Shown here in pieces: positions 1 to 64,000 of a DNA stretch of 64,000 bases. This DNA is from Streptomyces sp. NP160 (GTDB lineage Bacteria; Actinomycetota; Actinomycetes; Actinomycetales; Quadrisphaeraceae): the NCBI RefSeq assembly GCF_006335115.1, contig NZ_VDMJ01000009.1, positions 1 through 64,000 of the forward strand. The letters run 5' to 3'. The notes beneath the pieces were generated by a model. The model had not been told where the DNA came from and searched no databases. It saw only the letters and a list, made by a program, of their open reading frames with translations. The position numbers and the translations under genes were made by a program. Position 1 is the first letter of the stretch. Each line of letters opens with the position of its first letter.

Positions 1-872
1 GGGGCCAGCCGGGCGGCGGCGGCGCGCTCGGCGGCCTCGGCCGTGGCCAGCGCTGCGCGGGCGGCGGCCAGCCGCTGCTCGAGCTCGGCCCTGCGGGCGC
101 TCGCGGCGGCCTCGTCGGCGAGGTCCGCCTCCAGGGCCGCCTGGGCCAGGGCGACGTCGTGGGCGAGCAGCACCGAGCGCGCCTCGCGCACCTCCGCCTG
201 GACGGTCTGCGCGCGGCGCGCGGCGTCGGCCTGGCGGGCCAGCGGGCCCAGCTGCCGGCGCACCTCGGCCGCGAGGTCGGTGAGGCGCACGAGCCCGGCC
301 TGCATGGTGTCGAGCTTGCGGAGCGCCTTCTCCTTGCGCTTGCGGTGCTTGAGCACCCCGGCGGCCTCCTCGATGAAGCCGCGGCGCTCCTCGGGGGTGG
401 CGTGGAGCACGGCGTCGAGCTGGCCCTGCCCGACGATGACGTGCATCTCCCGGCCGATCCCGGTGTCGGAGAGCAGCTCGGTGACGTCGAGCAGGCGGGC
501 GGGCGTGCCGTTGATGGCGTACTCGCTGCCGCCCGAGCGGAACATCGTGCGGGTGATCGTCACCTCGGGCGCCGCGAAGGGCAGCGCGCCGTCGGCGTTG
601 TCGATGGTGAGGGACACCTCGGCGCGCCCCAGCGGGGGCCGCCCGGGGCTGGTCGGGGTGGCGGCGGTGCCCGCGAAGATGACGTCCTGCATGGAGGCGC
701 CGCGCAGCGAGCGCGCGCCCTGCTCCCCCATGACCCAGGCGAGCGCGTCGACCACGTTGGACTTGCCCGACCCGTTCGGGCCGACGACGCAGGTGATGCC
801 GGGCTCGAGGTGCAGCGTGGTCGCGGAGGCGAAGGACTTGAAGCCCTTCAGGCTCAGCGTCTTGAGGTGCAC
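1..872 (-). CDS. smc: Chromosome segregation ATPase SMC, N-terminal part (runs off window)
   Basis: This is the amino-terminal 290 residues of SMC, the ATPase that with ScpA/ScpB compacts and segregates the chromosome. The protein begins [14 protein letters not shown], as SMC proteins do, and has the Walker A motif GPNGSGKS at residues 31-38. A signature-like [19 protein letters not shown] stretch follows, and then an Ala/Glu/Arg-rich region from about residue 190 that is the start of the first coiled coil. The ABC signature and Walker B lie beyond the left edge. The GTG at 872-870 was chosen because it starts the conserved motif and has a -10-like TAGCGT ending six bases upstream, with no Shine-Dalgarno sequence. 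It follows mutM and rnc on the same strand, a common actinobacterial order. Confidence 0.96.
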
Positions 873-1093
873 CCCCCGACGCTAGCGGGCGGGTCCGACG
901 CCCGAGGCGCGTTCGCGGGCCACCGCACCTCCTCCGCCGGACCTGGGAGCGCTCCGAGGCGACTCCCAGGCAGCTCCCAGTGCTCAGACCCCTCTCGGGG
1001 CTGGTGCGACCGGTTGCCCAGGAGCACGATCACCATCGACCCGGGGGCCGTCCCGGGCCGCTGGACGAGACGACACCTCGGGAGGCGGGGACG
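873..1093. promoter_or_regulatory. smc / hypothetical gene divergent intergenic region with CTCCCAG repeats
   Basis: This 221-base stretch separates divergent genes. The smc -10-like element (TAGCGT, read on the minus strand) is at 879-884. Further right are CCTGGGAG (942-949), CTCCCAGG (963-970) and CTCCCAG (974-980): an inverted pair plus a direct repeat spaced 11 bases, about one helical turn. This could be an operator, but no bound factor can be named. GGAGG at 1081-1085 is the ribosome binding site for the rightward gene. Confidence 0.4.
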
Positions 1094-1543
1094 ATGAGCT
1101 GGAGCCTGGACCGGCGCGCCGAGCAGGAGCACCCGGAGCTGCTGGACGTGCGCAACCGGGAGCACCTGTGGGTGACCGGACGGACCCTCCACAGGGTCCT
1201 CGACGGGCACCTGCCCGTCGGCGAGCAGGTGCACGAGCTGCTCGTGGGCGCGGTCGGCGACGCCCGCGCCGTGCTGGCCGTGACGGACACCCGCGCCGTG
1301 CTGGCCGCCGAGCCGCGGGGCTCCGCGCCCGCGCGCTGCGCCGACCTGCCGCTGACCGCGGTCACGGCCGTGGAGTGGACCCGCCACGGCCCCACGGGGT
1401 GCCTGGTGCTGAGGACGGCGCACGCGTGCCACGTCCTGCGGCACGTCGAGCTGCGCCACGGCCCCGAGGTGGCCGAGCGCGTGCGCGAGCGCTGGCTCGC
1501 CGTGCGCCCCGCGGTGGCCGCGCACGAGCCGGTGAGCGCCTGA
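1094..1543 (+). CDS. Small hypothetical protein
   Basis: This 149-residue soluble protein has no signal peptide or membrane segment. Its middle (about residues 20-110) alternates short hydrophobic strands with charged turns (LLVGAVGDARAVLAVTDTR, TAVEWTRHGPTGCLVL), recalling small bacterial PH-like beta domains. That is only a resemblance. The ATG at 1094 was chosen because GGAGG lies eight bases upstream; an in-frame ATG at 980 would add 38 low-complexity residues. It is divergent from smc and followed by a membrane-bound LuxR-type protein. No function is assigned. Confidence 0.65.
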   Translation: MSWSLDRRAEQEHPELLDVRNREHLWVTGRTLHRVLDGHLPVGEQVHELLVGAVGDARAVLAVTDTRAVLAAEPRGSAPARCADLPLTAVTAVEWTRHGPTGCLVLRTAHACHVLRHVELRHGPEVAERVRERWLAVRPAVAAHEPVSA

Positions 1544-1642
1544 CTCGTCTGACGGGTCTGACAGGAGCGACGGGCCCTGGGGCCGCCGGCCGGTGAGGCC
1601 GCGCAGCCCGTCGAGCAGCGGTCAGCAGGCCGCCCTTCCCTC

Positions 1643-1668
1643 GGACCAGGTCCGGCGGGGACCTGGTC
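1643..1668. repeat. Inverted repeat GGACCAGGTC ... GACCTGGTC
   Basis: Arms GACCAGGTC (1644-1652) and GACCTGGTC (1660-1668) are separated by seven bases. The left arm sits inside GGACCAGGTCC, itself palindromic. It lies 100 bases after the upstream stop codon and 30 bases before the GTG of the LuxR-type gene, so it could be a terminator or an operator of that gene. Confidence 0.4.
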
Positions 1669-1698
1669 AGCCGGTCGGCGGGCGGGCACCATCGACGC

Positions 1699-3201
1699 GT
1701 GGCCACGGCGACGACGCGCGCGCCGGACGGCGCCGCGGCGGCGCCCGCCCGGCCGACCGCTGCGGGGGCGGTGGTCCTGCTGCTCGGCCTGGGCGCCGCG
1801 GCGCTGGCCGCCGCGCTGGCGCTGGCGTCGGCGCTGGCGGGGTCGACGGCGTTCCCGGTCCACCCGGCGGGGCTGGGCGCCCTGCTCGTGGCGGGGCTCA
1901 CCCTCCTCGCCGGGGGTCGGAGGGCACCGCGGGGAGCAGCGCGGGCCGACGGGGCCCCAGCGGCGCTCGTCACCGCCGGGGGCGCCGGCCTGCTGGTCTA
2001 CGCGCTGCTCGGAGCGGCGGCCGCGGCGTCGGCCGCCGGTGCCCTCGTACCGGGCGCCGCCCCCGTGCTGGCGGCCCTGTGGGGCGCTGCCTGGCTCCCG
2101 CCGCTGGTCACCACGGCCGCCGCGCCGCTCGCACTGCTGCGCGCCGCGTCCCCTCCCCGCCTCGGCGGACCGCCCCGCGGCGCAGCGGGTGGACGGGCGA
2201 CCGGTGCCCTCGTCCTCGTCCTGCTCGCCGGGGGTGCCGTCACCACCGCCGCCACCGCCGTGCTCCAGCGCCCCGTCGACCCCTTCGACGGGGTGCCGCC
2301 GGCGGCACCCTCGGCCTGGGCGGTCACGGGAGGCGGTGCCCTGGACGCCGCCTCGGCGGTGCTGGGGACGGCCCTGCTCGCCGCACCGGCGCTGCTGGCC
2401 CTCGCGGCGACCCGTCGCCGCGGGGCGGACCGCTCGCAGGCGCTGCTGCTGTCCCTCAGCGCGTCGACGCCGGTGCTCGTGGTGGCCGTGTGCCTGCTGC
2501 TCGCCGTCGCCCGCGACCCCGGCGGGGTCGACCCCTCGGTGGGCAGCACGGGCTTCCTCGTGGCGCTCGCCACCGGGGTGTGGGCGGGGTGCGCGGGGGT
2601 GGGGGCTGCCAGCGGCGGCCAGCCCGGCGCTGCCCTCCTGGCGGCCCGGTGCGCGGCCGGCGCCGTGGTGGTGCTCACCGTGCTCGCCGCCGGGGTGGTG
2701 CTCGCGGCGCTCCTCGACGGCGCACCGCTGCTGCTCCTGGTGGGTGCGGTGGCGCTGCTGGCCGCCGCGGGGCTCGAGGCGTGGCGCAGGGCGTCCGGGT
2801 GGGCCGCCGCGCTCCTGGAGGAGGCGCGTCCGTCCGGCCCGCCGGACGCCGGACCGGCTGTTGCGCTCGCGGACCCGCCGCCGGGGCCCGTGGCCGCGCA
2901 CGCCGGGGCCCGGGAGCCGGTCCCCGCGGCGCCGGCGGCCCGCGCTCCCGCGCCGCGGGGCTGGGAGGAGCTGACGCCCCGCGAGCGGGAGGTGCTCTCG
3001 GTGCTGGCCTCCGGCGCCAGCAACGCCGGGATCGCCGCCGAGCTGGGCATCTCACCGCGCACGGTGGAGGCGCACCTCCGGTCGGCCTTCACCCGGCTCC
3101 GCCTGGACCCCGCCGACGGCGCCAACCGCCGCGTCGTGGCGGCGCGGATGTGGCTCGAGCACGGCGCTGGCCAGCACACCGGGCGGCGGGCCGCGGGCTA
3201 G
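1699..3201 (+). CDS. Multi-spanning membrane protein with C-terminal LuxR-type DNA-binding domain
   Basis: This 500-residue protein has roughly ten hydrophobic segments over residues 20-365 (first TAAGAVVLLLGLGAAALAA) and then a Pro/Ala-rich linker. A LuxR/GerE helix-turn-helix sits at about 420-490 (LTPREREVLSVLASGASNAG, ISPRTVEAHLRSAFTRLRL). Such a protein would be a membrane-tethered transcription factor sensing through its membrane part. No histidine kinase or receiver domain is present. GTG 1699 was chosen because it has no Shine-Dalgarno sequence but CACCAT ends six bases upstream, as in two other genes here. A second small membrane protein follows on the same strand. The target and signal are unknown. 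Confidence 0.8.
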   Translation: MATATTRAPDGAAAAPARPTAAGAVVLLLGLGAAALAAALALASALAGSTAFPVHPAGLGALLVAGLTLLAGGRRAPRGAARADGAPAALVTAGGAGLLVYALLGAAAAASAAGALVPGAAPVLAALWGAAWLPPLVTTAAAPLALLRAASPPRLGGPPRGAAGGRATGALVLVLLAGGAVTTAATAVLQRPVDPFDGVPPAAPSAWAVTGGGALDAASAVLGTALLAAPALLALAATRRRGADRSQALLLSLSASTPVLVVAVCLLLAVARDPGGVDPSVGSTGFLVALATGVWAGCAGVGAASGGQPGAALLAARCAAGAVVVLTVLAAGVVLAALLDGAPLLLLVGAVALLAAAGLEAWRRASGWAAALLEEARPSGPPDAGPAVALADPPPGPVAAHAGAREPVPAAPAARAPAPRGWEELTPREREVLSVLASGASNAGIAAELGISPRTVEAHLRSAFTRLRLDPADGANRRVVAARMWLEHGAGQHTGRRAAG

Positions 3202-3275
3202 GTGCTGGCACCGATGCGCTCCGGGCGACCGCGGCGCACCGTCGGCGGTGCCGACCCCGCCTCCGAGGAGCCCCC

Positions 3276-3998
3276 GTGCCTGCAGCCACCTCCGCCCAGC
3301 CCGACCAGCTCGCGTCCCACCCGCCGCGCCCGCACCCCGCACTCCTCGCCGTCGCGGTGCTCTTCGTCGTGGCGGTGCTGGCCCGCGCAGCGTTCCTCGC
3401 CTGGCACCCTCCGCTGGACCAGCACGTCTACGACGTGGCCGACGTCCGCTCGCACGGGCCGGGCACCTGGCTGCTCATGCACGCCCTCGTCGGAGGCCCG
3501 GGGGTCGCCCTGGCGCTGACCGGGCTCTCGGTGCTCGTCGGTGCGGCCTGCCCCGGCCGGGGCTCGGTGCTGGCCGCGGTGGGCGGCGTCCTCGCGTCGC
3601 TGGGAGGTCTCGCGTTCTGCGTGGCCGTCGGGGCCGAGGGCGTCGCCTGGTGGTACGCCACCGCCGACGGGGTGCTCCCGCCCGGCGCGGGCGCGGCGGC
3701 CATGGCGGCCTTCGCGGCCCACCCCCTGCCCGTCGACGTCCCCGCGCTGGCCGGGTCGCTGGCCGGAGCCCTCGGGGTCCTCCTGCTGTCCCTCGCGCTG
3801 TGGCGCGGGCGGGTCGTCGCGTGGTGGCTGGCCGCTGCCCCGGTCGCGCTGGCCGTGCTGACCGCCCTCCCGGTGCCGCTGCCCGCGGCGGCCGGCCCGG
3901 CGCTCGCGGTGGTCGAGGTGGTGGTGCTGCTGTCGCTGGGGCTGAGCGCGCTGCGTGCGGCCTCGGCGGCCCGGGCCCTCACCCCTGCAGCTGGCTGA
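3276..3998 (+). CDS. Six-helix integral membrane protein, function unknown
   Basis: This 240-residue protein has hydrophobic helices at about residues 20-42, 65-85, 88-120, 150-170, 178-200 and 205-232, joined by short loops. A conserved-looking DQHVYDVADVRSHGPGTW segment lies between the first two. Its general build resembles the 242-residue protein at 61692-62420. The GTG start is preceded by GAGGAG (3265-3270). It lies 74 bases after the membrane LuxR-type gene on the same strand, so the two may be co-expressed. Its 3' end overlaps the convergent acyP gene by 20 bases. I do not recognise a function. Confidence 0.7.
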   Translation: MPAATSAQPDQLASHPPRPHPALLAVAVLFVVAVLARAAFLAWHPPLDQHVYDVADVRSHGPGTWLLMHALVGGPGVALALTGLSVLVGAACPGRGSVLAAVGGVLASLGGLAFCVAVGAEGVAWWYATADGVLPPGAGAAAMAAFAAHPLPVDVPALAGSLAGALGVLLLSLALWRGRVVAWWLAAAPVALAVLTALPVPLPAAAGPALAVVEVVVLLSLGLSALRAASAARALTPAAG

Positions 3999-4239
3999 CG
4001 ACCTCGTCGACGGTGCCGGGCCTGCCCGCGGTGCCCTCGCGCAGGTCGCCCAGCAGCTGCTCCAGCGCGTCGGACCCTCCCCGGGCGCGCACCAGCACCG
4101 TGCCGTCCGCCTGGTTCACCCCGCCGCCGTCGAGGCCGAGCTGCTCGCAGCGGCGCGCGGTCCACCAGCGGAAGCCGACGCCCTGGACGACGCCGCTGAC
4201 CACGGCGCGCAGCTCAGCCACGGGACCCCGCACCGGCAC
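3979..4239 (-). CDS. acyP: Acylphosphatase
   Basis: This is an 86-residue enzyme that hydrolyses acyl phosphates to carboxylate and phosphate. The family signature [19 protein letters not shown] holds the phosphate-binding loop and catalytic Arg, and the VNQADGTV segment carries the conserved Asn. The length is normal for the family (80-95). GTG at 4239 overlaps the end of mutM by 26 bases; GTG at 4221 (VAELRAVV) is an equally possible start. The gene is the last of the rnc-mutM-acyP run; acyP is found beside mutM and smc in several actinobacteria. Confidence 0.92.
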
Positions 4240-5233
4240 GGGCGGGCTGCGCCGCGGCGCGCGGGCGCGGCTGGCACACCGGGCAGGAGTGCGAGGAGCG
4301 GTTGGCGAACGCCTCGCGGCGCACCGGCGCCCCGCAGCGCGGGCACGGACGGCCCTCCCGCCCGTACACGGCCAGGCCCCGCTCGAAGTAGCCGGAGGCG
4401 CCGTTGACGTCGACGTAGAGGCTGTCGAAGCTCGTGCCGCCCTGGGCCAGCGCCTCGGCCATGACGTCGCGGACGTCGCCGAGGAGCCGCCGCGCGGCGG
4501 GCCGGGTCAGCCCGGACGCCGGGCGCTCGCCGTGCAGGCGCGACCGCCACAGCGCCTCGTCGGCGTAGATGTTGCCGACGCCGGAGAGCAGGTCCTGGTC
4601 GAGCAGGGCCCGCTTCACCCCGGTCCGCCGACCGCGCAGGCGGTCCACGAGGGCGTCCTCGTCGAGGTGGGGGTCGAAGGGGTCGCGGGCGATGTGCGCC
4701 ACGCCCTCCGGCACGCGGGCGCTCGACGGCCTGCCCAGGCGCTGCGGCCCGCCCGGGGCGTCGTCGTCCTCAGCGGCCACCGGGGCCAGGCCGCCCGTGC
4801 CGCCGGGCAGGCCGTCCGGGGTGGGGACCAGGTCGACGACGGCGAGACCGCCGAACATGCGCTGGTCGACGAAGCGGAGCTCGCGGCCCTCCAGGGCACC
4901 GGCGCCGCCCGCGCCGTCCGAGTCGGACAGGCGCAGCCGCACCCGCAGGTGCTTCTCGTCCGGGGCGTCCGGGGGCTCCAGCAGCAGCTGCCCGCTCATG
5001 CCCAGGTGCGCGAGCAGCGCCTCGCCGGTGTCCAGCTCGAACCAGAGGAACTTGCCGCGGCGGACCACGTCGTCCACGCGGGCGCCGGACAGGCGCGCCG
5101 CCAGGTCGTCAGGTCCGGCCAGGTGCCGGCGGACCGGGCGGGGGTGCAGCACCTCGACGGCGTCGACGACGGCGCCGGTGGTCCAGCGCGCCAGACCGCG
5201 GCGGACCACCTCGACCTCGGGCAGCTCGGGCAC
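4214..5233 (-). CDS. mutM: Formamidopyrimidine-DNA glycosylase (MutM/Fpg)
   Basis: This bifunctional DNA glycosylase/AP lyase removes 8-oxoguanine and ring-opened purines. It starts [14 protein letters not shown], giving the catalytic N-terminal Pro and Glu after Met removal. [10 protein letters not shown] holds the conserved Lys, and the C-terminal zinc finger CPRCGAPV...HSCPVCQPR carries four Cys. At 339 residues it is longer than the usual 270-290. The extra length is a Gly/Pro/Asp-rich insertion at about residues 140-185 ([20 protein letters not shown]), probably a surface loop. It starts seven bases after rnc, so the two are almost certainly co-transcribed. Confidence 0.96.
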
Positions 5234-5240
5234 GGAGCGC

Positions 5241-6041
5241 TCAGGCGTCCTGCGGGACGGGCTGCACCAGCGGCTGCGCGGCCGGGGTCGCGCCGCGCTC
5301 GGCGTGCAGGGCGCGCCAGGCGGACGCGGCGGCCTCCTGCTCGGCCTCCTTCTTGCTGCGGCCCTCGCCGCGGCCGCGCGGCGCCGGGCCGCGGGGGTCG
5401 TCGGCGGGCGCCTCGGGGAAGGTGGCCTCGGCCGCGAAGGTCTTGGCGTGGTCGGGTCCCTCCTCGGTGACGAGGTACTCCACCGGACCCAGGCCGTGGG
5501 CGGCGCCGAGCTCCTGCAGGGACGTCTTCCAGTCCAGGCCCGCGCCCAGCTCCGCCGACACCTCGAGCAGCGGGCTCACGAGGCGCAGCACGAGGTCGCG
5601 GGCGGCGTCGGGGCCGCACGAGAGGTAGGCGGCGCCGATCACGGCCTCGGTGGTGTCGGCGAGGATCGAGTCCTTGTCACGACCACCGGTGGCCTCCTCG
5701 CCGCGGCCGAGGCGCACGGCGGAGCCGAGGTCGAGGGCGCGGGCCACGCTCGCCAGGGCGCGCATGTTGACCACGGCGGAGCGGAGCTTGGCCAGGCGCC
5801 CCTCGGGGAGGTCGGGGTGGCGGTGGAACAGCTCGTCGGTGACGACGAGGCCAAGGACGGCGTCGCCGAGGAACTCCAGCCGCTCGTTGGTCGGCACGCC
5901 GCCGTTCTCGTACGACCAGGAGCGGTGGACGAGAGCGCGCTCGAGCAGCTCGACCTCGACCGCGAGGCCGAGCTGCTCCAGCAGGCGTGCGTGGACCTGG
6001 TCGCGCGGCGGCTCGACGGGCCGACGGCGACGGGCCGTCAG
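5241..6041 (-). CDS. rnc: Ribonuclease III, probable CTG start
   Basis: Double-strand-specific endoribonuclease for rRNA and mRNA processing. [16 protein letters not shown] is the family signature with catalytic acidic residues. [17 protein letters not shown] follows, and a C-terminal double-stranded-RNA-binding domain runs from about [10 protein letters not shown] to [16 protein letters not shown]. After the rpmF stop there is no in-frame ATG, GTG or TTG until deep inside the catalytic domain. The only start-like codon is CTG at 6041-6039, which forms CTGA with the rpmF stop, the same overlap type as neighbouring GTGA/ATGA junctions. From there the protein has 266 residues. The alternative, GTG 6185 inside rpmF, adds 48 Arg/His/Pro-rich residues. 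Confidence 0.9.
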
Positions 6042-6241
6042 AGGTCCTTGACCTTGCGGCCCTTGTACTCGAGGTACAGGGGGGTGCCGGCGGCGTCGGT
6101 GACGACCCGGGCGGTGTGGGGCAGGGAGTACTCGGTGCCGCTGCCGCGCGAGGTGGCGACCAGCGTCAGGGGGGCCGCCTTCCACTGCGAACGGCGGTGA
6201 CGGGTGTTGGAACGGGACATCTTGCGCTTGGGGACCGCCAC
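6038..6241 (-). CDS. rpmF: 50S ribosomal protein bL32
   Basis: This 67-residue large-subunit ribosomal protein starts [20 protein letters not shown], typical of actinobacterial L32, and ends [13 protein letters not shown]. No cysteines are present, so this is the zinc-free form. GTG 6241 begins two bases after the yceD stop, giving the widespread yceD-rpmF pair. Its TGA overlaps the putative CTG of rnc. Confidence 0.97.
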
Positions 6242-6243
6242 GG

Positions 6244-6837
6244 TCAGCTCCTCGGGTTCTCCGGCCCGGCGGGCCGCTCGTCGGTGGGGGTGGTGTTGGT
6301 GCTGTCCGCGGAGGCGGCGAGCTGTCGCAGCGCCGCCCAGCGGGGGTCGGTGTCGTCGTGGCCGTGCAGCGGGTCGTCCGCGAGGCGGGCGCCGCACTGC
6401 GAGCACAGGCCCGGGCAGTCGACGGTGCACACCGGCTGGAACGGCAGCGACGGCACGACGGCGTCGCGCAGGGCGGGCTCGAGGTCGAGCAGGTCCCCCT
6501 GCAGCTCGAGCACGTCCTCGTCCTCGGCGGAGGACTTGCCCGGGTAGGCGAAGAGCTCCTGGACGCGCACGTCCACCGAGCGCTGCACCGGGTCGAGGCA
6601 TCGGACGCACTCCCCCGTCGCCTCGCCGTGCACGGTGCCGGAGACCAGGACGCCCTCCACGACCGACTCCAGGAGGAGGTCGAGCTGGAGGTCGCTGCCC
6701 TCGGCCACGCCGATGACCTCGGTGCCGAGGTGCGCCGGCGCCGGGACGGTGCGGGTGAGGGGGTGCGAGAGCCCGGGCCGTCGACCCAGCTCGCGGGTGT
6801 CGACGACGTACGGGGAGCGCACGTCGAGGTGTTCCAT
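6244..6837 (-). CDS. YceD family protein (DUF177)
   Basis: This 197-residue YceD/DUF177 protein belongs to a family that accompanies rpmF across bacteria and plants and is linked to 23S rRNA accumulation and ribosome assembly. Visible features are the central [20 protein letters not shown] segment with CxxC, the acidic [20 protein letters not shown] region, and [14 protein letters not shown], giving a second Cys cluster able to bind metal. The ATG is preceded by GAAGGA. It is the first gene of the yceD-rpmF-rnc-mutM-acyP run. A 119-base gap to coaD's end probably holds its promoter. Confidence 0.92.
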
Positions 6838-6956
6838 CGTCCTTCTGCCTTCGCTGTCCGAGCACGGCCCGCTCCGCTCGCCGCGCTCAGCGCGCGCGAG
6901 CAGCCTGCAGACCGAGGGTCGAGCCTACCTGGTGGCGGGCCGTGCCCCCAACCCGC

Positions 6957-7454
6957 TCAGCCGGCGGCCAGGCGGCGCAGCACGGCGGGCGGCACGTACG
7001 GCGCCACGGAACCGCCCAGGGCGTGCACCTGCCGCACGAGGGAGCTGGACACGTGCCCCCACCGGGGGTCGGCCACCAGCAGCACCGTCTCCACCCCCGC
7101 GAGGTCGCGGTTCACGAGGGCCATGGGCTGCTCGTGCTCGACGTCGGTGGCGGACCGCAGCCCCTTGACGACGGCGGTGGCGCCCACCGAGCGCACGTGG
7201 TCGACCAGGAGCCCGCCCTCGACGGCCTCGACGCGCACGCGGCCGGCGACGTCCGGCGGCAGGGCCTCGTCGAGGCACTCCCGCAGCGCCTCCACCCGCT
7301 CGTCGGCTCCCCACTGCGGAGTCTTGGCCGGGTTGACGTGGACCGCCACGACCACCTCGTCGAAGAGGGCGGCGGCGCGGGTGACGACGTCGACGTGCCC
7401 CAGGGTCGGCGGGTCGAAGGAGCCGGGGCAGACGCACCGCGTGGGGGTGTGCAC
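6957..7454 (-). CDS. coaD: Phosphopantetheine adenylyltransferase
   Basis: CoaD makes dephospho-CoA from 4'-phosphopantetheine and ATP, the fourth step of CoA synthesis. The 165-residue protein shows the nucleotidyltransferase motif [16 protein letters not shown] (the TxGH loop) near the start, [21 protein letters not shown] in the middle, and the late [14 protein letters not shown] motif. GTG 7454 is supported by TAGGGT ending six bases upstream and the absence of a Shine-Dalgarno sequence. The TAG of that -10 box is also the rsmD stop codon. It lies downstream of rsmD, a conserved arrangement. Confidence 0.97.
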
Positions 7455-7463
7455 GCGGCGACC

Positions 7464-8063
7464 CTACGGCCGGGTCGCTTCCGGCTCTGCCGGCTCGGCG
7501 GGCTCGGCCCACCACAGAGCGGTCTCGCCGTACTTCTTCTGCCCCAGGCCCACCACCCCGTCCGGCCAGGACGGCTCCGGGCTCCTGGTCGAGCGCTCGA
7601 CCAGGAGGTGGGCCAGGGGCGCCAGCCACCCGTGCTCGACCAGGGCGGCCAGCAGGCCCGCCAGGGCGTCCTCGGGGAGGTCGTAGGGCGGGTCGACGAG
7701 GACGACGTCGGCGCCCCCCGCGAAGCCCGCCGCGGTCGCGCCCGCCGCCAGCACGGACGCGGCCGTCGCGGCGCGCACCTCGACACCGGACAGGCCGAGG
7801 GCCGCGGCGTTGCGGCGGCAGACCGCGGCGGCGGCGGGCGCCGAGTCGACCAGGAGCACGCGGTCCGCGCCGCGGCTGGCGGCCTCGAGCCCGAGCGCGC
7901 CGGAGCCGGCGAAGAGGTCGAGGACGGCGGCGCCGGCGAGGTCGCGCTCGTGCTCCAGGCGGGAGAAGAGGGCCTCCCGCACGCGGTCGGAGGTGGGGCG
8001 CGTGGCGCCCCTGGGCACCTCCAGGCGCCGGCCGCCCGCGGCGCCGGCCACGATCCGCGTCAC
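7464..8063 (-). CDS. rsmD: 16S rRNA (guanine(966)-N2)-methyltransferase RsmD
   Basis: RsmD methylates G966 of 16S rRNA using S-adenosylmethionine. The 199-residue protein begins VTRIVAGAAGGRRLEVP and continues RPTSDRVREALFSRLEH, the family's opening. Next come the SAM-binding VLDLFAGSGALGLEAASRG and the catalytic DPPY motif (VLVDPPYDLP), then GQKKYGETALWW at the end. GTG 8063 makes a GTGA overlap with the stop of the upstream MFS gene. An upstream extension in the same frame is low complexity and was rejected. Confidence 0.96.
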   Translation of the reverse strand: MTRIVAGAAGGRRLEVPRGATRPTSDRVREALFSRLEHERDLAGAAVLDLFAGSGALGLEAASRGADRVLLVDSAPAAAAVCRRNAAALGLSGVEVRAATAASVLAAGATAAGFAGGADVVLVDPPYDLPEDALAGLLAALVEHGWLAPLAHLLVERSTRSPEPSWPDGVVGLGQKKYGETALWWAEPAEPAEPEATRP

Positions 8064-9322
8064 GCCGCCGGCTCCTGGACGACCGGCTCGGCGGACCGCC
8101 GGGCGCGACCGCGCCCCGCGGCGACCGCCGCTGCCAGGAGGACCGCCGCGGCGAACGCGAGCACGCCCGTCGCGTGGAGCGCGCCGTGGTGCTCGGCGAG
8201 CCACCCGGCCGCGGCCGCGCCGCTGCCCACGCCGACGACGATGCCGCTGCCGACCAGGGTCATGGCGGTGGCGCCGCTGGCGGCGGTGCTGCGCTCGGCG
8301 GCCATGGAGGTGATGGTGACCATGGCCGGCCCCACGGCCAGGCCGGCCAGCGCGGTGGCGGCCGCCAGGGCCAGCAGCGAGGGCGTCAGGGCCAGCGAGA
8401 CGGCCATCGTCGCGATGCCGACGAGGAGCACGCCCGCCGCGGTCGCCAGCCGCGCCGACAGCGAGACCCGCTCGGGCACCGCGACCATGGCCAGCGCGGT
8501 GAACGCCGACCCGACGCCCATGGCGGCCACCAGCAGCCCGCCCGCGCCGATGCTGCCGGCCTCCTGCGCGGCGGCTGTCAGCGTGGTCTGGCCGCCGCCG
8601 AAGAACAGGCCCATGCCCACCGCGGCGGCGATGACGACGGCGAGGCGGCGGAAGAGCTCACCGCTGGCGCGCGACCCGGTGCGCGCGCCGCCGCCGTCTG
8701 CGGCGGCGCTGCCCGTGGGCGTCGTCGCGCTGGGGTGCAGCGCGAAGGCCGGCACGGCGACCGCCACGAGCGCCGCCGCCACCAGCAGGGAGGTCGCCGG
8801 CGACCCCACGAGGGCCACCACACCGGCCAGGGCCGGGCCGAGGACGTAGGCCACCTCGTCGGCGGCGCTCTCCCCCGCCATCGCGGTGGGCACCAGCGCC
8901 GGGGTGCGCCGCATCCAGCGGGCGCGGGAGAAGGAGCCGATGGGCGGCATGGCGAACCCCGCCGCGAAGGTGGCCAGCAGGAGCAGGGGCACGGGCAGCA
9001 GCCCCGCGCCGGTGGCCACCACGAGCAGGGCGGCCACGTTGACCGCGGCGGCCGCCAGCAGCACCGGCCGCTGGCCGCCGCGGCGGGCGAGCCGGTCGGC
9101 GAGGGCGCCCAGGGTGGGGCCGCCGACGGCCTCGCCGACCGAGGTGGCGGCGGCCGCCAGGCCGCCCACCGCCACGGACCCGGTGCCCGAGGTGACCGCG
9201 GCCAGCACGGAGACCGGCACGAGCGTGATGGGCAGGCGCGCTGAGAAGGCGGTGACGAGGTAGGGGGTGCCGGCCGCCCGGTGCAGCTCTGCGTAGGGGG
9301 CGAAGGAGGCGGTGAGGCTCAC
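8060..9322 (-). CDS. Major facilitator superfamily transporter
   Basis: This 420-residue inner-membrane transporter has about twelve hydrophobic helices in two halves. Between helices 2 and 3 is GGPTLGALADRLARRGGQRP, matching the MFS loop motif. A hydrophilic central loop (about residues 190-225, TTPTGSAAADGGGARTGSR) separates the halves. The substrate cannot be told; general resemblance is to drug/sugar efflux-type MFS of actinomycetes. GTG 9322 (VSLTASFAPYAELHR) is the start nearest the first helix. Its stop overlaps the start of rsmD by four bases, so rsmD is probably read from the same transcript. Confidence 0.88.
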   Translation of the reverse strand: MSLTASFAPYAELHRAAGTPYLVTAFSARLPITLVPVSVLAAVTSGTGSVAVGGLAAAATSVGEAVGGPTLGALADRLARRGGQRPVLLAAAAVNVAALLVVATGAGLLPVPLLLLATFAAGFAMPPIGSFSRARWMRRTPALVPTAMAGESAADEVAYVLGPALAGVVALVGSPATSLLVAAALVAVAVPAFALHPSATTPTGSAAADGGGARTGSRASGELFRRLAVVIAAAVGMGLFFGGGQTTLTAAAQEAGSIGAGGLLVAAMGVGSAFTALAMVAVPERVSLSARLATAAGVLLVGIATMAVSLALTPSLLALAAATALAGLAVGPAMVTITSMAAERSTAASGATAMTLVGSGIVVGVGSGAAAAGWLAEHHGALHATGVLAFAAAVLLAAAVAAGRGRARRSAEPVVQEPAA

Positions 9323-9429
9323 GAGACGTGCTCCAAGGGACGTGTGCGCCTCCCCACCACAGGACGCACGGATCCCTGAGCTTCTGTCGAGGACATCGTA
9401 GGGCGCACCGACCGCTGCGGCCAGCAGGT

Positions 9430-11721
9430 TCAGCCGCGCTCGACGAAGGCCTCGCGCTCCTCGAGCCGCTCGAGCGCCTCCCTCACGCGGGGGGCGTCGG
9501 TGAGCTCGGGGTCGAACGCGACGAGGTCGCTGGCGTAGCGGCGGGCGCGGGTGATGAGGTCCTCGTTGCCGAGCACCCTGAGGTACCGCAGCGAGGAGTT
9601 GTTGCGACCCGACTGCGCGGCGCCCAGCACGTCGCCCTCCCGGCGGGACGCGAGGTCGAGGTCGGCCACGGCGAAGCCGTCGGTGGTCTCGGCGAAGCTC
9701 TTCAGGCGCCCCAGGCCCGCCTCGTCCTCCTGCGCCCCGGTCATGAGCAGGCACAGGCCCGGCTGGTCGCCCCGGCCGACGCGCCCGCGCAGCTGGTGCA
9801 GCTGGGACAGGCCGAACCGCTCCGCGTCGACGATGACCATCACCGTGGCCCCGGGGACGTCGACGCCGACCTCCACGACGGTGGTCGCCACGAGGACGTC
9901 GAGCTCCCCGGCGGCGAAGGAGCGCATGGCGGCGTCCTTGTCGTCCGGGCGCATCCGCCCGTGGAGCGTGCCGAGGCGCAGCCCCGCCAGCTCGGGCCGG
10001 GCCCGCAGCTCGGCCAGGACCTCGTAGAGCGCACGCGGGGGGCGGCGGCCCTCCTCGTCCTCGCCCGGGGCCCCGCCGAAGAGCTGCCCCTCCTCCCCGC
10101 CGGGCTGGGAGCGCTCGGCGCGCTCACCGGGGTCGGGCGCGGACAGCACGCCCTCGTCGTCGTCCTCCGCGCCCTCCCCGATGCGGGGGCAGACCACGTA
10201 CACCTGGTGGCCGGCGTCCGCGGCCTCCCGGACGCGCTGCCAGCACCTGTCGACGTAGTTCTCGCGCCAGTCGGGCACCACCGCGGTGGTGATGCCCTGA
10301 CGGCCGGCGGGCAGCTCGGTGAGCGTGGAGACCTCGAGGTCCCCGAAGACCGTCATCGCCACGGTGCGTGGGATGGGCGTGGCCGTCATGACGAGCACGT
10401 GGGGCGGCACGCCGGACTTGGCGCGCAGCGCGTCGCGCTGCTCCACCCCGAAGCGGTGCTGCTCGTCGACGACGACGAGACCGAGGTCGTAGAAGTCGAC
10501 GGCGTCCTGCAGCAGCGCGTGGGTGCCGATGACGATGCCCGCGTCCCCACTGGCGACGTCGAGCAGCGCCGCCCGCCGGTCGGCCGTGGACTGGGAGCCC
10601 GTGAGGAGGCGGACCTGGACCTGCGGGCCTCCGCTGACCGCTCCCCCGAGCAGCCCGTGGGCCGCGAGCGGGCCGAGCATCCGCGTCAGCGAGCGGACGT
10701 GCTGCTGGGCGAGCACCTCCGTGGGCGCCAGCAGCGCGCACTGGGCGCCGGCGTCGACCACCTGGAGCATCGCCCGCAGCGCCACCACCGTCTTGCCCGA
10801 GCCGACCTCGCCCTGCAGCAGCCGGTTCATCGGGGAGGTGCGCGACAGGTCGGCGCTCAGCGCGCCTCCCACCTCCTGCTGCCCGGCGGTCAGCTCGAAC
10901 GGCAGGGAGGCGTCGAAGGCGGCCAGCAGGCCGCCGTCGCGAGCCGGGTAGGGCGTGGCGGGGAGGACGGCGAGGGCCGCGCGGCGCCTGGCCAGGGCCA
11001 CCTGCGTCACGTAGGCCTCCTCGAGCTCGAAGTGCCGGCGCCCGCGGGGCGGCTGCTCGAGGTCGGTGGGGCGGTGCAGGTGGAGCAGGGCGTCGAGCTT
11101 GCCGGGCACCTGCTCGAGGTCGCGCACGCCCGAGGGCAGGACGTCGGGCACGTCCTCGGGGGTGAGCGTGTCCAGCACGGTGGCGACGGCCTTGGCCGTC
11201 TTCCAGCTGGGGAGGTTCTTGAAGGCGGGGTAGACGGGGATGACCTCGTCGGCGCGGGCTCGCAGCGCGTCGGCGTCGGTCGCCATGACGGTGTCGAGGT
11301 CCCCGGGGAGGAGCTCGTACTCGGGGTGCACCAGCTGCAGGCGGCCGCGGTAGCTCTGGACCTTGCCGGAGAACATCGCCGCCTTCCCCCACTTCAGGCG
11401 GCCCTGGTGGTAGGCGACCTGGTTGGTGCGCCCGAAGAACGCCAGCGACAGCTCGTCGCGGCCGTCGGTGACCACCACCTCGACCATCATCCCGCCGCGC
11501 TGCCGCAGCGGGCGGGTGCTGGTGCGCACCACCTCGGCGACGACGGTCGCGTCCTCGCCCTCCACCAGCTGCGACAGCGGGGTCAGCTCTCCGCGCCGGT
11601 AGTAGCGGCGCGGGAGCACGAGGACGAGCTCGCCCGCGGTGGTGACACCGTGGGTCTTGGCGAAGACCTGGGCGTTCTTGTCACCCAGCTCCTTCTTGAG
11701 CGGCGACGACAGCCGGGACAC
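9430..11721 (-). CDS. recG: ATP-dependent DNA helicase RecG
   Basis: RecG remodels stalled replication forks and branch-migrates recombination intermediates. The roughly 763-residue protein has an N-terminal wedge/OB region ([15 protein letters not shown]). Walker [16 protein letters not shown], the DEQH box [10 protein letters not shown] and motif [11 protein letters not shown] follow. Helicase domain 2 includes [18 protein letters not shown] and [16 protein letters not shown] 40-residue acidic/Arg insertion (residues near [20 protein letters not shown]) is unusual. GTG 11721 ([13 protein letters not shown]) was chosen because RecG proteins begin this way and CAGTCT ends seven bases upstream; GTG 11751 would add ten residues. 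It is divergent from rpmB. Confidence 0.96.
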
Positions 11722-11891
11722 GGGTGCCAGACTGCCAGCGACCCCCGACACCGGCGGAGCCGGTCGAGAGCACCCGCCGGTTTCGGCTACTCTTGACCGT
11801 CCGCTGGGCGCGCGCAGCCCTGCCGTCGGTCATCCGGCGCCAGCTGCCCCCCGGCCGAGGAAGACGCCTTCGAGATCACTGGAGTAGAGCT

Positions 11892-12080
11892 GTGGCTGCC
11901 ACCTGCGACGTCTGCGGCAAGGGCCCTGGGTTCGGCCACGCCATCTCCCACTCGCACCGCCGCACGAAGCGCCGCTTCGACCCGAACATCCAGCGCGTGC
12001 GCACCCTGGAGAACGGCGTGACCCCCAAGCGCGTCAACGTGTGCACTTCCTGCCTGAAGGCCGGCAAGGTCACCCGCTGA
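11892..12080 (+). CDS. rpmB: 50S ribosomal protein bL28
   Basis: This 62-residue ribosomal protein reads [20 protein letters not shown] at the start, then [17 protein letters not shown], then [12 protein letters not shown]. The CxxC pairs (CDVC and CTSC) make it the zinc-binding form of L28. GTG 11892 is preceded by GGAG at 11881. It is divergent from recG and followed by a clear hairpin terminator. Confidence 0.97.
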
Positions 12081-12106
12081 ACCACCCCGCGGCCTGAGCC
12101 GCACCC

Positions 12107-12142
12107 GCAGCGCCCGCCCGGCTCCGGCCCGGCGGGCGCTGC
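12107..12142 (+). terminator. Terminator hairpin after rpmB
   Basis: Twelve-base arms GCAGCGCCCGCC (12107-12118) and GGCGGGCGCTGC (12131-12142) flank a 12-base loop. It lies 27 bases past the rpmB stop and 15 bases before the end of convergent soxR, so it may serve both. No T-run follows, as is common in actinobacteria. Confidence 0.75.
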
Positions 12143-12157
12143 TGCGTCCACGGCGCC

Positions 12158-12646
12158 TCACACAGCGCCGTCGGCACCGTCGGGGCTGTCGGACCCGACG
12201 GCGTCGGGCAGCACCCGCACCGGCCCGCGGGCCCCTCGACCGAGGGCGTCGTCGGGGTTGGACAGGCCGCAGGAGTCCATCGACAGGCAGCCGCAGCCGA
12301 TGCACCCCTCCAGCTGCGCCTCCAGCGCCTCGATGGCGCGCCGGCGCCGGGCGAGGTCCTCGCGCCAGCTTTCCGAGACGCGCGCCCACTCGGCGCGCGT
12401 GGGCGCGCGGTCGGGCGGGAGGTCGGCCAGGGCGGCCGCCACGTCGTCCAGCGGGACCCCGATCCGGCGGGCGATGACCAGCAGCGACACCCGGCGCAGC
12501 ATGTGGCGCGGGTAGCGGCGGTGTCCGCTGGGAGCGCGTCGGGAGGCGATGAGCCCGCGCCGCTCGTAGTAGTGCAGCGCCGAGACCGCCACGCCGGTGC
12601 GCCGGCTCACCTCCCCCACCGAGAGCAGGTCCTCCGGCGCGGCCAC
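12158..12646 (-). CDS. soxR: Redox-sensitive MerR-family regulator SoxR
   Basis: This 162-residue transcription factor senses redox-cycling compounds through a [2Fe-2S] cluster. The MerR helix-turn-helix is LLSVGEVSRRTGVAVSALHY, followed by YERRGLIASRRAPSGHRRY. The cluster motif CIGCGCLSMDSC (CX2CXCX5C) lies near residue 120. GTG 12646 was chosen because AGGAGG sits five bases upstream; GTG 12652 overlaps the Shine-Dalgarno sequence. It is divergent from a superoxide dismutase gene whose promoter contains a SoxR-box-like dyad, so sod regulation and autoregulation are likely. Confidence 0.95.
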   Translation of the reverse strand: MAAPEDLLSVGEVSRRTGVAVSALHYYERRGLIASRRAPSGHRRYPRHMLRRVSLLVIARRIGVPLDDVAAALADLPPDRAPTRAEWARVSESWREDLARRRRAIEALEAQLEGCIGCGCLSMDSCGLSNPDDALGRGARGPVRVLPDAVGSDSPDGADGAV

Positions 12647-12667
12647 GGCCACCTCCTGTGCTCCACC

Positions 12668-12698
12668 TTGACCTCGAGCGAGGTTGAGGTCGCAGGAT
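12668..12698 (+). promoter_or_regulatory. sod promoter with SoxR box in a 19-base spacer
   Basis: TTGACC (12668-12673), a 19-base spacer, then CAGGAT (12693-12698) ends six bases before the sod ATG. The spacer region contains CCTCGAGCGAGGTTGAGG (12672-12689), which agrees with the E. coli soxS box CCTCAAGTTAACTTGAGG at 13 of 18 positions. It starts at the same place relative to the -35. The over-long spacer is the hallmark of MerR-family-activated promoters. A larger dyad (12665-12690) surrounds it. CAGGAT could also supply AGGA as a weak Shine-Dalgarno sequence. Confidence 0.75.
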
Positions 12699-12704
12699 CG
12701 TGAC

Positions 12705-13337
12705 ATGGCCCCCTACTCCCTGCCGGACCTGCCCTACGACTACACCGCTCTCGAGCCGCACATCAGCGGCGCGATCATGCAGCTGCACCACGACAAGCAC
12801 CACGCCACCTACGTGGCCGGCGCCAACACCGCCCTGGAGCAGATGGCCGAGGCCCGCGAGAAGGACAGCTTCGGCTCCATCACCGGGCTGGAGAAGAACC
12901 TCGCCTTCAACCTCGGCGGGCACATCAACCACTCGATCTTCTGGCCCAGCATGTCCCCCGACGGCGGCGACAAGCCCGTCGGGGACCTGGCCGCCGCCAT
13001 CGACGAGTTCTTCGGCTCCTTCGACGGCTTCCGCGCCCACTTCACCGCCAACGCCCTCGGCATCCAGGGCTCCGGCTGGTCCATCCTCGCCTGGGACTCC
13101 GTCGGCCAGCGCCTGGTGATCGTGCAGCTGTACGACCAGCAGGGCAACGTGCCCGTGACCCTCGTGCCGGTGCTCATGCTCGACATGTGGGAGCACGCGT
13201 TCTACCTGGACTACAGAAACGTCAAGCCCGACTACGTCAAGGCCTGGTGGAACATCGTCAACTGGGCCGACGTCGCCGCCCGCTTCGAGGCCGCCCGCAC
13301 CGGGACCTCCGGACTGGTCGTCCCGGTGGCCCCGTGA
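12705..13337 (+). CDS. sodA: Superoxide dismutase, Fe/Mn type
   Basis: This 210-residue cytoplasmic enzyme dismutates superoxide to oxygen and hydrogen peroxide. It begins [20 protein letters not shown]. Metal ligands are the first His in the [13 protein letters not shown] segment, the His in NHSIFW, and Asp and His in [11 protein letters not shown]. Active-site surroundings [10 protein letters not shown] are typical. Whether the metal is Mn or Fe cannot be settled by eye. The gene probably makes a leaderless or near-leaderless mRNA. Its stop overlaps the start of a flavin reductase gene, so both share the SoxR-box promoter. Confidence 0.96.
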
Positions 13338-13846
13338 CCGTCCTGCGCCCGGTCCCGGTGGAGGGCTCGGACGCGGTCCGGGCCGCCTTCTCCCGCTACC
13401 CGACGGGCGTGGCCGTGCTGGCGGCCGTCGTGGACGGGGAGCCCACCGCGGTGGTGGCCTCGTCGTTCCAGGTGGGGATCTCCCTCGACCCTCCGCTGGT
13501 GCTCTTCGCCGTGATGCACGGCTCGCGCAGCTGGAGCCGGCTCGCCGGGGCGCCGGTGATCGGGGCCTCGGTGCTGGGCGCCGGCCAGGGGCCGCTGGCC
13601 CGCCAGCTCGCCGCGAAGGACGTCGGGGCGAGGTTCACCGGCGTGCCCGTGCGGACGGCCGCGAGCGGCGCGCTGCGCGTCGAGGGCGGACCCGTGTGGA
13701 TGGAGTGCACCGTGCACGACACCGTCACCGCCGGAGACCACGACGTCGTGCTGCTGCGCGTGCGCGCGCTCGTGCACGAGGACGACGCGGCACCGCTCGT
13801 GTGGCACGCCTCGACGTTCGGCACGACGTCGATGACCGCCGCCTGA
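13334..13846 (+). CDS. Flavin reductase family protein
   Basis: This 170-residue FMN-binding split-barrel protein of the HpaC/flavin reductase group uses NAD(P)H to reduce flavin, often for a monooxygenase partner. Seen are [14 protein letters not shown] near the start, [19 protein letters not shown] (the flavin-phosphate-binding strand-loop) and [20 protein letters not shown] near the end. GTG 13334 forms a GTGA overlap with the sod stop, so translation is coupled. No monooxygenase gene is next to it. Co-expression with sod suggests a link to redox stress. Confidence 0.88.
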
Positions 13847-13872
13847 GCGCGGCAGGGGCGCGCGCACCACGG

Positions 13873-14907
13873 TCAGGCGTAGACGTCCCAGCCGCCGGCC
13901 ACCTCGTCGTCGCCGTTCACGGTGACCGCCGGCCACCCCTCGCGCACGGGCAGGACCTCACCGATCCGCACGAAGGGCGCGGGCAGCCCGTGCTCGGCGA
14001 CCTCGGGCGGGAAGGTGGCCAGCAGGGCGTGGTCCTCCCCGCCGCCGCGGACCCAGCCGCGCGCGAGCTGCTGCCCGCCGTCCTCGCCCGCCAGGCGTCG
14101 GGCGGCGGGCAGCAGCTCTGCGACGTGCTGGTCCTCCCACCAGGAGTCGACGTCGAGGTGGACGCAGGAGGCGGCGGCGAGCCGGGCGCCGTCCACCCCG
14201 AGACCGTCGCTGACGTCGAGCATCGCCGTCGCGCCGGCCAGCGCGGCCGCCGGACCGGCCTCCACGGGCGGCACGGGGCTGCGGTGGGCCGCGAGCAGCT
14301 CCGGCGCCACCTCCTCGGCCAGCTCCGGACCGCCGGCCAGCAGCAGCGCCAGCCCGGCTCCCGAGCGGCCCACCGCCCCCGCGAGCGCCAGCACGTCACC
14401 GGGGCGGGCGCCGCTGCGCAGGACGGGCGCACGGCCCTCGAGGTCACCGAGGGCCGTGATGGACACCAGCAGCTCCGAGGAGCCCGAGAGGTCGCCGCCG
14501 ACCACGGACGTGCCCCACCGCTCGCACGCCGCCGCGGTGCCGCGTCCGAGGTCCTCGAGCCACGTCACGGGGGTCGCCGGTGGAGCCCCCACCGTGAGCA
14601 GCAGCCCGGTGGGCACCGCGCCCATCGCGGCGAGGTCGGCGAGGTTCTGCGCCACGGCCTTGGCTCCCACGTCGGCGCCGGAGGACCAGTCGGTGCGGAA
14701 GTCGCGGTGCTCGACGAGCAGGTCGGTCGTGGCCACCACCCGGGCGTCCGGGGCGGAGACCACGGCGGCGTCGTCACCGGGTCCGAGCAGCGGCGCCGCG
14801 CCAGCCGGCCCGCCGGCCGCGAGAGCCGCCAGCAGGCGTGCGAGCACCTCGCCCTCACCCGCCGCGCCGACCGTCCCCGGTGTGCGGTCCGGTCCCCTGC
14901 TCACCAC
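13873..14907 (-). CDS. thiL: Thiamine-monophosphate kinase
   Basis: ThiL phosphorylates thiamine monophosphate to the active cofactor thiamine diphosphate. The 344-residue protein has the N-terminal GPGDDAAVV and VVATTDLLVEHRDF motifs with metal-binding Asp residues. AKAVAQNLADLAAMGAVPTG follows, then the glycine-rich VVGGDLSGSS and AMLDVSDGLGVDGARLA motifs, and GGGEDHALLATFP near the end. GTG 14907 is supported by TACCTT ending six bases upstream. The start lies only 25 bases from the divergent Lrp-type gene. Confidence 0.95.
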   Translation of the reverse strand: MVSRGPDRTPGTVGAAGEGEVLARLLAALAAGGPAGAAPLLGPGDDAAVVSAPDARVVATTDLLVEHRDFRTDWSSGADVGAKAVAQNLADLAAMGAVPTGLLLTVGAPPATPVTWLEDLGRGTAAACERWGTSVVGGDLSGSSELLVSITALGDLEGRAPVLRSGARPGDVLALAGAVGRSGAGLALLLAGGPELAEEVAPELLAAHRSPVPPVEAGPAAALAGATAMLDVSDGLGVDGARLAAASCVHLDVDSWWEDQHVAELLPAARRLAGEDGGQQLARGWVRGGGEDHALLATFPPEVAEHGLPAPFVRIGEVLPVREGWPAVTVNGDDEVAGGWDVYA

Positions 14908-14932
14908 CCGTGGAAGGTAGCGTGACCGTTCC
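14908..14932. promoter_or_regulatory. Overlapping divergent -10 elements of thiL and the RAM-domain gene
   Basis: Only 25 bases separate the two GTG codons. The minus-strand -10 TACCTT occupies 14914-14919 and the plus-strand -10 TAGCGT occupies 14918-14923, so they overlap by two bases. They end 6 and 9 bases from their respective start codons. Both -35 regions must therefore lie inside the opposite gene, and the two promoters should compete. Confidence 0.55.
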
Positions 14933-15220
14933 GTGACCACCGCCGGCGAGGGCGCCGGTGGCGCGGGTGTGGGAGGTGCTGCGGACGTGGTCGAGGCGTA
15001 CGTGCTGGTGCAGACCGAGGTCGGCCGGGCCGACCAGGTCGCGTCGGCGCTCGCCGAGCTCGACGGCGTGCTCGCCGCCGACGCGGTCACCGGCCCCTAC
15101 GACGTGGTGGTCCACGTCGGCGCCCGCCCCGTGGACGACCTCGGCGCGCTGGTCCTCGGCCAGATCGCGGTGGTCCCGGGGATCGTGAGGACGGTCACGT
15201 GCACCGTCATGCGTGAATGA
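14933..15220 (+). CDS. Stand-alone Lrp/AsnC ligand-binding (RAM) domain protein
   Basis: This 95-residue protein has the AsnC/Lrp effector-binding fold: VEAYVLVQTEVGRADQVASA, then ADAVTGPYDVVVHVGARPVD, then VVPGIVRTVTCTVMRE. No helix-turn-helix precedes it, so it cannot bind DNA in the usual way and may sense a small ligand or pair with a full-length Lrp protein. The first 20 residues are Gly/Ala-rich. Its end overlaps the DUF3515 gene by eight bases. Confidence 0.9.
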   Translation: MTTAGEGAGGAGVGGAADVVEAYVLVQTEVGRADQVASALAELDGVLAADAVTGPYDVVVHVGARPVDDLGALVLGQIAVVPGIVRTVTCTVMRE

Positions 15221-15731
15221 CGGTGTGCGCTCCCGCTCGCTCCGCCTGACCGCTGCCGCCCTCGTCGTCGTCCCGCTGGTGTCCGCGGGGCTGGCGGGCT
15301 GCGTGAGCGCGGTGGGCGTGGAGCCCGCGCCCGGGGGCTACAGCCAGCTGTGCTCGCAGGTGTACACGGCGCTGCCGGACAGCGTCGCCGGCCTGCAGCG
15401 GCGGGAGACGACGGCGCAGGGGGCGGCGGCCTGGAGCGGCGTCCCGACCGGCAGCAGCGACGGCCGGGAGGTCACCGTGGTGCTGCGCTGCGGTGTCGAC
15501 CAGCTGAGCGCGCTCGACACCGCGGGGGGCTGCCAGGCGGTGGAGGGCGACGGCGCCGCGGTGGACTGGATCCCGGCGGACGACGGCGACGGGCGCACCA
15601 CCTGGACCACCTACGGGCGCGAGCCGGCCGTCTCGCTGCAGATGCCGGCTGACGCCTCGGTGACGAGCGCCGTGCCGCAGGAGGTGGCCAGTGCGGTCTC
15701 GATCATCGAGCAGACCGCCGTCTGCTCCTAG
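15213..15731 (+). CDS. DUF3515 family lipoprotein
   Basis: This 172-residue protein has a lipoprotein signal: basic start MNDGVRSRSLRL, hydrophobic core AAALVVVPLV and lipobox SAGLAGC with Cys30. The mature part has YSQLCSQVYTALPDSVAGLQ and VVLRCGVDQL, with further Cys residues that could form disulfides. DUF3515 is an actinobacterial family of unknown function usually found beside thiL and ddl, as here. The start overlaps the upstream RAM gene, and the end overlaps the ddl stop by four bases on the other strand. Confidence 0.9.
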   Translation: MNDGVRSRSLRLTAAALVVVPLVSAGLAGCVSAVGVEPAPGGYSQLCSQVYTALPDSVAGLQRRETTAQGAAAWSGVPTGSSDGREVTVVLRCGVDQLSALDTAGGCQAVEGDGAAVDWIPADDGDGRTTWTTYGREPAVSLQMPADASVTSAVPQEVASAVSIIEQTAVCS

Positions 15732-16879
15732 CGCAGGCCGGTGGGCCGGGCCAGCGCCAGGCGCAGCACCCGGTCGAGCAGCTGCGGGTAGGCCAGCCCC
15801 GACGCCGCCCACAGCCGCGGGAACATCGACGAGGCGGTGAACCCGGGCATGGTGTTGACCTCGTTGACCAGCAGCTCGCCGTCGGCGGTGAGGAACAGGT
15901 CCACGCGCGCCAGGCCCTCGGCACCCACGGCGGTGAAGACCTCCAGCGCCAGCGCGCGGGCGCGGTCGGAGACCTCCTCGGGCAGGTCCGCGGGACTGTC
16001 GAGGCGCACGGCGCCGTCGTCGAGGTACTTGGCCTCGAAGTCGTAGAAGTCGCGCCCGGCGCCGACGACCACCTCGCCGACCACGGACGCCCGGGGCACG
16101 GCGCGCACGGCGCCGCCGGGGACCTCGACGAGCTCGGACAGCACGCCGACCTCCACCTCGCGCGGGGAGGCGACGGCGGCCTCGACGACGACCTTCGGGT
16201 CGTGGGAGGTGGCCAGCTGGACGGCGGCGGCGAGCTCCTCCGGACCCGACACCTTGGAGACGCCCATGCTCGAGCCGGCGCGCGAGGGCTTGACGAACAC
16301 CGGCCAGCCCAGCGCCGCAACGCGCTGCTCGCAGGCGGCGCGGTCGGCCCCCCACTGCCCCGGCAGCAGCGTCACCCACGGCCCGACGGGCAGGCCGGCG
16401 GCGGCCAGCACGGTGCGGGTGAAGCCCTTGTCCATCGACAGCGCCGAGGCGAGCACGCCGGAACCGGCGTACCGCACGTCGCCGAGCTCGAGCAGGCCCT
16501 GCAGGGTGCCGTCCTCGCCGTAGGGGCCGTGCAGCAGCGGGAGGACGACGTCGACGTCGCCCAGCTCCCGCGGCGGCGCACCGGGCTCGCTGACGCGCAG
16601 GGCGCGGTCGTCGGTGGCCACCGGCACCAGCACGCCGGGGCCGTCGTCCGCGCCGACCTCGGGCAGCGGCGCGCCCTCGCGGATGGACCAGCGCGCGGGG
16701 TCGTCGTCGACGAGCACCCAGTGCCCGCTCGGGGTGACGCCCACGGGGACGACGTCCCACTGCGACCTGTCCAGGGAGGCGAGCACTCCGGCGGCCGTGG
16801 CGCAGCTGATGGCGTGCTCGCTGGACCGCCCTCCGAAGACGACGGCCACCCGGGGACGCTCGCGCTGCGGCTCGGCCAT
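15728..16879 (-). CDS. ddl: D-alanine--D-alanine ligase
   Basis: Ddl joins two D-alanines for peptidoglycan precursor synthesis. The 383-residue ATP-grasp enzyme has VAVVFGGRSSEHAISCATA at the start, LLHGPYGEDGTLQGLLEL, KPSRAGSSMGVSKV for ATP binding and FYDFEAKYLDDG for the omega loop. EVNTMPGFTASSMFPRL closes the site. The omega-loop Tyr supports D-Ala-D-Ala rather than D-Ala-D-Lac specificity. The ATG at 16879 has TAGGGT ending eight bases upstream and no Shine-Dalgarno sequence. Confidence 0.96.
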   Translation of the reverse strand: MAEPQRERPRVAVVFGGRSSEHAISCATAAGVLASLDRSQWDVVPVGVTPSGHWVLVDDDPARWSIREGAPLPEVGADDGPGVLVPVATDDRALRVSEPGAPPRELGDVDVVLPLLHGPYGEDGTLQGLLELGDVRYAGSGVLASALSMDKGFTRTVLAAAGLPVGPWVTLLPGQWGADRAACEQRVAALGWPVFVKPSRAGSSMGVSKVSGPEELAAAVQLATSHDPKVVVEAAVASPREVEVGVLSELVEVPGGAVRAVPRASVVGEVVVGAGRDFYDFEAKYLDDGAVRLDSPADLPEEVSDRARALALEVFTAVGAEGLARVDLFLTADGELLVNEVNTMPGFTASSMFPRLWAASGLAYPQLLDRVLRLALARPTGLR

Positions 16880-16939
16880 GGCCAGCGACCCTAGCCGCCG
16901 ACCTGTCCCGCCCCGCCGGCCGCCGCCTAGCCTGGCCGG

Positions 16940-18145
16940 GTGCACGACTCCCCCGCCGGCTCAGCCTGGTCGCCCGAGACCCTGGCGGTGGCCGCCGGCC
17001 GCCCGCCCCGCACCCCCGACGCGCCGGTCAACCCCGCGGTGCAGCTGACGTCCACCTTCGTGGCGAGCACCGAGCCCGGCGCGCGCGGGTACGCGCGGTT
17101 CGCGAACCCCACGTGGGAGGCGCTGGAGGAGGTCCTCGCGCTCCTGGAGGACGCGCGCCCGGCGGACGGCGGCGGCGCCCGGTCCTTCGCGTCGGGGATG
17201 GCGGCGGTCAGCGCGGTCGTCGAGCAGGTGCCGGTGGACGGCCTCGTCATCGCCCCCGAGAACGCCTACAACACCACGCTCGGCCTGCTCGACCACCTGG
17301 AGGCCACCGGGCGGCTGCGCCAGCTGCGCGTGCCGACCGCGGACACCGACGCCGTCGTCGCCGCCCTCGCCGACACCTCCCCCGGCGACCTGCTGTGGCT
17401 GGAGTCGCCCACCAACCCGCTGCTGGAGGTGGCCGACCTGCCGGCGCTGTGCGCGGCGGCGCGGGAGGCCGGCGTGCGCACGGCGGTGGACAACACCTTC
17501 GCCACCCCGCTCGTGCAGCAGCCGCTGGCGGTGGGCGCCGACGTCGTCGTCCACTCGGTGACGAAGTACCTCGCCGGGCACTCCGACGTGGTGATGGGCG
17601 CGGTCGTCACCCGCGACGCCGACCTGCTCGCGGTGCTGACCCGGCACCGCACGCTGACGGGCAGCATCCCGGGCCCGTTCGAGGCGTGGCTGGCGCTGCG
17701 CGGCGTCCGCACGCTGCACCTGCGCGTGGAGCGCTCCCAGGCGAGCGCCGCGGAGCTCGCCCGCCGCCTGGTCGACCACCCGGCGGTGAAGCGCGTGCGC
17801 CACCCCTCGCTGCCGTCGGACCCCGGCCACGAGCGCGCCAGGGCGCAGATGCGGGGCTTCGGGTCCGTGCTGTCCGTCGAGGTGCACGGCGGGGCCGCCG
17901 GCGCCCAGGCCGTGCAGGAGGCGACGCGGCTGTGGCTGCCCGCCACCAGCCTGGGCGGCGTCGAGTCGCTCGTCGAGCGCCGGCGCCGCCACCCGCTGGA
18001 GCCGGTGGTGGTGCCGGAGGACCTGCTGCGCCTGTCCGTGGGCGTGGAGGACGTCGAGGACCTGTGGGCCGACCTGTCCCAGGCCCTCGAGGCGGCCGTC
18101 CCGTCAGCTGCTGCGGCGCGCCAGGACCGGGGCGAGCAGGGCTGA
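16940..18145 (+). CDS. PLP-dependent cystathionine gamma-synthase/lyase family enzyme
   Basis: This 401-residue enzyme is of the Cys/Met metabolism PLP family. Early landmarks are NPAVQLTSTFVAS, RFANPTWEALEEVLALLE and the cofactor-binding RSFASGMAAVSAV. The PLP Asp lies in TAVDNTFATPLVQQP and the Schiff-base lysine at about residue 209 in VHSVTKYLAGHSDVVMG. ATSLGGVESLVERR and LRLSVGVEDVEDL close the protein. Whether it is a cystathionine gamma-lyase, a gamma-synthase or a methionine gamma-lyase cannot be settled. GTG 16940 has TAGCCT ending six bases upstream. Its 3' end overlaps the convergent glycosyltransferase gene by 42 bases. Confidence 0.9.
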   Translation: MHDSPAGSAWSPETLAVAAGRPPRTPDAPVNPAVQLTSTFVASTEPGARGYARFANPTWEALEEVLALLEDARPADGGGARSFASGMAAVSAVVEQVPVDGLVIAPENAYNTTLGLLDHLEATGRLRQLRVPTADTDAVVAALADTSPGDLLWLESPTNPLLEVADLPALCAAAREAGVRTAVDNTFATPLVQQPLAVGADVVVHSVTKYLAGHSDVVMGAVVTRDADLLAVLTRHRTLTGSIPGPFEAWLALRGVRTLHLRVERSQASAAELARRLVDHPAVKRVRHPSLPSDPGHERARAQMRGFGSVLSVEVHGGAAGAQAVQEATRLWLPATSLGGVESLVERRRRHPLEPVVVPEDLLRLSVGVEDVEDLWADLSQALEAAVPSAAAARQDRGEQG

Positions 18146-19357
18146 CACCAGCGCGGCGGTGGCCACGCGCCCGGGTCGCAGCGGCCGCGGGCCCCGCGCC
18201 GGACGGCGCCGCCCGGCGCGCAGGTCCACCAGCTCGACGGCGCTCGCGTCGGCCGGGACGAGCAGCGCGAGCACGGCCTCGGCGGGGTCGCCCAGCTGCG
18301 GCGCGCGGCGGCCGCGGGCCAGCGCCGAGCGCAGTGCCGGGGCCAGCTCCTCGTCGGTGCGCGCCCAGGGCGCGAGGCGGGCGCCCTCGAGCACCGCGGC
18401 GTTGGCGCGCCCGTGGCCGGGGATGCACCGGTAGCTGACGGCGGGCAGGCCCGCCACGAGGGCCTCGGTGTAGGACAGGCCACCGGCGTTCTGCACCAGG
18501 ACGTCGGCCGCGCTGAGCAGCTCGTGCACGTCGCTGCGCCAGCCCAGCGCCACCGCGCCCGGCACGGCGGAGACCTGGGCGCGCAGCTCCTCGTTGCGCC
18601 CGCACAGCACCATCGGCACCAGACCGGCCTCGGCCACGCGGGCCGCGCTCTCGGCCACGTCACCCAGCCCCAGCGACCCGGCCACCAGCAGCGCCACCTT
18701 GCGCGCCGGGTCGATGCCCAGCTCGCGCCGCAGCTGCGCGCCGCGGCCGGCGGGGACCTGCGTGAAGCGCTCGGGCACCAGGGGACCGACGGCGGTCATG
18801 GGGGTGCCGTAGTCGCGCCGCCCCTGGCGGGCGGTGGCCTCCGTGACGGTCCAGTGGTGGTCGACGCCGGGGTGGATCCACGACCGGTGCGCGGCCGGGT
18901 CGCACAGGTAGGTCACCACCGGGACCCGCAGGCGCCCCTTCTCGCGCAGGTGCCCCAGCGCCTGGCTGGCGAGCGGGTACGTCGAGACGACCAGCGAGTA
19001 CGGGCGCCGCCGCGACCAGCGCTGCAGGCGCCAGCAGCTGGTGCGGCACAGCAGCGCGAGCAGGCAGCGCCAGAACCGGGAGTCCTCGAGCACCCCGAAG
19101 AGCCACTCGAACAGCGCCGGCACCCGGCCGACGCTCTGCGTGTACCCCTGGCGCAGGAACAGCGCCGCACCCGGCACGAGGGCGCTCAGGTGGTCCTCGA
19201 CGTCCACGTGCACGCCCAGCGCGCGCAGGCGCTGCGCGAGCTCGTTCGCGGCGCCGTCGTGGCCGGCGCCGACGCTGCCGGAGACGACGAGCACGCTGGC
19301 CCACGGCTCGGGCTCGACGTCGAGCACGACCTGGGGTTCGGCCGGGGGGTTCAGCAC
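18104..19357 (-). CDS. MGDG-synthase/MurG-like glycosyltransferase
   Basis: This 417-residue GT-B protein resembles UDP-sugar:diacylglycerol glycosyltransferases and MurG. The N-terminal acceptor half opens SVLVVSGSVGAGHDGAANEL (glycine loop) and includes VVTYLCDPAAHRSWIHPGVD. The C-terminal UDP-sugar half has VALLVAGSLGLGDVAES, DVLVQNAGGLSYTEALVAG and YRCIPGHGRANAAVLEGA. A hydrophobic stretch near the C-terminus (ATAALVSALLAPVLA) may anchor it to the membrane. It is the last gene of the response regulator-deacetylase-transporter run, with its start overlapping the preceding transporter stop by seven bases. A glycolipid or lipid-linked sugar product is inferred. Confidence 0.85.
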   Translation of the reverse strand: MLNPPAEPQVVLDVEPEPWASVLVVSGSVGAGHDGAANELAQRLRALGVHVDVEDHLSALVPGAALFLRQGYTQSVGRVPALFEWLFGVLEDSRFWRCLLALLCRTSCWRLQRWSRRRPYSLVVSTYPLASQALGHLREKGRLRVPVVTYLCDPAAHRSWIHPGVDHHWTVTEATARQGRRDYGTPMTAVGPLVPERFTQVPAGRGAQLRRELGIDPARKVALLVAGSLGLGDVAESAARVAEAGLVPMVLCGRNEELRAQVSAVPGAVALGWRSDVHELLSAADVLVQNAGGLSYTEALVAGLPAVSYRCIPGHGRANAAVLEGARLAPWARTDEELAPALRSALARGRRAPQLGDPAEAVLALLVPADASAVELVDLRAGRRRPARGPRPLRPGRVATAALVSALLAPVLARRSS

Positions 19358-20259
19358 AGCTCCTCCTCAGGGGAGTGGGGTGTCTCGCGAGGGTTCTCGG
19401 CGGGGGCGGCCCCGGGGGCCTCCCCCGCGGTGAGGCGCGCCAGCATCACCACGGCGGTGATCATGAGCAGCACGCCGACCAGCTGCACGGCCCGCGCGCC
19501 GTCGCCCGCGGCGAGCCGCTCGCTGAAGGCCACGGCCCCCACGACGGCGGCGGCGACGGGCTCGGCGATGGTGATGACCGGCTGGGAGGCGGTGAGCACC
19601 CCGACGCGGTAGCTGGACTGGTTGAGCACCACGCCCGAGGCGCCGGCCACGAGCAGGGCCCACAGCGGCCAGGTGCCCAGCGCGTCCAGGAGCCCGTCCG
19701 CCTGGTAGCGGCCGGTGACCTCCTTGAGCAGCGCGCCCGCCAGGCCCAGCGCCGTGCCTCCTGCGAACCCGAGCAGCACCGCGCGGTAGCGACCGCCGCC
19801 GGCCCGGGACAGGAGGGCTGCCGCGGCCACCACCGCGGCGCCGGCCAGCGCGCACGTGCGCAGCGCGACGGGCTGCGCGACGGCGCTGCCGCCGCCGGGC
19901 TGCGCGGACACCAGGAAGACGGCGAGGCCGACGACGACGGCGGTGGCCCACAGCCACTCGAGCAGCGGCGGGCGCCGCCCCTCCACCAGCACCGACAGCG
20001 GCAGGGCCAGCAGCAGGCCGGTGACCAGCAGCGGCTGCACGACGAGCAGCGCGCCCTGCGAGAGGGCCAGCGTCTGCAGCGCCGCGCCCACCAGGCCGAA
20101 GACCAGCCCGAGCAGCCACAGCCGCTGGCGCAGCAGGGTGAGCACCAGCCGAACCCCGGTGCCGCTGTCGGCGGGAGCGGTGGAGGCGGCGCGGTGCTGC
20201 GTCACCGTGGAGCTGGCGAAGCAGGCGGCGGCCGCGAGGGCGAGGACGACGGCGAGCAC
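19351..20259 (-). CDS. DMT-superfamily transporter, paralogue 1
   Basis: This 302-residue protein has about nine to ten hydrophobic helices, starting MLAVVLALAAAACFASSTVT. The family-like QHRAAS segment follows, then LSQGALLVVQPLLVTGLLLA and ALPLSVLVEGRRPPLLEWLW. Later NQSSYRVGVLTASQPVITIA mirrors the first half. It fits the EamA/NIPA-like drug/metabolite transporter superfamily; the substrate could be a lipid-linked sugar, a small amine or magnesium. It abuts the second paralogue with no gap and has the same length, so the pair likely works together or arose by tandem duplication. Confidence 0.85.
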   Translation of the reverse strand: MLAVVLALAAAACFASSTVTQHRAASTAPADSGTGVRLVLTLLRQRLWLLGLVFGLVGAALQTLALSQGALLVVQPLLVTGLLLALPLSVLVEGRRPPLLEWLWATAVVVGLAVFLVSAQPGGGSAVAQPVALRTCALAGAAVVAAAALLSRAGGGRYRAVLLGFAGGTALGLAGALLKEVTGRYQADGLLDALGTWPLWALLVAGASGVVLNQSSYRVGVLTASQPVITIAEPVAAAVVGAVAFSERLAAGDGARAVQLVGVLLMITAVVMLARLTAGEAPGAAPAENPRETPHSPEEELC

Positions 20260-21168
20260 TCAGGCCACCTCACGCCGCGCGCCGGGACGATCGGGACGGC
20301 CCGGGCGCTCCGGCTGGTCGTGGAGGTCCGGCACCACGGCGGCGATCGCGATGACGCCGGCCACCATGAGCAGCGCCCCCACCACCTGCCCCGCCACGGG
20401 CAGGGCGCCCACGGCGAGGTGCTCGGCGAAGGCGGTGGCGCCGATGGCCGCGGCCACGGCCGGCTCGGCGATCGAGTGCGCCGGCTGCGACGCGGACAGG
20501 TGCCCGGCGGCGTAGCCGGCCTGCGTGGCGATGAGCCCCGCGACGCCCGTGAGCACCACCCCGGCGAAGGCCGGGTCGAGCAGGGCGTCGAGCGGGCCGC
20601 GGCCGAACAGCCCGACGACCTGCTTGAGCAGCGCGCTGGAGACGCCGATGAGCGCCCCTCCGGACAGTCCCAGCAGCAGCGCCTTGCGCTGGCGCAGCAC
20701 CGTCTCGCCCAGCAGCGCGGCCAGCAGGGCCAGCGCGATCCAGCCGCCGGCGGTGACCAGGAGGTGGCCCTGCCGGGCCACCGGGACCCCGCGGTCGGGG
20801 TCTGCCGCCACGATGAACAGCGCCAGCCCCACGAGCACCGCCAGCGCGGCTAGCACCTCCCCGCGGCTCGGCATCCGGCGCGCCAGCGCGTCCGACAGCG
20901 GCAGGGCCAGCAGCAGGCCGAGCAGCAGGATCGGCTGGACGACGACGAGCGCGCCCTGGCTCAGCGCGAGCGCCTGCAGCAGCAGCGCGGCCACGGCGGC
21001 CACGAGCCCGACCAGCCACAGCGGGCTGCGCGCCAGGCGCGCCACCAGGCGCAGCGGGGAGGTGCCCGTCCCCTCGTCGGCGTGCGCCACGGCGGCGCGG
21101 TGCTGGGCGACGGTGGACAGCGCGAAGCAGGCCGCCGACGCCAGGGCCAGCCAGATGTCGGCCCTCAC
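20260..21168 (-). CDS. DMT-superfamily transporter, paralogue 2
   Basis: This 302-residue membrane protein is clearly related to its downstream neighbour. Shared segments are ACFALSTVAQHRAAV, ALSQGALVVVQPILLLGLLL and ALPLSDALARRMPSRGEVLA, and both have ASQP(A/V)xxIAEPxxAA in the second half and end in a short charged tail. GTG 21168 overlaps the polysaccharide deacetylase stop by four bases. Equal lengths with diverged sequence suggest an old duplication maintained as a pair, possibly a heterodimer. The substrate is unknown. Confidence 0.85.
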   Translation of the reverse strand: MRADIWLALASAACFALSTVAQHRAAVAHADEGTGTSPLRLVARLARSPLWLVGLVAAVAALLLQALALSQGALVVVQPILLLGLLLALPLSDALARRMPSRGEVLAALAVLVGLALFIVAADPDRGVPVARQGHLLVTAGGWIALALLAALLGETVLRQRKALLLGLSGGALIGVSSALLKQVVGLFGRGPLDALLDPAFAGVVLTGVAGLIATQAGYAAGHLSASQPAHSIAEPAVAAAIGATAFAEHLAVGALPVAGQVVGALLMVAGVIAIAAVVPDLHDQPERPGRPDRPGARREVA

Positions 21169-21970
21169 GGCGCCACCGCCGCGGGCGTCCCCGCCGTCGT
21201 CGTCCTGCCCACCCCGAGGTGGTCGGACAGCAGGCGGAGCTCCCAGCCGCGCTCGCGGACGGCGGCCACGACCGCCGGCAGGGCGGCGGCGGTGCCGCGC
21301 CAGGAGCCGGGCGCGGAGGTGCAGTCGGAGTCGTGCAGGAGCACGGTGCCGCCGCCGCCGGCCGGGCCGGGGGCGTCGCGGTGCAGGCCGGCAAGCACCG
21401 TCGAGGCCACCCGGTCGCCGCCGTGCCCGAGCCAGTCGCGGCCCCAGGCCGTCCACAGCACGGGCCGCAGGCGCGAGGCGCGCGCGGCCAGCAGGGTCCC
21501 GCCGGAGACGGCGCCGTAGGGCGGACGCGTGAGGCGGAGCCCGGCCTCGACGTCCACCGCGCCCAGACCGCTGGCCACGGCGTCGCGCACCACCGCGGCG
21601 TGGGCGCGCTCGAGGTCGGCGGCCAGCGCCGGGGCGGTGCGGGCCAGGTGGTTGCGGTGCTCGTGGCCGTGCAGCGCCACCTCGTGGCCGTCGGCCAGCA
21701 GCTGCGCGACGTGGCCGGGGTGGCGCTCGACCTGGCTGCCGAGCACGAAGAAGGTGGCCCGCACGCCCAGGGCGTCCAGCACCCGTCGGACCGCGGGGGT
21801 GCCCTCGGGGTGGGGGCCGTCGTCGAAGGTGAGGGCCACCCCGCCCGGGGCGCCCCGGCCCAACAGCCCCGGCACCACCCGCTCGCGCCAGCGGCCGCGG
21901 CCCAGCACCGACGGCGCGGCGTGGCCGACGACGGCGGCGCCGACGAGCCCCGCGGCCAGGGCGGCGGGCC

Positions 21971-21974
<4 letters not shown>
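21165..21974 (-). CDS. Polysaccharide deacetylase (CE4/NodB family), membrane-anchored
   Basis: This 269-residue enzyme has an N-terminal hydrophobic segment (RPAALAAGLVGAAVVGHAA) acting as signal or anchor, so the catalytic domain should be outside the membrane. NodB motifs are present: TFDDGPH with Asp51/Asp52, GHEVALHGHEHRNH with the His-x3-His metal ligands, RPPYG, and GTVLLHD near the end. CE4 enzymes remove acetyl or formyl groups from amino sugars. It overlaps the response regulator gene by four bases upstream and the transporter gene downstream, placing it in the same operon. The sugar substrate is not evident. Confidence 0.9.
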
Positions 21975-22687
<713 letters not shown>

Positions 22688-22822
22688 GACGACACCTCCC
22701 GCGGGAGGGGTCGCACGTGGCGGCGGCCGGTCATGCTGTCCTCTCGTGGGGCGGGTGCTGGCAGCTCGCTCTGGGAGCGCGCTGGACGCCACGTCATGCA
22801 GGGTCGACTGAGAGGGTGCCCG
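22688..22822. promoter_or_regulatory. Intergenic region between response regulator and divergent histidine kinase
   Basis: These 135 bases must hold the promoters of both the envelope operon and the sensor kinase. I see no clear -35/-10 pair or strong direct repeat for the response regulator. GAGAGGG at 22810-22816 is the Shine-Dalgarno sequence for the kinase GTG at 22823. Confidence 0.35.
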
Positions 22823-24313
22823 GTGCTGGATGACGGAGCGGTGAACCCGCCCCGGCGCGTCGCCGGCGGCCTGCGCCGTCCGGGGGCGGTCCGTCCGGGG
22901 CCGGGCCGTCCGGGGCTGGGGAGGCTGCTGCCGGCCGCGCTGCGGGCCCGGCTGGCGGTGCTGTTCGCCGCCGCGGTGGCCGTGGTGATCGCCGCCGGCG
23001 TGGGCCTGCTGGCCTTCGCCACCGACCGCCAGTTCGACGCCGCCGTCGACACCGGCCTCACCACCCGGACGTCGGCGCTGCTGCAGGCGCTGGACCGCGG
23101 CGACGTGAGGGTGGTCCGCGAGGACCCCATCGCCGAGCTCGTCGCCCCGGACGGGACGCTGGTGGAGACCTCCCCCGCCGCGTCGGTGCTGGAGTCCCGC
23201 GGGGGCCGGGCCAGCGACGAGTCCTTCCTGCCGGCGCGGGTGCTCGCCGAGGTGCGGGCCACGGGGTCGGCCGTGAGCGACAGCCTGGAGCTGCCCCGCC
23301 AGGGGCGCGTGCGCTTCACCGCCACCCCGGTGTCGGTGCCCGAGGCCGGTGCGGTGCTCGTGGTGGGCACGCGGATGCGCGAGCTGGACGAGGCCGAGAC
23401 GCGCCTGGTGCTGCTCTTCCTCGCCGGGGCCCCGCTGCTCGTGGCGAGCCTGGGCCTGGCGGGGTGGGTGCTGGCCGGCGCGGCCCTGCGGCCGGTCGCG
23501 GACCTCACGCGGCGCGCCGCTCGGCTCTCCGCCGCCGAGCTGGACCAGCGGCTGCCGCAGCCACCGGGAGCCGACGAGGTGGCGGTGCTGGCGCGCACCC
23601 TCAACGGGATGCTGGACCGGCTGGAGGCGGCGGTGCGGCGCGAGCGGGAGTTCGTCGACGACGCCGCCCACGAGCTGCGCACGCCCATCGCGGTGCTGCG
23701 GGGTGAGCTGGAGCTGGCGCTGAGGCTGGGACGCGACCTCCCGGAGGACGCGGCGGAGTCGCTGGCGGCCGCACTCGGGGAGGCCGAGCGGCTCGAGCAC
23801 CTCGCCCAGGACCTGCTGGTGCTCGCCTCGACCGAGCGCGGCGCCAGCGCGCGCGCCCCGGTGGACCTGGCGGCCCTGGCCCGCAAGGAGGCCCCGCGGC
23901 TGGGGGCCGCGCACCCCGTGGACGTGCGGGTGAGCGGCCCGGCCGCCGTGGTCGAGGGTGACGAGCGGGCGCTCGGGCGGCTGCTCGCCAACCTCGTGGC
24001 CAACGCCGAGTCCGCGGGCGCCGCACGGGTCCAGGTGCGCACCGCGGTCGCCGACGACGAGCGCGTGCAGCTGGTGGTCGCCGACGACGGGCGCGGGTTC
24101 CCCCCGGAGCTGGTGGCCACGGCCACGGAGCGCTTCACCCGCGGTGACGCGGCGCGGACCCGGGCCTCCAGCGGCGCGGGCCTGGGGCTGGCCATCGTCG
24201 CGGCGGTCGTCGCCGACCACGGGGGCCACCTCGAGCTGGGCCACGACGACGAGCTGGGCGGGGCCGCCGTCGTGGTGCGGCTCCCCCGGGCGCGCAGCGG
24301 CCCCCCGCGCTGA
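22823..24313 (+). CDS. Sensor histidine kinase (HisKA type)
   Basis: This kinase of about 496 residues has a first transmembrane helix near RARLAVLFAAAVAVVIAAGVG and an extracytoplasmic sensing segment of about 120 residues. A second helix (LVLLFLAGAPLLVASLGLAG) and a HAMP-like ALRPVADLTRRAARLSAAEL follow. The H-box is VDDAAHELRTPIAVLRGELE with His about 283. The ATP domain has N-box NLVANAESAG, VVADDGRGFPPE and SGAGLGLAIVAAVVADHGG. GTG 22823 was chosen for its Shine-Dalgarno sequence; in-frame ATGs at 22733 and 22796 are alternatives. The cognate regulator is divergent rather than co-transcribed. Confidence 0.92.
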   Translation: MLDDGAVNPPRRVAGGLRRPGAVRPGPGRPGLGRLLPAALRARLAVLFAAAVAVVIAAGVGLLAFATDRQFDAAVDTGLTTRTSALLQALDRGDVRVVREDPIAELVAPDGTLVETSPAASVLESRGGRASDESFLPARVLAEVRATGSAVSDSLELPRQGRVRFTATPVSVPEAGAVLVVGTRMRELDEAETRLVLLFLAGAPLLVASLGLAGWVLAGAALRPVADLTRRAARLSAAELDQRLPQPPGADEVAVLARTLNGMLDRLEAAVRREREFVDDAAHELRTPIAVLRGELELALRLGRDLPEDAAESLAAALGEAERLEHLAQDLLVLASTERGASARAPVDLAALARKEAPRLGAAHPVDVRVSGPAAVVEGDERALGRLLANLVANAESAGAARVQVRTAVADDERVQLVVADDGRGFPPELVATATERFTRGDAARTRASSGAGLGLAIVAAVVADHGGHLELGHDDELGGAAVVVRLPRARSGPPR

Positions 24314-24338
24314 CCCGGTGGGTCCGGCGCGGGGGGCC
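24299..24338. terminator. Bidirectional terminator between kinase and hsp20
   Basis: Arms GGCCCCCCGCGC (24299-24310) and GCGCGGGGGGCC (24327-24338) form a 12-base perfect stem, with a five-base inner stem (GACCC/GGGTC) in the loop. The left arm overlaps the kinase stop codon. The convergent hsp20 gene ends 14 bases away. Confidence 0.75.
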
Positions 24339-24352
24339 GGAGGTGCCGCGGC

Positions 24353-24778
24353 TCAGGCGGCGGGCTGCTCGGGCTGCTCGGGCTGCTCGACCGGTGCGAC
24401 GTCGCTGGCGATGGCGACGGTCACCGTCTCGGGCTGGACCGGGGCGGGGAACATCCCCGCGACGCGCACGCGCAGCACGCCGGCGTCGTAGCGGGCGCTC
24501 ACGGCGTCCGCGGTGACGCCCTCGGGCAGGCGCACGGTGCGGGAGAAGCGCGCCTCGCGGCGCACGCCGCCGAGCACCTGGCGGCGGGCACCGGCGACGA
24601 CGAGGCGGTCGCCGGTCACCTGCACGGACAGGTCGCGCGCGGGGTCGAGGCCGGGGGCCTCGGCGGTCAGGACGCCGTCCTCGCCGTCGCGCTCGAGCGA
24701 GACGGCCGGGGCGGCGGGGGCGGGGACGTCGAAGGCCCAGGTGCGCAGGGCCGGGCGACGCAGGACGAGCGTGCTCAT
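24353..24778 (-). CDS. Small heat shock protein, Hsp20/alpha-crystallin family
   Basis: This 141-residue chaperone has an alpha-crystallin domain from about residue 28: VSLERDGEDGVLTAEAPGLD, LSVQVTGDRLVVAGARR and REARFSRTVRLPEGVTADAV. DAGVLRVRVAGM replaces the usual GVLTVxVP-type end. The tail is a Glu-Gln-Pro repeat (VEQPEQPEQPAA) rather than an IxI motif. GAGGAG precedes the ATG. An HspR-type HAIR-like dyad lies 52 bases upstream, consistent with heat-shock repression by HspR. Confidence 0.92.
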   Translation of the reverse strand: MSTLVLRRPALRTWAFDVPAPAAPAVSLERDGEDGVLTAEAPGLDPARDLSVQVTGDRLVVAGARRQVLGGVRREARFSRTVRLPEGVTADAVSARYDAGVLRVRVAGMFPAPVQPETVTVAIASDVAPVEQPEQPEQPAA

Positions 24779-24829
24779 GCTGGACTCCTCAGGAGCGGGG
24801 CGCCGGGGCGGCGCCGACACCCTCCTCAA

Positions 24830-24850
24830 CCTGAGCGGACCGCACTCAAT
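24830..24850 (-). promoter_or_regulatory. HAIR-like HspR operator upstream of hsp20
   Basis: CCTGAGC, seven bases, ACTCAAT agrees with the HAIR consensus CTTGAGT-N7-ACTCAAG at 11 of 14 positions with exact spacing. It sits in the 115-base gap between gpsA and hsp20, 52 bases from the hsp20 start. HspR controls hsp20-type genes in streptomycetes and mycobacteria. Confidence 0.6.
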
Positions 24851-24893
24851 TCCGGTGCGCCGCCCCGTGTCAGCCGACAGCGGAACCGGCTGC

Positions 24894-25949
24894 TCACCGC
24901 CAGGGCAGGCGCTCGCCGCGCAGCGGCTGCGACAGGAGGTGGAGGGCGGCGTCGCGGGGGTCGCGGCCCTCCACGAGCACCGCGGCCACCTGCTCCACCA
25001 CGCCCATCGCCACGCCGGCGCCCTCGGCGAGAGCGGTGATGGAGCGCGCCGTCCCGACGGCCTCGGCGGTGCCGCCCAGGCCGTCGAGCACCTCCTGCAG
25101 CGGGCGGCCCTGCGACAGGCCCACCCCGAGGCGGTGGTTGCGCGACAGCGTGGACGCGCAGGTGGCGAAGGCGTCACCGGCGCCGGCCAGGCCGGCGACC
25201 GTGGCGGCCGACCCTCCGAGGGCCACCACCAGCCGCGTCACCTCCGCCAAGCCGAGGGCGATGACCGAGGCCTTGGCGTTGTCGCCCAGGCCCAGCCCCT
25301 CGGCCAGGCCGACGCCCACGGCGAGGAGGTTCTTGGCGGCCCCGGCCACCTCCACGCCGACGACGTCGCGGGCGGTGAAGGGGCGGAAGTAGTCGGTGGC
25401 GCACAGCGCGGCGGCGCGGTCGGCGACGTGCTCGTGCACGGAGGCGACCACGGTGGCGCACGGACGGCGCTCGGCGATCTCCCGGGCGAGGTTCGGGCCG
25501 GAGACCACCGCGTAGGGCACCTCGCCCAGGACGTCGGCCACGAGCTGGCTGACGCGCAGGTGCGTCTCCAGCTCCAGCCCCTTGAGCAGGCTGACGACGG
25601 TGGGGCGGGTCCCACCGCCGGAGCCGTCGGAGCCGCCGCCCAGGTGGGGCGCGGCGGCCCCGAGCACGCCGCGCAGCCGCTGCACCGGCACCGCGAGGAC
25701 GACGTCGTCGGCGCCCGCCAGGGCCGCGGCGAGCTCGGTGGTGCCGGTGACGCCGCTGGGCAGGCGCAGCCCGGGCAGGTACCGGGAGTTGGCGTGCTCG
25801 CGGGTGATCTCGTCGGTGACGGCGCCGTCACGGCCCCACACCACCACCCGGGCGCCCGGGTCGGCGTCGGCGACCAGCTGCGCGAACGTGGTGCCCCAGC
25901 TGCCCGCACCGAGGACGGCGACGCGGCGGCCGTCGCTCACGGCGCTCAC
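24894..25949 (-). CDS. gpsA: Glycerol-3-phosphate dehydrogenase [NAD(P)+]
   Basis: GpsA reduces dihydroxyacetone phosphate to sn-glycerol-3-phosphate for phospholipid synthesis. The 351-residue protein has the dinucleotide-binding VAVLGAGSWGTTFAQLVADA, SLLKGLELETHLRVS and VVSGPNLAREIAERRPCATV. The catalytic Lys lies in EVAGAAKNLLAVGVGLAEGL, and SRNHRLGVGLSQGRPLQEV follows. A Gly/Ser run (GGGSDGSGGG) is an extra loop. GTG 25949 gives a GTGA overlap with the plsC stop, so the two lipid-synthesis genes are coupled. Confidence 0.96.
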   Translation of the reverse strand: MSAVSDGRRVAVLGAGSWGTTFAQLVADADPGARVVVWGRDGAVTDEITREHANSRYLPGLRLPSGVTGTTELAAALAGADDVVLAVPVQRLRGVLGAAAPHLGGGSDGSGGGTRPTVVSLLKGLELETHLRVSQLVADVLGEVPYAVVSGPNLAREIAERRPCATVVASVHEHVADRAAALCATDYFRPFTARDVVGVEVAGAAKNLLAVGVGLAEGLGLGDNAKASVIALGLAEVTRLVVALGGSAATVAGLAGAGDAFATCASTLSRNHRLGVGLSQGRPLQEVLDGLGGTAEAVGTARSITALAEGAGVAMGVVEQVAAVLVEGRDPRDAALHLLSQPLRGERLPWR

Positions 25950-26713
25950 GCCGTCCCCTCGACCTCGGGACGGGCGGCGGGCGGCGCCTGCCCGCCGACG
26001 GCCGGTCGGCGGCTGCCGGTGCGCGGGTCCCACCGCGGCGGCACCGGCTCCCCCCGCAGCTCCGACAGGAGCTGCGCCACGGCGTCCACCACCAGGTCGG
26101 TGACCTCGCGCAGCAGCGCCTGCGTGAGCGGACGGCCCCGGTAGGCGGACAGGTCCAGCGGCTCCCCCACGAGCACCCGCATGGTGGGGCGGGGCCAGAA
26201 CCGCGGGCGGCCGGTGCGCGGCAGCAGCTGCTGCGGTCCCCACTGGGCCAGCGGCACCAGCGGCGCACCGGTGGTGAGCGCCAGGCGGGCGGCACCGGTC
26301 TTGCCGACCATCGGCCAGCCGTCGGGGTCCTTGGTGAGGGTGCCGTCGGGGAAGATCACCACGCGGTCGCCAGCGCGGACGGCCTCCACCGCGTGCTGCA
26401 GCGCCGCGGCCGCGTCGCCCGTGCCGCGGCTGACGGGCACGCCCCGCATGACGCGGAGGACGGCTCCGAGCAGCGGCACCCGGAACAGGCTCTCCTTGGC
26501 CAGGATGCGCGGCACGGGGCCCGCGGCCACCAGGACGTCGGCCAGCGTCACCGGGTCGAGCCAGGAGACGTGGTTGGCGGCGACGACGCAGCCGCCGTCG
26601 GGCAGGTTCTCCAGGCCCCGCCACTCGTGGCGGGAGACGGTGCGCAGCACCCCGCGCACCACCACCGCCGCAGCTCCGAGGGGGACGCCCAGGCCGGGCT
26701 GCAGGAGGGACAC
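25946..26713 (-). CDS. plsC: 1-acyl-sn-glycerol-3-phosphate acyltransferase family protein
   Basis: This 255-residue membrane-associated acyltransferase has the catalytic NHVSWLD (NHX4D) motif and FRVPLLGAVLRVMRGVPVSR. The FPDGT substrate motif lies in VVIFPDGTLTK, and GAPLVPLAQWGPQQLLP follows. It transfers a fatty acyl group to lysophosphatidic acid. GTG 26713 (VSLLQPGLGVPL) has TAGCCT ending eight bases upstream. It is followed by gpsA with a four-base overlap and is divergent from cofC, a standard actinobacterial order. Confidence 0.93.
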   Translation of the reverse strand: MSLLQPGLGVPLGAAAVVVRGVLRTVSRHEWRGLENLPDGGCVVAANHVSWLDPVTLADVLVAAGPVPRILAKESLFRVPLLGAVLRVMRGVPVSRGTGDAAAALQHAVEAVRAGDRVVIFPDGTLTKDPDGWPMVGKTGAARLALTTGAPLVPLAQWGPQQLLPRTGRPRFWPRPTMRVLVGEPLDLSAYRGRPLTQALLREVTDLVVDAVAQLLSELRGEPVPPRWDPRTGSRRPAVGGQAPPAARPEVEGTA

Positions 26714-26788
26714 GGCTGCCGAGGCTAGCCGGAGGCCCCCACCCCCGGCAGCGCGGGCACCACCGGCGCGGGCTGGCAGGATCGTCGG

Positions 26789-27517
26789 GTGCTCGAGGAC
26801 ACCGGAGCGGACGGCTGCGGGGCCGGCGCGGACGCCTCCGCCTGGCGCCTGCTCATGCCCGTCAGGGGCGGGCCCTCCGCCAAGAGCCGCCTGGCCGACG
26901 TCGTGCGCCACGTGCCCGGGCTGCCGGAGGCCATCGCGCTCGACTCGGTGGAGGCCGCACTGGCCTGCCCGCGCGTGGCGGGCGTGCACGTGGTGTGCGC
27001 CGACGTCGGCCGCGGTGAGCGGCTCGCGGCGCTGGGCGCGCGGGTGGTGCGCGAGACGGCACCCGGCGGGGGCCTGCTCGCCGCCCTGGCCGAGGGCCTG
27101 GACGCGCTGCGCGGCGACGACGGCGAGGGCGGCCCCGGCGCGGACGGCCCCGTCGCCGTCCTCCTGGCCGACGTGCCGAGCCTGCGCCCGGCGGACCTCG
27201 CCGCCGCGCTGGACGAGGCGGCCGCCGCGCTCGCGCAGGGCGGCACCGCGACCGTGCCCGACGCGGAGGGCACCGGCACGGTGCTGCTGGCGGGACGGCT
27301 GCACGGCCCGGTCGGCGGCCTCCTGCGGCCGCGCTTCGGGCCCGGGTCGGCGCTGGCGCACCGGCGGGTCGGCGCGGTGCCGGTGGGGCTGGGCCTGACG
27401 CGGCTGCGCCGCGACGTCGACACCCCCGCCGAGCTGGACGAGGCCCGCGCCCTCGGGCTCGGGCCCCGCACCGCGCGCGCCCTGGAGGGCTGCGCGCGGC
27501 GCGAGGCCTGCGCCTGA
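26789..27517 (+). CDS. cofC: 2-phospho-L-lactate guanylyltransferase (F420 pathway)
   Basis: CofC activates a phospholactate or phosphoenolpyruvate unit with GTP for coenzyme F420 synthesis. The 242-residue protein has the nucleotidyltransferase opening WRLLMPVRGGPSAKSRLADV and the metal-binding VAVLLADVPSLRPADL. GPVGGLLRPRFGPGSALAHR and LRRDVDTPAELDEA follow. GTG 26789 has CAGGAT ending exactly six bases before it. No other F420 gene is in the window. Confidence 0.92.
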   Translation: MLEDTGADGCGAGADASAWRLLMPVRGGPSAKSRLADVVRHVPGLPEAIALDSVEAALACPRVAGVHVVCADVGRGERLAALGARVVRETAPGGGLLAALAEGLDALRGDDGEGGPGADGPVAVLLADVPSLRPADLAAALDEAAAALAQGGTATVPDAEGTGTVLLAGRLHGPVGGLLRPRFGPGSALAHRRVGAVPVGLGLTRLRRDVDTPAELDEARALGLGPRTARALEGCARREACA

Positions 27518-27538
27518 CGCCCCCTCGAGGCCGGGGCC

Positions 27539-28873
27539 TCAGACCCGGGCGGGCTCCTCGTCGCGGACCGCCTGGGCGCCCAGGGCGGCGAGCTTCTCGG
27601 CGAAGTGCTCGTAGCCGCGGTCGATGAGGTCGATGCCGTGCACCCGGGAGGTGCCGTCGGCGGCGAGGGCCGCGATCAGCTGGCTGAACCCGCCCCGCAG
27701 GTCGGGCACGGTGATCTCCGCGCCCTGCAGACGGGTGGGCCCGGACACGACCGCGGAGTGGCGGAAGTCCTGAGCGCCGAAGCGGCACGGGGTCGAGCCC
27801 AGGCACTCGCGGTACACCTGGATGGTGGCGCCCATGCGCACGAGGGCGTCGGTGAAGCCGAGCCGGTTCTCGTAGACCGTCTCGTGCAGGATCGACAGGC
27901 CCTGCGCCTGGGTGAGGGCGACGACGAGCGGCTGCTGCCAGTCGGTCATGAAGCCGGGGTGCACGTCGGTCTCGAGCGCGATGGAGCGCAGCGGACCGCC
28001 GGGGTGGGAGAAGCGGATGCCCGAGTCGTCGACGTCGAAGGCGCCGCCGATCTTCCGGAAGGTGTTGAGGAAGGTCATCATGTCGGGCTGGCGGGCGCCC
28101 TCCACGTACACGTCACCGCCGGTGGCCAGCGCCGCGGCACCCCAGCTGGCGGCCTCGATGCGGTCGGGCAGGGCGCGGTGCTCGTAGCCCGTGAGGGACT
28201 CGACGCCCTCGATGCGGATGACGCGGTCGGTGTCGACGCTGATGATCGAGCCCATCTTCTGCAGCACCGCGATGAGGTCGAGCACCTCGGGCTCGACGGC
28301 GGCGTTGCGCAGCTCGGTGACGCCCTCGGCGCGCACGGCCGTCAGGAGCACCTGCTCCGTCGTCCCGACGCTGGGGTAGGGCAGGGCGATGCGGGTGCCG
28401 CGCAGGCGGCGGGGAGCGCTCAGCGCGATGCCGGAGGGGCGCTTGTCCACCACGGCGCCGAACTGGCGCAGCACGTCGAGGTGGTAGTTGATCGGGCGGT
28501 CACCGATGCGGCAGCCACCGAGGTCGGGGATGAACGCCTCGCCCAGGCGGTGCACCAGCGGGCCGCAGAACAGGACGGGGATGCGGCTGGAGCCGGCGTG
28601 GGCGTCGATGTCGGCGACGGCCGCCACCTCGACGTCGGCCGGGTCGAGCACCAGCTCGCCGTCCTCGGCGCCCTCGGAGACGCGCACGCCGTGCAGCTCC
28701 AGCAGGCCGCGGACCACGGCGACGTCGCTGATGTCGGGGACGTTGCGCAGGCGGGACGTGGTCTCACCCAGCAGGGAGGCCACCATCGCCTTGGTCACGA
28801 AGTTCTTGGCGCCTCGCACGGAGACGCTGCCCTTCAGGGGTGCGCCACCGGTGACGGTCAGAGTGCTGCTCAT
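27539..28873 (-). CDS. murA: UDP-N-acetylglucosamine 1-carboxyvinyltransferase
   Basis: MurA starts peptidoglycan synthesis by adding enolpyruvyl from PEP to UDP-GlcNAc. The 444-residue protein has VRGAKNFVTKAMVASLLG at the start and the active-site Cys in DLGGCRIGDRPINYHLDVLR. SWGAAALATGGDVYVEGARQ and FMTDWQQPLVVALTQAQG follow. The Cys predicts sensitivity to fosfomycin, unlike mycobacterial MurA with Asp. ATG 28873 is preceded by GAGGGGA. It is convergent with cofC, 21 bases apart. Confidence 0.96.
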   Translation of the reverse strand: MSSTLTVTGGAPLKGSVSVRGAKNFVTKAMVASLLGETTSRLRNVPDISDVAVVRGLLELHGVRVSEGAEDGELVLDPADVEVAAVADIDAHAGSSRIPVLFCGPLVHRLGEAFIPDLGGCRIGDRPINYHLDVLRQFGAVVDKRPSGIALSAPRRLRGTRIALPYPSVGTTEQVLLTAVRAEGVTELRNAAVEPEVLDLIAVLQKMGSIISVDTDRVIRIEGVESLTGYEHRALPDRIEAASWGAAALATGGDVYVEGARQPDMMTFLNTFRKIGGAFDVDDSGIRFSHPGGPLRSIALETDVHPGFMTDWQQPLVVALTQAQGLSILHETVYENRLGFTDALVRMGATIQVYRECLGSTPCRFGAQDFRHSAVVSGPTRLQGAEITVPDLRGGFSQLIAALAADGTSRVHGIDLIDRGYEHFAEKLAALGAQAVRDEEPARV

Positions 28874-28967
28874 GGGTCCCCTCGTGTTCGCCCTTCGAGC
28901 GCGCGGGCCGAGCGACCGGACGCTGGGGCGTCCAGCAAGTCTGCACCAGGTCTGCACCGGGGCAGAA

Positions 28968-29010
28968 CGGGCGGTGACGACCCGGTCGGTCACCGGGTCG
29001 TCACCGCCCG
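28968..29010 (-). terminator. Strong terminator hairpin after leuD
   Basis: A perfect 19-base-pair stem with a five-base loop: 28968-28986 pairs with 28992-29010 (inner arm GGGCGGTGACGACCCGGT). It starts 24 bases past the leuD stop in the direction of transcription. There is no T-run, consistent with the U-less terminators common in actinobacteria. It separates leuCD from murA. Confidence 0.85.
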
Positions 29011-29033
29011 CTCAGGACGAGATCACGACGAGA

Positions 29034-29639
29034 TCAGGACAGGACGGGCAGCGTGGCCGGCTTGTAGCCGGGGCGCGCCGCCTCGAAGGCGTCGATCTCG
29101 GCCTCGTGGCGCAGGGTGAGCCCGATGTCGTCGAGGCCCTCCATGAGGCGCCAGCGGGTGTAGTCGTCCACCTGGAACCGGAAGACGGAGGTGCCGCAGG
29201 TGGCGGTGCGCTCGGCGAGGTCGACCGTGACGGTGGCGCCAGGGTCGTTGTCGAGGAGCTTCCAGAGCTGCTCGACGTCGTCCTGGGACATCTGCCCGGC
29301 GAGCAGGCCCTGCTTGCCGGAGTTGCCGCGGAAGATGTCGGCGAACCGGGAGCTGAGCACCACGCGGAAGCCGTAGTCCTTCAGGGCCCAGACGGCGTGC
29401 TCGCGGGAGGAGCCGGTGCCGAAGTCGGGGCCGGCGACGAGCACCGACCCGTTCCGGAAGGCGTCCTGGTTGAGCACGAAGGTCGGGTCGCCCCGCCAGG
29501 CGGCGAACAGGCCGTCCTCGAAGCCGGTCTTCGTGACCCGCTTGAGGTAGACCGCCGGGATGATCTGGTCGGTGTCGACGTTGCTGCGGCGCAGCGGCAC
29601 GCCGACGCCGGTGTGGGTGGTGAAGGGCTCCAGAGCCAT
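29034..29639 (-). CDS. leuD: 3-isopropylmalate dehydratase small subunit
   Basis: LeuD with LeuC isomerises 2-isopropylmalate to 3-isopropylmalate, and also citramalate in the CimA route. The 201-residue protein begins [20 protein letters not shown] and has [34 protein letters not shown] and [17 protein letters not shown], all typical. It follows leuC by 36 bases and ends at a strong terminator. Confidence 0.96.
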
Positions 29640-29675
29640 GTCAGTACCTCGCGCTCCTCTTCGGCTGTTCCGGGC

Positions 29676-31103
29676 TCAGACCAGGGCCGGCTGGGCGGCC
29701 GGGGCGAGGTCGGCGGGGCTGGACAGGGTGCCGCGGACGGCGGTGGCGGCGGCCACGGGCACGGAGACGAGGTGGGTGCGCCCGCCCTTGCCCTGGCGGC
29801 CCTCGAAGTTGCGGTTGGAGGTGCTGGCCGCGCGCTCGCCGACCGTGAGCTGGTCGGGGTTCATGCCCAGGCACATGGAGCAGCCCGCGCCGCGCCACTC
29901 GCCGCCGGCGTCGAGGAAGACCTGGTCCAGGCCCTCCTCCATGGCCTGCAGGCGCACGCGGACGGAGCCCGGCACCACCATGAGGCGGACCCCGTCGGCC
30001 ACCTTGCGGCCCTTGAGGACCTCGGCGGCGGCGCGCAGGTCCTCGATGCGGCCGTTGGTGCACGAGCCGATGAAGACCGTGTCGACGGCGATCTCGCGCA
30101 TCGGCGTGCCGGCGGTCAGGCCCATGTACTCCAGCGAGCGCTCGGCGGCGGCGCGCTGGCCCTCGTCGGTCATCTGCGCCGGGTCGGGCACGGACGCGCT
30201 CAGCGGCACGCCCTGGCCGGGGTTGGTGCCCCACGTGACGAAGGGCTCGAGGTCGGCCGCGGAGATGACGACCTCGGCGTCGAAGACGGCGTCGTCGTCG
30301 GTGACCAGCTCGCGCCAGTCCGCGACGGCCGCGTCCCACGCGGCGCCCTTGGGCGCGTGCGGCTTGTCCTTGATGTAGGCGAAGGTCTTCTCGTCGGGGG
30401 CGATCATGCCGGCGCGGGCGCCCGCCTCGATCGACATGTTGCAGATGGTCAGGCGCGCCTCCATGGACAGCGCGCGGATCGCCTCGCCGCGGTACTCGAG
30501 CACGTAGCCCTGGCCGCCGCCGGTGCCGATCTTGGCGATCACCGCCAGGATGATGTCCTTGCTGGTGGTGCCCTCGGGCAGCTCGCCGTCCACGGTGATG
30601 GCCATGGTCTTGAACGGGGCCAGCGGCAGCGTCTGGGTGGCGAGCACGTGCTCGACCTCGGAGGTGCCGATGCCGAACGCCAGCGCGCCGAACGCGCCGT
30701 GCGTGGAGGTGTGCGAGTCGCCGCAGACGATGGTCATGCCCGGCTGGGTCAGCCCGGTCTGGGGACCGACGACGTGGACGATGCCCTGGTCGACGTCGCC
30801 CAGGGAGTGGATGCGGACGCCGAACTCCTTCGCGTTGCGGCGCAGGGTGTCGACCTGGGTGCGGCTGACGAGGTCGGCGATGGGCTTGTCGATGTCCACC
30901 GTGGGGATGTTGTGGTCCTCGGTGGCGATCGTCAGGTCCGGGCGGCGCACGGGGCGGCCGGCCTCGCGCAGGCCGTCGAAGGCCTGCGGGCTGGTGACCT
31001 CGTGGATGAGGTGGAGGTCGATGTAGAGCAGGTCGGGCTCACCCGCAGCTCCCTTGCGCACCACGTGCGCGTCCCAGACCTTCTCGGCCAGCGTGCGTCC
31101 CAC
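29676..31103 (-). CDS. leuC: 3-isopropylmalate dehydratase large subunit
   Basis: This is the [4Fe-4S]-containing large subunit of isopropylmalate isomerase, about 475 residues. Cluster cysteines are in [17 protein letters not shown] and the [10 protein letters not shown] motif. [20 protein letters not shown] and [16 protein letters not shown] are also seen. GTG 31103 ([15 protein letters not shown]) was chosen because GGAGGA lies four bases upstream; GTG 31115 is possible. It is divergent from an IclR-family gene in the NdgR arrangement known from Streptomyces, where NdgR regulates leuCD. Confidence 0.95.
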
Positions 31104-31189
31104 TGCGTCCTCCACATCAAGGTCCTGCCTGTCCCGGCGTGTCGCCAGCTGACTTGCGTTCTCAGCATTCGAGACAGGAGTATCGAGCC
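31104..31189. promoter_or_regulatory. leuC / ndgR divergent promoter region
   Basis: An 86-base shared promoter region. For the rightward gene, TTGCGT (31154-31159) and GAGTAT (31178-31183) are 18 bases apart, and the latter ends six bases before GTG 31190. GAG also forms part of ACAGGAG, a possible Shine-Dalgarno sequence. No convincing dyad for NdgR binding could be picked by eye. Confidence 0.45.
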
Positions 31190-31909
31190 GTGGACAAGTC
31201 TAGCGGAGTCGGCGTCCTGGACAAGGCCGTCGGCGTGCTCACCGCCCTCGAGGCCGGGCCCCTGTCGCTGGCGCAGCTCGTCAGCGCGACGCAGCTGTCG
31301 CGCCCCACGGCCCACCGCCTCGCCGTCGCCCTCGAGCACCACCGCCTCGTCACGCGGGACCTGCAGGGCCGGTTCGTCCTCGGCGCCCGCCTGGGCGAGC
31401 TGGCCGCGGCGGCCGGCGAGGACCGCCTGCTGGCGAGCGCCGGGCCCGTCCTGACCGCGCTGCGCGACTCGGCCCACGAGAGCGCCCAGCTCTACCGCCG
31501 CCAGGGCGACGTGCGCGTCTGCGTGGCCGCCGCGGACCGTCCCGGCCCCGGCCTGCGGGACTCGGTGCCGGTGGGCGCGTCGCTGTCCATGCACGCCGGG
31601 TCGGCGGCGCAGGTGCTGCTCGCCTGGGAGGACCCCGAGCGCCTGCACCGCGGCCTGTCGGGCGCGGCCTTCACCGCTGCCGGGCTCGCAGCGGTGCGCC
31701 GGCGCGGCTGGGCCAGCTCGGCCGCCGAGCGCGAGGACGGCGTCGCGTCCGTCTCGGCGCCGGTGCGCTCGCCGGCGGGGCGGGTGGTGGCCGCGGTGTC
31801 CGTCTCCGGCCCTCTCCAGCGCCTGGGCCGCCAGCCCGGCCGCCTGCACGCCGAGGCGGTGCTCGCGGCGGCCTCGCGCCTGTCCGAATCCCTGGCCCGC
31901 TCCGCCTGA
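31190..31909 (+). CDS. ndgR: IclR-family regulator, NdgR type
   Basis: This 239-residue IclR-family protein has a helix-turn-helix at residues 10-60 ([40 protein letters not shown]). An effector domain with [40 protein letters not shown] and [20 protein letters not shown] follows. Its size and its position divergent to leuCD match NdgR of Streptomyces and LtbR of Corynebacterium, which control leuCD and amino-acid-dependent growth. The direct target here is therefore likely leuCD, inferred from synteny. Confidence 0.9.
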
Positions 31910-31932
31910 CCGCCCCCCTTCCCGCGCCTTCC

Positions 31933-31993
31933 GCGCTTTCCGCGGAAAGTGCCTCTCCCGCGGCGTCCTTGGCGCACTTTCCGCGGAAAGTGC
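31933..31993. repeat. Twin 20-base palindromes
   Basis: GCACTTTCCGCGGAAAGTGC at 31974-31993 is a perfect palindrome. A copy at 31933-31952 differs at one position. Their centres are 41 bases apart, close to four helical turns. They lie between the convergent 3' ends of ndgR and the DUF4188 gene, so they could act as a two-way terminator or as a protein-binding or repetitive element. Confidence 0.7.
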
Positions 31994-32016
31994 GAAGAGG
32001 GCGCGGCGGCCGACGG

Positions 32017-32505
32017 TCAGGCGGCGGGGCGACCGCGGCCCATGCGCTGGCGCGCGCTGTGCGTGGCGCCGACCACCGGGACCGCTCGCGTGGCCGCGAA
32101 CAGGCCCGCGACCGGCGCGTCGACGCAGATCGACTCCGCAGCACCGGGCTCGACGGTGTAGGTCTCGTGCCAGATGCCCACCGCGCCGGCCGCCGACCGG
32201 GCCCGGCGGTTGAAGGCCGTCCACGCGGGGCGGTGGTGCGCCGAGGTCGCCGAGGCGTACTCGTAGACGTGCTCCGCGGAGTCCCAGTACTGCACCAGCA
32301 GCGGCCCTCGAGGCGTCAGGCCGCCGCGGTACCCGAGGAAGCCCCACTCGGGGTTGCGCTCCAGCTCGGCCAGCATCGCCGGCATGGCCGTGAAGACGGG
32401 CGCCCAGAGGTCCGGGCGCCAGGGCTGGTTGAAGGTCATGCCGATGAGAAAGACGGCCAGGCCGCCCTCGTGCTCGTGGGTCCAGCGGCCGCGCAGCAGT
32501 GCCAT
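32017..32505 (-). CDS. DUF4188 family protein (monooxygenase-like)
   Basis: This 162-residue soluble protein resembles the DUF4188 group, thought to have the dimeric alpha-beta barrel of small monooxygenases. Seen are GGLAVFLIGMTFNQPWRPDL, MPAMLAELERNPEWGFLGYR and LVQYWDSAEHVYEYASA. HHRPAWTAFNRRAR and VGIWHETYTVEPG follow. The function is not established. ATG 32505 was chosen because GGGAGGA lies four to five bases upstream; ATG 32523 lies inside the operator. It is divergent from a MerR regulator across two dyads, so it is probably that regulator's main target. Confidence 0.85.
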   Translation of the reverse strand: MALLRGRWTHEHEGGLAVFLIGMTFNQPWRPDLWAPVFTAMPAMLAELERNPEWGFLGYRGGLTPRGPLLVQYWDSAEHVYEYASATSAHHRPAWTAFNRRARSAAGAVGIWHETYTVEPGAAESICVDAPVAGLFAATRAVPVVGATHSARQRMGRGRPAA

Positions 32506-32521
32506 GACGTCCTCCCGGTAC

Positions 32522-32567
32522 ATTGGAGAGCGGGACTCTCCAATAATGGAGAGTTTAACTCTCCATT
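32522..32567. promoter_or_regulatory. Two abutting perfect dyads, operators of the MerR/DUF4188 pair
   Basis: ATTGGAGAG-N5-CTCTCCAAT (32522-32544) is directly followed by AATGGAGAG-N5-CTCTCCATT (32545-32567). Both have perfect nine-base arms and a centre-to-centre distance of 23 bases. On the minus strand TTGCAA, 19 bases, TTATTG brackets the right dyad as a MerR-type promoter for the DUF4188 gene. The left dyad would then cover its transcription start. Confidence 0.8.
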
Positions 32568-32579
32568 GCAAGGGGGCCC

Positions 32580-33209
32580 ATGCGGATCGGCGAGCTGAGC
32601 CAGCGCACCGGCGTGCCCGTGGCGACGCTCAAGCACTACCTGCGCGAGGGGCTGCTCCCCCGCGGTCGAGCCACCGCGCGCACGCAGGCCGAGTACGGCG
32701 AGGAGCACGTCCACCGCCTGCGACTGGTGCAGGCGCTCACCGAGGTGGGTGGGCTCACGCTCGCTGCGACCCGCACCGTGCTCGACGCCGTCACGACGCC
32801 CGGCACCTCGGTGACGCAGGCGCTGGGAGTGGCCACCGAGGCGCTCCCACCGCGACCGGCCGAGGACGCCGACCTCGACCTCGCCCCCGCGCAGCGCGCC
32901 CTCGAGCTGGCCGGCTGGGACACCTGGCCCGACAGCGCGCCCGTGCGCCAGCTCGCCACGGCCATGCGGGCACTGGAGGCCGCGGGCCTGGACGCCTCCC
33001 CCGAGCTCGTCGCCGAGCGGGCGCGCCTCCTGGCCCCCCTCGTGCGGGAGGAGGTGGCAGCCGTCCCCGACACCTCCATCGCCGACGCCGCGACCTTCGC
33101 CGCGCTGGGCACCGTGCTGTACGAACCGCTGCTCCTCGCCCTGCGGCGACTCGGCCACCAGGACGCCTCGGTCCGCCGCTTCGGCCATCCCGGCCAGCGC
33201 CCCACCTGA
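32580..33209 (+). CDS. MerR-family transcriptional regulator
   Basis: This 209-residue regulator has a winged-helix MerR domain: MRIGELSQRTGVPVATLKHY, LREGLLPRGRATARTQAEYG and HRLRLVQALTEVGGLTLAAT. No cysteine cluster is seen, so it is not a metal or redox sensor of the usual types. The C-terminal half (about residues 75-209) is helical and would bind the unknown effector. AAGGGGG precedes the ATG. It is divergent from DUF4188 with two strong dyads between, implying autoregulation. Confidence 0.92.
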   Translation: MRIGELSQRTGVPVATLKHYLREGLLPRGRATARTQAEYGEEHVHRLRLVQALTEVGGLTLAATRTVLDAVTTPGTSVTQALGVATEALPPRPAEDADLDLAPAQRALELAGWDTWPDSAPVRQLATAMRALEAAGLDASPELVAERARLLAPLVREEVAAVPDTSIADAATFAALGTVLYEPLLLALRRLGHQDASVRRFGHPGQRPT

Positions 33210-33261
33210 GGGGGTCGCGGCCCGATGAGCTCTGAGACCTGACGAGCCTCGAGACGCAAGA

Positions 33262-33293
33262 GAGGCCCGGTGCGCATCTGCGCACCGGGCCTC
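33262..33293 (-). terminator. Terminator downstream of the tRNA pair
   Basis: A perfect 14-base stem, GAGGCCCGGTGCGC (33262-33275) with GCGCACCGGGCCTC (33280-33293), and loop ATCT. It lies six bases past the 3' end of tRNA-Glu and 52 bases past the convergent MerR gene, so it may serve both. Confidence 0.85.
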
Positions 33294-33298
33294 AGGTG

Positions 33299-33371
33299 TA
33301 GCCCCGACGGGATTCGAACCCGCGCTACCGCCTTGAGAGGGCGGCGTGCTAGGCCACTACACAACGGGGCC
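33299..33371 (-). tRNA. tRNA-Glu (anticodon CUC)
   Basis: A 73-base cloverleaf read on the minus strand: acceptor GGCCCCG pairs with CGGGGCT (one G-U pair). The anticodon loop is CTCTCAA with CTC, flanked by a CCGCC/GGCGG stem, and the T arm is GCGGGTTCGAATCCCGT. The discriminator base is A. CCA is not encoded. It lies one base from tRNA-Gln and downstream of gltX, whose product charges it. Confidence 0.97.
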
Positions 33372-33372
33372 G

Positions 33373-33444
33373 CTGGGGTACCAGGACTCGAACCTAGACT
33401 AAGGGAATCAGAATCCCTTGTGCTGCCAATTACACCATACCCCA
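33373..33444 (-). tRNA. tRNA-Gln (anticodon CUG)
   Basis: A 72-base cloverleaf on the minus strand: acceptor TGGGGTA/TACCCCA, anticodon loop TTCTGAT with CTG, T arm CTAGGTTCGAGTCCTGG and discriminator G. CCA is not encoded. In actinobacteria without GlnRS this tRNA is first charged with Glu by a non-discriminating GltX, encoded just upstream. Confidence 0.97.
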
Positions 33445-33449
33445 CCCGG

Positions 33450-34490
33450 TCACCTGGGGTTCTCACCCTCAGCGACCGAAGCACTGGCACCGCCCCGAGA
33501 TCCGGCCTGCAGACCGTCCCGCGTGACCGCGCCGAGGGAAGACTCTACCCGAGGCGGGACGGAGAGCCGAACCAGCCCCCTCCGACGGGCGAGCCAGGCC
33601 GTCCCGACCGCGATGACCGCGAAGCCGACGCCGTCCAGGAGGACCAGCGCCGGCGAGGCCGACGTCGTCTCCAGCGACTCCCCGAGCCCGCCCGCCAGCA
33701 CCGTCGGGACGAAGATGACCACGTTGTTCACCGCGTGGAAGGAGATGCCCGTCTCCAGCCCGCCGGTCCGCCACGCCAGGTAGGACGCGGTGAGCCCGAA
33801 GAGGAACCTGTCGGCGTACAGCCACGGGTCCTGGTCGCCGTGGGCGAAGGCGAACGCCGCCGCGGACACCAGCGCCGCCACGACCGCCCCCAGCACCGGC
33901 CGGCGGAACCACGACCCCACGGCCTGGCTCATCCAGCCGCGGAAGAGGTGCTCCTCCCCCGCCGCCTGCAGCGGCGTGGTCAGCAGGACGACGACGAGCA
34001 GCGCCGCCGTCGTCGCGCCGCTGCGCGCGTCGCCGGACCCGAACGGCTCCTCGCCGGACGCCAGGGCGAGCAGGCCGAGGCCCAGCACGCTGACCAGCAC
34101 GACGGCAGTCGGCAGCAGCCCCGACACGAGCATCCAGCGCCACCGCGTGCGCCCGACCACCGATGCCTGCCAGCGCGGTGCGACCCCGTGCCCGACGCGC
34201 AGGGCCGCCCAGCTGAGCGGGACGAGCGCGGCCAGCAGGAGGTTGTTCCCCAGGAAGGCCACCGGGCTGGCCAGCGCCTCGGCGTCCGTCACCGGCCGGC
34301 CCAGCACCGCCTGCGCCACCGCGTAGGCGACCACGGCCAGCAGCACGAGGACCGCGAGGCCGCCCGCCGCCACCGCGGCCCCCACGAGGGGGCGCCACCA
34401 GCGGTGCCGTGGCCCGCGCAGCAGCTGCGGGTAGGGCCGCGGCCCCCAGCGCACCATCTGGTCGAGCTGGTCGACCTCGCCGGGACTCAC
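33450..34490 (-). CDS. CPBP family intramembrane glutamic endopeptidase
   Basis: This 346-residue membrane protein has about eight helices. The CPBP/Abi motifs are present: [14 protein letters not shown] (EEx3R), [11 protein letters not shown] with the second-site His, and [12 protein letters not shown] (HxxxN). This family includes Rce1-like proteases and bacteriocin self-immunity proteins; the substrate here is unknown. GTG 34490 makes a GTGA overlap with the gltX stop, so it is translated with gltX. The hydrophilic tail (about residues 295-346) is basic and Ser-rich. tRNA-Gln begins six bases past its stop. Confidence 0.92.
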
Positions 34491-35971
34491 CCCAGGGAGG
34501 CCCTCAGCGCCCCCAGGCGCGCCAGGCTGCTGTCCCGCCCCAGCAGCTCCATCGACTCGAACAGCGGCGGCGACACGCGCCGTCCGGTGACGGCGACGCG
34601 CAGCGGCGCGAAGGCGAACTTGGGCTTGACGCCCAGCCCGTCGACGAGGGCCTCGCGCAGCGACGCCTCCAGCGCGGCGGCGGTCCAGCCGTCGTCGTCG
34701 AGGCCCTCCAGGGCGCTCACCGAGGCGTCGAGGACGTCAGCAGCCTCCGGGCGCAGGGAGGAGCGGGCGTCCTCCTCGACCACGAGGGCGTCGTCGGCGG
34801 CGAAGAGGAAGCCGAGCATCGGCGCGGCCTCGCCGAGCAGCACCATGCGCTCCTGCACCAGCGGCGCCGCCGCGGTCAGCACCTGCAGCTGCCGCTCGCT
34901 CGGGTGCTCGGACAGCACGCCGTCGGACTGCAGCCGGGCGAGGACCCGGTCGCGGAAGTCCTCCGGGGCCAGCAGGCGGACGTGCGCGGCGTTGATGGCC
35001 TCGGCCTTGCGCAGGTCGAACCGCGACGGGCTCGCGACGACGTCGGCGATGTCGAACGCCTCGACCATCTCCGCGGGCGTGAAGACGTCGCGGTCGGGAC
35101 CGATCGACCACCCGAGCAGCGCGAGGTAGTTCAGCAGCCCTTCGGGCAGGAACCCGCGCTCGCGGTGCACGAAGAGGTTGGACTCCGGGTCTCGCTTGGA
35201 CAGCTTCCGGTTGCCCTCGCCCATGACGTACGGCATGTGCCCGTACAGCGGCGTGACCGTCGCCGTCCCGATGGCCTTGAGGGCGTCGAACAGCGCCAGC
35301 TGCCGGGGCGTGGAGGAGAGCAGGTCCTCGCCGCGCAGCACGTGGGTGATGCCCATGAGCGCGTCGTCGACGGGGTTGACCAGCGTGTACAGGGGCGTGC
35401 CGTCGGCGCGGGCCACCACGTAGTCGGGCACCGACCCGGCGGGGAAGCGCACCTCGCCGCGCACGAGGTCGTGGAAGGAGTGGTCGCCGTCGGGCATCCG
35501 CAGGCGCCACACCGGCTCGCGGCCGGCGGCCCTGAACTGCTGCTTGGCGGCCTCCGTCGTGTCGCGGTCGGCGTTGTCGTACCCGCGCTGGGGGTCCTCC
35601 CCCGCGGCCCGGCGCCGCTCGGCGGCCTCCTCCGGGGTGGAGAACGACTCGTAGACGTACCCGCCCTCGACCAGCTTCCGGAGCACGTCCGCGTACAGCT
35701 CGCTGCGCTGGGACTGCCGGTACGGCTCGTGCGGGCCGCCGACCTCCACGCCCTCGTCCCAGTCCAGGCCCAGCCAGCGCAGCGCCTCCACCATCTGGTG
35801 GTAGCTCTCCTCGCTGTGGCGGGCGAGGTCGGTGTCCTCGATGCGCAGCACGAAGGTGCCGCCGGTGTGGCGGGCGTAGGCCCAGTTGAACAGCGCCGTG
35901 CGCAGGAACCCGACGTGGGGCACGCCGGTCGGGGACGGCGCGATGCGGACCCTGACCGGGCTGGCGCTCAT
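34487..35971 (-). CDS. gltX: Glutamate--tRNA ligase
   Basis: GluRS of 494 residues charges tRNA-Glu and, in organisms lacking GlnRS, tRNA-Gln for GatCAB conversion. The class I motifs are [20 protein letters not shown] (HVGF as the HIGH box) and [14 protein letters not shown] (KLSKR). [18 protein letters not shown] and [12 protein letters not shown] are also typical. ATG 35971 makes an ATGA overlap with the upstream FAH-family gene. The two tRNAs it would charge lie downstream in the same orientation. Confidence 0.97.
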
Positions 35972-36753
35972 CGCCGCACCACCGGGTTGCTCAGCACGCC
36001 GATGCCCTCGACCTCGACCTCGACGCGCTGGCCCTCGCGCAGCTGCCCGACGCCGGCGGGGGTGCCGGTGAGGATGACGTCGCCGGGGAGCAGCGTGAAC
36101 GCGCGGCTGGCGGTGGCGACGAGCTCGGCGACGCCGAAGACCATGTCCCTGGTGGTGCCGTCCTGCACCGTCTTCCCGTCGAGGCGGGTCTGCAGGCGCA
36201 GGTCCTCGACGTCCTCGAGCGTCAGGTCGGGGACGATGTAGGGGCCCAGCGGCTTGGAGGAGTCGAAGCCCTTGGCCCGGGCCCACTGCCCGTCGCCCTT
36301 CTGCCAGTCGCGGGCCGTGACGTCGTTGGCGACGGTGTAGCCGAAGACCACCTCGGCCACCCGGTCCTCCGGGACGTCCTTGCAGACCCGGCCGATGACG
36401 ACGGCGAGCTCGCCCTCGTAGTCGACGCGCTCGGAGCCCTCGGGCAGGACCACCGGGTCCCCGGGTCCGATGACGGCGGTGTTCGGCACGAGGAACATCA
36501 GCGGCTTCTCGGGCAGCTCGTTGCCCATCTCCTTGGCGTGGTCGGCGTAGTTGCGCCCGATGCCCACGACCTTGCTCCGGGGGATCACCGGTGCCAGCAG
36601 GCGCGCGTCGGCCAGGGGCACGCGCTCGCCCGTGGGCTGCAGCGGGGCGTACAGCGGGTCGCCGACGACGACGTGGATCACCTCCTCACCGGCGTCTCCC
36701 TCGACGAGGCCGAACCTCGGGTCGTCTCCGGTGGTGAACCTGGTGATGCGCAC
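35968..36753 (-). CDS. Fumarylacetoacetate hydrolase family protein
   Basis: This 261-residue metal-dependent hydrolase/decarboxylase-fold protein has [20 protein letters not shown] and [20 protein letters not shown]. The metal-binding [19 protein letters not shown] carries ExE residues, and [27 protein letters not shown] and [16 protein letters not shown] follow. The family includes acylpyruvases and HpaG-type isomerases; the substrate is not clear. GTG 36753 has TAGGCT ending six bases upstream. It is the first gene of a transcript continuing into gltX. Confidence 0.93.
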
Positions 36754-36805
36754 CCGGCAAGCCTAGGTCCGGCCGCCGCGCCGCCCCTCCCCCGGGCGTG
36801 ATCAT

Positions 36806-36841
36806 GGGCGGTCGGCCACTTGCTGAGGTGGCCGACCGCCC
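36806..36841 (-). terminator. Terminator hairpin after the 234-residue membrane protein gene
   Basis: Arms GGGCGGTCGGCCAC (36806-36819) and GTGGCCGACCGCCC (36828-36841) form a perfect 14-base stem with an eight-base loop. It lies 24 bases beyond the stop of the gene at 36866-37570. CGTGATCATGG, an 11-mer also found at 46553 and inverted at 47085, abuts it at 36797-36807. Confidence 0.8.
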
Positions 36842-36865
36842 ACGACCGCGCAGAGCAGTGCGGGG

Positions 36866-37570
36866 TCAGTCGCGCGCTCCGGTCAGGTGGGGCCGCGCGG
36901 CGACGAGGAGGCCGAGGGCCGTGTAGCCGGTGAGCACGACGGTGGCGCTGGCCGCGTCGATGGCCCCGGTGCCGAACAGGGCGATCGCGGTCATGACCAG
37001 CGGGAAGTACGCCTCGGCCCACAGCGGCACGAACCGCAGCGCTCCGCGCCACCGCCCCACCACGGCCACCTTCACGGCGATGACGAGCATGCCCAGCATC
37101 GACAGCGGCCAGAACATGTCCACCACCACCAGCCAGGTCGGGTGGGTGGTGAAGAAGACGGTGGTCAGCACCGTCGAGACCGTGGCCACGCCGAGCAGGA
37201 CGTGCTCCACGGCGAGCATCCCGCGGGCGAGCCTCGAGGTGCCGGTGGCCCTGGTCGCCCACATGACGCGCAGGAGGGCGAAGACGCCGACCTGGAAGGC
37301 GAGGCCGGCAGCCTCGCTGACCCGCCCGATGACCGGGGACTCCTCGTTCAGGCCGATGGCGAGGGTGGCGACGGCCCACACGAGGCCGCCGGCGGCGAGG
37401 ACGAGGCCGCGGCGGCGCACCCAGCTGGCCGTGGGCGGGTCGGCCAGCGGCGCGTGCTGGCGGCGGCCGCGCTGCGCCGGGACCTGCGCCGGGACCTGCG
37501 CCGCGGCGGGGGCGCCGGTGGTGGTGAGGAGGTCGGTGCGGGCGGGGGCGGGGCGGTCGGTGAGGGACAC
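36866..37570 (-). CDS. Integral membrane protein of unknown function
   Basis: This 234-residue protein has a hydrophilic, Pro/Ala/Gln-rich N-terminus of about 50 residues containing a short repeat (AQVPAQVPAQ). About six helices follow: GLVLAAGGLVWAVATLAIGL, AAGLAFQVGVFALLRVM, LAVEHVLLGVATVSTVLTTV, WLVVVDMFWPLSMLGMLVIA, AEAYFPLVMTAIALFGTG and a final one. A GGAG Shine-Dalgarno sequence precedes GTG 37570. It is divergent from a sensor kinase; whether it is a partner or target of that kinase is open. I do not recognise a family. Confidence 0.75.
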   Translation of the reverse strand: MSLTDRPAPARTDLLTTTGAPAAAQVPAQVPAQRGRRQHAPLADPPTASWVRRRGLVLAAGGLVWAVATLAIGLNEESPVIGRVSEAAGLAFQVGVFALLRVMWATRATGTSRLARGMLAVEHVLLGVATVSTVLTTVFFTTHPTWLVVVDMFWPLSMLGMLVIAVKVAVVGRWRGALRFVPLWAEAYFPLVMTAIALFGTGAIDAASATVVLTGYTALGLLVAARPHLTGARD

Positions 37571-37696
37571 GGTGGGCTCCTGAGCGGTGAGGCGGGCGGC
37601 GGCTGGCCGTCCGAGGGGGTCGTGCTGACGAGGACGACGCTCCTCGGCGCGGCGTCCCGGGCGTCAGGGCCGCACGCTCCCGTGCTGGTCACGTCC

Positions 37697-37740
37697 GGTG
37701 TCCCGGCCGTCCGGGACACCGCGACCCGGGACAGCGGGAC
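37697..37740. promoter_or_regulatory. Inverted repeat and CGGGAC direct repeats upstream of the kinase
   Basis: GGTGTCCCG (37697-37705) and CGGGACACC (37712-37720) form a perfect nine-base dyad with a six-base spacer. CGGGAC recurs at 37727 and 37735. This cluster ends 23 bases before the kinase GTG and could be an operator, for example of the NarL-type regulator encoded after it. Confidence 0.5.
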
Positions 37741-37763
37741 GCGGGCGGTGCCACCATCGGCGG

Positions 37764-39881
37764 GTGCGCGAGCTGGTGCGCCCGACCGGGGCGCTCGTGG
37801 TGGCCGCCTGCGCGGCGGCCCTGCTGGTGAGCGCCGTGCTCGACGCCCGCTCGCCCGTGCCCGAGGTGCCGGACGTGGCGAGCACCGGCTGGAGCACGGC
37901 CCTGACCGGTCTGCTCCTCGCCGTCCCGGGAGCTCTCGTGCAGGCGCGCGGTCCCCGGCCGGTGCGCCGCGGACGCGACCGGACGCACCCCGTCGCCGTC
38001 GTCCTGCTGGTCGGGGGGCTGCTGTGGGCGGTGGACGGCGTCTCGGCGTCCTGGCTGCTGCACGCCCTGATCGCCGGAGAGGGCGCCGGCGCCACCGCGG
38101 CGTTCTGGTCCTACAACCGGCTCGGCGCGTGGCTGCTGATGCCGCTGCCGCTCGTGCTGGTGCTCGTGCACGACGGTGGCCTGCCGCGCGGGGCGTTCTG
38201 GCGGCCGGCGGTGCTGCTGAGCCTGGCCAGCACGGCGCTGCTGCCGGTGGTGGTGCTCGGCGTGCCGTCGGCCGTGGTCGGGCAGCCGCCGGTGCCTGGC
38301 GTCGACCTCGACCCGACGCCCGTCCCGCTCCCCGAGCCGGTGTGGGCCGTGCTGTGGGGACTGGCGCGGGCGCTGGTGCCGGTGAGCCTGCTGGTGCCGT
38401 TCGCGCTGCTCGTGGCGCGCTCGCGCGGCCCGGCCGGCCCCGCCCGCGACCGCAGCCGCTGGATGCTCTGGTCGGCCCTGGTCGCCGTCGTCACCATGCT
38501 GACCGTCTGGGCGCTGCCCGACGGGTTCGCCTCGGCGGCGCTGACGGTCTCGTGCGGGGTGGTCGCCGCCTCGTGCGCGGTGGCGCTGGTGCGACCCGAC
38601 CTCGTGGACGTCGACAGGCTGCTCGGCGGCACGCTGGTGTGGGCGCTGGTGGCGGGCTCGGTCGTCGTCGTCGACGTGGTCCTCGTGGCGGCGGCCTCGG
38701 CGCTGCTGGGCCGCGGCCTGGCCGAGCGGGAGGCCGCGCTGGTGGCGGTGCTGCTGGTGACGGCCGTGTACGGGCCGCTGCGCGAGCGCGTGTGGGCCGC
38801 GGTGCGCCGCCTCGTGCTGGGAGACCGCGACGACCCGTGGCACGCGCTGTCGTCCCTGGCGCAGGCGCTGGAGCGCTCCGGGTCGGCGCGCGAGCAGCTG
38901 GTCGCCGTGGCCGGGTCGGTGGCGCACGCGTTCCGGGTGGACGCGGTGGTGGTGGAGGTGGAGCGCGCGGACGGCGGCAGCCTGGTCGCGGTGCACGGCC
39001 GCCACCTGGAGCCGCACGCCCGGCGAGAGCTCCCGGTCACCTACCGCGACCAGCCGCTGGGCCGGCTGCTGCTGCCGGCCGGCGGTGCGGGCCGCAGCCG
39101 GCTGTCGCGCCGCGACGAGCGGCTCCTGGGCGACCTGGTCCGCCAGGCCGCGCTCGCGGCCCGCGCCGAGGCGCTCGCGGAGGACCTCCAGGCGAGCCGC
39201 GCCCGGATCCTCGCGGTGCGCGAGGAGGACCGCCGCCGCGTGCGCCGCGACCTGCACGACGGCCTCGGACCCGTCCTCGGTGCCGCGGTGATGGCCGTCG
39301 ACACCGTCCGCAACCTCGCGCCCGACCTGCCCGAGCCGGCGCAGCGGATGCTCGGCAGGGTCCGCGACGACGTCCAGGAGGCGCTCGGGGAGGTCCGCCG
39401 GCTCGTGCACGAGCTGCGCCCGCCGGCGCTGGACGACCTGGGCCTGGTGGGCGCGCTGCGCCAGCACGCCGAGCGGCTCGGCGTGGGCGGGCTCGACGTG
39501 CGCGTGGACGCCGCCGGTGACCTCGACGCCGCGGCGCTGCCCGCCGCGGTGGAGGTGGCGGCCTACCGGATCGCCGGCGAGGCGGTCACCAACACCGCCC
39601 GGCACGCCCGCGCCACCCGGTGCTCGGTCCACCTGGAGCGGAGGGGCGGCGCGCTCGCGGTGGTCGTCGACGACGACGGCCGCGGCATCGACCCGGCTGC
39701 TCCCGCCGGAGTGGGCCTCGCCTCCCTCAAGGAGCGGGCCCGTGAGCTGGGCGGCACCTGCGCCGTGACGTGCCCGCCCGGCGGCGGCACGCGCGTGGAG
39801 GCGCTGCTGCCGCTGGCAGCTGCCGAGACCTCCGGCGAGCCAGCCGCAGCCGCCGTCCCCCAGCAGGTGGCCCGTGCCTGA
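37764..39881 (+). CDS. Multi-helix sensor histidine kinase (HisKA_3 / NarL-linked)
   Basis: This 705-residue kinase has nine to ten membrane helices over residues 8-330, for example LVVAACAAALLVSAVLDA and VLLVGGLLWAVDGV. A cytoplasmic GAF-like segment (about 350-470) follows, then the HisKA_3 H-box RRDLHDGLGPVLGAAVMAVD with His near 497. The ATP domain has N-box [32 protein letters not shown] and CPPGGGTRVEALLPL. GTG 37764 has CACCAT ending six bases upstream. The last eight bases overlap the response regulator gene, making a clear pair. The signal is unknown. Confidence 0.93.
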   Translation: MRELVRPTGALVVAACAAALLVSAVLDARSPVPEVPDVASTGWSTALTGLLLAVPGALVQARGPRPVRRGRDRTHPVAVVLLVGGLLWAVDGVSASWLLHALIAGEGAGATAAFWSYNRLGAWLLMPLPLVLVLVHDGGLPRGAFWRPAVLLSLASTALLPVVVLGVPSAVVGQPPVPGVDLDPTPVPLPEPVWAVLWGLARALVPVSLLVPFALLVARSRGPAGPARDRSRWMLWSALVAVVTMLTVWALPDGFASAALTVSCGVVAASCAVALVRPDLVDVDRLLGGTLVWALVAGSVVVVDVVLVAAASALLGRGLAEREAALVAVLLVTAVYGPLRERVWAAVRRLVLGDRDDPWHALSSLAQALERSGSAREQLVAVAGSVAHAFRVDAVVVEVERADGGSLVAVHGRHLEPHARRELPVTYRDQPLGRLLLPAGGAGRSRLSRRDERLLGDLVRQAALAARAEALAEDLQASRARILAVREEDRRRVRRDLHDGLGPVLGAAVMAVDTVRNLAPDLPEPAQRMLGRVRDDVQEALGEVRRLVHELRPPALDDLGLVGALRQHAERLGVGGLDVRVDAAGDLDAAALPAAVEVAAYRIAGEAVTNTARHARATRCSVHLERRGGALAVVVDDDGRGIDPAAPAGVGLASLKERARELGGTCAVTCPPGGGTRVEALLPLAAAETSGEPAAAAVPQQVARA

Positions 39882-40596
39882 CGCGGTCCCCCGGGTCCTC
39901 GTCGTGGACGACCACCCGCTGTTCCGGGACGGCGTCGCCGCGCTGCTGGCGTCCACGGGCGTGGTGGAGGTGGTGGGGACGGCCGCCGACGGCGAGCGGG
40001 CGCTGGCCGCGGTGTCCGAGCACGACCCCGACGTCGTGCTCATGGACGTGCAGATGCCCGTGCTCGACGGCGTGGCCGCCACCCGCCGGCTCGTGGAGGC
40101 GGGCGCGCGCGCCGCCGTCGTCGTCCTGACGATGTCGGAGGAGGACGCGACGGTGTTCGCGGCCGTACGCGCCGGGGCGCGCGGCTACCTGCTCAAGGGT
40201 TCCGGCCAGGAGGAGCTGGTGGCGGCCGTGCGGGCCGCTGCGACCGGCGGGGCGGTGTTCGGGGCCGCGCTCGCCGGGCGCATGGCGGCGTTCTTCTCCG
40301 CTCCCCCCGCCACGCCCACGGCCGCCGCGGCCTTCCCCGAGCTGACCGCCCGCGAGGCGGAGGTGCTCGAGCTGCTGGCCGCCGGTCGCAGCAACGCCGA
40401 GATCGCGCAGGCGCTGTTCCTGTCGTCCAAGACCGTGCGCAACGTGGTGTCAGCGGTGCTGGCCAAGCTGCAGGCGGCCGACCGCACCGAGGCGGCCGCC
40501 CGCGCGCACGAGGCCGGCATCACCCCGCCCCAGGTGGGGAGCCTGGGACCCGGTGGGCAGGCTGGAGACCGGGTCAGGGGCGGGAAGCGGACCTGA
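39874..40596 (+). CDS. NarL/FixJ-family response regulator
   Basis: This 240-residue regulator has a receiver domain (RVLVVDDHPLFRDGVAALLA), phosphoacceptor Asp58 in DVVLMDVQMP, and the Lys in GYLLKGSGQEELV. The LuxR helix-turn-helix has LTAREAEVLELLAAGRSNAE and LSSKTVRNVVSAVLAKLQAA. The atypical Gly-rich basic tail (GPGGQAGDRVRGGKRT) is encoded by the left arm and loop of a stem that ends past the stop codon. It overlaps its kinase gene by eight bases. Confidence 0.95.
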   Translation: MPDAVPRVLVVDDHPLFRDGVAALLASTGVVEVVGTAADGERALAAVSEHDPDVVLMDVQMPVLDGVAATRRLVEAGARAAVVVLTMSEEDATVFAAVRAGARGYLLKGSGQEELVAAVRAAATGGAVFGAALAGRMAAFFSAPPATPTAAAAFPELTAREAEVLELLAAGRSNAEIAQALFLSSKTVRNVVSAVLAKLQAADRTEAAARAHEAGITPPQVGSLGPGGQAGDRVRGGKRT

Positions 40597-40608
40597 GCCT
40601 GCCCACCG
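40551..40608 (+). terminator. Terminator-like stem spanning the regulator stop codon
   Basis: CGGTGGGCAGGCT (40551-40563) pairs with AGCCTGCCCACCG (40596-40608), a perfect 13-base stem. The 32-base loop contains the last coding bases. The left arm is inside the reading frame, so ribosomes would melt it until translation ends. The convergent rnhA gene ends 47 bases away. Confidence 0.5.
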
Positions 40609-40654
40609 GACGCGGGCGCAGGCGCGGGCGCCGGCCGGGACGGCCGGCCGGCGG

Positions 40655-41131
40655 TCAGCGGGCGGCGGCGCGGACCTGGTCGACGCCCTTGTTGGCCAGG
40701 GCGTCGGCGGCCTCGTTGCCGGGGTCGCCGGCGTGGCCCTTGACCCAGCGCCACTGCACGTCGTGCCGGGCGACGGCCTCGTCCAGGGCCCGCCACAGCT
40801 CGGCGTTCTTCACCGGCTGCTTGGACGCGGTGCGCCACCCGTTGCGCTTCCACCCGGCGATCCAGCTCTGGATGCCCTGCATGACGTAGGTCGAGTCGAC
40901 GTGGAGCAGCACCGTCGAGCGCCGCTTGAGTGCGCCCAGGCCCTCGATGACGGCGGTGAGCTCCATGCGGTTGTTCGTGGTGGTCGCCTCACCGCCGAAC
41001 ATCTCCTTGGTGTGCTCCCCCGACCGCATGAGCACGCCCCAGCCTCCGACGCCGGGGTTGCCCTTGCACGCGCCGTCGGTCCACATCTCCACGACGGGCT
41101 GCTCGGGCTGCTCCTCGCTGGCGCCGCTCAC
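40655..41131 (-). CDS. rnhA: Ribonuclease HI
   Basis: This 158-residue enzyme degrades RNA in RNA-DNA hybrids. All catalytic acidic residues are visible: Asp in [17 protein letters not shown], Glu in [13 protein letters not shown], Asp in [12 protein letters not shown] and Asp in [22 protein letters not shown] is the handle-end motif with the His. A short Glu/Gln-rich tail ([11 protein letters not shown]) precedes the domain. GTG 41131 gives a GTGA overlap with the cimA stop, so it is probably co-translated with cimA. Confidence 0.96.
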
Positions 41132-42780
41132 GCCGGGGACACCGCCGGGGCCGCCTCGGGCGCCGGGACGCCGGCCTTCAGCAGGCCGTAGGTGATGCCG
41201 TCGACGAGCGCCTGCCAGGACGCCTCGACGAGGTTGGGCGCCACGCCCACCGTCGTCCAGGTGGCCCGCCCGTCGGTGGTGTCGATGAGCACCCGCGTGG
41301 TGGCGTCCGTGCCGGCGTCGGCGTCGAGGATGCGCACCCGGAAGTCGGTGAGGTCCAGCCCGGCGATCTGCGGGTAGACCGGGATGAGGGCCTGGCGCAG
41401 CGCGGCGTCGAGGGCGTTGACGGGCCCGTTGCCCTCCCCGGTCGCCACGAGGCGCTGCCCACCGGCACGCAGCTTCACGGTGGCCTCCGACGTCGGGCCG
41501 GTGCCCTTGCCGTGCTCGATGAACGCCCGCCAGCTCTCCACCTCGAAGTAGGCGGGGCGGGCGCCGTCGCGGACCTCGCGCAGCAGCAGGTCGAAGCTGG
41601 CGTCGGCGGCCTCGAAGGTCCACCCGGCCAGCTCGAGCTCCTTGACCCGGGCGACGGCGCGGGAGAGCACGTCCTGGTCTCCGGCGAGGTCGTGGCCGAG
41701 CTCGCGGCCCTTGAGCTCGATGGAGGCGCGCCCGGCCATGTCGGACACGAGCATCCGCATGTCGTTGCCGACGGCGGTGGGGTCGGTGTGCTGGTAGAGG
41801 TCGGGGTCGACGCGGATGGCGCTGGCGTGCAGCCCCGCCTTGTGCGCGAACGCCGAGGCGCCCACGTACGGCGAGCGCGCGTACATCGCCACGTTGGTGA
41901 TCTCCGCGACCGCGTGGGTGATGCGGGTGGCCTCGCGCAGGCACTCCGCGGGCACCACCTGCTGGCCGAGCTTGAGGACGAGGTCGGCGACGACGACGAC
42001 GAGGTCGGCGTTGCCCGTCCGCTCGCCGTACCCGTTCACGCAGCCCTGGACGTGGGTGGCGCCCGCGCGCACGGCCGCGAGGGAGTTGGCGACGGCGCAG
42101 CCGGAGTCGTTGTGGGCGTGCATCCCGACCCGCGTCCCGGGGGGCGAGGCGGCGAGCGTCGCCGCCACGACCTCCTCCACCTCGTGCGGCAGCCGGCCGC
42201 CGTTGGTGTCGCACAGGACGACGGCCTCCGCGCCGGCCTCCACGGCGGTGCGGACGACGGCGAGGGCGTGGTCCCGGTCGAGCTCGTACCCGTCGAAGTA
42301 GTGCTCGGCGTCGAGGAAGACCCGCCGGCCGTGCGCCACGAGGTGCTCCACGGTGTCGCGCACCATGGCGAGGTTCTCCTCCTCGGTGGTGCGCAGCGCC
42401 AGCTTCACGTGGCCGACGTGGCTCTTGGCGACGATGGTCACCACAGGCGTCTCGGCGTCGAGCAGCGCCTGCACCTGCGGGTCGGTGGCGGCCGAGCCGC
42501 CGGCCCGGCGCGTGGCCCCGAACGCCGCGAGCACCGCGTGGCGCAGGTGCAGCTCGGTGCGGGCGCGGGCGAAGAACTCCGTGTCGCGCGGGTTGGCGCC
42601 GGGCCACCCGCCCTCGATGAAGCCGACGCCGAGCTCGTCGAGGTGCGCGGCGATGGCCAGCTTGTCGGCGACGGAGAGGTTGAGCCCCTCCTGCTGGGCG
42701 CCGTCGCGCAGGGTCGTGTCGTAGACCTGCACCTCGGGCAGGACGGCGTCCGCCGTCGGCGTCGGGGTCGTCGAGCTCAT
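41128..42780 (-). CDS. cimA: Citramalate synthase
   Basis: CimA condenses acetyl-CoA and pyruvate to citramalate, feeding isoleucine synthesis without threonine. The 550-residue protein has [20 protein letters not shown] (TLRDG metal motif) and [35 protein letters not shown] (HxH metal ligands), [14 protein letters not shown] and a C-terminal LeuA-like regulatory domain ([20 protein letters not shown]) follow. The FIEGGWPG motif separates this group from LeuA and homocitrate synthase. GAGGAG precedes the ATG, 11 bases after the ilvE stop. Confidence 0.94.
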
Positions 42781-42791
42781 CGTGGGTCTCC

Positions 42792-43910
42792 TCAGACCAG
42801 GCGGTGCATCCAGCCGCGGCGGTCCTCGGCGCGGCCGTACTGGACGTCGAGCAGGGTGGCGCGGACCGCCTCGGTGACCTTGCCGGCCACGTCGGCGTCC
42901 GCGGCGGCCGGCTTGGTGTCGCCGCCGTCCACGAAGCTGCCGATGGGCGTGACCACGGCCGCGGTGCCGCAGGCGAACGCCTCGGTGACCTCGCCGCTGG
43001 CGACCATGGCCAGCCAGTCGTCGAGGGCGATGCGCTGCTCCACGGGCTGCAGGCCCATGTCACGGGCGATCTCCAGGATGGAGTCGCGGGTGACGCCCTC
43101 CAGGATGGAGCCGGTCAGCTCCGGCGTCAGCAGGCGGCCGTCGGCGGTGACCAGGAAGACGTTCATGCCCCCCAGCTCCTCCACCCACCGCTGCTCCGCG
43201 GCGTCGAGGAAGACCACCTGGTCGCAGCCGGCGGCGTAGGCCTCCTGCTGCGCGAGCAGGCTGGCGGCGTAGTTGCCGCCGCACTTGGCGGCTCCGGTGC
43301 CGCCCGCGGCGGCGCGCGTGTAGGTGCGGCTGACCAGGAGCTTCACCGGGCGGGGCCCGGAGGTGAAGTAGGAGCCTGCCGGAGAGGCGATGACGAGGTA
43401 GTCCACCTTCGCCGCGGGGCGCACGCCGAGGAACGCCTCGGAGGCGAACATGAACGGCCGCAGGTAGAGGCTGGTCTCGCCCCCGGTGGGCACCCACGCC
43501 TCGTCGGCGGAGACCAGCGCCTCCAGCGAGGCGAGGAAGTCGGCCTCGGGCAGCTCCGGCAGCGCCAGGCGGCGCGCTGAGCGTGCGAACCGGGCGGCGT
43601 TGGCCTGCGGGCGGAACGTCCACACCGAGCCGTCGGCCCACCGGTAGGCCTTCATGCCCTCGAAGACCTCCTGCGCGTAGTGCAGGACGGCCGCCGAGGG
43701 GTCCATGAGCAGCGGTCCGTAGGGCTCCACGCGGGCCTGTCCCCAGCCGCTCTCGGCGGTCCAGACGGCGTGCGCCATGTGGTCGGTGAAGTGCTTGCCG
43801 AAGCCCGGGGCGGCCAGCACGGCCGCGCGGTCTGCGTCCGAGACGGGGGCGGGGTGCGGCTGGCGCTCGAAGGACAGCGGCGCGGGGGCCTGCAGGCTGT
43901 CAGCGGACAT
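42792..43910 (-). CDS. ilvE: Branched-chain amino acid aminotransferase
   Basis: IlvE makes the last, PLP-dependent step of valine, leucine and isoleucine synthesis. The 372-residue protein has [28 protein letters not shown] and [14 protein letters not shown]. The PLP lysine is Lys209 in [15 protein letters not shown], and [17 protein letters not shown] closes the site. The ATG lacks a Shine-Dalgarno sequence and has TACGCT ending eight bases upstream, inside the dyad shared with ilvD. It is the first gene of ilvE-cimA-rnhA. Confidence 0.97.
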
Positions 43911-43926
43911 GCTACGGAAGCGTAGC
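43911..43926 (-). promoter_or_regulatory. ilvE promoter dyad CTACG-N4-CGTAG
   Basis: GCTACG-GAAG-CGTAGC is a perfect dyad with six-base arms directly upstream of the ilvE ATG. The -10-like TACGCT (minus strand, 43919-43924) lies inside it, so a bound protein would block initiation. The core CTACG-N4-CGTAG recurs at the ilvD promoter. Confidence 0.65.
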
Positions 43927-44009
43927 CTCTGGCGCCCCGGGCCCCTGCAGCCTCCGCCGCGGACGGCGGACGGCGGGCGGCGCGCGGCCCGGGCGGGCAC
44001 CATCTCGGG

Positions 44010-45449
44010 GTGCGTGCCGCCCCCAGGAGGCCCCGCGGTCGCCGCGCGGCGCTGCTCGCCATGGTCGACGGCGCCTTCACGCTGCTGGGCGCCGTGGCCG
44101 CGGGGTGGCTGGCGCTGCTGACGGTGCAGCGCATCGCCACCGGCGGGCTGCGGGACTGGTGGCTGGTGCTGGTCCTGTGGGTCCTGCTGGCCTACCTGCT
44201 GCTGCCGCGCCTGCACGGCCTGCTCACGCGCGTCTACGTCCCCGACTACTTCATCGGGCGCACCCGCACCTACGAGGGCCTGCTCGGGGACCCCGTCAAC
44301 GCGGCCGTGCTCGGCACCACCGAGGACCTGCACACCGCCATGACCCGCGGCGGCTGGCAGCTGGCCGACGAGCTGGGCTTCCGCAGCGGGCTGCGCACGG
44401 TGACCTCCACGCTGGCGCGCCGCACCTACACCACGGCGCCGGTCAGCCCCCTGCACCTCTTCGGGCGCAGCCAGGACCTCACCTACCAGCAGGAGGTGGA
44501 GGGCAGCCCGGCCCGGCGCCACCACGTGAGGTTCTGGAGGACGCCGCCGGGCTGGCGCCTGCCGGGTGGTGCGCGCGTCGACTGGCTCGCCGCGGGCACC
44601 TACGACCGCCGGGTGGGGCTGTCGGCCTTCACCCTCCAGGTCACGCACAAGATCGACGTGGACACCGACGCCGAGCGCGACCACCTGGTGGCCACCGTGC
44701 TGGCCGGGTCGCCCGAGGTCCGGGTGCGCACCATCCGGCACTTCTCCTCGGGGTACCACGCGCGCAACGGCGGTGGCGACGCGATCCGCACCGACGGCCA
44801 CCTGCCCGTCATCGACCTCACCGACGTCGTCGACGAGGCCCGGGCCGTCCACGGCGCGCCGCCACCGGAGTGGCACGGCCTGGCGGCGCCGGCCCGGGCC
44901 CTGCTCGCCGCCGTGCGCGACACCGGCGCCTCCAACCGCGACCACCGCCCGCTCACCCTCTACCTGGGGCACGTCCTGGTGCTGCTGCGGCTTCTGGTGA
45001 CGGCGGTGGTCGCCGCCGGGGCAGCGGCAGCGGTCGTCCTCGCGCCCGGGGGCGCTGCACCGGCCTGGCTGCCCGCCCCCGAGGACCTCGTCCCGTGGCC
45101 GTCGGCGCCGGGTCCCCCGCTGCTCGTCCTCGGCGGCGCGCTGCTGGCCTGGCTGGCGTGCGCGGTGCTGTCCCAGCTGGTCTTCGCCGGGTCCTCCACG
45201 GCCCGGCTCGTCGTGCTGGCGGCCGCCGTCGTCGACGTGGTGGTCCTGCTCACGGCGACGACGACGGGCAGCGGTCCGCTGGCCTCGCGCGCGTGGACCA
45301 CCGCGCTGGTGCTGGACCTGGGCGTGGTCATCACGCTGTCGTCGGGCGACGTGCGCGACTTCACGCTGCGCAGGCGCCACCCGGGGACGCCCCCGGCCGG
45401 TCCCCGGGCGCGCGCAGCGCCCGGGGACCAGGGGTCAGGACAGGCGTGA
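44010..45449 (+). CDS. LssY-like C-terminal domain membrane protein
   Basis: This 479-residue protein opens with two helices ([17 protein letters not shown] and [16 protein letters not shown]). The LssY C-terminal-type domain spans about residues 70-290: [54 protein letters not shown] and [19 protein letters not shown]. Four further helices occupy residues 325-465. The function of the domain is unknown; LssY is named from a Legionella secretion locus. GTG 44010 has CACCAT ending six bases upstream. Its 3' end overlaps leuB by 15 bases, convergently. Confidence 0.82.
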
Positions 45450-46505
45450 GGCCAGCGCGTCGCCCACCTCGGAGGTAGAGCGCTTCGCCGTCCCGCGCTC
45501 CAGCAGGTCCACCGCCACGGCGGCCTCCACGCGCGCCGCGGCGTCGTCGTGGCCCAGGTGCGCCAGCAGCATGCCGACGGACAGCGCGGTGGCGGTCGGG
45601 TCGGCGATCCCCTGGCCGGCGATGTCGGGGGCGGAGCCGTGGACGGGCTCGAACATCGACGGCGCGGTGCGGTCGGGGTTGATGTTGCCGCTGGCCGCCA
45701 GTCCGATGCCGCCGCAGACGGCCGCGGCGAGGTCGGTGACGATGTCGCCGAAGAGGTTGTCGGTGACGATGACGTCGAACCGGCTCGGGTCCTGCACCAG
45801 GTAGATCATCGCCGCGTCGACGTGGGCGTAGTCGGCGGTGACGTCGGGGAAGTCGGCGTTCACCCGCTCCACGGTGCGGCGCCACAGGTGTCCCGCGAAG
45901 GTCAGCACGTTGTGCTTGTGCAGCAGCGTCAGCTTCTTGCGGGGGCGCGCCTGGGCGCGGGCGAAGGCGTCGCGGACCACGCGCTCCACGCCGAAGGCGG
46001 TGTTGACGCTGACCTCTGTGGCGATCTCGGCCGGGGTGCCGACCCGCAGCGACCCGCCGTTGCCCGTGTACGGGCCCTCGGTGCCCTCGCGGACGACGAC
46101 GAAGTCGACGTCGCCCGGTTCGGCCAGGGGACCGCGCACGCCCGGGAAGAGCTTGCCGGGGCGCAGGTTGACGTAGTGGTCCAGCTCGAAGCGCAGCTTC
46201 AGCAGCAGACCGCGCTCCAGCACGCCGGAGGGCACGCCCGGGTCACCCACGGCGCCGAGCAGGATCGCGTCCGCCCCGCGGACCTCCTCCAGCACGGAGT
46301 CGGGCAGCGTCTCGCCGGTGGCGTGCCAGCGCTTGGCGCCCAGGTCGTACTCGGTGGTGGACACGCTGGTGCCGGTGGGCTCCACGGCGGCGCGCAGCAC
46401 CTTCAGGCCCTCGGCCACGACCTCCGGGCCGATGCCGTCACCGGCGATGACGGCGAGCTGGACGCTCGAGGGCGGCGTGGTGGGCGCTGCAGCGGTGCTG
46501 GTCAT
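45435..46505 (-). CDS. leuB: 3-isopropylmalate dehydrogenase
   Basis: LeuB oxidatively decarboxylates 3-isopropylmalate and, in the citramalate route, 3-methylmalate to 2-oxobutanoate. The 356-residue protein has [40 protein letters not shown] and [37 protein letters not shown] and [17 protein letters not shown] are also seen. ATG 46505 has TAGCCT ending eight bases upstream and no Shine-Dalgarno sequence. A C9 run lies 26-34 bases upstream. Confidence 0.96.
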
Positions 46506-46551
46506 GGCCCCAGAGGCTACCGACGCACCACCGCCCCCCCCCTGCCCCCGA

Positions 46552-46565
46552 CCGTGATCATGGAC
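46552..46565. repeat. Left copy of a 14-base inverted repeat (CCGTGATCATGGAC)
   Basis: CCGTGATCATGGAC is repeated exactly, in inverted orientation, at 47083-47096. The two copies flank the frameshifted gene at 46603-47033. The core CGTGATCATGG also occurs at 36797. Confidence 0.6.
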
Positions 46566-46602
46566 CTCGTGAGCGGGAGGCACCCCCCACTCGCGAAGAG
46601 CA

Positions 46603-47033
46603 TCAGCCGGCCGAGGGGGCCCAGTCGGTTCCCAGCGGCGGCACGGCCATCGGCGTGCACGCGTCCACCGGTCCGCTGGCGACGTCGAGCTCGACCCTCG
46701 TGGTCACGCCGCTGACGGAGCGGACGTCGTCGTCAGGGTCCTCGTCGCCCGCTCCCAGCTCGGCGCCCGTGAGGAGACGGGCGGACGCCACGATGACGAG
46801 CGTCGTGCCCGGCGGCACCGCCCCCGCGGGCACACGGGCGCCGACGCTGCGCTCGCCCGTCGAGACGGTCAGCCCCGACGCGTCCACGTCGGCGCTCGTG
46901 GAGCGACCGGGGGCGCAGTGACGTCGCGGACGCAGGCGCGGTACACGGCCTCGAGCGCATCGGGGTGGGCACCCGTGCGTGCACAGCGACCTGGCAGGTC
47001 GGCGTGGGCGCTGGTAGCCGGAGGCGTGCTCAC
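46603..47033 (-). pseudogene. Small hypothetical gene interrupted by a frameshift
   Basis: Two minus-strand reading frames look like halves of one gene. The first starts at GTG 47033, with AGGAGG just upstream, and reads VSTPPATSAHADLPG... EAVYRACVRDVTAP. The second continues GRSTSADVDASGLTVSTGER, GAVPPGTTLVIVASARLLTG and ends near 46603. They join if one base is added to the five-G run at 46909-46913 (C on the coding strand), giving about 143 residues. As written, frame one reaches a TGA soon after. The gene is either decayed or carries a homopolymer sequencing error. I recognise no family; the second half is Val/Thr/Ser-rich like an extracellular beta domain. Confidence 0.5.
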
Positions 47034-47082
47034 ACCCCTCCTCGCCGGTCTGCGGCACGCAGCGTCACACGGTGCTCGGGAC

Positions 47083-47096
47083 GTCCATGATCACGG
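47083..47096. repeat. Right copy of the 14-base inverted repeat (GTCCATGATCACGG)
   Basis: This is the exact reverse complement of 46552-46565. Another TGATCAC stretch follows at 47120. The repeats frame the frameshifted gene and could be remnants of an inserted unit or intergenic repeat elements. Confidence 0.6.
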
Positions 47097-47106
47097 CGGG
47101 AATGCG

Positions 47107-47121
47107 CACCGGAAGCCGGTG
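47107..47121 (-). terminator. Short hairpin after the ABC exporter gene
   Basis: CACCGG (47107-47112) and CCGGTG (47116-47121) with loop AAG lie immediately past the exporter stop. The stem is short and has no T-run, so the assignment is weak. Confidence 0.3.
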
Positions 47122-47122
47122 A

Positions 47123-48964
47123 TCACGGAGCAGGAGCGGGGGTGTGCTCGCCGGTCTGCACGGCCCACAGGCCGGCGTAGGCGCCGCCGAGGGCCACCAG
47201 CTCGTCGTGGGTGCCTGACTCGGCGACCCGTCCCGCCGAGAGCACCCAGATCCTGTCGGCGTCGCGCACGGTCGACAGGCGGTGCGCCACCACCAGCGCG
47301 GTCCGCGTGGCCGTGACGCGCGTGAGCGAGCGCTGGATGGCGGCCTCGGTCTCGGTGTCCACCGCGGAGGTCGCCTCGTCGAGCACGAGCAGCGCCGGGT
47401 CGCGCAGGAGCGCCCGCGCCAGGGCGAGCCGCTGGCGCTGACCGCCCGACAGGGTCTGGCCCCGCTCCCCCACCACGGTGGCGTAGCCGTCGGGCAGGGC
47501 CGCCACGAAGTCGTGGGCCTCGGCGGCGCGGGCGGCCTCCTCGACCTGGGCGTCGGTGGCGTCGGGGCGGCCGTAGGCGATGTTCTCGCGCACCGTCCCG
47601 TGGAAGAGGAACGCGTCCTGGCTGACGTAGCCGATGGCGCCGCGCAGCGAGTCCCACGTGAGGTCGCGCACGTCACGGCCGTCCAGCAGCACCGCGCCGG
47701 AGCGCGGGTCGGCGAAGCGCAGCACCAGGCGCAGCAGCGACGACTTGCCGGCACCCGTCGTCCCGACCACGGCGTGGGTCTCCCCCGCCGGGACCACCAG
47801 GTCGACGCCCTGGAGCACGTCGGGCCCGTCGTCGTACCCGAACCGCACGCCGCGCAGCTCCAGCCCGCCGCGTGCCGGCGCTGGCAGGGCGGTGGAGCCC
47901 TCCACGGCGCTGGGGCGCAGCTCGAGCAGCCCGAAGATGCGCCGGGTGGAGGCCATGGCCCGCTGGTAGAGGTCCAGGGTCTGTCCGAGGTCGGTGAGCG
48001 GCCACAGCAGGCGCTGCGTCATGAAGACCAGCACGGTGAACAGGCCCACCTCGAGGCGGCCCTGCAGCGTGTACCAGCCGCCCAGCAGCAGCGTGGCGCT
48101 GAACCCGGCGAGGATCGCCATCCGGATCAGCGGCACGAACGCCGAGCTGGAGCGGATCGCGCGGGCGTTGGCCAGGCGGTACTCCCGCGAGGCGCGGGCC
48201 ACGCGGGCGCTCTCGCGCTGCTCGGCGGTGAAGGCGCGGATGGTCGCGACGCCCCCGAGGTTGCCGGCGACGACGGCCGCCACCTCCCCGGCCGTGCTGC
48301 GCACGTCGGCGTAGAGGGGCTCCAGGCGGCGCTGGAACCGGATGGAGCCCCAGGCGATGACCGGCACCGGCAGGAACGCCAGCACCGCCACCTGCCACGA
48401 CGTCGCCCCGAAGACGATCCCCACGAACACCACCGTCAGCGCCGTGTGCAGCACCGTGCGCGCGCCGACGTCGAGGAAGCGCTCCAGCTGGTTGACGTCG
48501 TCGGAGAGCACCGAGAGCACCTGGCCGGATGGCGTGCGCTCGTGCCAGCCGACGTCCATGGCCTGCACGGCGGTGTACGCCTCGGTGCGCAGCTCGTCCT
48601 GCACCGCCTGCGCCAGCCCGCGCCACAGCACGGAGGCGGCGTAGTCGGTGAGCGACTCCACCACCCACACGGCGGCGTTGACGACGGCGACGACGACGAG
48701 CTGCTCGAAGCGCCCCTCGACACCGAGCAGCGTGCTCACGAAGGAGTCGGAGCCGCGCACCACGATGTCGATGGCCACGCCCAGCAGCAGCTCGGGCGCG
48801 ACGTCCGCGGCCGTGTTGAGCGCGGTCATGAGCACCGCGAGCGCGAAGCGGGGGCGGTGGCGGCGGTGGTGGCGCCACAGGGCGCGCAGCGGTGGCGTCG
48901 CCCCCAGGGGCGCCGTGGGGCCAGCGGTCACGGGGGCCCAGCGTACGGGGCGGGTAAGGATCAC
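47123..48964 (-). CDS. ABC transporter, fused permease and ATPase (exporter type)
   Basis: This 613-residue half-transporter of the ABCB/MsbA-like exporter class should work as a dimer. Six membrane helices span residues 35-320 (ALAVLMTALNTAADVAPELL, LVVVAVVNAAVWVVESLTDY). The ATPase has Walker A GTTGAGKSSLLRLVL, Q-loop VSQDAFLFHGTVRENIA, signature LSGGQRQRLALARALL, Walker B LLVLDEATSAVD and the switch His in VAHRLSTV. The substrate could be a lipid, drug or peptide. GTG 48964 was chosen for GAGGGAG upstream; GTG 48931 is an alternative. It is divergent from the DUF2252 gene. Confidence 0.94.
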   Translation of the reverse strand: MILTRPVRWAPVTAGPTAPLGATPPLRALWRHHRRHRPRFALAVLMTALNTAADVAPELLLGVAIDIVVRGSDSFVSTLLGVEGRFEQLVVVAVVNAAVWVVESLTDYAASVLWRGLAQAVQDELRTEAYTAVQAMDVGWHERTPSGQVLSVLSDDVNQLERFLDVGARTVLHTALTVVFVGIVFGATSWQVAVLAFLPVPVIAWGSIRFQRRLEPLYADVRSTAGEVAAVVAGNLGGVATIRAFTAEQRESARVARASREYRLANARAIRSSSAFVPLIRMAILAGFSATLLLGGWYTLQGRLEVGLFTVLVFMTQRLLWPLTDLGQTLDLYQRAMASTRRIFGLLELRPSAVEGSTALPAPARGGLELRGVRFGYDDGPDVLQGVDLVVPAGETHAVVGTTGAGKSSLLRLVLRFADPRSGAVLLDGRDVRDLTWDSLRGAIGYVSQDAFLFHGTVRENIAYGRPDATDAQVEEAARAAEAHDFVAALPDGYATVVGERGQTLSGGQRQRLALARALLRDPALLVLDEATSAVDTETEAAIQRSLTRVTATRTALVVAHRLSTVRDADRIWVLSAGRVAESGTHDELVALGGAYAGLWAVQTGEHTPAPAP

Positions 48965-49006
48965 CTAACTCCCTCGCCGGGCGCTCAGGGTGCCACGCTG
49001 CGGGCC

Positions 49007-50494
49007 GTGGGCATCGAGACGGGACACCTCCGCAACCCCGGCCGCCCCGGGCACGTGGTGCTGGCGCAGGCGGACTCCGCCCCCTACGGCTCCCTGCGCT
49101 CGCGGCCGCTGCCCCGGGCGGAGCGGTACGCGCTGGGGAAGTCCCTGCGCCAGCAGGTGCCCCGCTCGGCGATGGCGGACTGGCGGCCGGCACCCGAGCG
49201 CCGCAGCGTGGTCGAGCAGATCAGGGAGGCGCACGAGGGCCGGCTGGACCGCCTCGTGCCCGTGCGCGTGGGCCGGATGGCCGCGAGCCCCTACGGGTTC
49301 CTGCGCGGCACGGCCGGCCTCATGGCCGCCGACCTGGCCACCCTCCCGGCCACCGGGGTCACACCGGTGATCTGCGGCGACTCCCACATCGGCAACGTCG
49401 GCCTGTACGGCTCGCCCTCGCGCGAGCTGGTGCTCGACCTCAACGACTTCGACGAGGCCCACCCCGGTCCGTGGGAGTGGGACCTGCGGCGCCTCGTGGC
49501 GAGCGCCTGGGTGGCCGGCCGGCAGGCGGGCCTGGCGGAGGACTCCTGCGAGCGGGCCGTCCGCGCCGCCGTGCGGGCCTACCGCGAGCACCTGCACGAG
49601 CTGGCGGAGCAGCCGCTGCTGGAGCGCAGCTGGACCAGCTTCGGGGTCGACCGGCTCGCGAGCGCCACCAAGGACCCCGGCCTGCGCCACGAGGTGGAGC
49701 GCGCCGCCAAGCGCGCCCGCCACCGCACGAGCGACCGCGCCCTGCCGCGCTTCACCGAGGTGGTGGCGCACGAGGACCGGTCCGGTGGGTCCGGCGGGTC
49801 CGGCGGGGTGACGGCCAGCCGGCGGATCGTGGTGGAGCCGCCGCTCATCACGCGCCCCGAGGTCGACGACGAGCCGCTGCTGGCCGAGGCCCTCGACGAC
49901 TACCTCGCCACGCTCGCCCCGCACTGGGCGCGGCTGCTGGGCGGCTACACGCTCGTGGACATCGCCCACAAGGTGGTGGGCGTGGGCAGCGTCGGCCTGC
50001 GCGCCTACGTGGCGCTGCTGGAGGGCTCCGACAGCGACGACGTCGTCTTCCTCCAGCTGAAGCAGGCCCGGCGCTCGGTCGTGGCGCCGTGGGTCCACGG
50101 CGACAACGCCTGGCACAAGCACCAGGGCCAGCGGGTCGTGGAGTACCAGCAGGCGCTGCAGACGACGTCCGACCCGCTGCTGGGCTGGACGACGGTCGGT
50201 GAGCGGCAGTACTACGTGCGCCAGTTCCGGAACATGAAGGGCAGCGTGGTGCTGGACGGCATCGGAGCCAACGCCCTGCGCGACTACGCCGGCGTGTGCG
50301 CCCAGCTGCTGGCCAAGGGGCACGCCCGGACCTCGGGCGCGTCGATGATCGCGGGGTACCTCGGCTCCTCCGACAAGGCCGACCACGCGCTGGCGACCTT
50401 CGCCCGCCGCTACGCCGACCAGACCGAGGCCGACCACGCCGAGCTGGTCGACGCGGTCTCCCGCGGGGTGCTGCCCGTCGAGCGCGGCGTCTGA
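49007..50494 (+). CDS. DUF2252 domain protein
   Basis: This 495-residue soluble protein belongs to DUF2252, a family of unknown function with kinase-like motifs. GDSHIGNVGLYGSPSRELVL and DLNDFDEAHPGPWEWDLRRL resemble the catalytic and metal-binding loops of aminoglycoside-phosphotransferase-type kinases. VVGVGSVGLRAYVALLEG and FLQLKQARRSVVAPWV could form the nucleotide site. A (SGG)n linker at about residue 263 separates two parts. GTG 49007 has CACGCT ending seven bases upstream. It shares an intergenic region with the ABC exporter. Confidence 0.88.
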   Translation: MGIETGHLRNPGRPGHVVLAQADSAPYGSLRSRPLPRAERYALGKSLRQQVPRSAMADWRPAPERRSVVEQIREAHEGRLDRLVPVRVGRMAASPYGFLRGTAGLMAADLATLPATGVTPVICGDSHIGNVGLYGSPSRELVLDLNDFDEAHPGPWEWDLRRLVASAWVAGRQAGLAEDSCERAVRAAVRAYREHLHELAEQPLLERSWTSFGVDRLASATKDPGLRHEVERAAKRARHRTSDRALPRFTEVVAHEDRSGGSGGSGGVTASRRIVVEPPLITRPEVDDEPLLAEALDDYLATLAPHWARLLGGYTLVDIAHKVVGVGSVGLRAYVALLEGSDSDDVVFLQLKQARRSVVAPWVHGDNAWHKHQGQRVVEYQQALQTTSDPLLGWTTVGERQYYVRQFRNMKGSVVLDGIGANALRDYAGVCAQLLAKGHARTSGASMIAGYLGSSDKADHALATFARRYADQTEADHAELVDAVSRGVLPVERGV

Positions 50495-50557
50495 GGGCCG
50501 GCGGAGGCACGCGGCTCGACACGCGCTCGTCACATCCTGGGTGCAGGCTGTGCCGGC

Positions 50558-52009
50558 ATGGCGACGACGACGGCGGACTCCGGTCCCGAGAGCGGCCTGA
50601 AGCGCACCATCACGGGTCGGCTCCTCTACTTCTACGTCCTGGGCGACGTGCTCGGCTCCGGCGTGTACGTGCTCATCGGCCTGGTGGCCGGCGCGGTCGG
50701 CGGCGCGTTCTGGGTGGCCTTCGCCGCCGGCGTGACGGTGGCCGCCATCACGGGCCTGGCGTACGCGGAGCTGGTGACCAAGTACCCCCAGGCCGCGGGC
50801 GCGTCGCTGTACGTGAGCAGGGCGTTCCGCAACCCCACGCTGACGTTCTTCGTGACCGTCTGCATGCTCTCGGCCTCGTTCGCGGCGATCGGGTCGCTGG
50901 CGAGCGGCTTCTCGCGCTACTTCGGCTCGCTGTGGGACCTGCCGCCGGCACTGCTCGTCTCGGTGCTCTTCGTGGCGGCCGTCGCGGTGGTCAACTACAT
51001 CGGCATCACCGAGTCCGTGGTCATCAACATGCTCATGACGCTCGTCGAGGTGGCCGGGCTCGTCATCATCGCCGCCATCGGCGTGGTCGCCCTGGCCGGC
51101 GGCGACGCCGACCTGTCGGTGCTCACCGACTTCTCCGCCGAGGGCAGCCCGGTCATCGCCGTGGTCGCCGGCGTGACGCTCGCATTCTTCGCCATGACCG
51201 GCTTCGAGAACGCCGCCAACGTCGCCGAGGAGACCATCGACCCCTCGCGCACCTTCCCGCGGGCGCTCGTGGGCGGCATGGTCACCGCGGGCGTCATCTA
51301 CGTCGTCGTCGCCGTGTCGGCGGCGCTGGTGGTGCCGGTCGACCAGCTGGCCGGCTCCGACGCGGCGCTGCTCGAGGTGGTGCGCGCGGGGCTCCTGCCG
51401 CTGCCCGTCGGCGTGATGATCGTCCTCTTCTCGGTCATCGCGATGATCGCCATCAGCAACACCACGCTCGTCACCACTGCCGCGGGCGCCCGCATCCTCT
51501 ACGGCATGGGGCGCGTGGACGTGGTGCCCCGCGTCTTCGCCCGCGTCCACCCGACCCGGCGCAGCCCGGTCGTCGCGCTCGGGTTCACCCTCGCCGTCGT
51601 CGTCCTGCTCATGGCAGTGGGGTCGGTGTTCACGGCGCTGGGCGGCCCGGACGTGGTGGAGCGGCTGGCCACGATCACCGTGGTGTTCCTCGTGTTCGTC
51701 TACGCGCTGGTCATCGTGTGCGCGCTGAAGCAGCGCGGGAAGGACGAGCACCCCGGCGTCTTCCGCGCCAGCACTCCGCTGCTGGTCCTCGGCATCCTCG
51801 GCAACGCGGCGATCCTCGTCTACACGGTCGTCGACGACCCGACGTCGCTGCTCTGGGTGGCAGGGCTGCTCGGGCTGGGCGCGGTGCTGTACGCCGTGCA
51901 GCGCGCCCGCGGCGGCGGCGCGAGCACCGAGGCGCTGCTGTCGGGTGGCGTCGAGCGTGCGGGTGATCCGGACGTGCCCGATGGTGTCCCTGACGAGAGG
52001 AGCCGCTGA
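50558..52009 (+). CDS. APC-family amino acid permease
   Basis: This 483-residue transporter has about twelve to thirteen helices. FYVLGDVLGSGVYVLIGLVA is the unwound first helix with a GxG-type substrate motif, LAYAELVTKYPQAAGASLYV follows, and AFFAMTGFENAANVAEETID is the second typical motif. It should import an amino acid or polyamine by proton or sodium symport; the specificity is unknown. CAGGCT ends eight bases before the ATG. Its TGA overlaps the ATG of the stress protein gene by one base, suggesting joint expression. Confidence 0.92.
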   Translation: MATTTADSGPESGLKRTITGRLLYFYVLGDVLGSGVYVLIGLVAGAVGGAFWVAFAAGVTVAAITGLAYAELVTKYPQAAGASLYVSRAFRNPTLTFFVTVCMLSASFAAIGSLASGFSRYFGSLWDLPPALLVSVLFVAAVAVVNYIGITESVVINMLMTLVEVAGLVIIAAIGVVALAGGDADLSVLTDFSAEGSPVIAVVAGVTLAFFAMTGFENAANVAEETIDPSRTFPRALVGGMVTAGVIYVVVAVSAALVVPVDQLAGSDAALLEVVRAGLLPLPVGVMIVLFSVIAMIAISNTTLVTTAAGARILYGMGRVDVVPRVFARVHPTRRSPVVALGFTLAVVVLLMAVGSVFTALGGPDVVERLATITVVFLVFVYALVIVCALKQRGKDEHPGVFRASTPLLVLGILGNAAILVYTVVDDPTSLLWVAGLLGLGAVLYAVQRARGGGASTEALLSGGVERAGDPDVPDGVPDERSR

Positions 52010-52470
52010 TGGGCACGAAGGTGGTCGTGGCGACCGACGGGTCGCTGGAGTCGCTGCAGGCCGCGCGGGCGCTGCCCGCGCTGCTCGACGAGGCCGAGGT
52101 GCAGGAGGTGCTCGTGGTCGCGGTGCTCAGCCCGACGGCGGCGGTGCCCTTCCGCGACGAGATCGGCGGCCGCGGCTCGGCCGCCAGCCCCGACCCGACG
52201 GCACCCAGCTACCGCCAGGAGGCCGAGTCGGCGGTCGCCGTGGTGGCGCAGGAGTTCAGCGCCTGGCCGGGACGCGTGCGCACGCAGGTCCGCAGCGGCT
52301 CGGCGGCCGCGGAGATCGTCGAGGCCGCCGAGGAGGCCCGGGCCGACCTGATCGTCATGGCGTCCGGCAGCAAGGGCCTGACGCGGACGGTGCTGCTGGG
52401 TTCGACGGCCACGCGGGTGCAGCACTCGGCGCCGTGCTCCGTGCTCGTCTGGCGCCAGCCCCGCTCCTGA
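52009..52470 (+). CDS. Universal stress protein (UspA family)
   Basis: This 153-residue UspA-fold protein has KVVVATDGSLESLQAARALP at the start and ADLIVMASGSKGLTRTVLLG. STATRVQHSAPCSVLVW follows, matching the ATP-binding G-2x-G-9x-G(S/T) motif. It is coupled to the APC permease by a TGATG junction. Usp proteins next to permeases often bind nucleotide and may tune transport; that role here is inferred from position. It is convergent with the next gene, with three bases between the stops. Confidence 0.93.
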   Translation: MGTKVVVATDGSLESLQAARALPALLDEAEVQEVLVVAVLSPTAAVPFRDEIGGRGSAASPDPTAPSYRQEAESAVAVVAQEFSAWPGRVRTQVRSGSAAAEIVEAAEEARADLIVMASGSKGLTRTVLLGSTATRVQHSAPCSVLVWRQPRS

Positions 52471-52473
52471 CGC

Positions 52474-52902
52474 TCAGCGGGGGCGCCGCACCCGCACCGG
52501 GCCCTTCGCGGTGTCCGGGTCGACCACCGCGCCCTTCTGCGTGATCTCGGCCCGCCCCGCCACCACGAGCCGACGAGCCGCGGCGCGCGCCGGCTCCATG
52601 AGGTCGCGCCAGGCCTCCCCCTCCAGGCCACGCTCGCCCGCGACGGCGCGGGCCGCCTCGGACGGGCACACCGAGGACGACGACGCGCGCGCGTCCAGCA
52701 GGCGCTCGAGCGAGGACTCGAGGGCGGCGTCGACGTCGGACGCGGCCGCCGAGCGCCCGCGGCGCCGGCAGGCGTCGGAGCAGTAGCGCACGCCCTCCCA
52801 GTCGCGCTCCCACTTCTTGCGCCACGTGATGGTGCGGCCGCACACCGCGCACGGCTTGGTGGGCAGCTCGCTCTTCGCGCTCGCGCGGGACCCTCGGCTC
52901 AC
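52474..52902 (-). CDS. DUF2256 and DUF3253 domain protein
   Basis: This 142-residue protein combines two small domains. The DUF2256-like zinc motif, about residues 15-50, reads [20 protein letters not shown] and [10 protein letters not shown] (CxxC and CxxxC). The DUF3253-like helical domain, about residues 55-142, includes [40 protein letters not shown] and [23 protein letters not shown]3253 has a winged-helix appearance. The function is unknown. It lies after a very large hairpin that ends the ilvC transcript. Confidence 0.85.
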
Positions 52903-52915
52903 ACGGTCACCAACG

Positions 52916-53024
52916 CCGGGGGGCTCCGCACCACTCCCGCACTGGCACGGGGTGGCCCTGTGCCAGACCTACTGGCACGGGGCCACCCCGTGCCGCTCGA
53001 GGGAGTGGCGCGGAGCGGCCCCGT
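52916..53024 (-). terminator. Large nested hairpin after ilvC
   Basis: Nested arms build a stem of about 40 pairs: GCTCCGC/GCGGAGC (52923-52929 with 53010-53016) and CCACTCCC/GGGAGTGG (52931-52938 with 53001-53008). Inside these are GGCACGGGGTGGCCC/GGGCCACCCCGTGCC (52944-52958 with 52980-52994) and GTGCCAG/CTGGCAC (52960-52966 with 52972-52978). CTGGCACGGGG also occurs twice directly, allowing alternative folds. It fills the ilvC to DUF2256 gap. Confidence 0.75.
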
Positions 53025-53042
53025 GGTGGGGACGCGGGTGCG

Positions 53043-54653
<1,611 letters not shown>

Positions 54654-54657
<4 letters not shown>

Positions 54658-56516
54658 CGTGCGGCTCCGTTCATCTCCAGGCCGGTCTCCGGGTCCTGCT
54701 CCTCGCGGTCCCACACGGGCGACAGGCCGCGGGCGTACTGGATGGCGTCGTTGGACAGGCCGGCGGCCACCATCGGCCAGACCATGGCGTCGCGGTGGAC
54801 CACGAAGTCGACGACGACGGGCCGGTCGTCCACGCTCATCGCCTTGTCGATGACGGCGTCCAGGTCGGACGGGTCCTCGCAGCGCAGCCCGACGCAGCCG
54901 TAGGCGTCGGCCAGCTTGACGAAGTCGGGGATGCGCTGGCCGAGCGCCCGGCCGACCCCGGTGTGCAGGTCGGTGTTGGAGTAGCGGCCGTCGTAGAAGA
55001 GGGTCTGCCACTGCCGGACCATGCCGAGGCTGGAGTTGTTCACCACGGCCACCTTGATCGGGATGCCCTCGATCGCGCAGGTGGCCAGCTCCTGGTTGGT
55101 CATCTGGAAGCAGCCGTCGCCGTCGATCGCCCAGACGGTGGCGTCGGGGCGGCCCACCTTGGCGCCCATCGCGGCGGGCACGGAGTAGCCCATGGTCCCC
55201 AGGCCACCGGAGTTCAGCCAGGTGTTCGGCTTCTCGTACCTGATGAACTGCGCCGCCCACATCTGGTGCTGGCCGACGCCGGAGGTGAAGACCGTGTCCG
55301 GGCCGCTGATCTCACCCAGGCGCTGGATCACCTTCTGGGGGCTGAGCGAGCCGTCCTCGGGCTCGTCGTAGCCCAGGGGGTAGGTGCTGCGCAGGTCGTC
55401 GAGCTGGCGCCACCAGCCGCCCAGGTCGGCGCGCCGGCCGGCGGCGTGCTCGGCCTCCAGGGCCGGGACCAGGTCGGCGATGACCTCCTTGGCGTCCCCG
55501 ACGATCGGGACGTCGGCGCGGCGGTTCTTGCCGATCTCGGCGGGGTCGATGTCGGCGTGGACGATCGCGGCGCCGGGGGCGAAGCTCGAGAGCAGGCCGG
55601 TGACGCGGTCGTCGAAGCGGGCGCCCAGGCTGACGATGAGGTCGGCGCGCTGCAGGGCCGTCACCGCGGAGACGGTGCCGTGCATGCCGGGCATCCCGAG
55701 GTTGGCCGGGTGGGAGTCGGGCAGGGCGCCGCGGGCCATGAGCGTGGTGACCACGGGGGCCCCGGAGAGGTCGACCAGGCGGCGCAGCTCGGCCGAGGCG
55801 CCGGAGCGGATGACGCCACCGCCCACGTACAGCACGGGGCGCTTCGCCTCGGCGATCATCCGGGCTGCCTCGCGCACCTGCTTGGCGTGCGGGCGGGTGG
55901 TCGGGTGGTAGCCCGGCAGGTCCAGCTCGGCCAGCGAGGCCGGCCACTGGAAGGTGGTCATCGCCTGCTGGGCGTCCTTGGTGACGTCCACGAGCACCGG
56001 CCCGGGGCGGCCCGTGGAGGCCAGGTGGAAGGCCTCGGCGATGACGCGGGGGATGTCGGCGGGGTCGGTCACCAGGTAGTTGTGCTTGGTGATCGGCTGG
56101 GTGATGCCGACGATGTCCGCCTCCTGGAAGGCGTCGGTGCCGATCGCCTTGGAGGAGACCTGGCCGGTCACGGCGACCATCGGGACCGAGTCCATGTGGG
56201 CGTCGGCGATGGCGGTGACGAGGTTGGTGGCGCCCGGGCCCGACGTCGCCATGCAGACGCCGACGCGGCCGGTGGCGGCGGCGTAGCCCTGCGCGGCGTG
56301 GCCGGCGCCCTGCTCGTGGCGCACCAGCACGTGGCGGAGCTTCGTGGAGTCGAGCAGCGGGTCGTAGGTGGGCAGGATCGCCCCGCCCGGGAGGCCGAAG
56401 ACGACCTCGACCCCGGCGCTCTCGAGGGAGCGCACGATGCTCTGCGCCCCGGTCATGCGCTCGGTCGTGCGCTCGCCCTGCGGGGCGGCTGCGCCCTCGG
56501 TGCTGGCGGTGCTCAT
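54654..56516 (-). CDS. ilvB: Acetolactate synthase large (catalytic) subunit
   Basis: IlvB, 620 residues, is the ThDP- and FAD-dependent enzyme making acetolactate or acetohydroxybutyrate. The catalytic Glu is in [60 protein letters not shown] and the ThDP/Mg motif [18 protein letters not shown]...VNN are present. The ATG is preceded by AGGAGGA. Expression should be set by the leader peptide and attenuator 94-205 bases upstream. ilvN and ilvC follow. Confidence 0.97.
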
Positions 56517-56609
56517 CGGTCCTCCTGGTGCTGCTGTGCTGCTGGTCCTGCGTGGACGACGTGCTCTAGCTGAGCGAGCAGCCCGGCACCTCCAACCCGC
56601 CGGGCATGG

Positions 56610-56652
56610 AAAGACCCCCCGGCTCCGGTGTCAGCGGAGTCTGCGGAGGGTC
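56610..56652 (-). terminator. ilvB attenuator hairpin
   Basis: On the transcribed strand GACCCTCCG pairs with CGGGGGGTC (outer stem, one G-U pair) and CTCCG with CGGAG (inner stem). A short U-run (UUU, opposite 56610-56612) follows. It lies 27 bases past the leader-peptide stop and 93 bases before the ilvB ATG, as expected for transcription attenuation. A second stem, GCCCGGC/GCCGGGC, lies at 56581-56605. Confidence 0.75.
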
Positions 56653-56679
56653 GCGCGCGGCGGGACGTCGACGACGGCG

Positions 56680-56721
56680 TCAGCTCGCGCGCTGCGCGAG
56701 TACGACGACGAGGATGCCCAT
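56680..56721 (-). CDS. ilvB leader peptide
   Basis: A 13-codon frame encodes MGILVVVLAQRAS. Six of residues 3-8 (ILVVVL) are isoleucine, leucine or valine, the hallmark of an ilv operon attenuator peptide. Stalling at these codons when charged tRNAs are scarce should favour an antiterminator. A perfect seven-base hairpin (CTCGCGC/GCGCGAG, 56684-56700) overlaps its last codons and could be the pause structure. TACTCT ends six bases before the ATG and there is no ribosome binding site, so the transcript should be leaderless. Confidence 0.85.
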   Translation of the reverse strand: MGILVVVLAQRAS

Positions 56722-56727
56722 GCCGCG

Positions 56728-56757
56728 AGAGTAGACCCGCAGCGCCGTCCCTGTCAG
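56728..56757 (-). promoter_or_regulatory. Promoter of the ilvB leader and ilvBNC
   Basis: Read on the minus strand: -35 CTGACA (56757-56752), an 18-base spacer and -10 TACTCT (56733-56728). The predicted transcription start is the A of the leader-peptide ATG. The -35 overlaps the distal end of the ilvD terminator hairpin. Confidence 0.7.
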
Positions 56758-56807
56758 CCACCGGGACGGAGCGTCTCATGATCTGAGACACGCCGTCCCG
56801 GTGGCTG
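56755..56807 (-). terminator. ilvD terminator hairpin
   Basis: CAGCCACCGGGACGG (56755-56769) pairs perfectly with CCGTCCCGGTGGCTG (56793-56807). GTCTCA/TGAGAC pairs inside, loop TGATC. It starts 14 bases beyond the ilvD stop. Its far end coincides with the ilvB -35 element, linking termination of ilvD to initiation at ilvB. Confidence 0.85.
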
Positions 56808-56820
56808 AGCCGGCCGGGTC

Positions 56821-58515
56821 TCAGGCGAGGACGGCGCCGCCGCTGGCCGAGCCCACGAGCTTGGTGTACTTCGCCAGCACCCCGCGGGTGTAGCGCGGGG
56901 GCAGCGGCTCCCAGCCCTCGCGCCGCGCGGCCAGCTCGGCCTCGTCCACCAGGACGTCGAGGGTCTTGTTCTTGACGTCCAGGCGGATCCGGTCGCCGTC
57001 GCGCACGAACGCGACCGGCCCGGCGTCGACGGCCTCCGGGGCCACGTGGCCCACGCACAGCCCGGTGGTGCCGCCGGAGAAGCGCCCGTCGGTGAGCAGC
57101 AGCACGTCCTTGCCCAGTCCCGCGCCCTTGATGGCGCCGGTGATGGCGAGCATCTCGCGCATGCCGGGGCCGCCCTTGGGGCCCTCGTAGCGGATGACCA
57201 CGACGTCGCCGGCGGTGATGGTGCCGTCCTCGAGGGCGTCCATCGCGGCGCGCTCCCGGTCGAACACGCGGGCGGTGCCCTCGAAGACGTCGGACTCGAA
57301 CCCGGCCGACTTCACCACGGCCCCGCCGGGGGCCAGCGAGCCGTGCAGGACCGTGATGCCGCCCGTGGGGTGGATCGGGTCGGCCAGGGCGCGCAGCACC
57401 TTGCCGTCCGGGTCCGGCGGGGCGATGTCGGCGAGGTTCTCCGCCATCGTCTTGCCGGTCACGGTCATGACGTCGCCGTGGAGCAGGCCCGCGTCGAGCA
57501 GGGCGCGCATGACCACCGGGACGCCGCCGATCCTGTCGACGTCGGTCATGACGTGCTGGCCGAAGGGCTTCACGTCGGCCAGGTGCGGCACGCGCGAGCC
57601 CACCCTGTCGAAGTCGGCGAGGGTCAGGTCGACCTCGGCCTCGTGGGCGATGGCCAGCAGGTGCAGCACGGCGTTGGTGGAGCCGCCGAAGGCCATGACC
57701 ACCGAGATGGCGTTCTCGAACGCCTCCTTGGTCATGATGTCGCGGGCGGTGATGCCCTTCGCGAGCATCTCCACCACGGCCTGGCCGGAGCGGCGGGCGA
57801 ACCCGTCGCGGCGGCGGTCGGTGGCCGGCGGGGCGGCCGAGCCGGGCAGGCTCATGCCGAGGGCCTCGGCGGCGCTGGCCATGGTGTTGGCGGTGTACAT
57901 GCCGCCGCAGGCGCCCTCGCCCGGGCAGATCGCCTTCTCGATGGCGGTGACGTCCTCGCGGCTCATGAGCCCGCGGGCGCAGGCGCCGACCGCCTCGAAG
58001 GCGTCGATGATCGTGACCTGCTTCTCGGTGCCGTCGGAGAGCTTGGCGAAGCCCGGCAGGATCGAGCCGGCGTAGAGGAACACGCTGGCCAGGTCGAGGC
58101 GGGCGGCGGCCATGAGCATGCCCGGCAGCGACTTGTCGCAGCCGGCCAGCAGCACCGAGCCGTCGAGGCGCTCGGCCTGCATGACGGTCTCCACTGAGTC
58201 GGCGATGACCTCGCGGCTCACGAGGGAGAAATGCATGCCCTCGTGGCCCATGGAGATGCCGTCGGAGACGGAGATGGTGCCGAACTCCAGCGGGTAGCCC
58301 TGGGCGGCGTGCACGCCGTCCTTGACGGACTTGGCGAGCCGGTCCAGCGAGAGGTTGCAGGGGGTGATCTCGTTCCACGACGAGGCCACGCCGATCTGCG
58401 GCTTGGCGAAGTCGTCGTCGCCGAGGCCGACGGCACGGAGCATGCCGCGGCTGGCGGTGGCCTCGAGCCCGTCGGTGACCTGGCGGGAGCGGGGCTTCAT
58501 GTCGGCCTGGGTCAT
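56821..58515 (-). CDS. ilvD: Dihydroxy-acid dehydratase
   Basis: IlvD, 564 residues, is an iron-sulfur enzyme dehydrating dihydroxyisovalerate and dihydroxymethylvalerate. Cluster Cys lie in [25 protein letters not shown] and [36 protein letters not shown] and [20 protein letters not shown] are typical. The ATG at 58515 has TAGGAT ending seven bases upstream and no Shine-Dalgarno sequence. It lies just upstream of the ilvBNC promoter, so all genes of the common pathway are together. Confidence 0.97.
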
Positions 58516-58522
58516 GCCCGCG

Positions 58523-58540
58523 ATCCTACGGTCCCGTAGG
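58523..58540 (-). promoter_or_regulatory. ilvD promoter with CTACG-N4-CGTAG dyad
   Basis: CCTACGG-TC-CCGTAGG (58525-58540) is a perfect dyad. On the minus strand its right half runs into the -10 TAGGAT (58528-58523). It contains the same CTACG-N4-CGTAG core as the ilvE promoter and would place a repressor over the -10. Confidence 0.65.
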
Positions 58541-58579
58541 GAGCACCCCCACCAGCCCCGACACCGCCCCCGCGCGACC

Positions 58580-59551
58580 TCAGCCGACGACGACGTTGAG
58601 CGGGTCCCGTCCCGCCGCCAGCCGCTCCACCTGGGCGCGGAGCAGCCGCAGCGCCCGCGGCCGCATGGCCGTGGTGTTCCCGCCCACGTGGGGGGCGATG
58701 AGCACGTTCGGCGCAGCCCACAGCGGGTGGTCGGCGGGCAGCGGCTCCGGGTCGGTGACGTCGAGGGCGGCGTGCAGCCGCTCGGCGCGCAGCTCGGCCA
58801 GCAGCGCGTCGGTGTCGACGATCGGGCCCCGCCCGACGTTGACCACGAGCGCCTGGTCGGGCAGGGCGGCCAGGAACGCGGCGTCGACGAGGCCCCGGGT
58901 GCTGTCCGTGAGCGGCAGCCCGATGAAGACCACCTCGGTGGTGGGCAGCAGCTCCGGCAGCTCGTCGGTCCCGTGGACCCGGCCGCGCTCGTCCGTGCGG
59001 GCGGTGGTGGCCACGCGCACGAGGTCGACCTCGAAGGGCTCCAGCCGGTCGGCGATGGCCCCGCCGATGCCGCCGGTGCCGAGCACGAGCACACGGCGGT
59101 CGGCCAGCGAGGGGCGCTGCACGGGACGCCACCGGCCCTGCTCGGCGTCGCGGACGGCGTCGTCCAGGCCGCGCAGCTTCGCCAGCGCCAGGGCGAGGGC
59201 CAGCTCGGAGGTGGACGCGTCGTGGATGCCCGCGCCGTTGGCCAGGCGCACGCCCTCGGGCAGCCTGCCCAGCAGGTTGTCGTAGCCCGCGGAGGTCGTC
59301 TGCAGCAGCTGCAGGGCGGGCAGGGTCGCCACGGTCTCCAGCGCGCCGGCGGGGTGCATGTACGGCAGCACCACGTAGGCGACGCGGTCGGCGTCGTCCC
59401 CGAGCGCCTCACGCGGGTCGGAGTCGACGTCCCAGACGAGGCTGCGGACCCCGGCGGGCAGGTCCGGCGCCAGCGCCTCCTGCCAGTCCGCGTCGGGCAG
59501 GGTGATCAGCAGCTCGCGGTCCTGGCTCGTCCGGCTGGTCTGGTCGCTCAC
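58580..59551 (-). CDS. D-isomer-specific 2-hydroxyacid dehydrogenase
   Basis: This 323-residue NAD(P)-dependent dehydrogenase has the Rossmann motif [20 protein letters not shown]. The catalytic triad is Arg in [19 protein letters not shown], Glu in [16 protein letters not shown] and His in [32 protein letters not shown] is a family segment. The substrate (phosphoglycerate, glyoxylate/hydroxypyruvate or another) cannot be told; the enzyme lacks the long C-terminal domain of most actinobacterial SerA. GTG 59551 gives a typical length; GTG 59590 abuts the previous stop and adds 13 residues. Confidence 0.88.
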
Positions 59552-59590
59552 GAGCGCCAACCCTGTCAGCCGGGCCGCCGGTCCTGCCAC

Positions 59591-60238
59591 TCAGCGCCCG
59601 CGGGCGCCTCCGAGCCCGGCGTCGCGCGCCATGGCCACCGCCTGCGCCCGGTCGGAGGCCCCCAGCTTGGTCAGCACCGAGGACACGTGGTTGCGCACCG
59701 TCTTGGCGGACAGGAAGCGGGTGCTGGCGATCACCTCGGTGGACCTCCCCCGCGCGAGGTCGGACAGCACCTCCCGCTCGCGCGGGGTCAGCTGGGGGAA
59801 GGGGACCCCGGCCGCTCCCGCGGCCCCGCGGGCGAGGGCTCCCGCGAGCCGAGGGGCCAGGGCCGCGTCGACGACGAGCGTGCCGTCGAGCACGGCCGCG
59901 AGCGCCCGCTGCACCGCCTCGCTGCGGGCTCCCTTGAGCAGGTAGCCGTGCGCACCGGCGCGCAGCGCCTCCACCAGCGCGACGTCGTCGTCGACCATGG
60001 ACAGCACCAGGGCGCGCAGGTCGGGGACGTCCCGCCGCAGCCGCCGCACCACCTCCACCCCGTCGAGGCCCGGCAGGTGCAGGTCGACGACGGCGACGTC
60101 GGCGGGCGCCTCCACCGCCACGGCCAGCAGCTCCTCGCCCGTGCCGACGGAGGCGACCACCTCCACGCCGAGCTCGGCAAGCAGCAGCGCCAGCCCGTCG
60201 CGGAAGACGGGGTGGTCGTCGCACAGCAGCACCCTCAC
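59591..60238 (-). CDS. NarL/FixJ-family response regulator
   Basis: This 215-residue regulator has VRVLLCDDHPVFRDGLALLL, phosphoacceptor Asp52 in VAVVDLHLPGLDG, and Lys in GYLLKGARSEAVQ. The LuxR helix-turn-helix is LTPREREVLSDLARGRSTEV with FLSAKTVRNHVSSVLTKLGA. GTG 60238 overlaps the kinase stop by four bases, so it is the partner of the kinase upstream. It is related to the pair at 37.8-40.6 kb but not identical. Confidence 0.95.
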   Translation of the reverse strand: MRVLLCDDHPVFRDGLALLLAELGVEVVASVGTGEELLAVAVEAPADVAVVDLHLPGLDGVEVVRRLRRDVPDLRALVLSMVDDDVALVEALRAGAHGYLLKGARSEAVQRALAAVLDGTLVVDAALAPRLAGALARGAAGAAGVPFPQLTPREREVLSDLARGRSTEVIASTRFLSAKTVRNHVSSVLTKLGASDRAQAVAMARDAGLGGARGR

Positions 60239-61674
60239 GGGACGACCACGGGACGCCGGGGTGCCGGGCGGGCGGGGGACGACGGGGCCGACACCAGGGG
60301 CAGCACGGCGGTGACGACCGTGCCCGTCCCGCTGCCGGGCTGGCCGACGCCGAAGGCACCACCGCAGGCCGTCGCCCGGTGCTCCATCGACGCCAGGCCC
60401 CGGCCGCCGGTGCGCGGTGCGCTGCCCAGGCCGACGCCGTCGTCGCTGACCGCCAGCACCAGCTCCCTCCCGCGCAGCGCCACCTCCACGTCCACCGGGG
60501 AGGCGCGGGCGTGCCGCACGGCGTTGGTCAGCGCCTCCGCCGCGATGCGCAGGGCGCACGACGCCACCGCGGGAGGCACGTCGCCGAGGTCGCGGGTGCG
60601 CAGGCGGGTCCGCGGGCCGCTGCCCCCGCCGACGTCCAGCGACGCGACCAGGTCGGACAGCGCCTCGGCGAGCGGCCGGTCCGCCGCGGTCGGCGCCAGG
60701 TCGGCCAGAGCGCGGCGCAGCGCCACCACCGCCGCCTCGTCGACCGCCCGGATGCGCTCCACCAGCTCCTCGGCGCCCTGGCGGCCGGCCCGCAGCCGGA
60801 GCAGGGCGGTGTCCGCGTGGGCGCCGATCGCCGAGAGGAGCGGCCCGAGGTCGTCGTGGAGGTCGTCGCTGAGCCGCTCGCGCTCGACCTCGCGCGCGTG
60901 GGCGAGCAGCGCGCGCGAGGCGCGCAGCTCGTCCACGAGGTCCTGCACGAGCAGGTCCGCCACGGCGAGCGGGACCAGCGGCGCAGCGAGCACCTGGAGC
61001 AGGGCGTCGAGCGCGGGGACGGCCGAGGCCACCACCAGGGCCAGCGCGCTGGCGGCGGTCGCCGCGAGCAGCGGGAGCCGGCGGCGTCCCCGCCGGTCCG
61101 ACCGCACCCACGCCGCCACCTGCAGCCCCAGGCCCGCGGTGGTCACGGCCAGCAGGGCGGCGCCGCTGAGGGCCACCACGGCCCCGGTGCCGGTGGCGAG
61201 CCCGGCGCACGCCGCGGTGCAGACGGCGACGGCGGCACCGACGAGGCCGCGCCGCACCCGCTCACCCCGGCGCCCCAGGTCGACGGGGTCGAGCAGCAGC
61301 AGCGGCACCAGCGCGACGGGGAGCACGGTCGCCGGTGCCCAGGTCCACTCTCCACCCCAGCGCGCCCACGCCCTGCCCGCCTCGGGCCCGGCCACGCTCC
61401 AGGCGCTGCCGGTGGTGGTCACCGCGGCGCTCGCGGCGACGACCAGCGCCACGGCCGCGACACCACCGGGCCGCGCGGACCGGGCGAGCACCACGGCCAG
61501 TCCCGACCACGCCAGGGCGATGACGACGTCCTCGAGGGTGTGGCCGCCGAGCAGCCCGGCCGGCGCCGTGACGGCCACGACGACGGACGCCGCCAGCGCC
61601 CAGGCGCCCAGCACCGCTGCCACCGCGGTGGTGGCCGCGGTGGCCGCCGAGGAGCTGGCGCGCCGGCTGCTCAC
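60235..61674 (-). CDS. Sensor histidine kinase, NarL-linked type
   Basis: This 479-residue kinase has about seven hydrophobic segments up to residue 255 (ALAASVVVAVTAPAGLLGG, VALSGAALLAVTTAGLGLQV). The HisKA_3 H-box SDDLHDDLGPLLSAIGAHAD follows. The ATP domain has EALTNAVRHARASPVDVEVA, VSDDGVGLGS and GGRGLASMEHRATACGG. GTG 61674 (VSSRRASSS) was chosen as the start nearest the first helix. It is 17 bases after the membrane protein gene at 61692, so the three genes probably form one operon. The signal is unknown. Confidence 0.9.
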   Translation of the reverse strand: MSSRRASSSAATAATTAVAAVLGAWALAASVVVAVTAPAGLLGGHTLEDVVIALAWSGLAVVLARSARPGGVAAVALVVAASAAVTTTGSAWSVAGPEAGRAWARWGGEWTWAPATVLPVALVPLLLLDPVDLGRRGERVRRGLVGAAVAVCTAACAGLATGTGAVVALSGAALLAVTTAGLGLQVAAWVRSDRRGRRRLPLLAATAASALALVVASAVPALDALLQVLAAPLVPLAVADLLVQDLVDELRASRALLAHAREVERERLSDDLHDDLGPLLSAIGAHADTALLRLRAGRQGAEELVERIRAVDEAAVVALRRALADLAPTAADRPLAEALSDLVASLDVGGGSGPRTRLRTRDLGDVPPAVASCALRIAAEALTNAVRHARASPVDVEVALRGRELVLAVSDDGVGLGSAPRTGGRGLASMEHRATACGGAFGVGQPGSGTGTVVTAVLPLVSAPSSPARPAPRRPVVVP

Positions 61675-61691
61675 ACGCGACAGGGTGGGGC

Positions 61692-62420
61692 TCAGCGCTG
61701 CTGCCCGACAAGGGCCCGCGCCCTCGACGGGGACCGCAGCAGCACCGCCGCGACGGCGGCGGCGAAGGGCACCAGCAGTAGCCCCGTCAGCAGCCCCGCG
61801 GGGACGAGGAAGGCGCCGACGAGACTGACGGCCATGACCACCGGGGCCACCCGGCCGACGGTGCCCGACCGCAGCAGCGCGACGGCGACCACCAGGAGGC
61901 CGACGGCGAGCGCGAGGAGCACGTGGTAGCCGAACAGCACGTCCGTCACGCCGGTGTCGAGGTGCTCCCACACGGCGAGCCCCGCCTCGGGGGTGACGTC
62001 GGGGTGCGTGGCGCCTGCGGTGACCAGCGCCTGCGCCGTCTGGTACCCGGCGTTGCCCGTCGCTCCCACCACGAGCGGGACGAGGGCGACGCGGAGCAGC
62101 ACGGCACCGCGAGCGCCGCGAGGCACGAGAGCGACCAGCGGTCCTGCGAGCAGCACGAACAGCAGGGAGCCGAGTCCCGAGACCAGACGCCACGCGATCG
62201 TCTGGTCGCGGGCGTCGCGCATGACGTCCAGGGCCGCGGCGTAGTCACCCGGTCCGACGGCGTCCAGCGCGGCCGGTTGCAGGGCGGAGCCGACGAGGTG
62301 GACGACGGGGCCGGCCAGGGCGCCGGCGAGGACGACCCGGCCCAGCCGGGAGGGCCGGTCGTGCGTGCGCGGGGTGGTCTGCGGAGCGGTCGGCGCGGGA
62401 ACGTGCTCTGAGGTGTCCAC
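61692..62420 (-). CDS. Integral membrane protein, possibly DUF4386-like
   Basis: This 242-residue protein has six hydrophobic segments: VVLAGALAGPVVHLVGSALQ, LGSLLFVLLAGPLVALVPR, LLRVALVPLVVGATGNAGY, TDVLFGYHVLLALAVGLLVV, VAPVVMAVSLVGAFLVPAG and LLLVPFAAAVAAVLL. The hydrophilic N-terminus is about 25 residues. It is probably the first gene of an operon with a histidine kinase and a response regulator, so it may be a sensing partner. GTG 62420 was chosen as the first start before the first helix. Confidence 0.75.
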   Translation of the reverse strand: MDTSEHVPAPTAPQTTPRTHDRPSRLGRVVLAGALAGPVVHLVGSALQPAALDAVGPGDYAAALDVMRDARDQTIAWRLVSGLGSLLFVLLAGPLVALVPRGARGAVLLRVALVPLVVGATGNAGYQTAQALVTAGATHPDVTPEAGLAVWEHLDTGVTDVLFGYHVLLALAVGLLVVAVALLRSGTVGRVAPVVMAVSLVGAFLVPAGLLTGLLLVPFAAAVAAVLLRSPSRARALVGQQR

Positions 62421-62525
62421 GGGACGAGGCTCGCGAGCGCGCGACCTGGTCCACCAGGGGCACCCGTCCCGGTCGTCCGGGCGCACCCGACTGGCCGTGC
62501 GACCTGCGGCGGGTGAGGCTGGGGC

Positions 62526-63806
62526 GTGGATCACGGACGACCCTCCCGCCGCCGCGGCGCACCTGCGCCCGCCGTCCTCCTGGCTGCCGCGGCGGTCGTG
62601 CTGGCGGGGTGCTCCGGGCAGGACGCCGCGGCGCCTGCGCCGGTGTCCACCGAGCAGCTGCCGGCGCCCTCGTCGTCGTCCTCCCCGGCGCAGGGGCAGG
62701 CCTCCCCGCAGGGCAGCGCCGGCGGCACCCTCCCCGCCGCGGTGGCCGCGGGCCACGCGCTGCGCGGGACGCCGGGGGCCGCGCAGGACGTGGTGACCGG
62801 CCTCGACGTGCCGTGGAGCGTCGCGGTGCTCCCCGACGGCAGCGCGCTGGTCAGCGAGCGCGACACCGCCCGCGTGCTGCGGGTGGCCGGCGAGGACGGC
62901 GGGTGGTCGGCCCAGCAGGTGACCGCGTCCGGGCCGGGCGGAGCGGTGCCCGACGTCGAGCCCCGCGGGGAGGGCGGGCTGCTCGGCCTGGCCATCTCGC
63001 CCACCTTCGCCGAGGACGGGTGGGTGTACGCCTACACGACCACCGCCACCGACGACCGGGTGGTGCGGATGCGCCACACCGCCGACCCGGCGGGCGGGCC
63101 GGGGTCGCTGTCGGCACCGGAGCCGGTGCTCACGGGCATCGAGTCGGCCACCGTCCACCACGGCGGGCGCCTCGCCTTCGGCCCCGACGGGATGCTCTAC
63201 GTCACCACCGGCGACGCCAGCGCCCCGTCCACCGCGCAGGACCAGCAGGCCCTCACCGGCAAGGTGCTGCGGCTGACCCCCGACGGGCAGCCGGCGCCCG
63301 GCAACCCCGTGGCGGGCTCGCCGGTGTGGACGTGGGGCCACCGCAACCCGCAGGGCATCGGGTGGGACCCGGCGGGGCGGATGTTCGCCGCGGAGTTCGG
63401 GCAGAACACCCAGGACGAGCTGAACCTCCTGGAGCCGGGCCGCAACTACGGCTGGCCGCTGGTCGAGGGCGCCGTGGCGGGCCCGGCGGGCGGCGAGCAG
63501 GACGTCACCGACCCCGCCTTCACCGCGCCGCTGGTCACCTGGCGCACCGCGGACGCCTCCCCCAGCGGGCTGCTGGTCACGGCCGACGCGGTCTACGTGG
63601 CAGCGCTGCGCGGGCAGGAGCTGTGGCGGGTGCCGCTGGCCGACGGCCGGCTGGGTCAGCCGGAGCGGGTCTTCGGCGGCGAGCACGGGCGGGTCCGCGA
63701 CGTGGTCGCCAGCCCCGACGGGGCGCTGTGGGTGCTCACCGACAACACCTCGCGCGGGACGCCCTCAGCCGGCGACGACCGCCTGCTGCGGGTCCCCCTG
63801 GCCTGA
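62526..63806 (+). CDS. PQQ-dependent sugar dehydrogenase-like lipoprotein
   Basis: This 426-residue exported lipoprotein has signal [14 protein letters not shown] with lipobox Cys29, then a Ser/Pro/Gln-rich linker to about residue 75. The six-bladed GSDH-type beta-propeller shows VVTGLDVPWSVAVLPDGSAL, RGEGGLLGLAISPTF and HHGGRLAFGPDGMLYVTTGD. GHRNPQGIGWDPAGRMFAAE and NYGWPLVEGA follow. Relatives are soluble glucose dehydrogenases and aldose sugar dehydrogenases; the substrate is unknown, and no PQQ genes are nearby. Its 3' end overlaps the convergent EAL gene by 42 bases. Confidence 0.92.
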   Translation: MDHGRPSRRRGAPAPAVLLAAAAVVLAGCSGQDAAAPAPVSTEQLPAPSSSSSPAQGQASPQGSAGGTLPAAVAAGHALRGTPGAAQDVVTGLDVPWSVAVLPDGSALVSERDTARVLRVAGEDGGWSAQQVTASGPGGAVPDVEPRGEGGLLGLAISPTFAEDGWVYAYTTTATDDRVVRMRHTADPAGGPGSLSAPEPVLTGIESATVHHGGRLAFGPDGMLYVTTGDASAPSTAQDQQALTGKVLRLTPDGQPAPGNPVAGSPVWTWGHRNPQGIGWDPAGRMFAAEFGQNTQDELNLLEPGRNYGWPLVEGAVAGPAGGEQDVTDPAFTAPLVTWRTADASPSGLLVTADAVYVAALRGQELWRVPLADGRLGQPERVFGGEHGRVRDVVASPDGALWVLTDNTSRGTPSAGDDRLLRVPLA

Positions 63807-64000
63807 GTCCGCCGCTGGGTCCGGCCCTTGGCCCAGGGCGCGCGGCGGGGCGGCGAGGTGCTCGAGCAGCTGCTCGGGCGCCAGCGCCCTCGACCACAGC
63901 CAGCCCTGCCCGAGGCGGACGCCGAGGTCGAGGACCATGCGCGCCTGCGCCTCCTCCTCGATGCCCTCGGCCACCACCTCCAGGTCGAGGGAGCGCGAGA
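63765..64000 (-). CDS. EAL domain protein, C-terminal end (cut by window)
   Basis: The visible 77 residues are the end of an EAL-type cyclic-di-GMP phosphodiesterase domain. LDLEVVAEGIEEEAQARMVL and DLGVRLGQGWLWSRALAPEQ correspond to the conserved late motifs (VVAEGVE and the usual GxxxQGYxxxxP). The usual QGY is QGW here. The N-terminal part, including the EAL motif itself, lies outside the window, so activity cannot be judged. A Gly/Asp/Gln-rich tail follows the domain. Confidence 0.85.
   Translation of the reverse strand, partial: SRSLDLEVVAEGIEEEAQARMVLDLGVRLGQGWLWSRALAPEQLLEHLAAPPRALGQGPDPAADSGQGDPQQAVVAG

Follow-up and report, generated by a model that had tools for sequence, protein, structure and literature searches.

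In the PIG-A/PIG-L system (GlcNAc-PI) and in the mycothiol enzymes MshA/MshB, GlcNAc is joined to an acceptor and is then N-deacetylated to an amine. NodC-NodB, IcaA-IcaB/PgaB and the holdfast system of HfsH pair a glycosyltransferase (GT) with a CE4 deacetylase. The Arn pathway employs a CE4 enzyme (ArnD), a GT2 transferase (ArnC) and the small DMT proteins ArnE and ArnF. As outlined in the part of PMC12748117 that bears on this pathway, ArnC uses undecaprenyl phosphate and ArnD works before translocation, after which ArnT acts.

Here we analyse a locus in the window, by which we mean the whole 64,000-nucleotide stretch of Streptomyces sp. NP160 DNA, and propose that its genes specify a regulated route to a membrane glycolipid that is de-N-acetylated and bears an amine, a reading that we hold to be about evenly poised between right and wrong. 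A search of the open-access literature found no published description of the GT-CE4 module, in keeping with the original prediction, which knew of no such pathway described in actinobacteria; the pertinent part of a sigma-E regulon paper reports separate EamA and deacetylase genes that could not be mapped to the module (PMC6767563).

The five-gene block and its products

Five minus-strand genes are packed head-to-tail at 18104-22687, and a plus-strand kinase gene diverges from the regulator gene, as judged from the start and stop positions of the open reading frames (Table 1). The regulator and CE4 genes overlap by 4 bases (21971-21974), CE4 and DMT1 by 4 bases (21165-21168) and DMT2 and the GT by 7 bases (19351-19357), with 0 bases between DMT1 and DMT2; these values (4, 4, 0, 7) are the ones originally given. 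Several starts are candidates for the kinase (22733, 22796, 22823 and 22841, among others), of which we adopted 22841, with the end at 24313. Each of the five other same-genus genomes listed carries these genes in unchanged order, which confirms the arrangement as real and more than chance; the nearest start/stop spacings there are -4, -4, then 0, 0, 2, 0 or -1, and -7. Between 17900 and 23100 we detected neither a sigma-70-like promoter nor an intrinsic terminator, a result that is weakly informative at ~78% GC.

Table 1. Features of the locus, with positions in the window
Feature	Position	Strand	Remarks
GT, MGDG/UgtP-type GT-B glycosyltransferase	18104..19357	-	417 aa; hydrophobic segment 395-413 at C-terminus; donor motif NAGG...PGHG
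DMT2, DMT_1 family membrane protein	19351..20259	-	302 aa; 9 hydrophobic segments by hydropathy
DMT1, DMT_1 family membrane protein	20260..21168	-	302 aa; 9 hydrophobic segments by hydropathy
CE4 (NodB-like) deacetylase	21165..21974	-	Motifs TFDDG, HGHEH, RPPYG, LLHD; N-terminal hydrophobic segment 6-24; GT-linked CE4 subfamily
OmpR-family response regulator (RR)	21971..22687	-	238 aa; Response_reg + Trans_reg_C
Intergenic region between regulator and divergent kinase	22688..22840	.	Presumed promoters; kinase start uncertain
Sensor histidine kinase, HAMP/HisKA/HATPase	22841..24313	+	Hydrophobic segments 40-58, 189-207

Pfam and NCBIfam scores back the gene identities assigned earlier (a regulator, a CE4 enzyme, two DMT proteins, a lipid-type GT and a divergent kinase). 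The GT scores 42 bits against Pfam MGDG_synth, above the gathering cut-off of 25, and 107.9 bits against the NCBIfam equivalog for diglucosyl-DAG synthase (PRK13609, UgtP), under its 500-bit cut-off. The best solved relatives of the GT profile (A1) are a processive DAG beta-glucosyltransferase (E 1.2e-44) and MGD1 (E 1.3e-36). We consider it quite probable that this enzyme makes a glycolipid.

Like the Arn operon, the block includes a CE4-type deacylase, which matches Polysacc_deac_1 at 82.5 bits and carries the catalytic motifs. In alignment A3 (17 rows), D51, D52, H102, H106, R150 and H214 are invariant, accounting for the Asp, His-x-x-x-His, RxPY and LxH signatures of CE4 enzymes. Among 87 GT-linked CE4 sequences, TFDDG is present in 84, HxxxH in 87, RxPY in 86 and an LLHD-type motif in 87, and a hydrophobic stretch lies ahead of TFDD in 79 of 84 (stop-to-stop frames). 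The CE4 protein is probably exported and likely membrane-tethered. Known CE4 substrates also include peptidoglycan, chitin and O-acetyl groups.

DMT1 and DMT2 are 49% identical and score 142.2 and 107.2 bits against the DMT_1 model NF038012, both over its cut-off of 50; they could possibly form a heterodimer, to judge from their sequences. The original prediction had named beforehand, as a finding that would speak against it, an identity of these proteins as NIPA-type magnesium transporters. We rejected that identity, as PF05653 has no match in the source genome at E<=10 or in the Pfam scan at E<=1.

Association of the GT with one CE4 subfamily

Loci fetched through the GT were the best 80 of 125 confirmed relatives, a selection that leans toward the query's kin. 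Within a 4.5-kb span at the GT in these best 80, a CE4 gene is present in 67, a DMT_1-like gene in 44 (counted with a wider custom profile, not the curated DMT_1 model) and one or the other in 72; neither is found in 8, 2 of which lie at a contig edge. Two DMT genes occur in just 4 of the same best 80. One draw of GT-bearing genomes other than the source placed a CE4 gene within ~4 kb of the best GT in 19/24. Against the linked-CE4 profile, the window CE4 reaches 266 bits and the next-best CE4 match in the source genome 63, a contrast that is partly circular because the window CE4 seeded the profile. A draw of 396 phylum genomes provides an independent test: the CE4 subfamily exceeds 180 bits in 22 and the GT reaches at least 180 bits in 24, with both present in 20, and in all 20 the two genes share a contig and lie ~3.5 kb apart at most. 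Fisher's test on this co-occurrence gives p ~1e-27, for a threshold picked after viewing the lists and genomes that are non-independent. In a GT tree of 112 rows (the window, the best 80 of 125 relatives and 31 of 39 further loci), CE4 linkage is found in 88 rows, scattered across the tree with 13 changes, and 24 GTs are without a nearby CE4. That the GT and one CE4 subfamily constitute a linked module is, in our judgement, nearly certain.

The expectation that the gene order would be conserved beyond close relatives held for the GT-CE4(-DMT) association, which is widespread in the phylum, but not for the exact five-gene order, which was not seen outside the genus among the loci compared; there the order is shuffled, and a single DMT gene or none is common. 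By the curated DMT_1 model, a DMT gene stands beside the GT in 5 of 37 genomes. Most DMT_1-bearing genomes are without a GT: 53 have a DMT_1 match, just 10 of them among the 37 with a GT. The source genome's second GT copy has a DMT gene nearby and no CE4 over cut-off nearby. A two-component system, also part of the original prediction, is present here as the divergent kinase and regulator but is not one conserved partner. Within 4.5 kb of the GT in the best 80 of 125 relatives, two-component matches occur in 25 loci, a response regulator above 100 bits in 15 and BlaI or M56 in 21; numerous loci of Streptomyces and Amycolatopsis have BlaI- and M56/M48-type genes in place of the two-component system. 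A single conserved, dedicated two-component system was therefore rejected, as the GT-linked response regulators fall in several clades and that of the window groups with its own genus.

The donor site of this GT family is altered. The QE of UgtP/MGD1 is replaced by H-G in 105/112 GTs and by H-I in 3/112 (108/112 in total), and the K by N in 102/112; the window GT has N...GHG in place of the K...GQE of MGD1/UgtP. Among the 108 H-G/H-I GTs, 20 are without a nearby CE4. A rule that a QE donor site means no CE4 is true of the 4 QE rows of the 112-row tree and is broken by four distant GT-CE4 pairs (L176, L177, L180 and L181), which retain K...PGQE beside a lower-scoring CE4 (145-150 bits), so the altered site is unnecessary for CE4 pairing.

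In 28 of 111 GTs, a C-terminal hydrophobic segment is followed by a CE4-like domain in which the FDD motif is missing (E<1e-9; 89 GT tails of at least 20 aa were searched, and 23 of the 28 positives had built the profile). Pfam gave no match to this domain at three loci, and it was placed by profile comparison (hhalign), which returned 97.9% (E 4.7e-13) against the linked-CE4 profile and 95.7% (E 8.5e-9) in a second comparison, with five control profiles at 0.1%. HxxxH is retained in 2 of 30 fused tails, a set that includes L106 and L112, which are not matches in the E<1e-9 search. The fused domain, as known from sequence profiles, is a likely pseudoenzyme. The CE4-like fusion occurs in Acidimicrobiia, Frankiales and others. 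A further GT, L081, from a single metagenome-assembled genome, is fused to PAP2_3 (158 bits); besides it, no N-terminal fusion with at least two hydrophobic segments was found among GT matches of at least 150 bits, and no second PAP2 match in the GT loci searched.

A proposed pathway and its alternatives

We propose that the GT would draw on a nucleotide sugar to attach an N-acetylated residue, GlcNAc or GalNAc in the likeliest case, to an inner-leaflet lipid, most likely diacylglycerol. The DMT_1 proteins might then carry the product to the outer leaflet; this is the weakest step, and we advance such flipping only tentatively. There, the exported CE4 would strip the acetyl group, leaving a free amine and a less negative surface. 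That the CE4 acts outside the cell is likely, and that it acts on the product of the GT is somewhat likelier than the contrary. The divergently arranged kinase and regulator may turn the operon on under envelope stress. The envelope pathway originally envisaged, combining a lipid-type GT with DMT proteins and a deacetylase that is probably exported, is supported.

A first alternative, which we think unlikely, is that the product of the GT is a polyprenyl-borne N-acetyl sugar, which the CE4 deacetylates and an unlinked transferase loads as an amino sugar onto a wall polymer. MurG-type GT-B enzymes work on undecaprenyl acceptors, and the galactosamine of mycobacterial arabinogalactan, a model for this scheme, is an amino sugar that reaches a wall polymer in the same manner. 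Arn operates so as well, according to the portion of PMC12748117 concerned with it. Against such a scheme, the window GT matches diglucosyl-DAG synthase at 108 bits and MurG, much more weakly, at 18 bits, and no extra sugar transferase was recognised in 23 neighbour clusters common to at least 6 loci, which are incompletely identified, labelled partly by eye and include some reading frames that are wrong. The PAP2 domain on one GT could make diacylglycerol, although PAP2 proteins have other roles and PAP2 enzymes act on polyprenyl phosphates too.

It is also improbable, in our estimate, that the two genes share a locus through a common role in envelope stress, with the CE4 deacetylating peptidoglycan or a wall polymer as ordinary enzymes of its kind do and the GT making an ordinary glycolipid. 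The resemblance of the CE4 to peptidoglycan deacetylases of known structure, the several kinds of linked regulator and the UgtP-like donor site of the four distant GT-CE4 pairs are all consistent with this, but one CE4 subfamily follows one GT family phylum-wide, and a single polypeptide unites GT and CE4-like domain in 28 cases, which is more than co-regulation alone would produce. Least credible is that the CE4 takes an O-acetyl or other acyl group off the glycolipid, yielding no amine: its matches of known structure do include an acetyl-xylan esterase, but its top NCBIfam models are NodB (98.6 bits) and PdaB (86.3 bits), both under cut-off, and no O-acetyltransferase was recognised among the common neighbours, with their partial, by-eye labels.

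If the amine-bearing glycolipid pathway is correct, a means of modifying membrane lipids is scattered over Actinomycetota, including Streptomyces and Amycolatopsis, and roles in surface charge and cationic-peptide tolerance become testable. It would also provide a gene handle on GluNU, the glucosamine-containing lipids of actinomycete chemotaxonomy that are left unidentified in the relevant part of PMC4585250, and would mean that a likely pseudoenzyme has been fused across the membrane to the partner of its own active relative. More speculatively, and with the balance tipped against us, many actinobacteria might possess a two-sided machine for a cationic glycolipid, either glucosaminyl- or galactosaminyl-diacylglycerol, in which a cytoplasmic GT with a re-specified donor pocket works with a dedicated extracellular CE4. 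The GTs of Acidimicrobiia, Frankiales and others would themselves extend through the membrane into an inactive CE4 domain, whose role could be to hold the substrate, present it or sense it. The effect of such a machine would match that of Arn/MprF charge modification, here in a Gram-positive setting and controlled by envelope stress, and GluNU might come from it.

Comparison with known systems

The window GT shares its GT-B family with the diglucosyl-diacylglycerol synthase UgtP/YpfP and with plant MGD1, and aligns with both solved structures; it scores, however, far under the NCBIfam cut-off, and its family is CE4-linked and has an altered donor-site QE and K. NodC-NodB, IcaA-IcaB/PgaB and HfsH resemble the locus in that a sugar transferase has a CE4 N-deacetylase dedicated to it, but they use GT2 enzymes to build oligo- or polysaccharides, whereas the window GT is of a lipid-glycosylating type. 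In PIG-A/PIG-L and MshA/MshB, the deacetylase has a PIG-L fold and acts on the cytoplasmic side, whereas that of the window is a CE4 enzyme and probably outside.

The original prediction had likened the locus in kind to Arn while holding that its proteins were not simple Arn orthologues. The likeness in kind stands for the CE4, the DMT pair, the GT and two-component control but fails in that the five genes include none of ArnT type and the CE4 is apparently outside. Plain orthology is ruled out by the GT, which is of the MGDG_synth (MGDG/UgtP) GT-B type and not ArnC-type, by the size of the DMT_1 proteins (302 aa, unlike the small ArnE/ArnF-type pair) and by the lack of ArnT among the five genes; ArnA/ArnB sugar synthesis is also absent from them. 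With its N-terminal hydrophobic segment the window CE4 looks exported, and the GT-fused CE4-like domain of other lineages likewise comes after a hydrophobic segment, whereas ArnD acts before translocation in the relevant part of PMC12748117. What the locus probably shares with the Arn (PmrHFIJKLM) lipid A aminoarabinose pathway is sugar-on-lipid chemistry, acyl removal, a DMT-type pair and two-component control, and the end result, an amine at the surface, may be alike. Arn is an analogy for this locus, not a family to which it belongs.

Gene order in the window and in its genus

The overlaps originally noted for the five minus-strand genes were borne out by the reading frames (4, 4, 0 and 7 bases). 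These genes encode an OmpR-family response regulator (RR), a NodB-like deacetylase (CE4), two membrane proteins (DMT1 and DMT2) and a glycosyltransferase (GT). Family scans agree with the earlier family labels and refine two of them: the two membrane proteins are members of NCBIfam DMT_1 (NF038012; 49% mutual identity), and GT is a GT-B enzyme with an MGDG_synth domain, closest to diglucosyl-diacylglycerol synthases. Of the label "MGDG/MurG-like" only the first half stands, as GT is far from MurG. The window CE4 carries the catalytic motifs of CE4 enzymes. Hydropathy places a single hydrophobic stretch at its residues 6–24 and a C-terminal one in GT at residues 395–413.

Genes of the operon and the divergent histidine kinase (HK)
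Gene	Coordinates	Strand	Basis
RR	21971–22687	-	ORF start/stop
CE4	21165–21974	-	ORF start/stop
DMT1	20260–21168	-	ORF start/stop
DMT2	19351–20259	-	ORF start/stop
GT	18104–19357	-	ORF start/stop
HK, divergent from RR	end 24313	+	ORF reading

At its 3' end the GT gene overlaps a convergent gene of cystathionine gamma-lyase/synthase type (16940–18145, +) by 42 bases (18104–18145).

In an order-level draw of 198 genomes, the window's own among them, 13 gave a GT match (E ≤ 1e-10), five of these being other members of the window's genus. The order thiL-DUF3515-Ddl-CGL-GT-DMT2-DMT1-CE4-RR/HK is kept in all five, with spacings of -4, -4, approximately 0 (0, 0, 2, 0, -1) and -7. Because both order and spacings are kept, there is good evidence that the five genes constitute a single, putatively translationally coupled operon. 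An HSP20-like small heat-shock gene (named by eye; 24353 to ~24800, -) lies between the kinase and gpsA in the window; it is missing at this junction in the five same-genus genomes, where the kinase and gpsA matches end only tens of bases apart.

Linkage of GT and CE4 across Actinomycetota

When gene order was searched across Actinomycetota, as originally proposed, the exact five-gene order was seen in no fetched locus outside the genus, but the GT–CE4(–DMT) association extends far beyond it. The best 80 of 125 relatives confirmed with the GT profile span Streptomyces, Streptacidiphilus, Kitasatospora, Amycolatopsis, Micromonospora, Planosporangium, Actinomadura, Geodermatophilaceae, Frankiales, Acidimicrobiia and others. 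Profile HMMs run against all six-frame ORFs within 4.5 kb of GT in these 80 loci found CE4 in 67, on the same strand in 53 (52 of them <900 bases away), DMT in 44, both in 39 and either in 72; of the eight loci with neither, two end ~0.2 kb or less from GT. The arrangement varies: divergent RR/HK followed by GT-CE4-DMT in Geodermatophilaceae, CE4-GT-DMT in Micromonospora, GT divergent from CE4-DMT in one Streptomyces group, and GT-CE4 divergent from DMT in most acidimicrobial loci. A linkage that outlasts such reshuffling is stronger evidence of a common function than order kept among close relatives would be. On a tree of 112 GTs (quick method), the 88 rows with linked CE4 and the 24 without are scattered, with 13 changes. 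In acidimicrobial-type loci (L099 10513–12853, L111, L118, L119, L104), AI2E-like and YbhN/UPF0104-like membrane proteins, recognized by eye, follow CE4.

CE4 matches in fetched loci score 227–352 bits in 89 of 96, and the window CE4 scores 266 bits with the linked-CE4 profile versus 63 for its genome's best other CE4, a gap that is partly circular since the profile was built from those same hits. An even draw from the phylum comprised 396 genomes. A single-protein search of these (E ≤ 1e-25) matched GT in 25, or 24 without the window's own, and 19 of these 24 have CE4 ~4 kb or less from the best GT; it is absent at that distance in G200, G214, G229, G294 and G496. The independent test of the CE4 scores is the profile search of this draw: the CE4 subfamily (>180 bits) occurs in 22 genomes and GT (at least 180 bits) in 24, with both, adjacent on the same contig, in 20 (Fisher p ~1e-27, with a threshold set once the lists were seen and genomes that are not independent). 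As for the two CE4-only genomes, in G385 CE4 lies at the start of a contig, and G238 has a weak partial GT-like match (22 bits) ~5 kb off and nothing else GT-like within 17 kb.

The window's genome holds three CE4 domains over the cut-off. It also has three DMT_1 genes, each of which adjoins one of its two GT copies. The second copy (G000:C121; L056 7070–8341, -) is 56% identical, with a divergent DMT_1 gene (8244–9443, +) and, ~3 kb from that gene, a CE4-like match below the cut-off (22.5 bits).

Donor pocket, fusions and regulators

Among the 112 GTs, the QE of GQE in the UgtP/MGD1 alignment, a pair that presumably touches the hexose in those enzymes, is H-G in 105 and H-I in 3, and the K ahead of the glycine pair is N in 102, S in 4 and T or H in a few others. 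Four rows retain K and QE, all without CE4 nearby; among the 108 with changed QE, CE4 is nearby in 88 and not in 20. A simple rule that a QE donor site means no CE4 is contradicted by L176 (5374–7268), L177, L180 and L181. These loci, from one family of the phylum, form a second, distant type of GT–CE4 pair with a UgtP-like K...PGQE and lower-scoring CE4 (145–150 bits).

Of 111 GTs, 28 (E<1e-9) continue past a hydrophobic segment into a ~180-residue domain; 23 of the 28 built the tail profile, and L121 is one further weak match. Three tails searched gave no Pfam match. Profile comparison relates the domain to the linked CE4 family (97.9%, E 4.7e-13; second comparison 95.7%, E 8.5e-9), versus 0.1% for five control profiles. 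None of 30 tails has FDD, and two have HxxxH; the 30 include L106 and L112, both probably not this domain. A separate CE4 match lies near 27 of 29 tail hits. The fused chain links GT with a CE4-like domain over a probable membrane segment and supports both the proposed GT–CE4 partnership and a predicted outside placement of the CE4 side. By hydropathy, a hydrophobic stretch precedes TFDD in 79 of 84 linked CE4s. In L081, from a Frankiaceae genome, a PAP2_3 domain (158 bits) is fused to the GT N-terminus and could supply diacylglycerol; a search for further N-terminal fusions among GT matches of at least 150 bits found no second one.

Within 4.5 kb of GT in the best 80 of 125 relatives, 25 loci have a kinase or regulator match (RR >100 bits in 15, some others weak), 21 have BlaI- or M56/M48-type matches, including many Streptomyces and Amycolatopsis, and 38 have one or the other type. 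Because the linked response regulators belong to more than one orthologous group, envelope-type regulators of different kinds seem to have been recruited repeatedly. BlaI-like penicillinase repressor and M48/M56 peptidase pairs adjoin GT–CE4 in Streptomyces and Amycolatopsis (L117 6272–7724, the pair identified against Pfam; L112, L109, L130, L135, L139), suggesting wall-antibiotic sensing.

A proposed pathway and its relation to known systems

The most economical reading is an amine-freeing glycolipid pathway. Linkage and fusion are observed, as are the class of GT and the motifs of CE4, whereas we infer the sugar, acceptor, flipping, side and signal. GT would build an N-acetylated glycolipid on the inner side, a DMT protein may flip it outward, and CE4 would free the amine outside. 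Flipping by DMT is the weakest link. DMT_1 matches occur in 53 of the 396 genomes. Of the 37 genomes that carry GT, only 10 have such a match, and in 5 of the 37 DMT_1 lies beside GT by the curated model (wider profiles give more); on this recount we consider flipping somewhat improbable, slightly more so than before.

The module is real and conserved, and apparently undescribed: our searches of open-access literature listings turned up no description of it. Our comparison draws on PMC6767563, PMC12722247, PMC4585250, PMC10667739, PMC12748117 and PMC12022483. The original likeness to Arn, the Gram-negative lipid A aminoarabinose pathway, holds for the kind of working but not for the defining features, as GT class and DMT size differ and ArnT has no counterpart among the five genes. 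Within the MGDG/UgtP family, GT is a divergent branch. A glycosyltransferase with a dedicated CE4 deacetylase is a kind of module already known, here with a probable lipid substrate.
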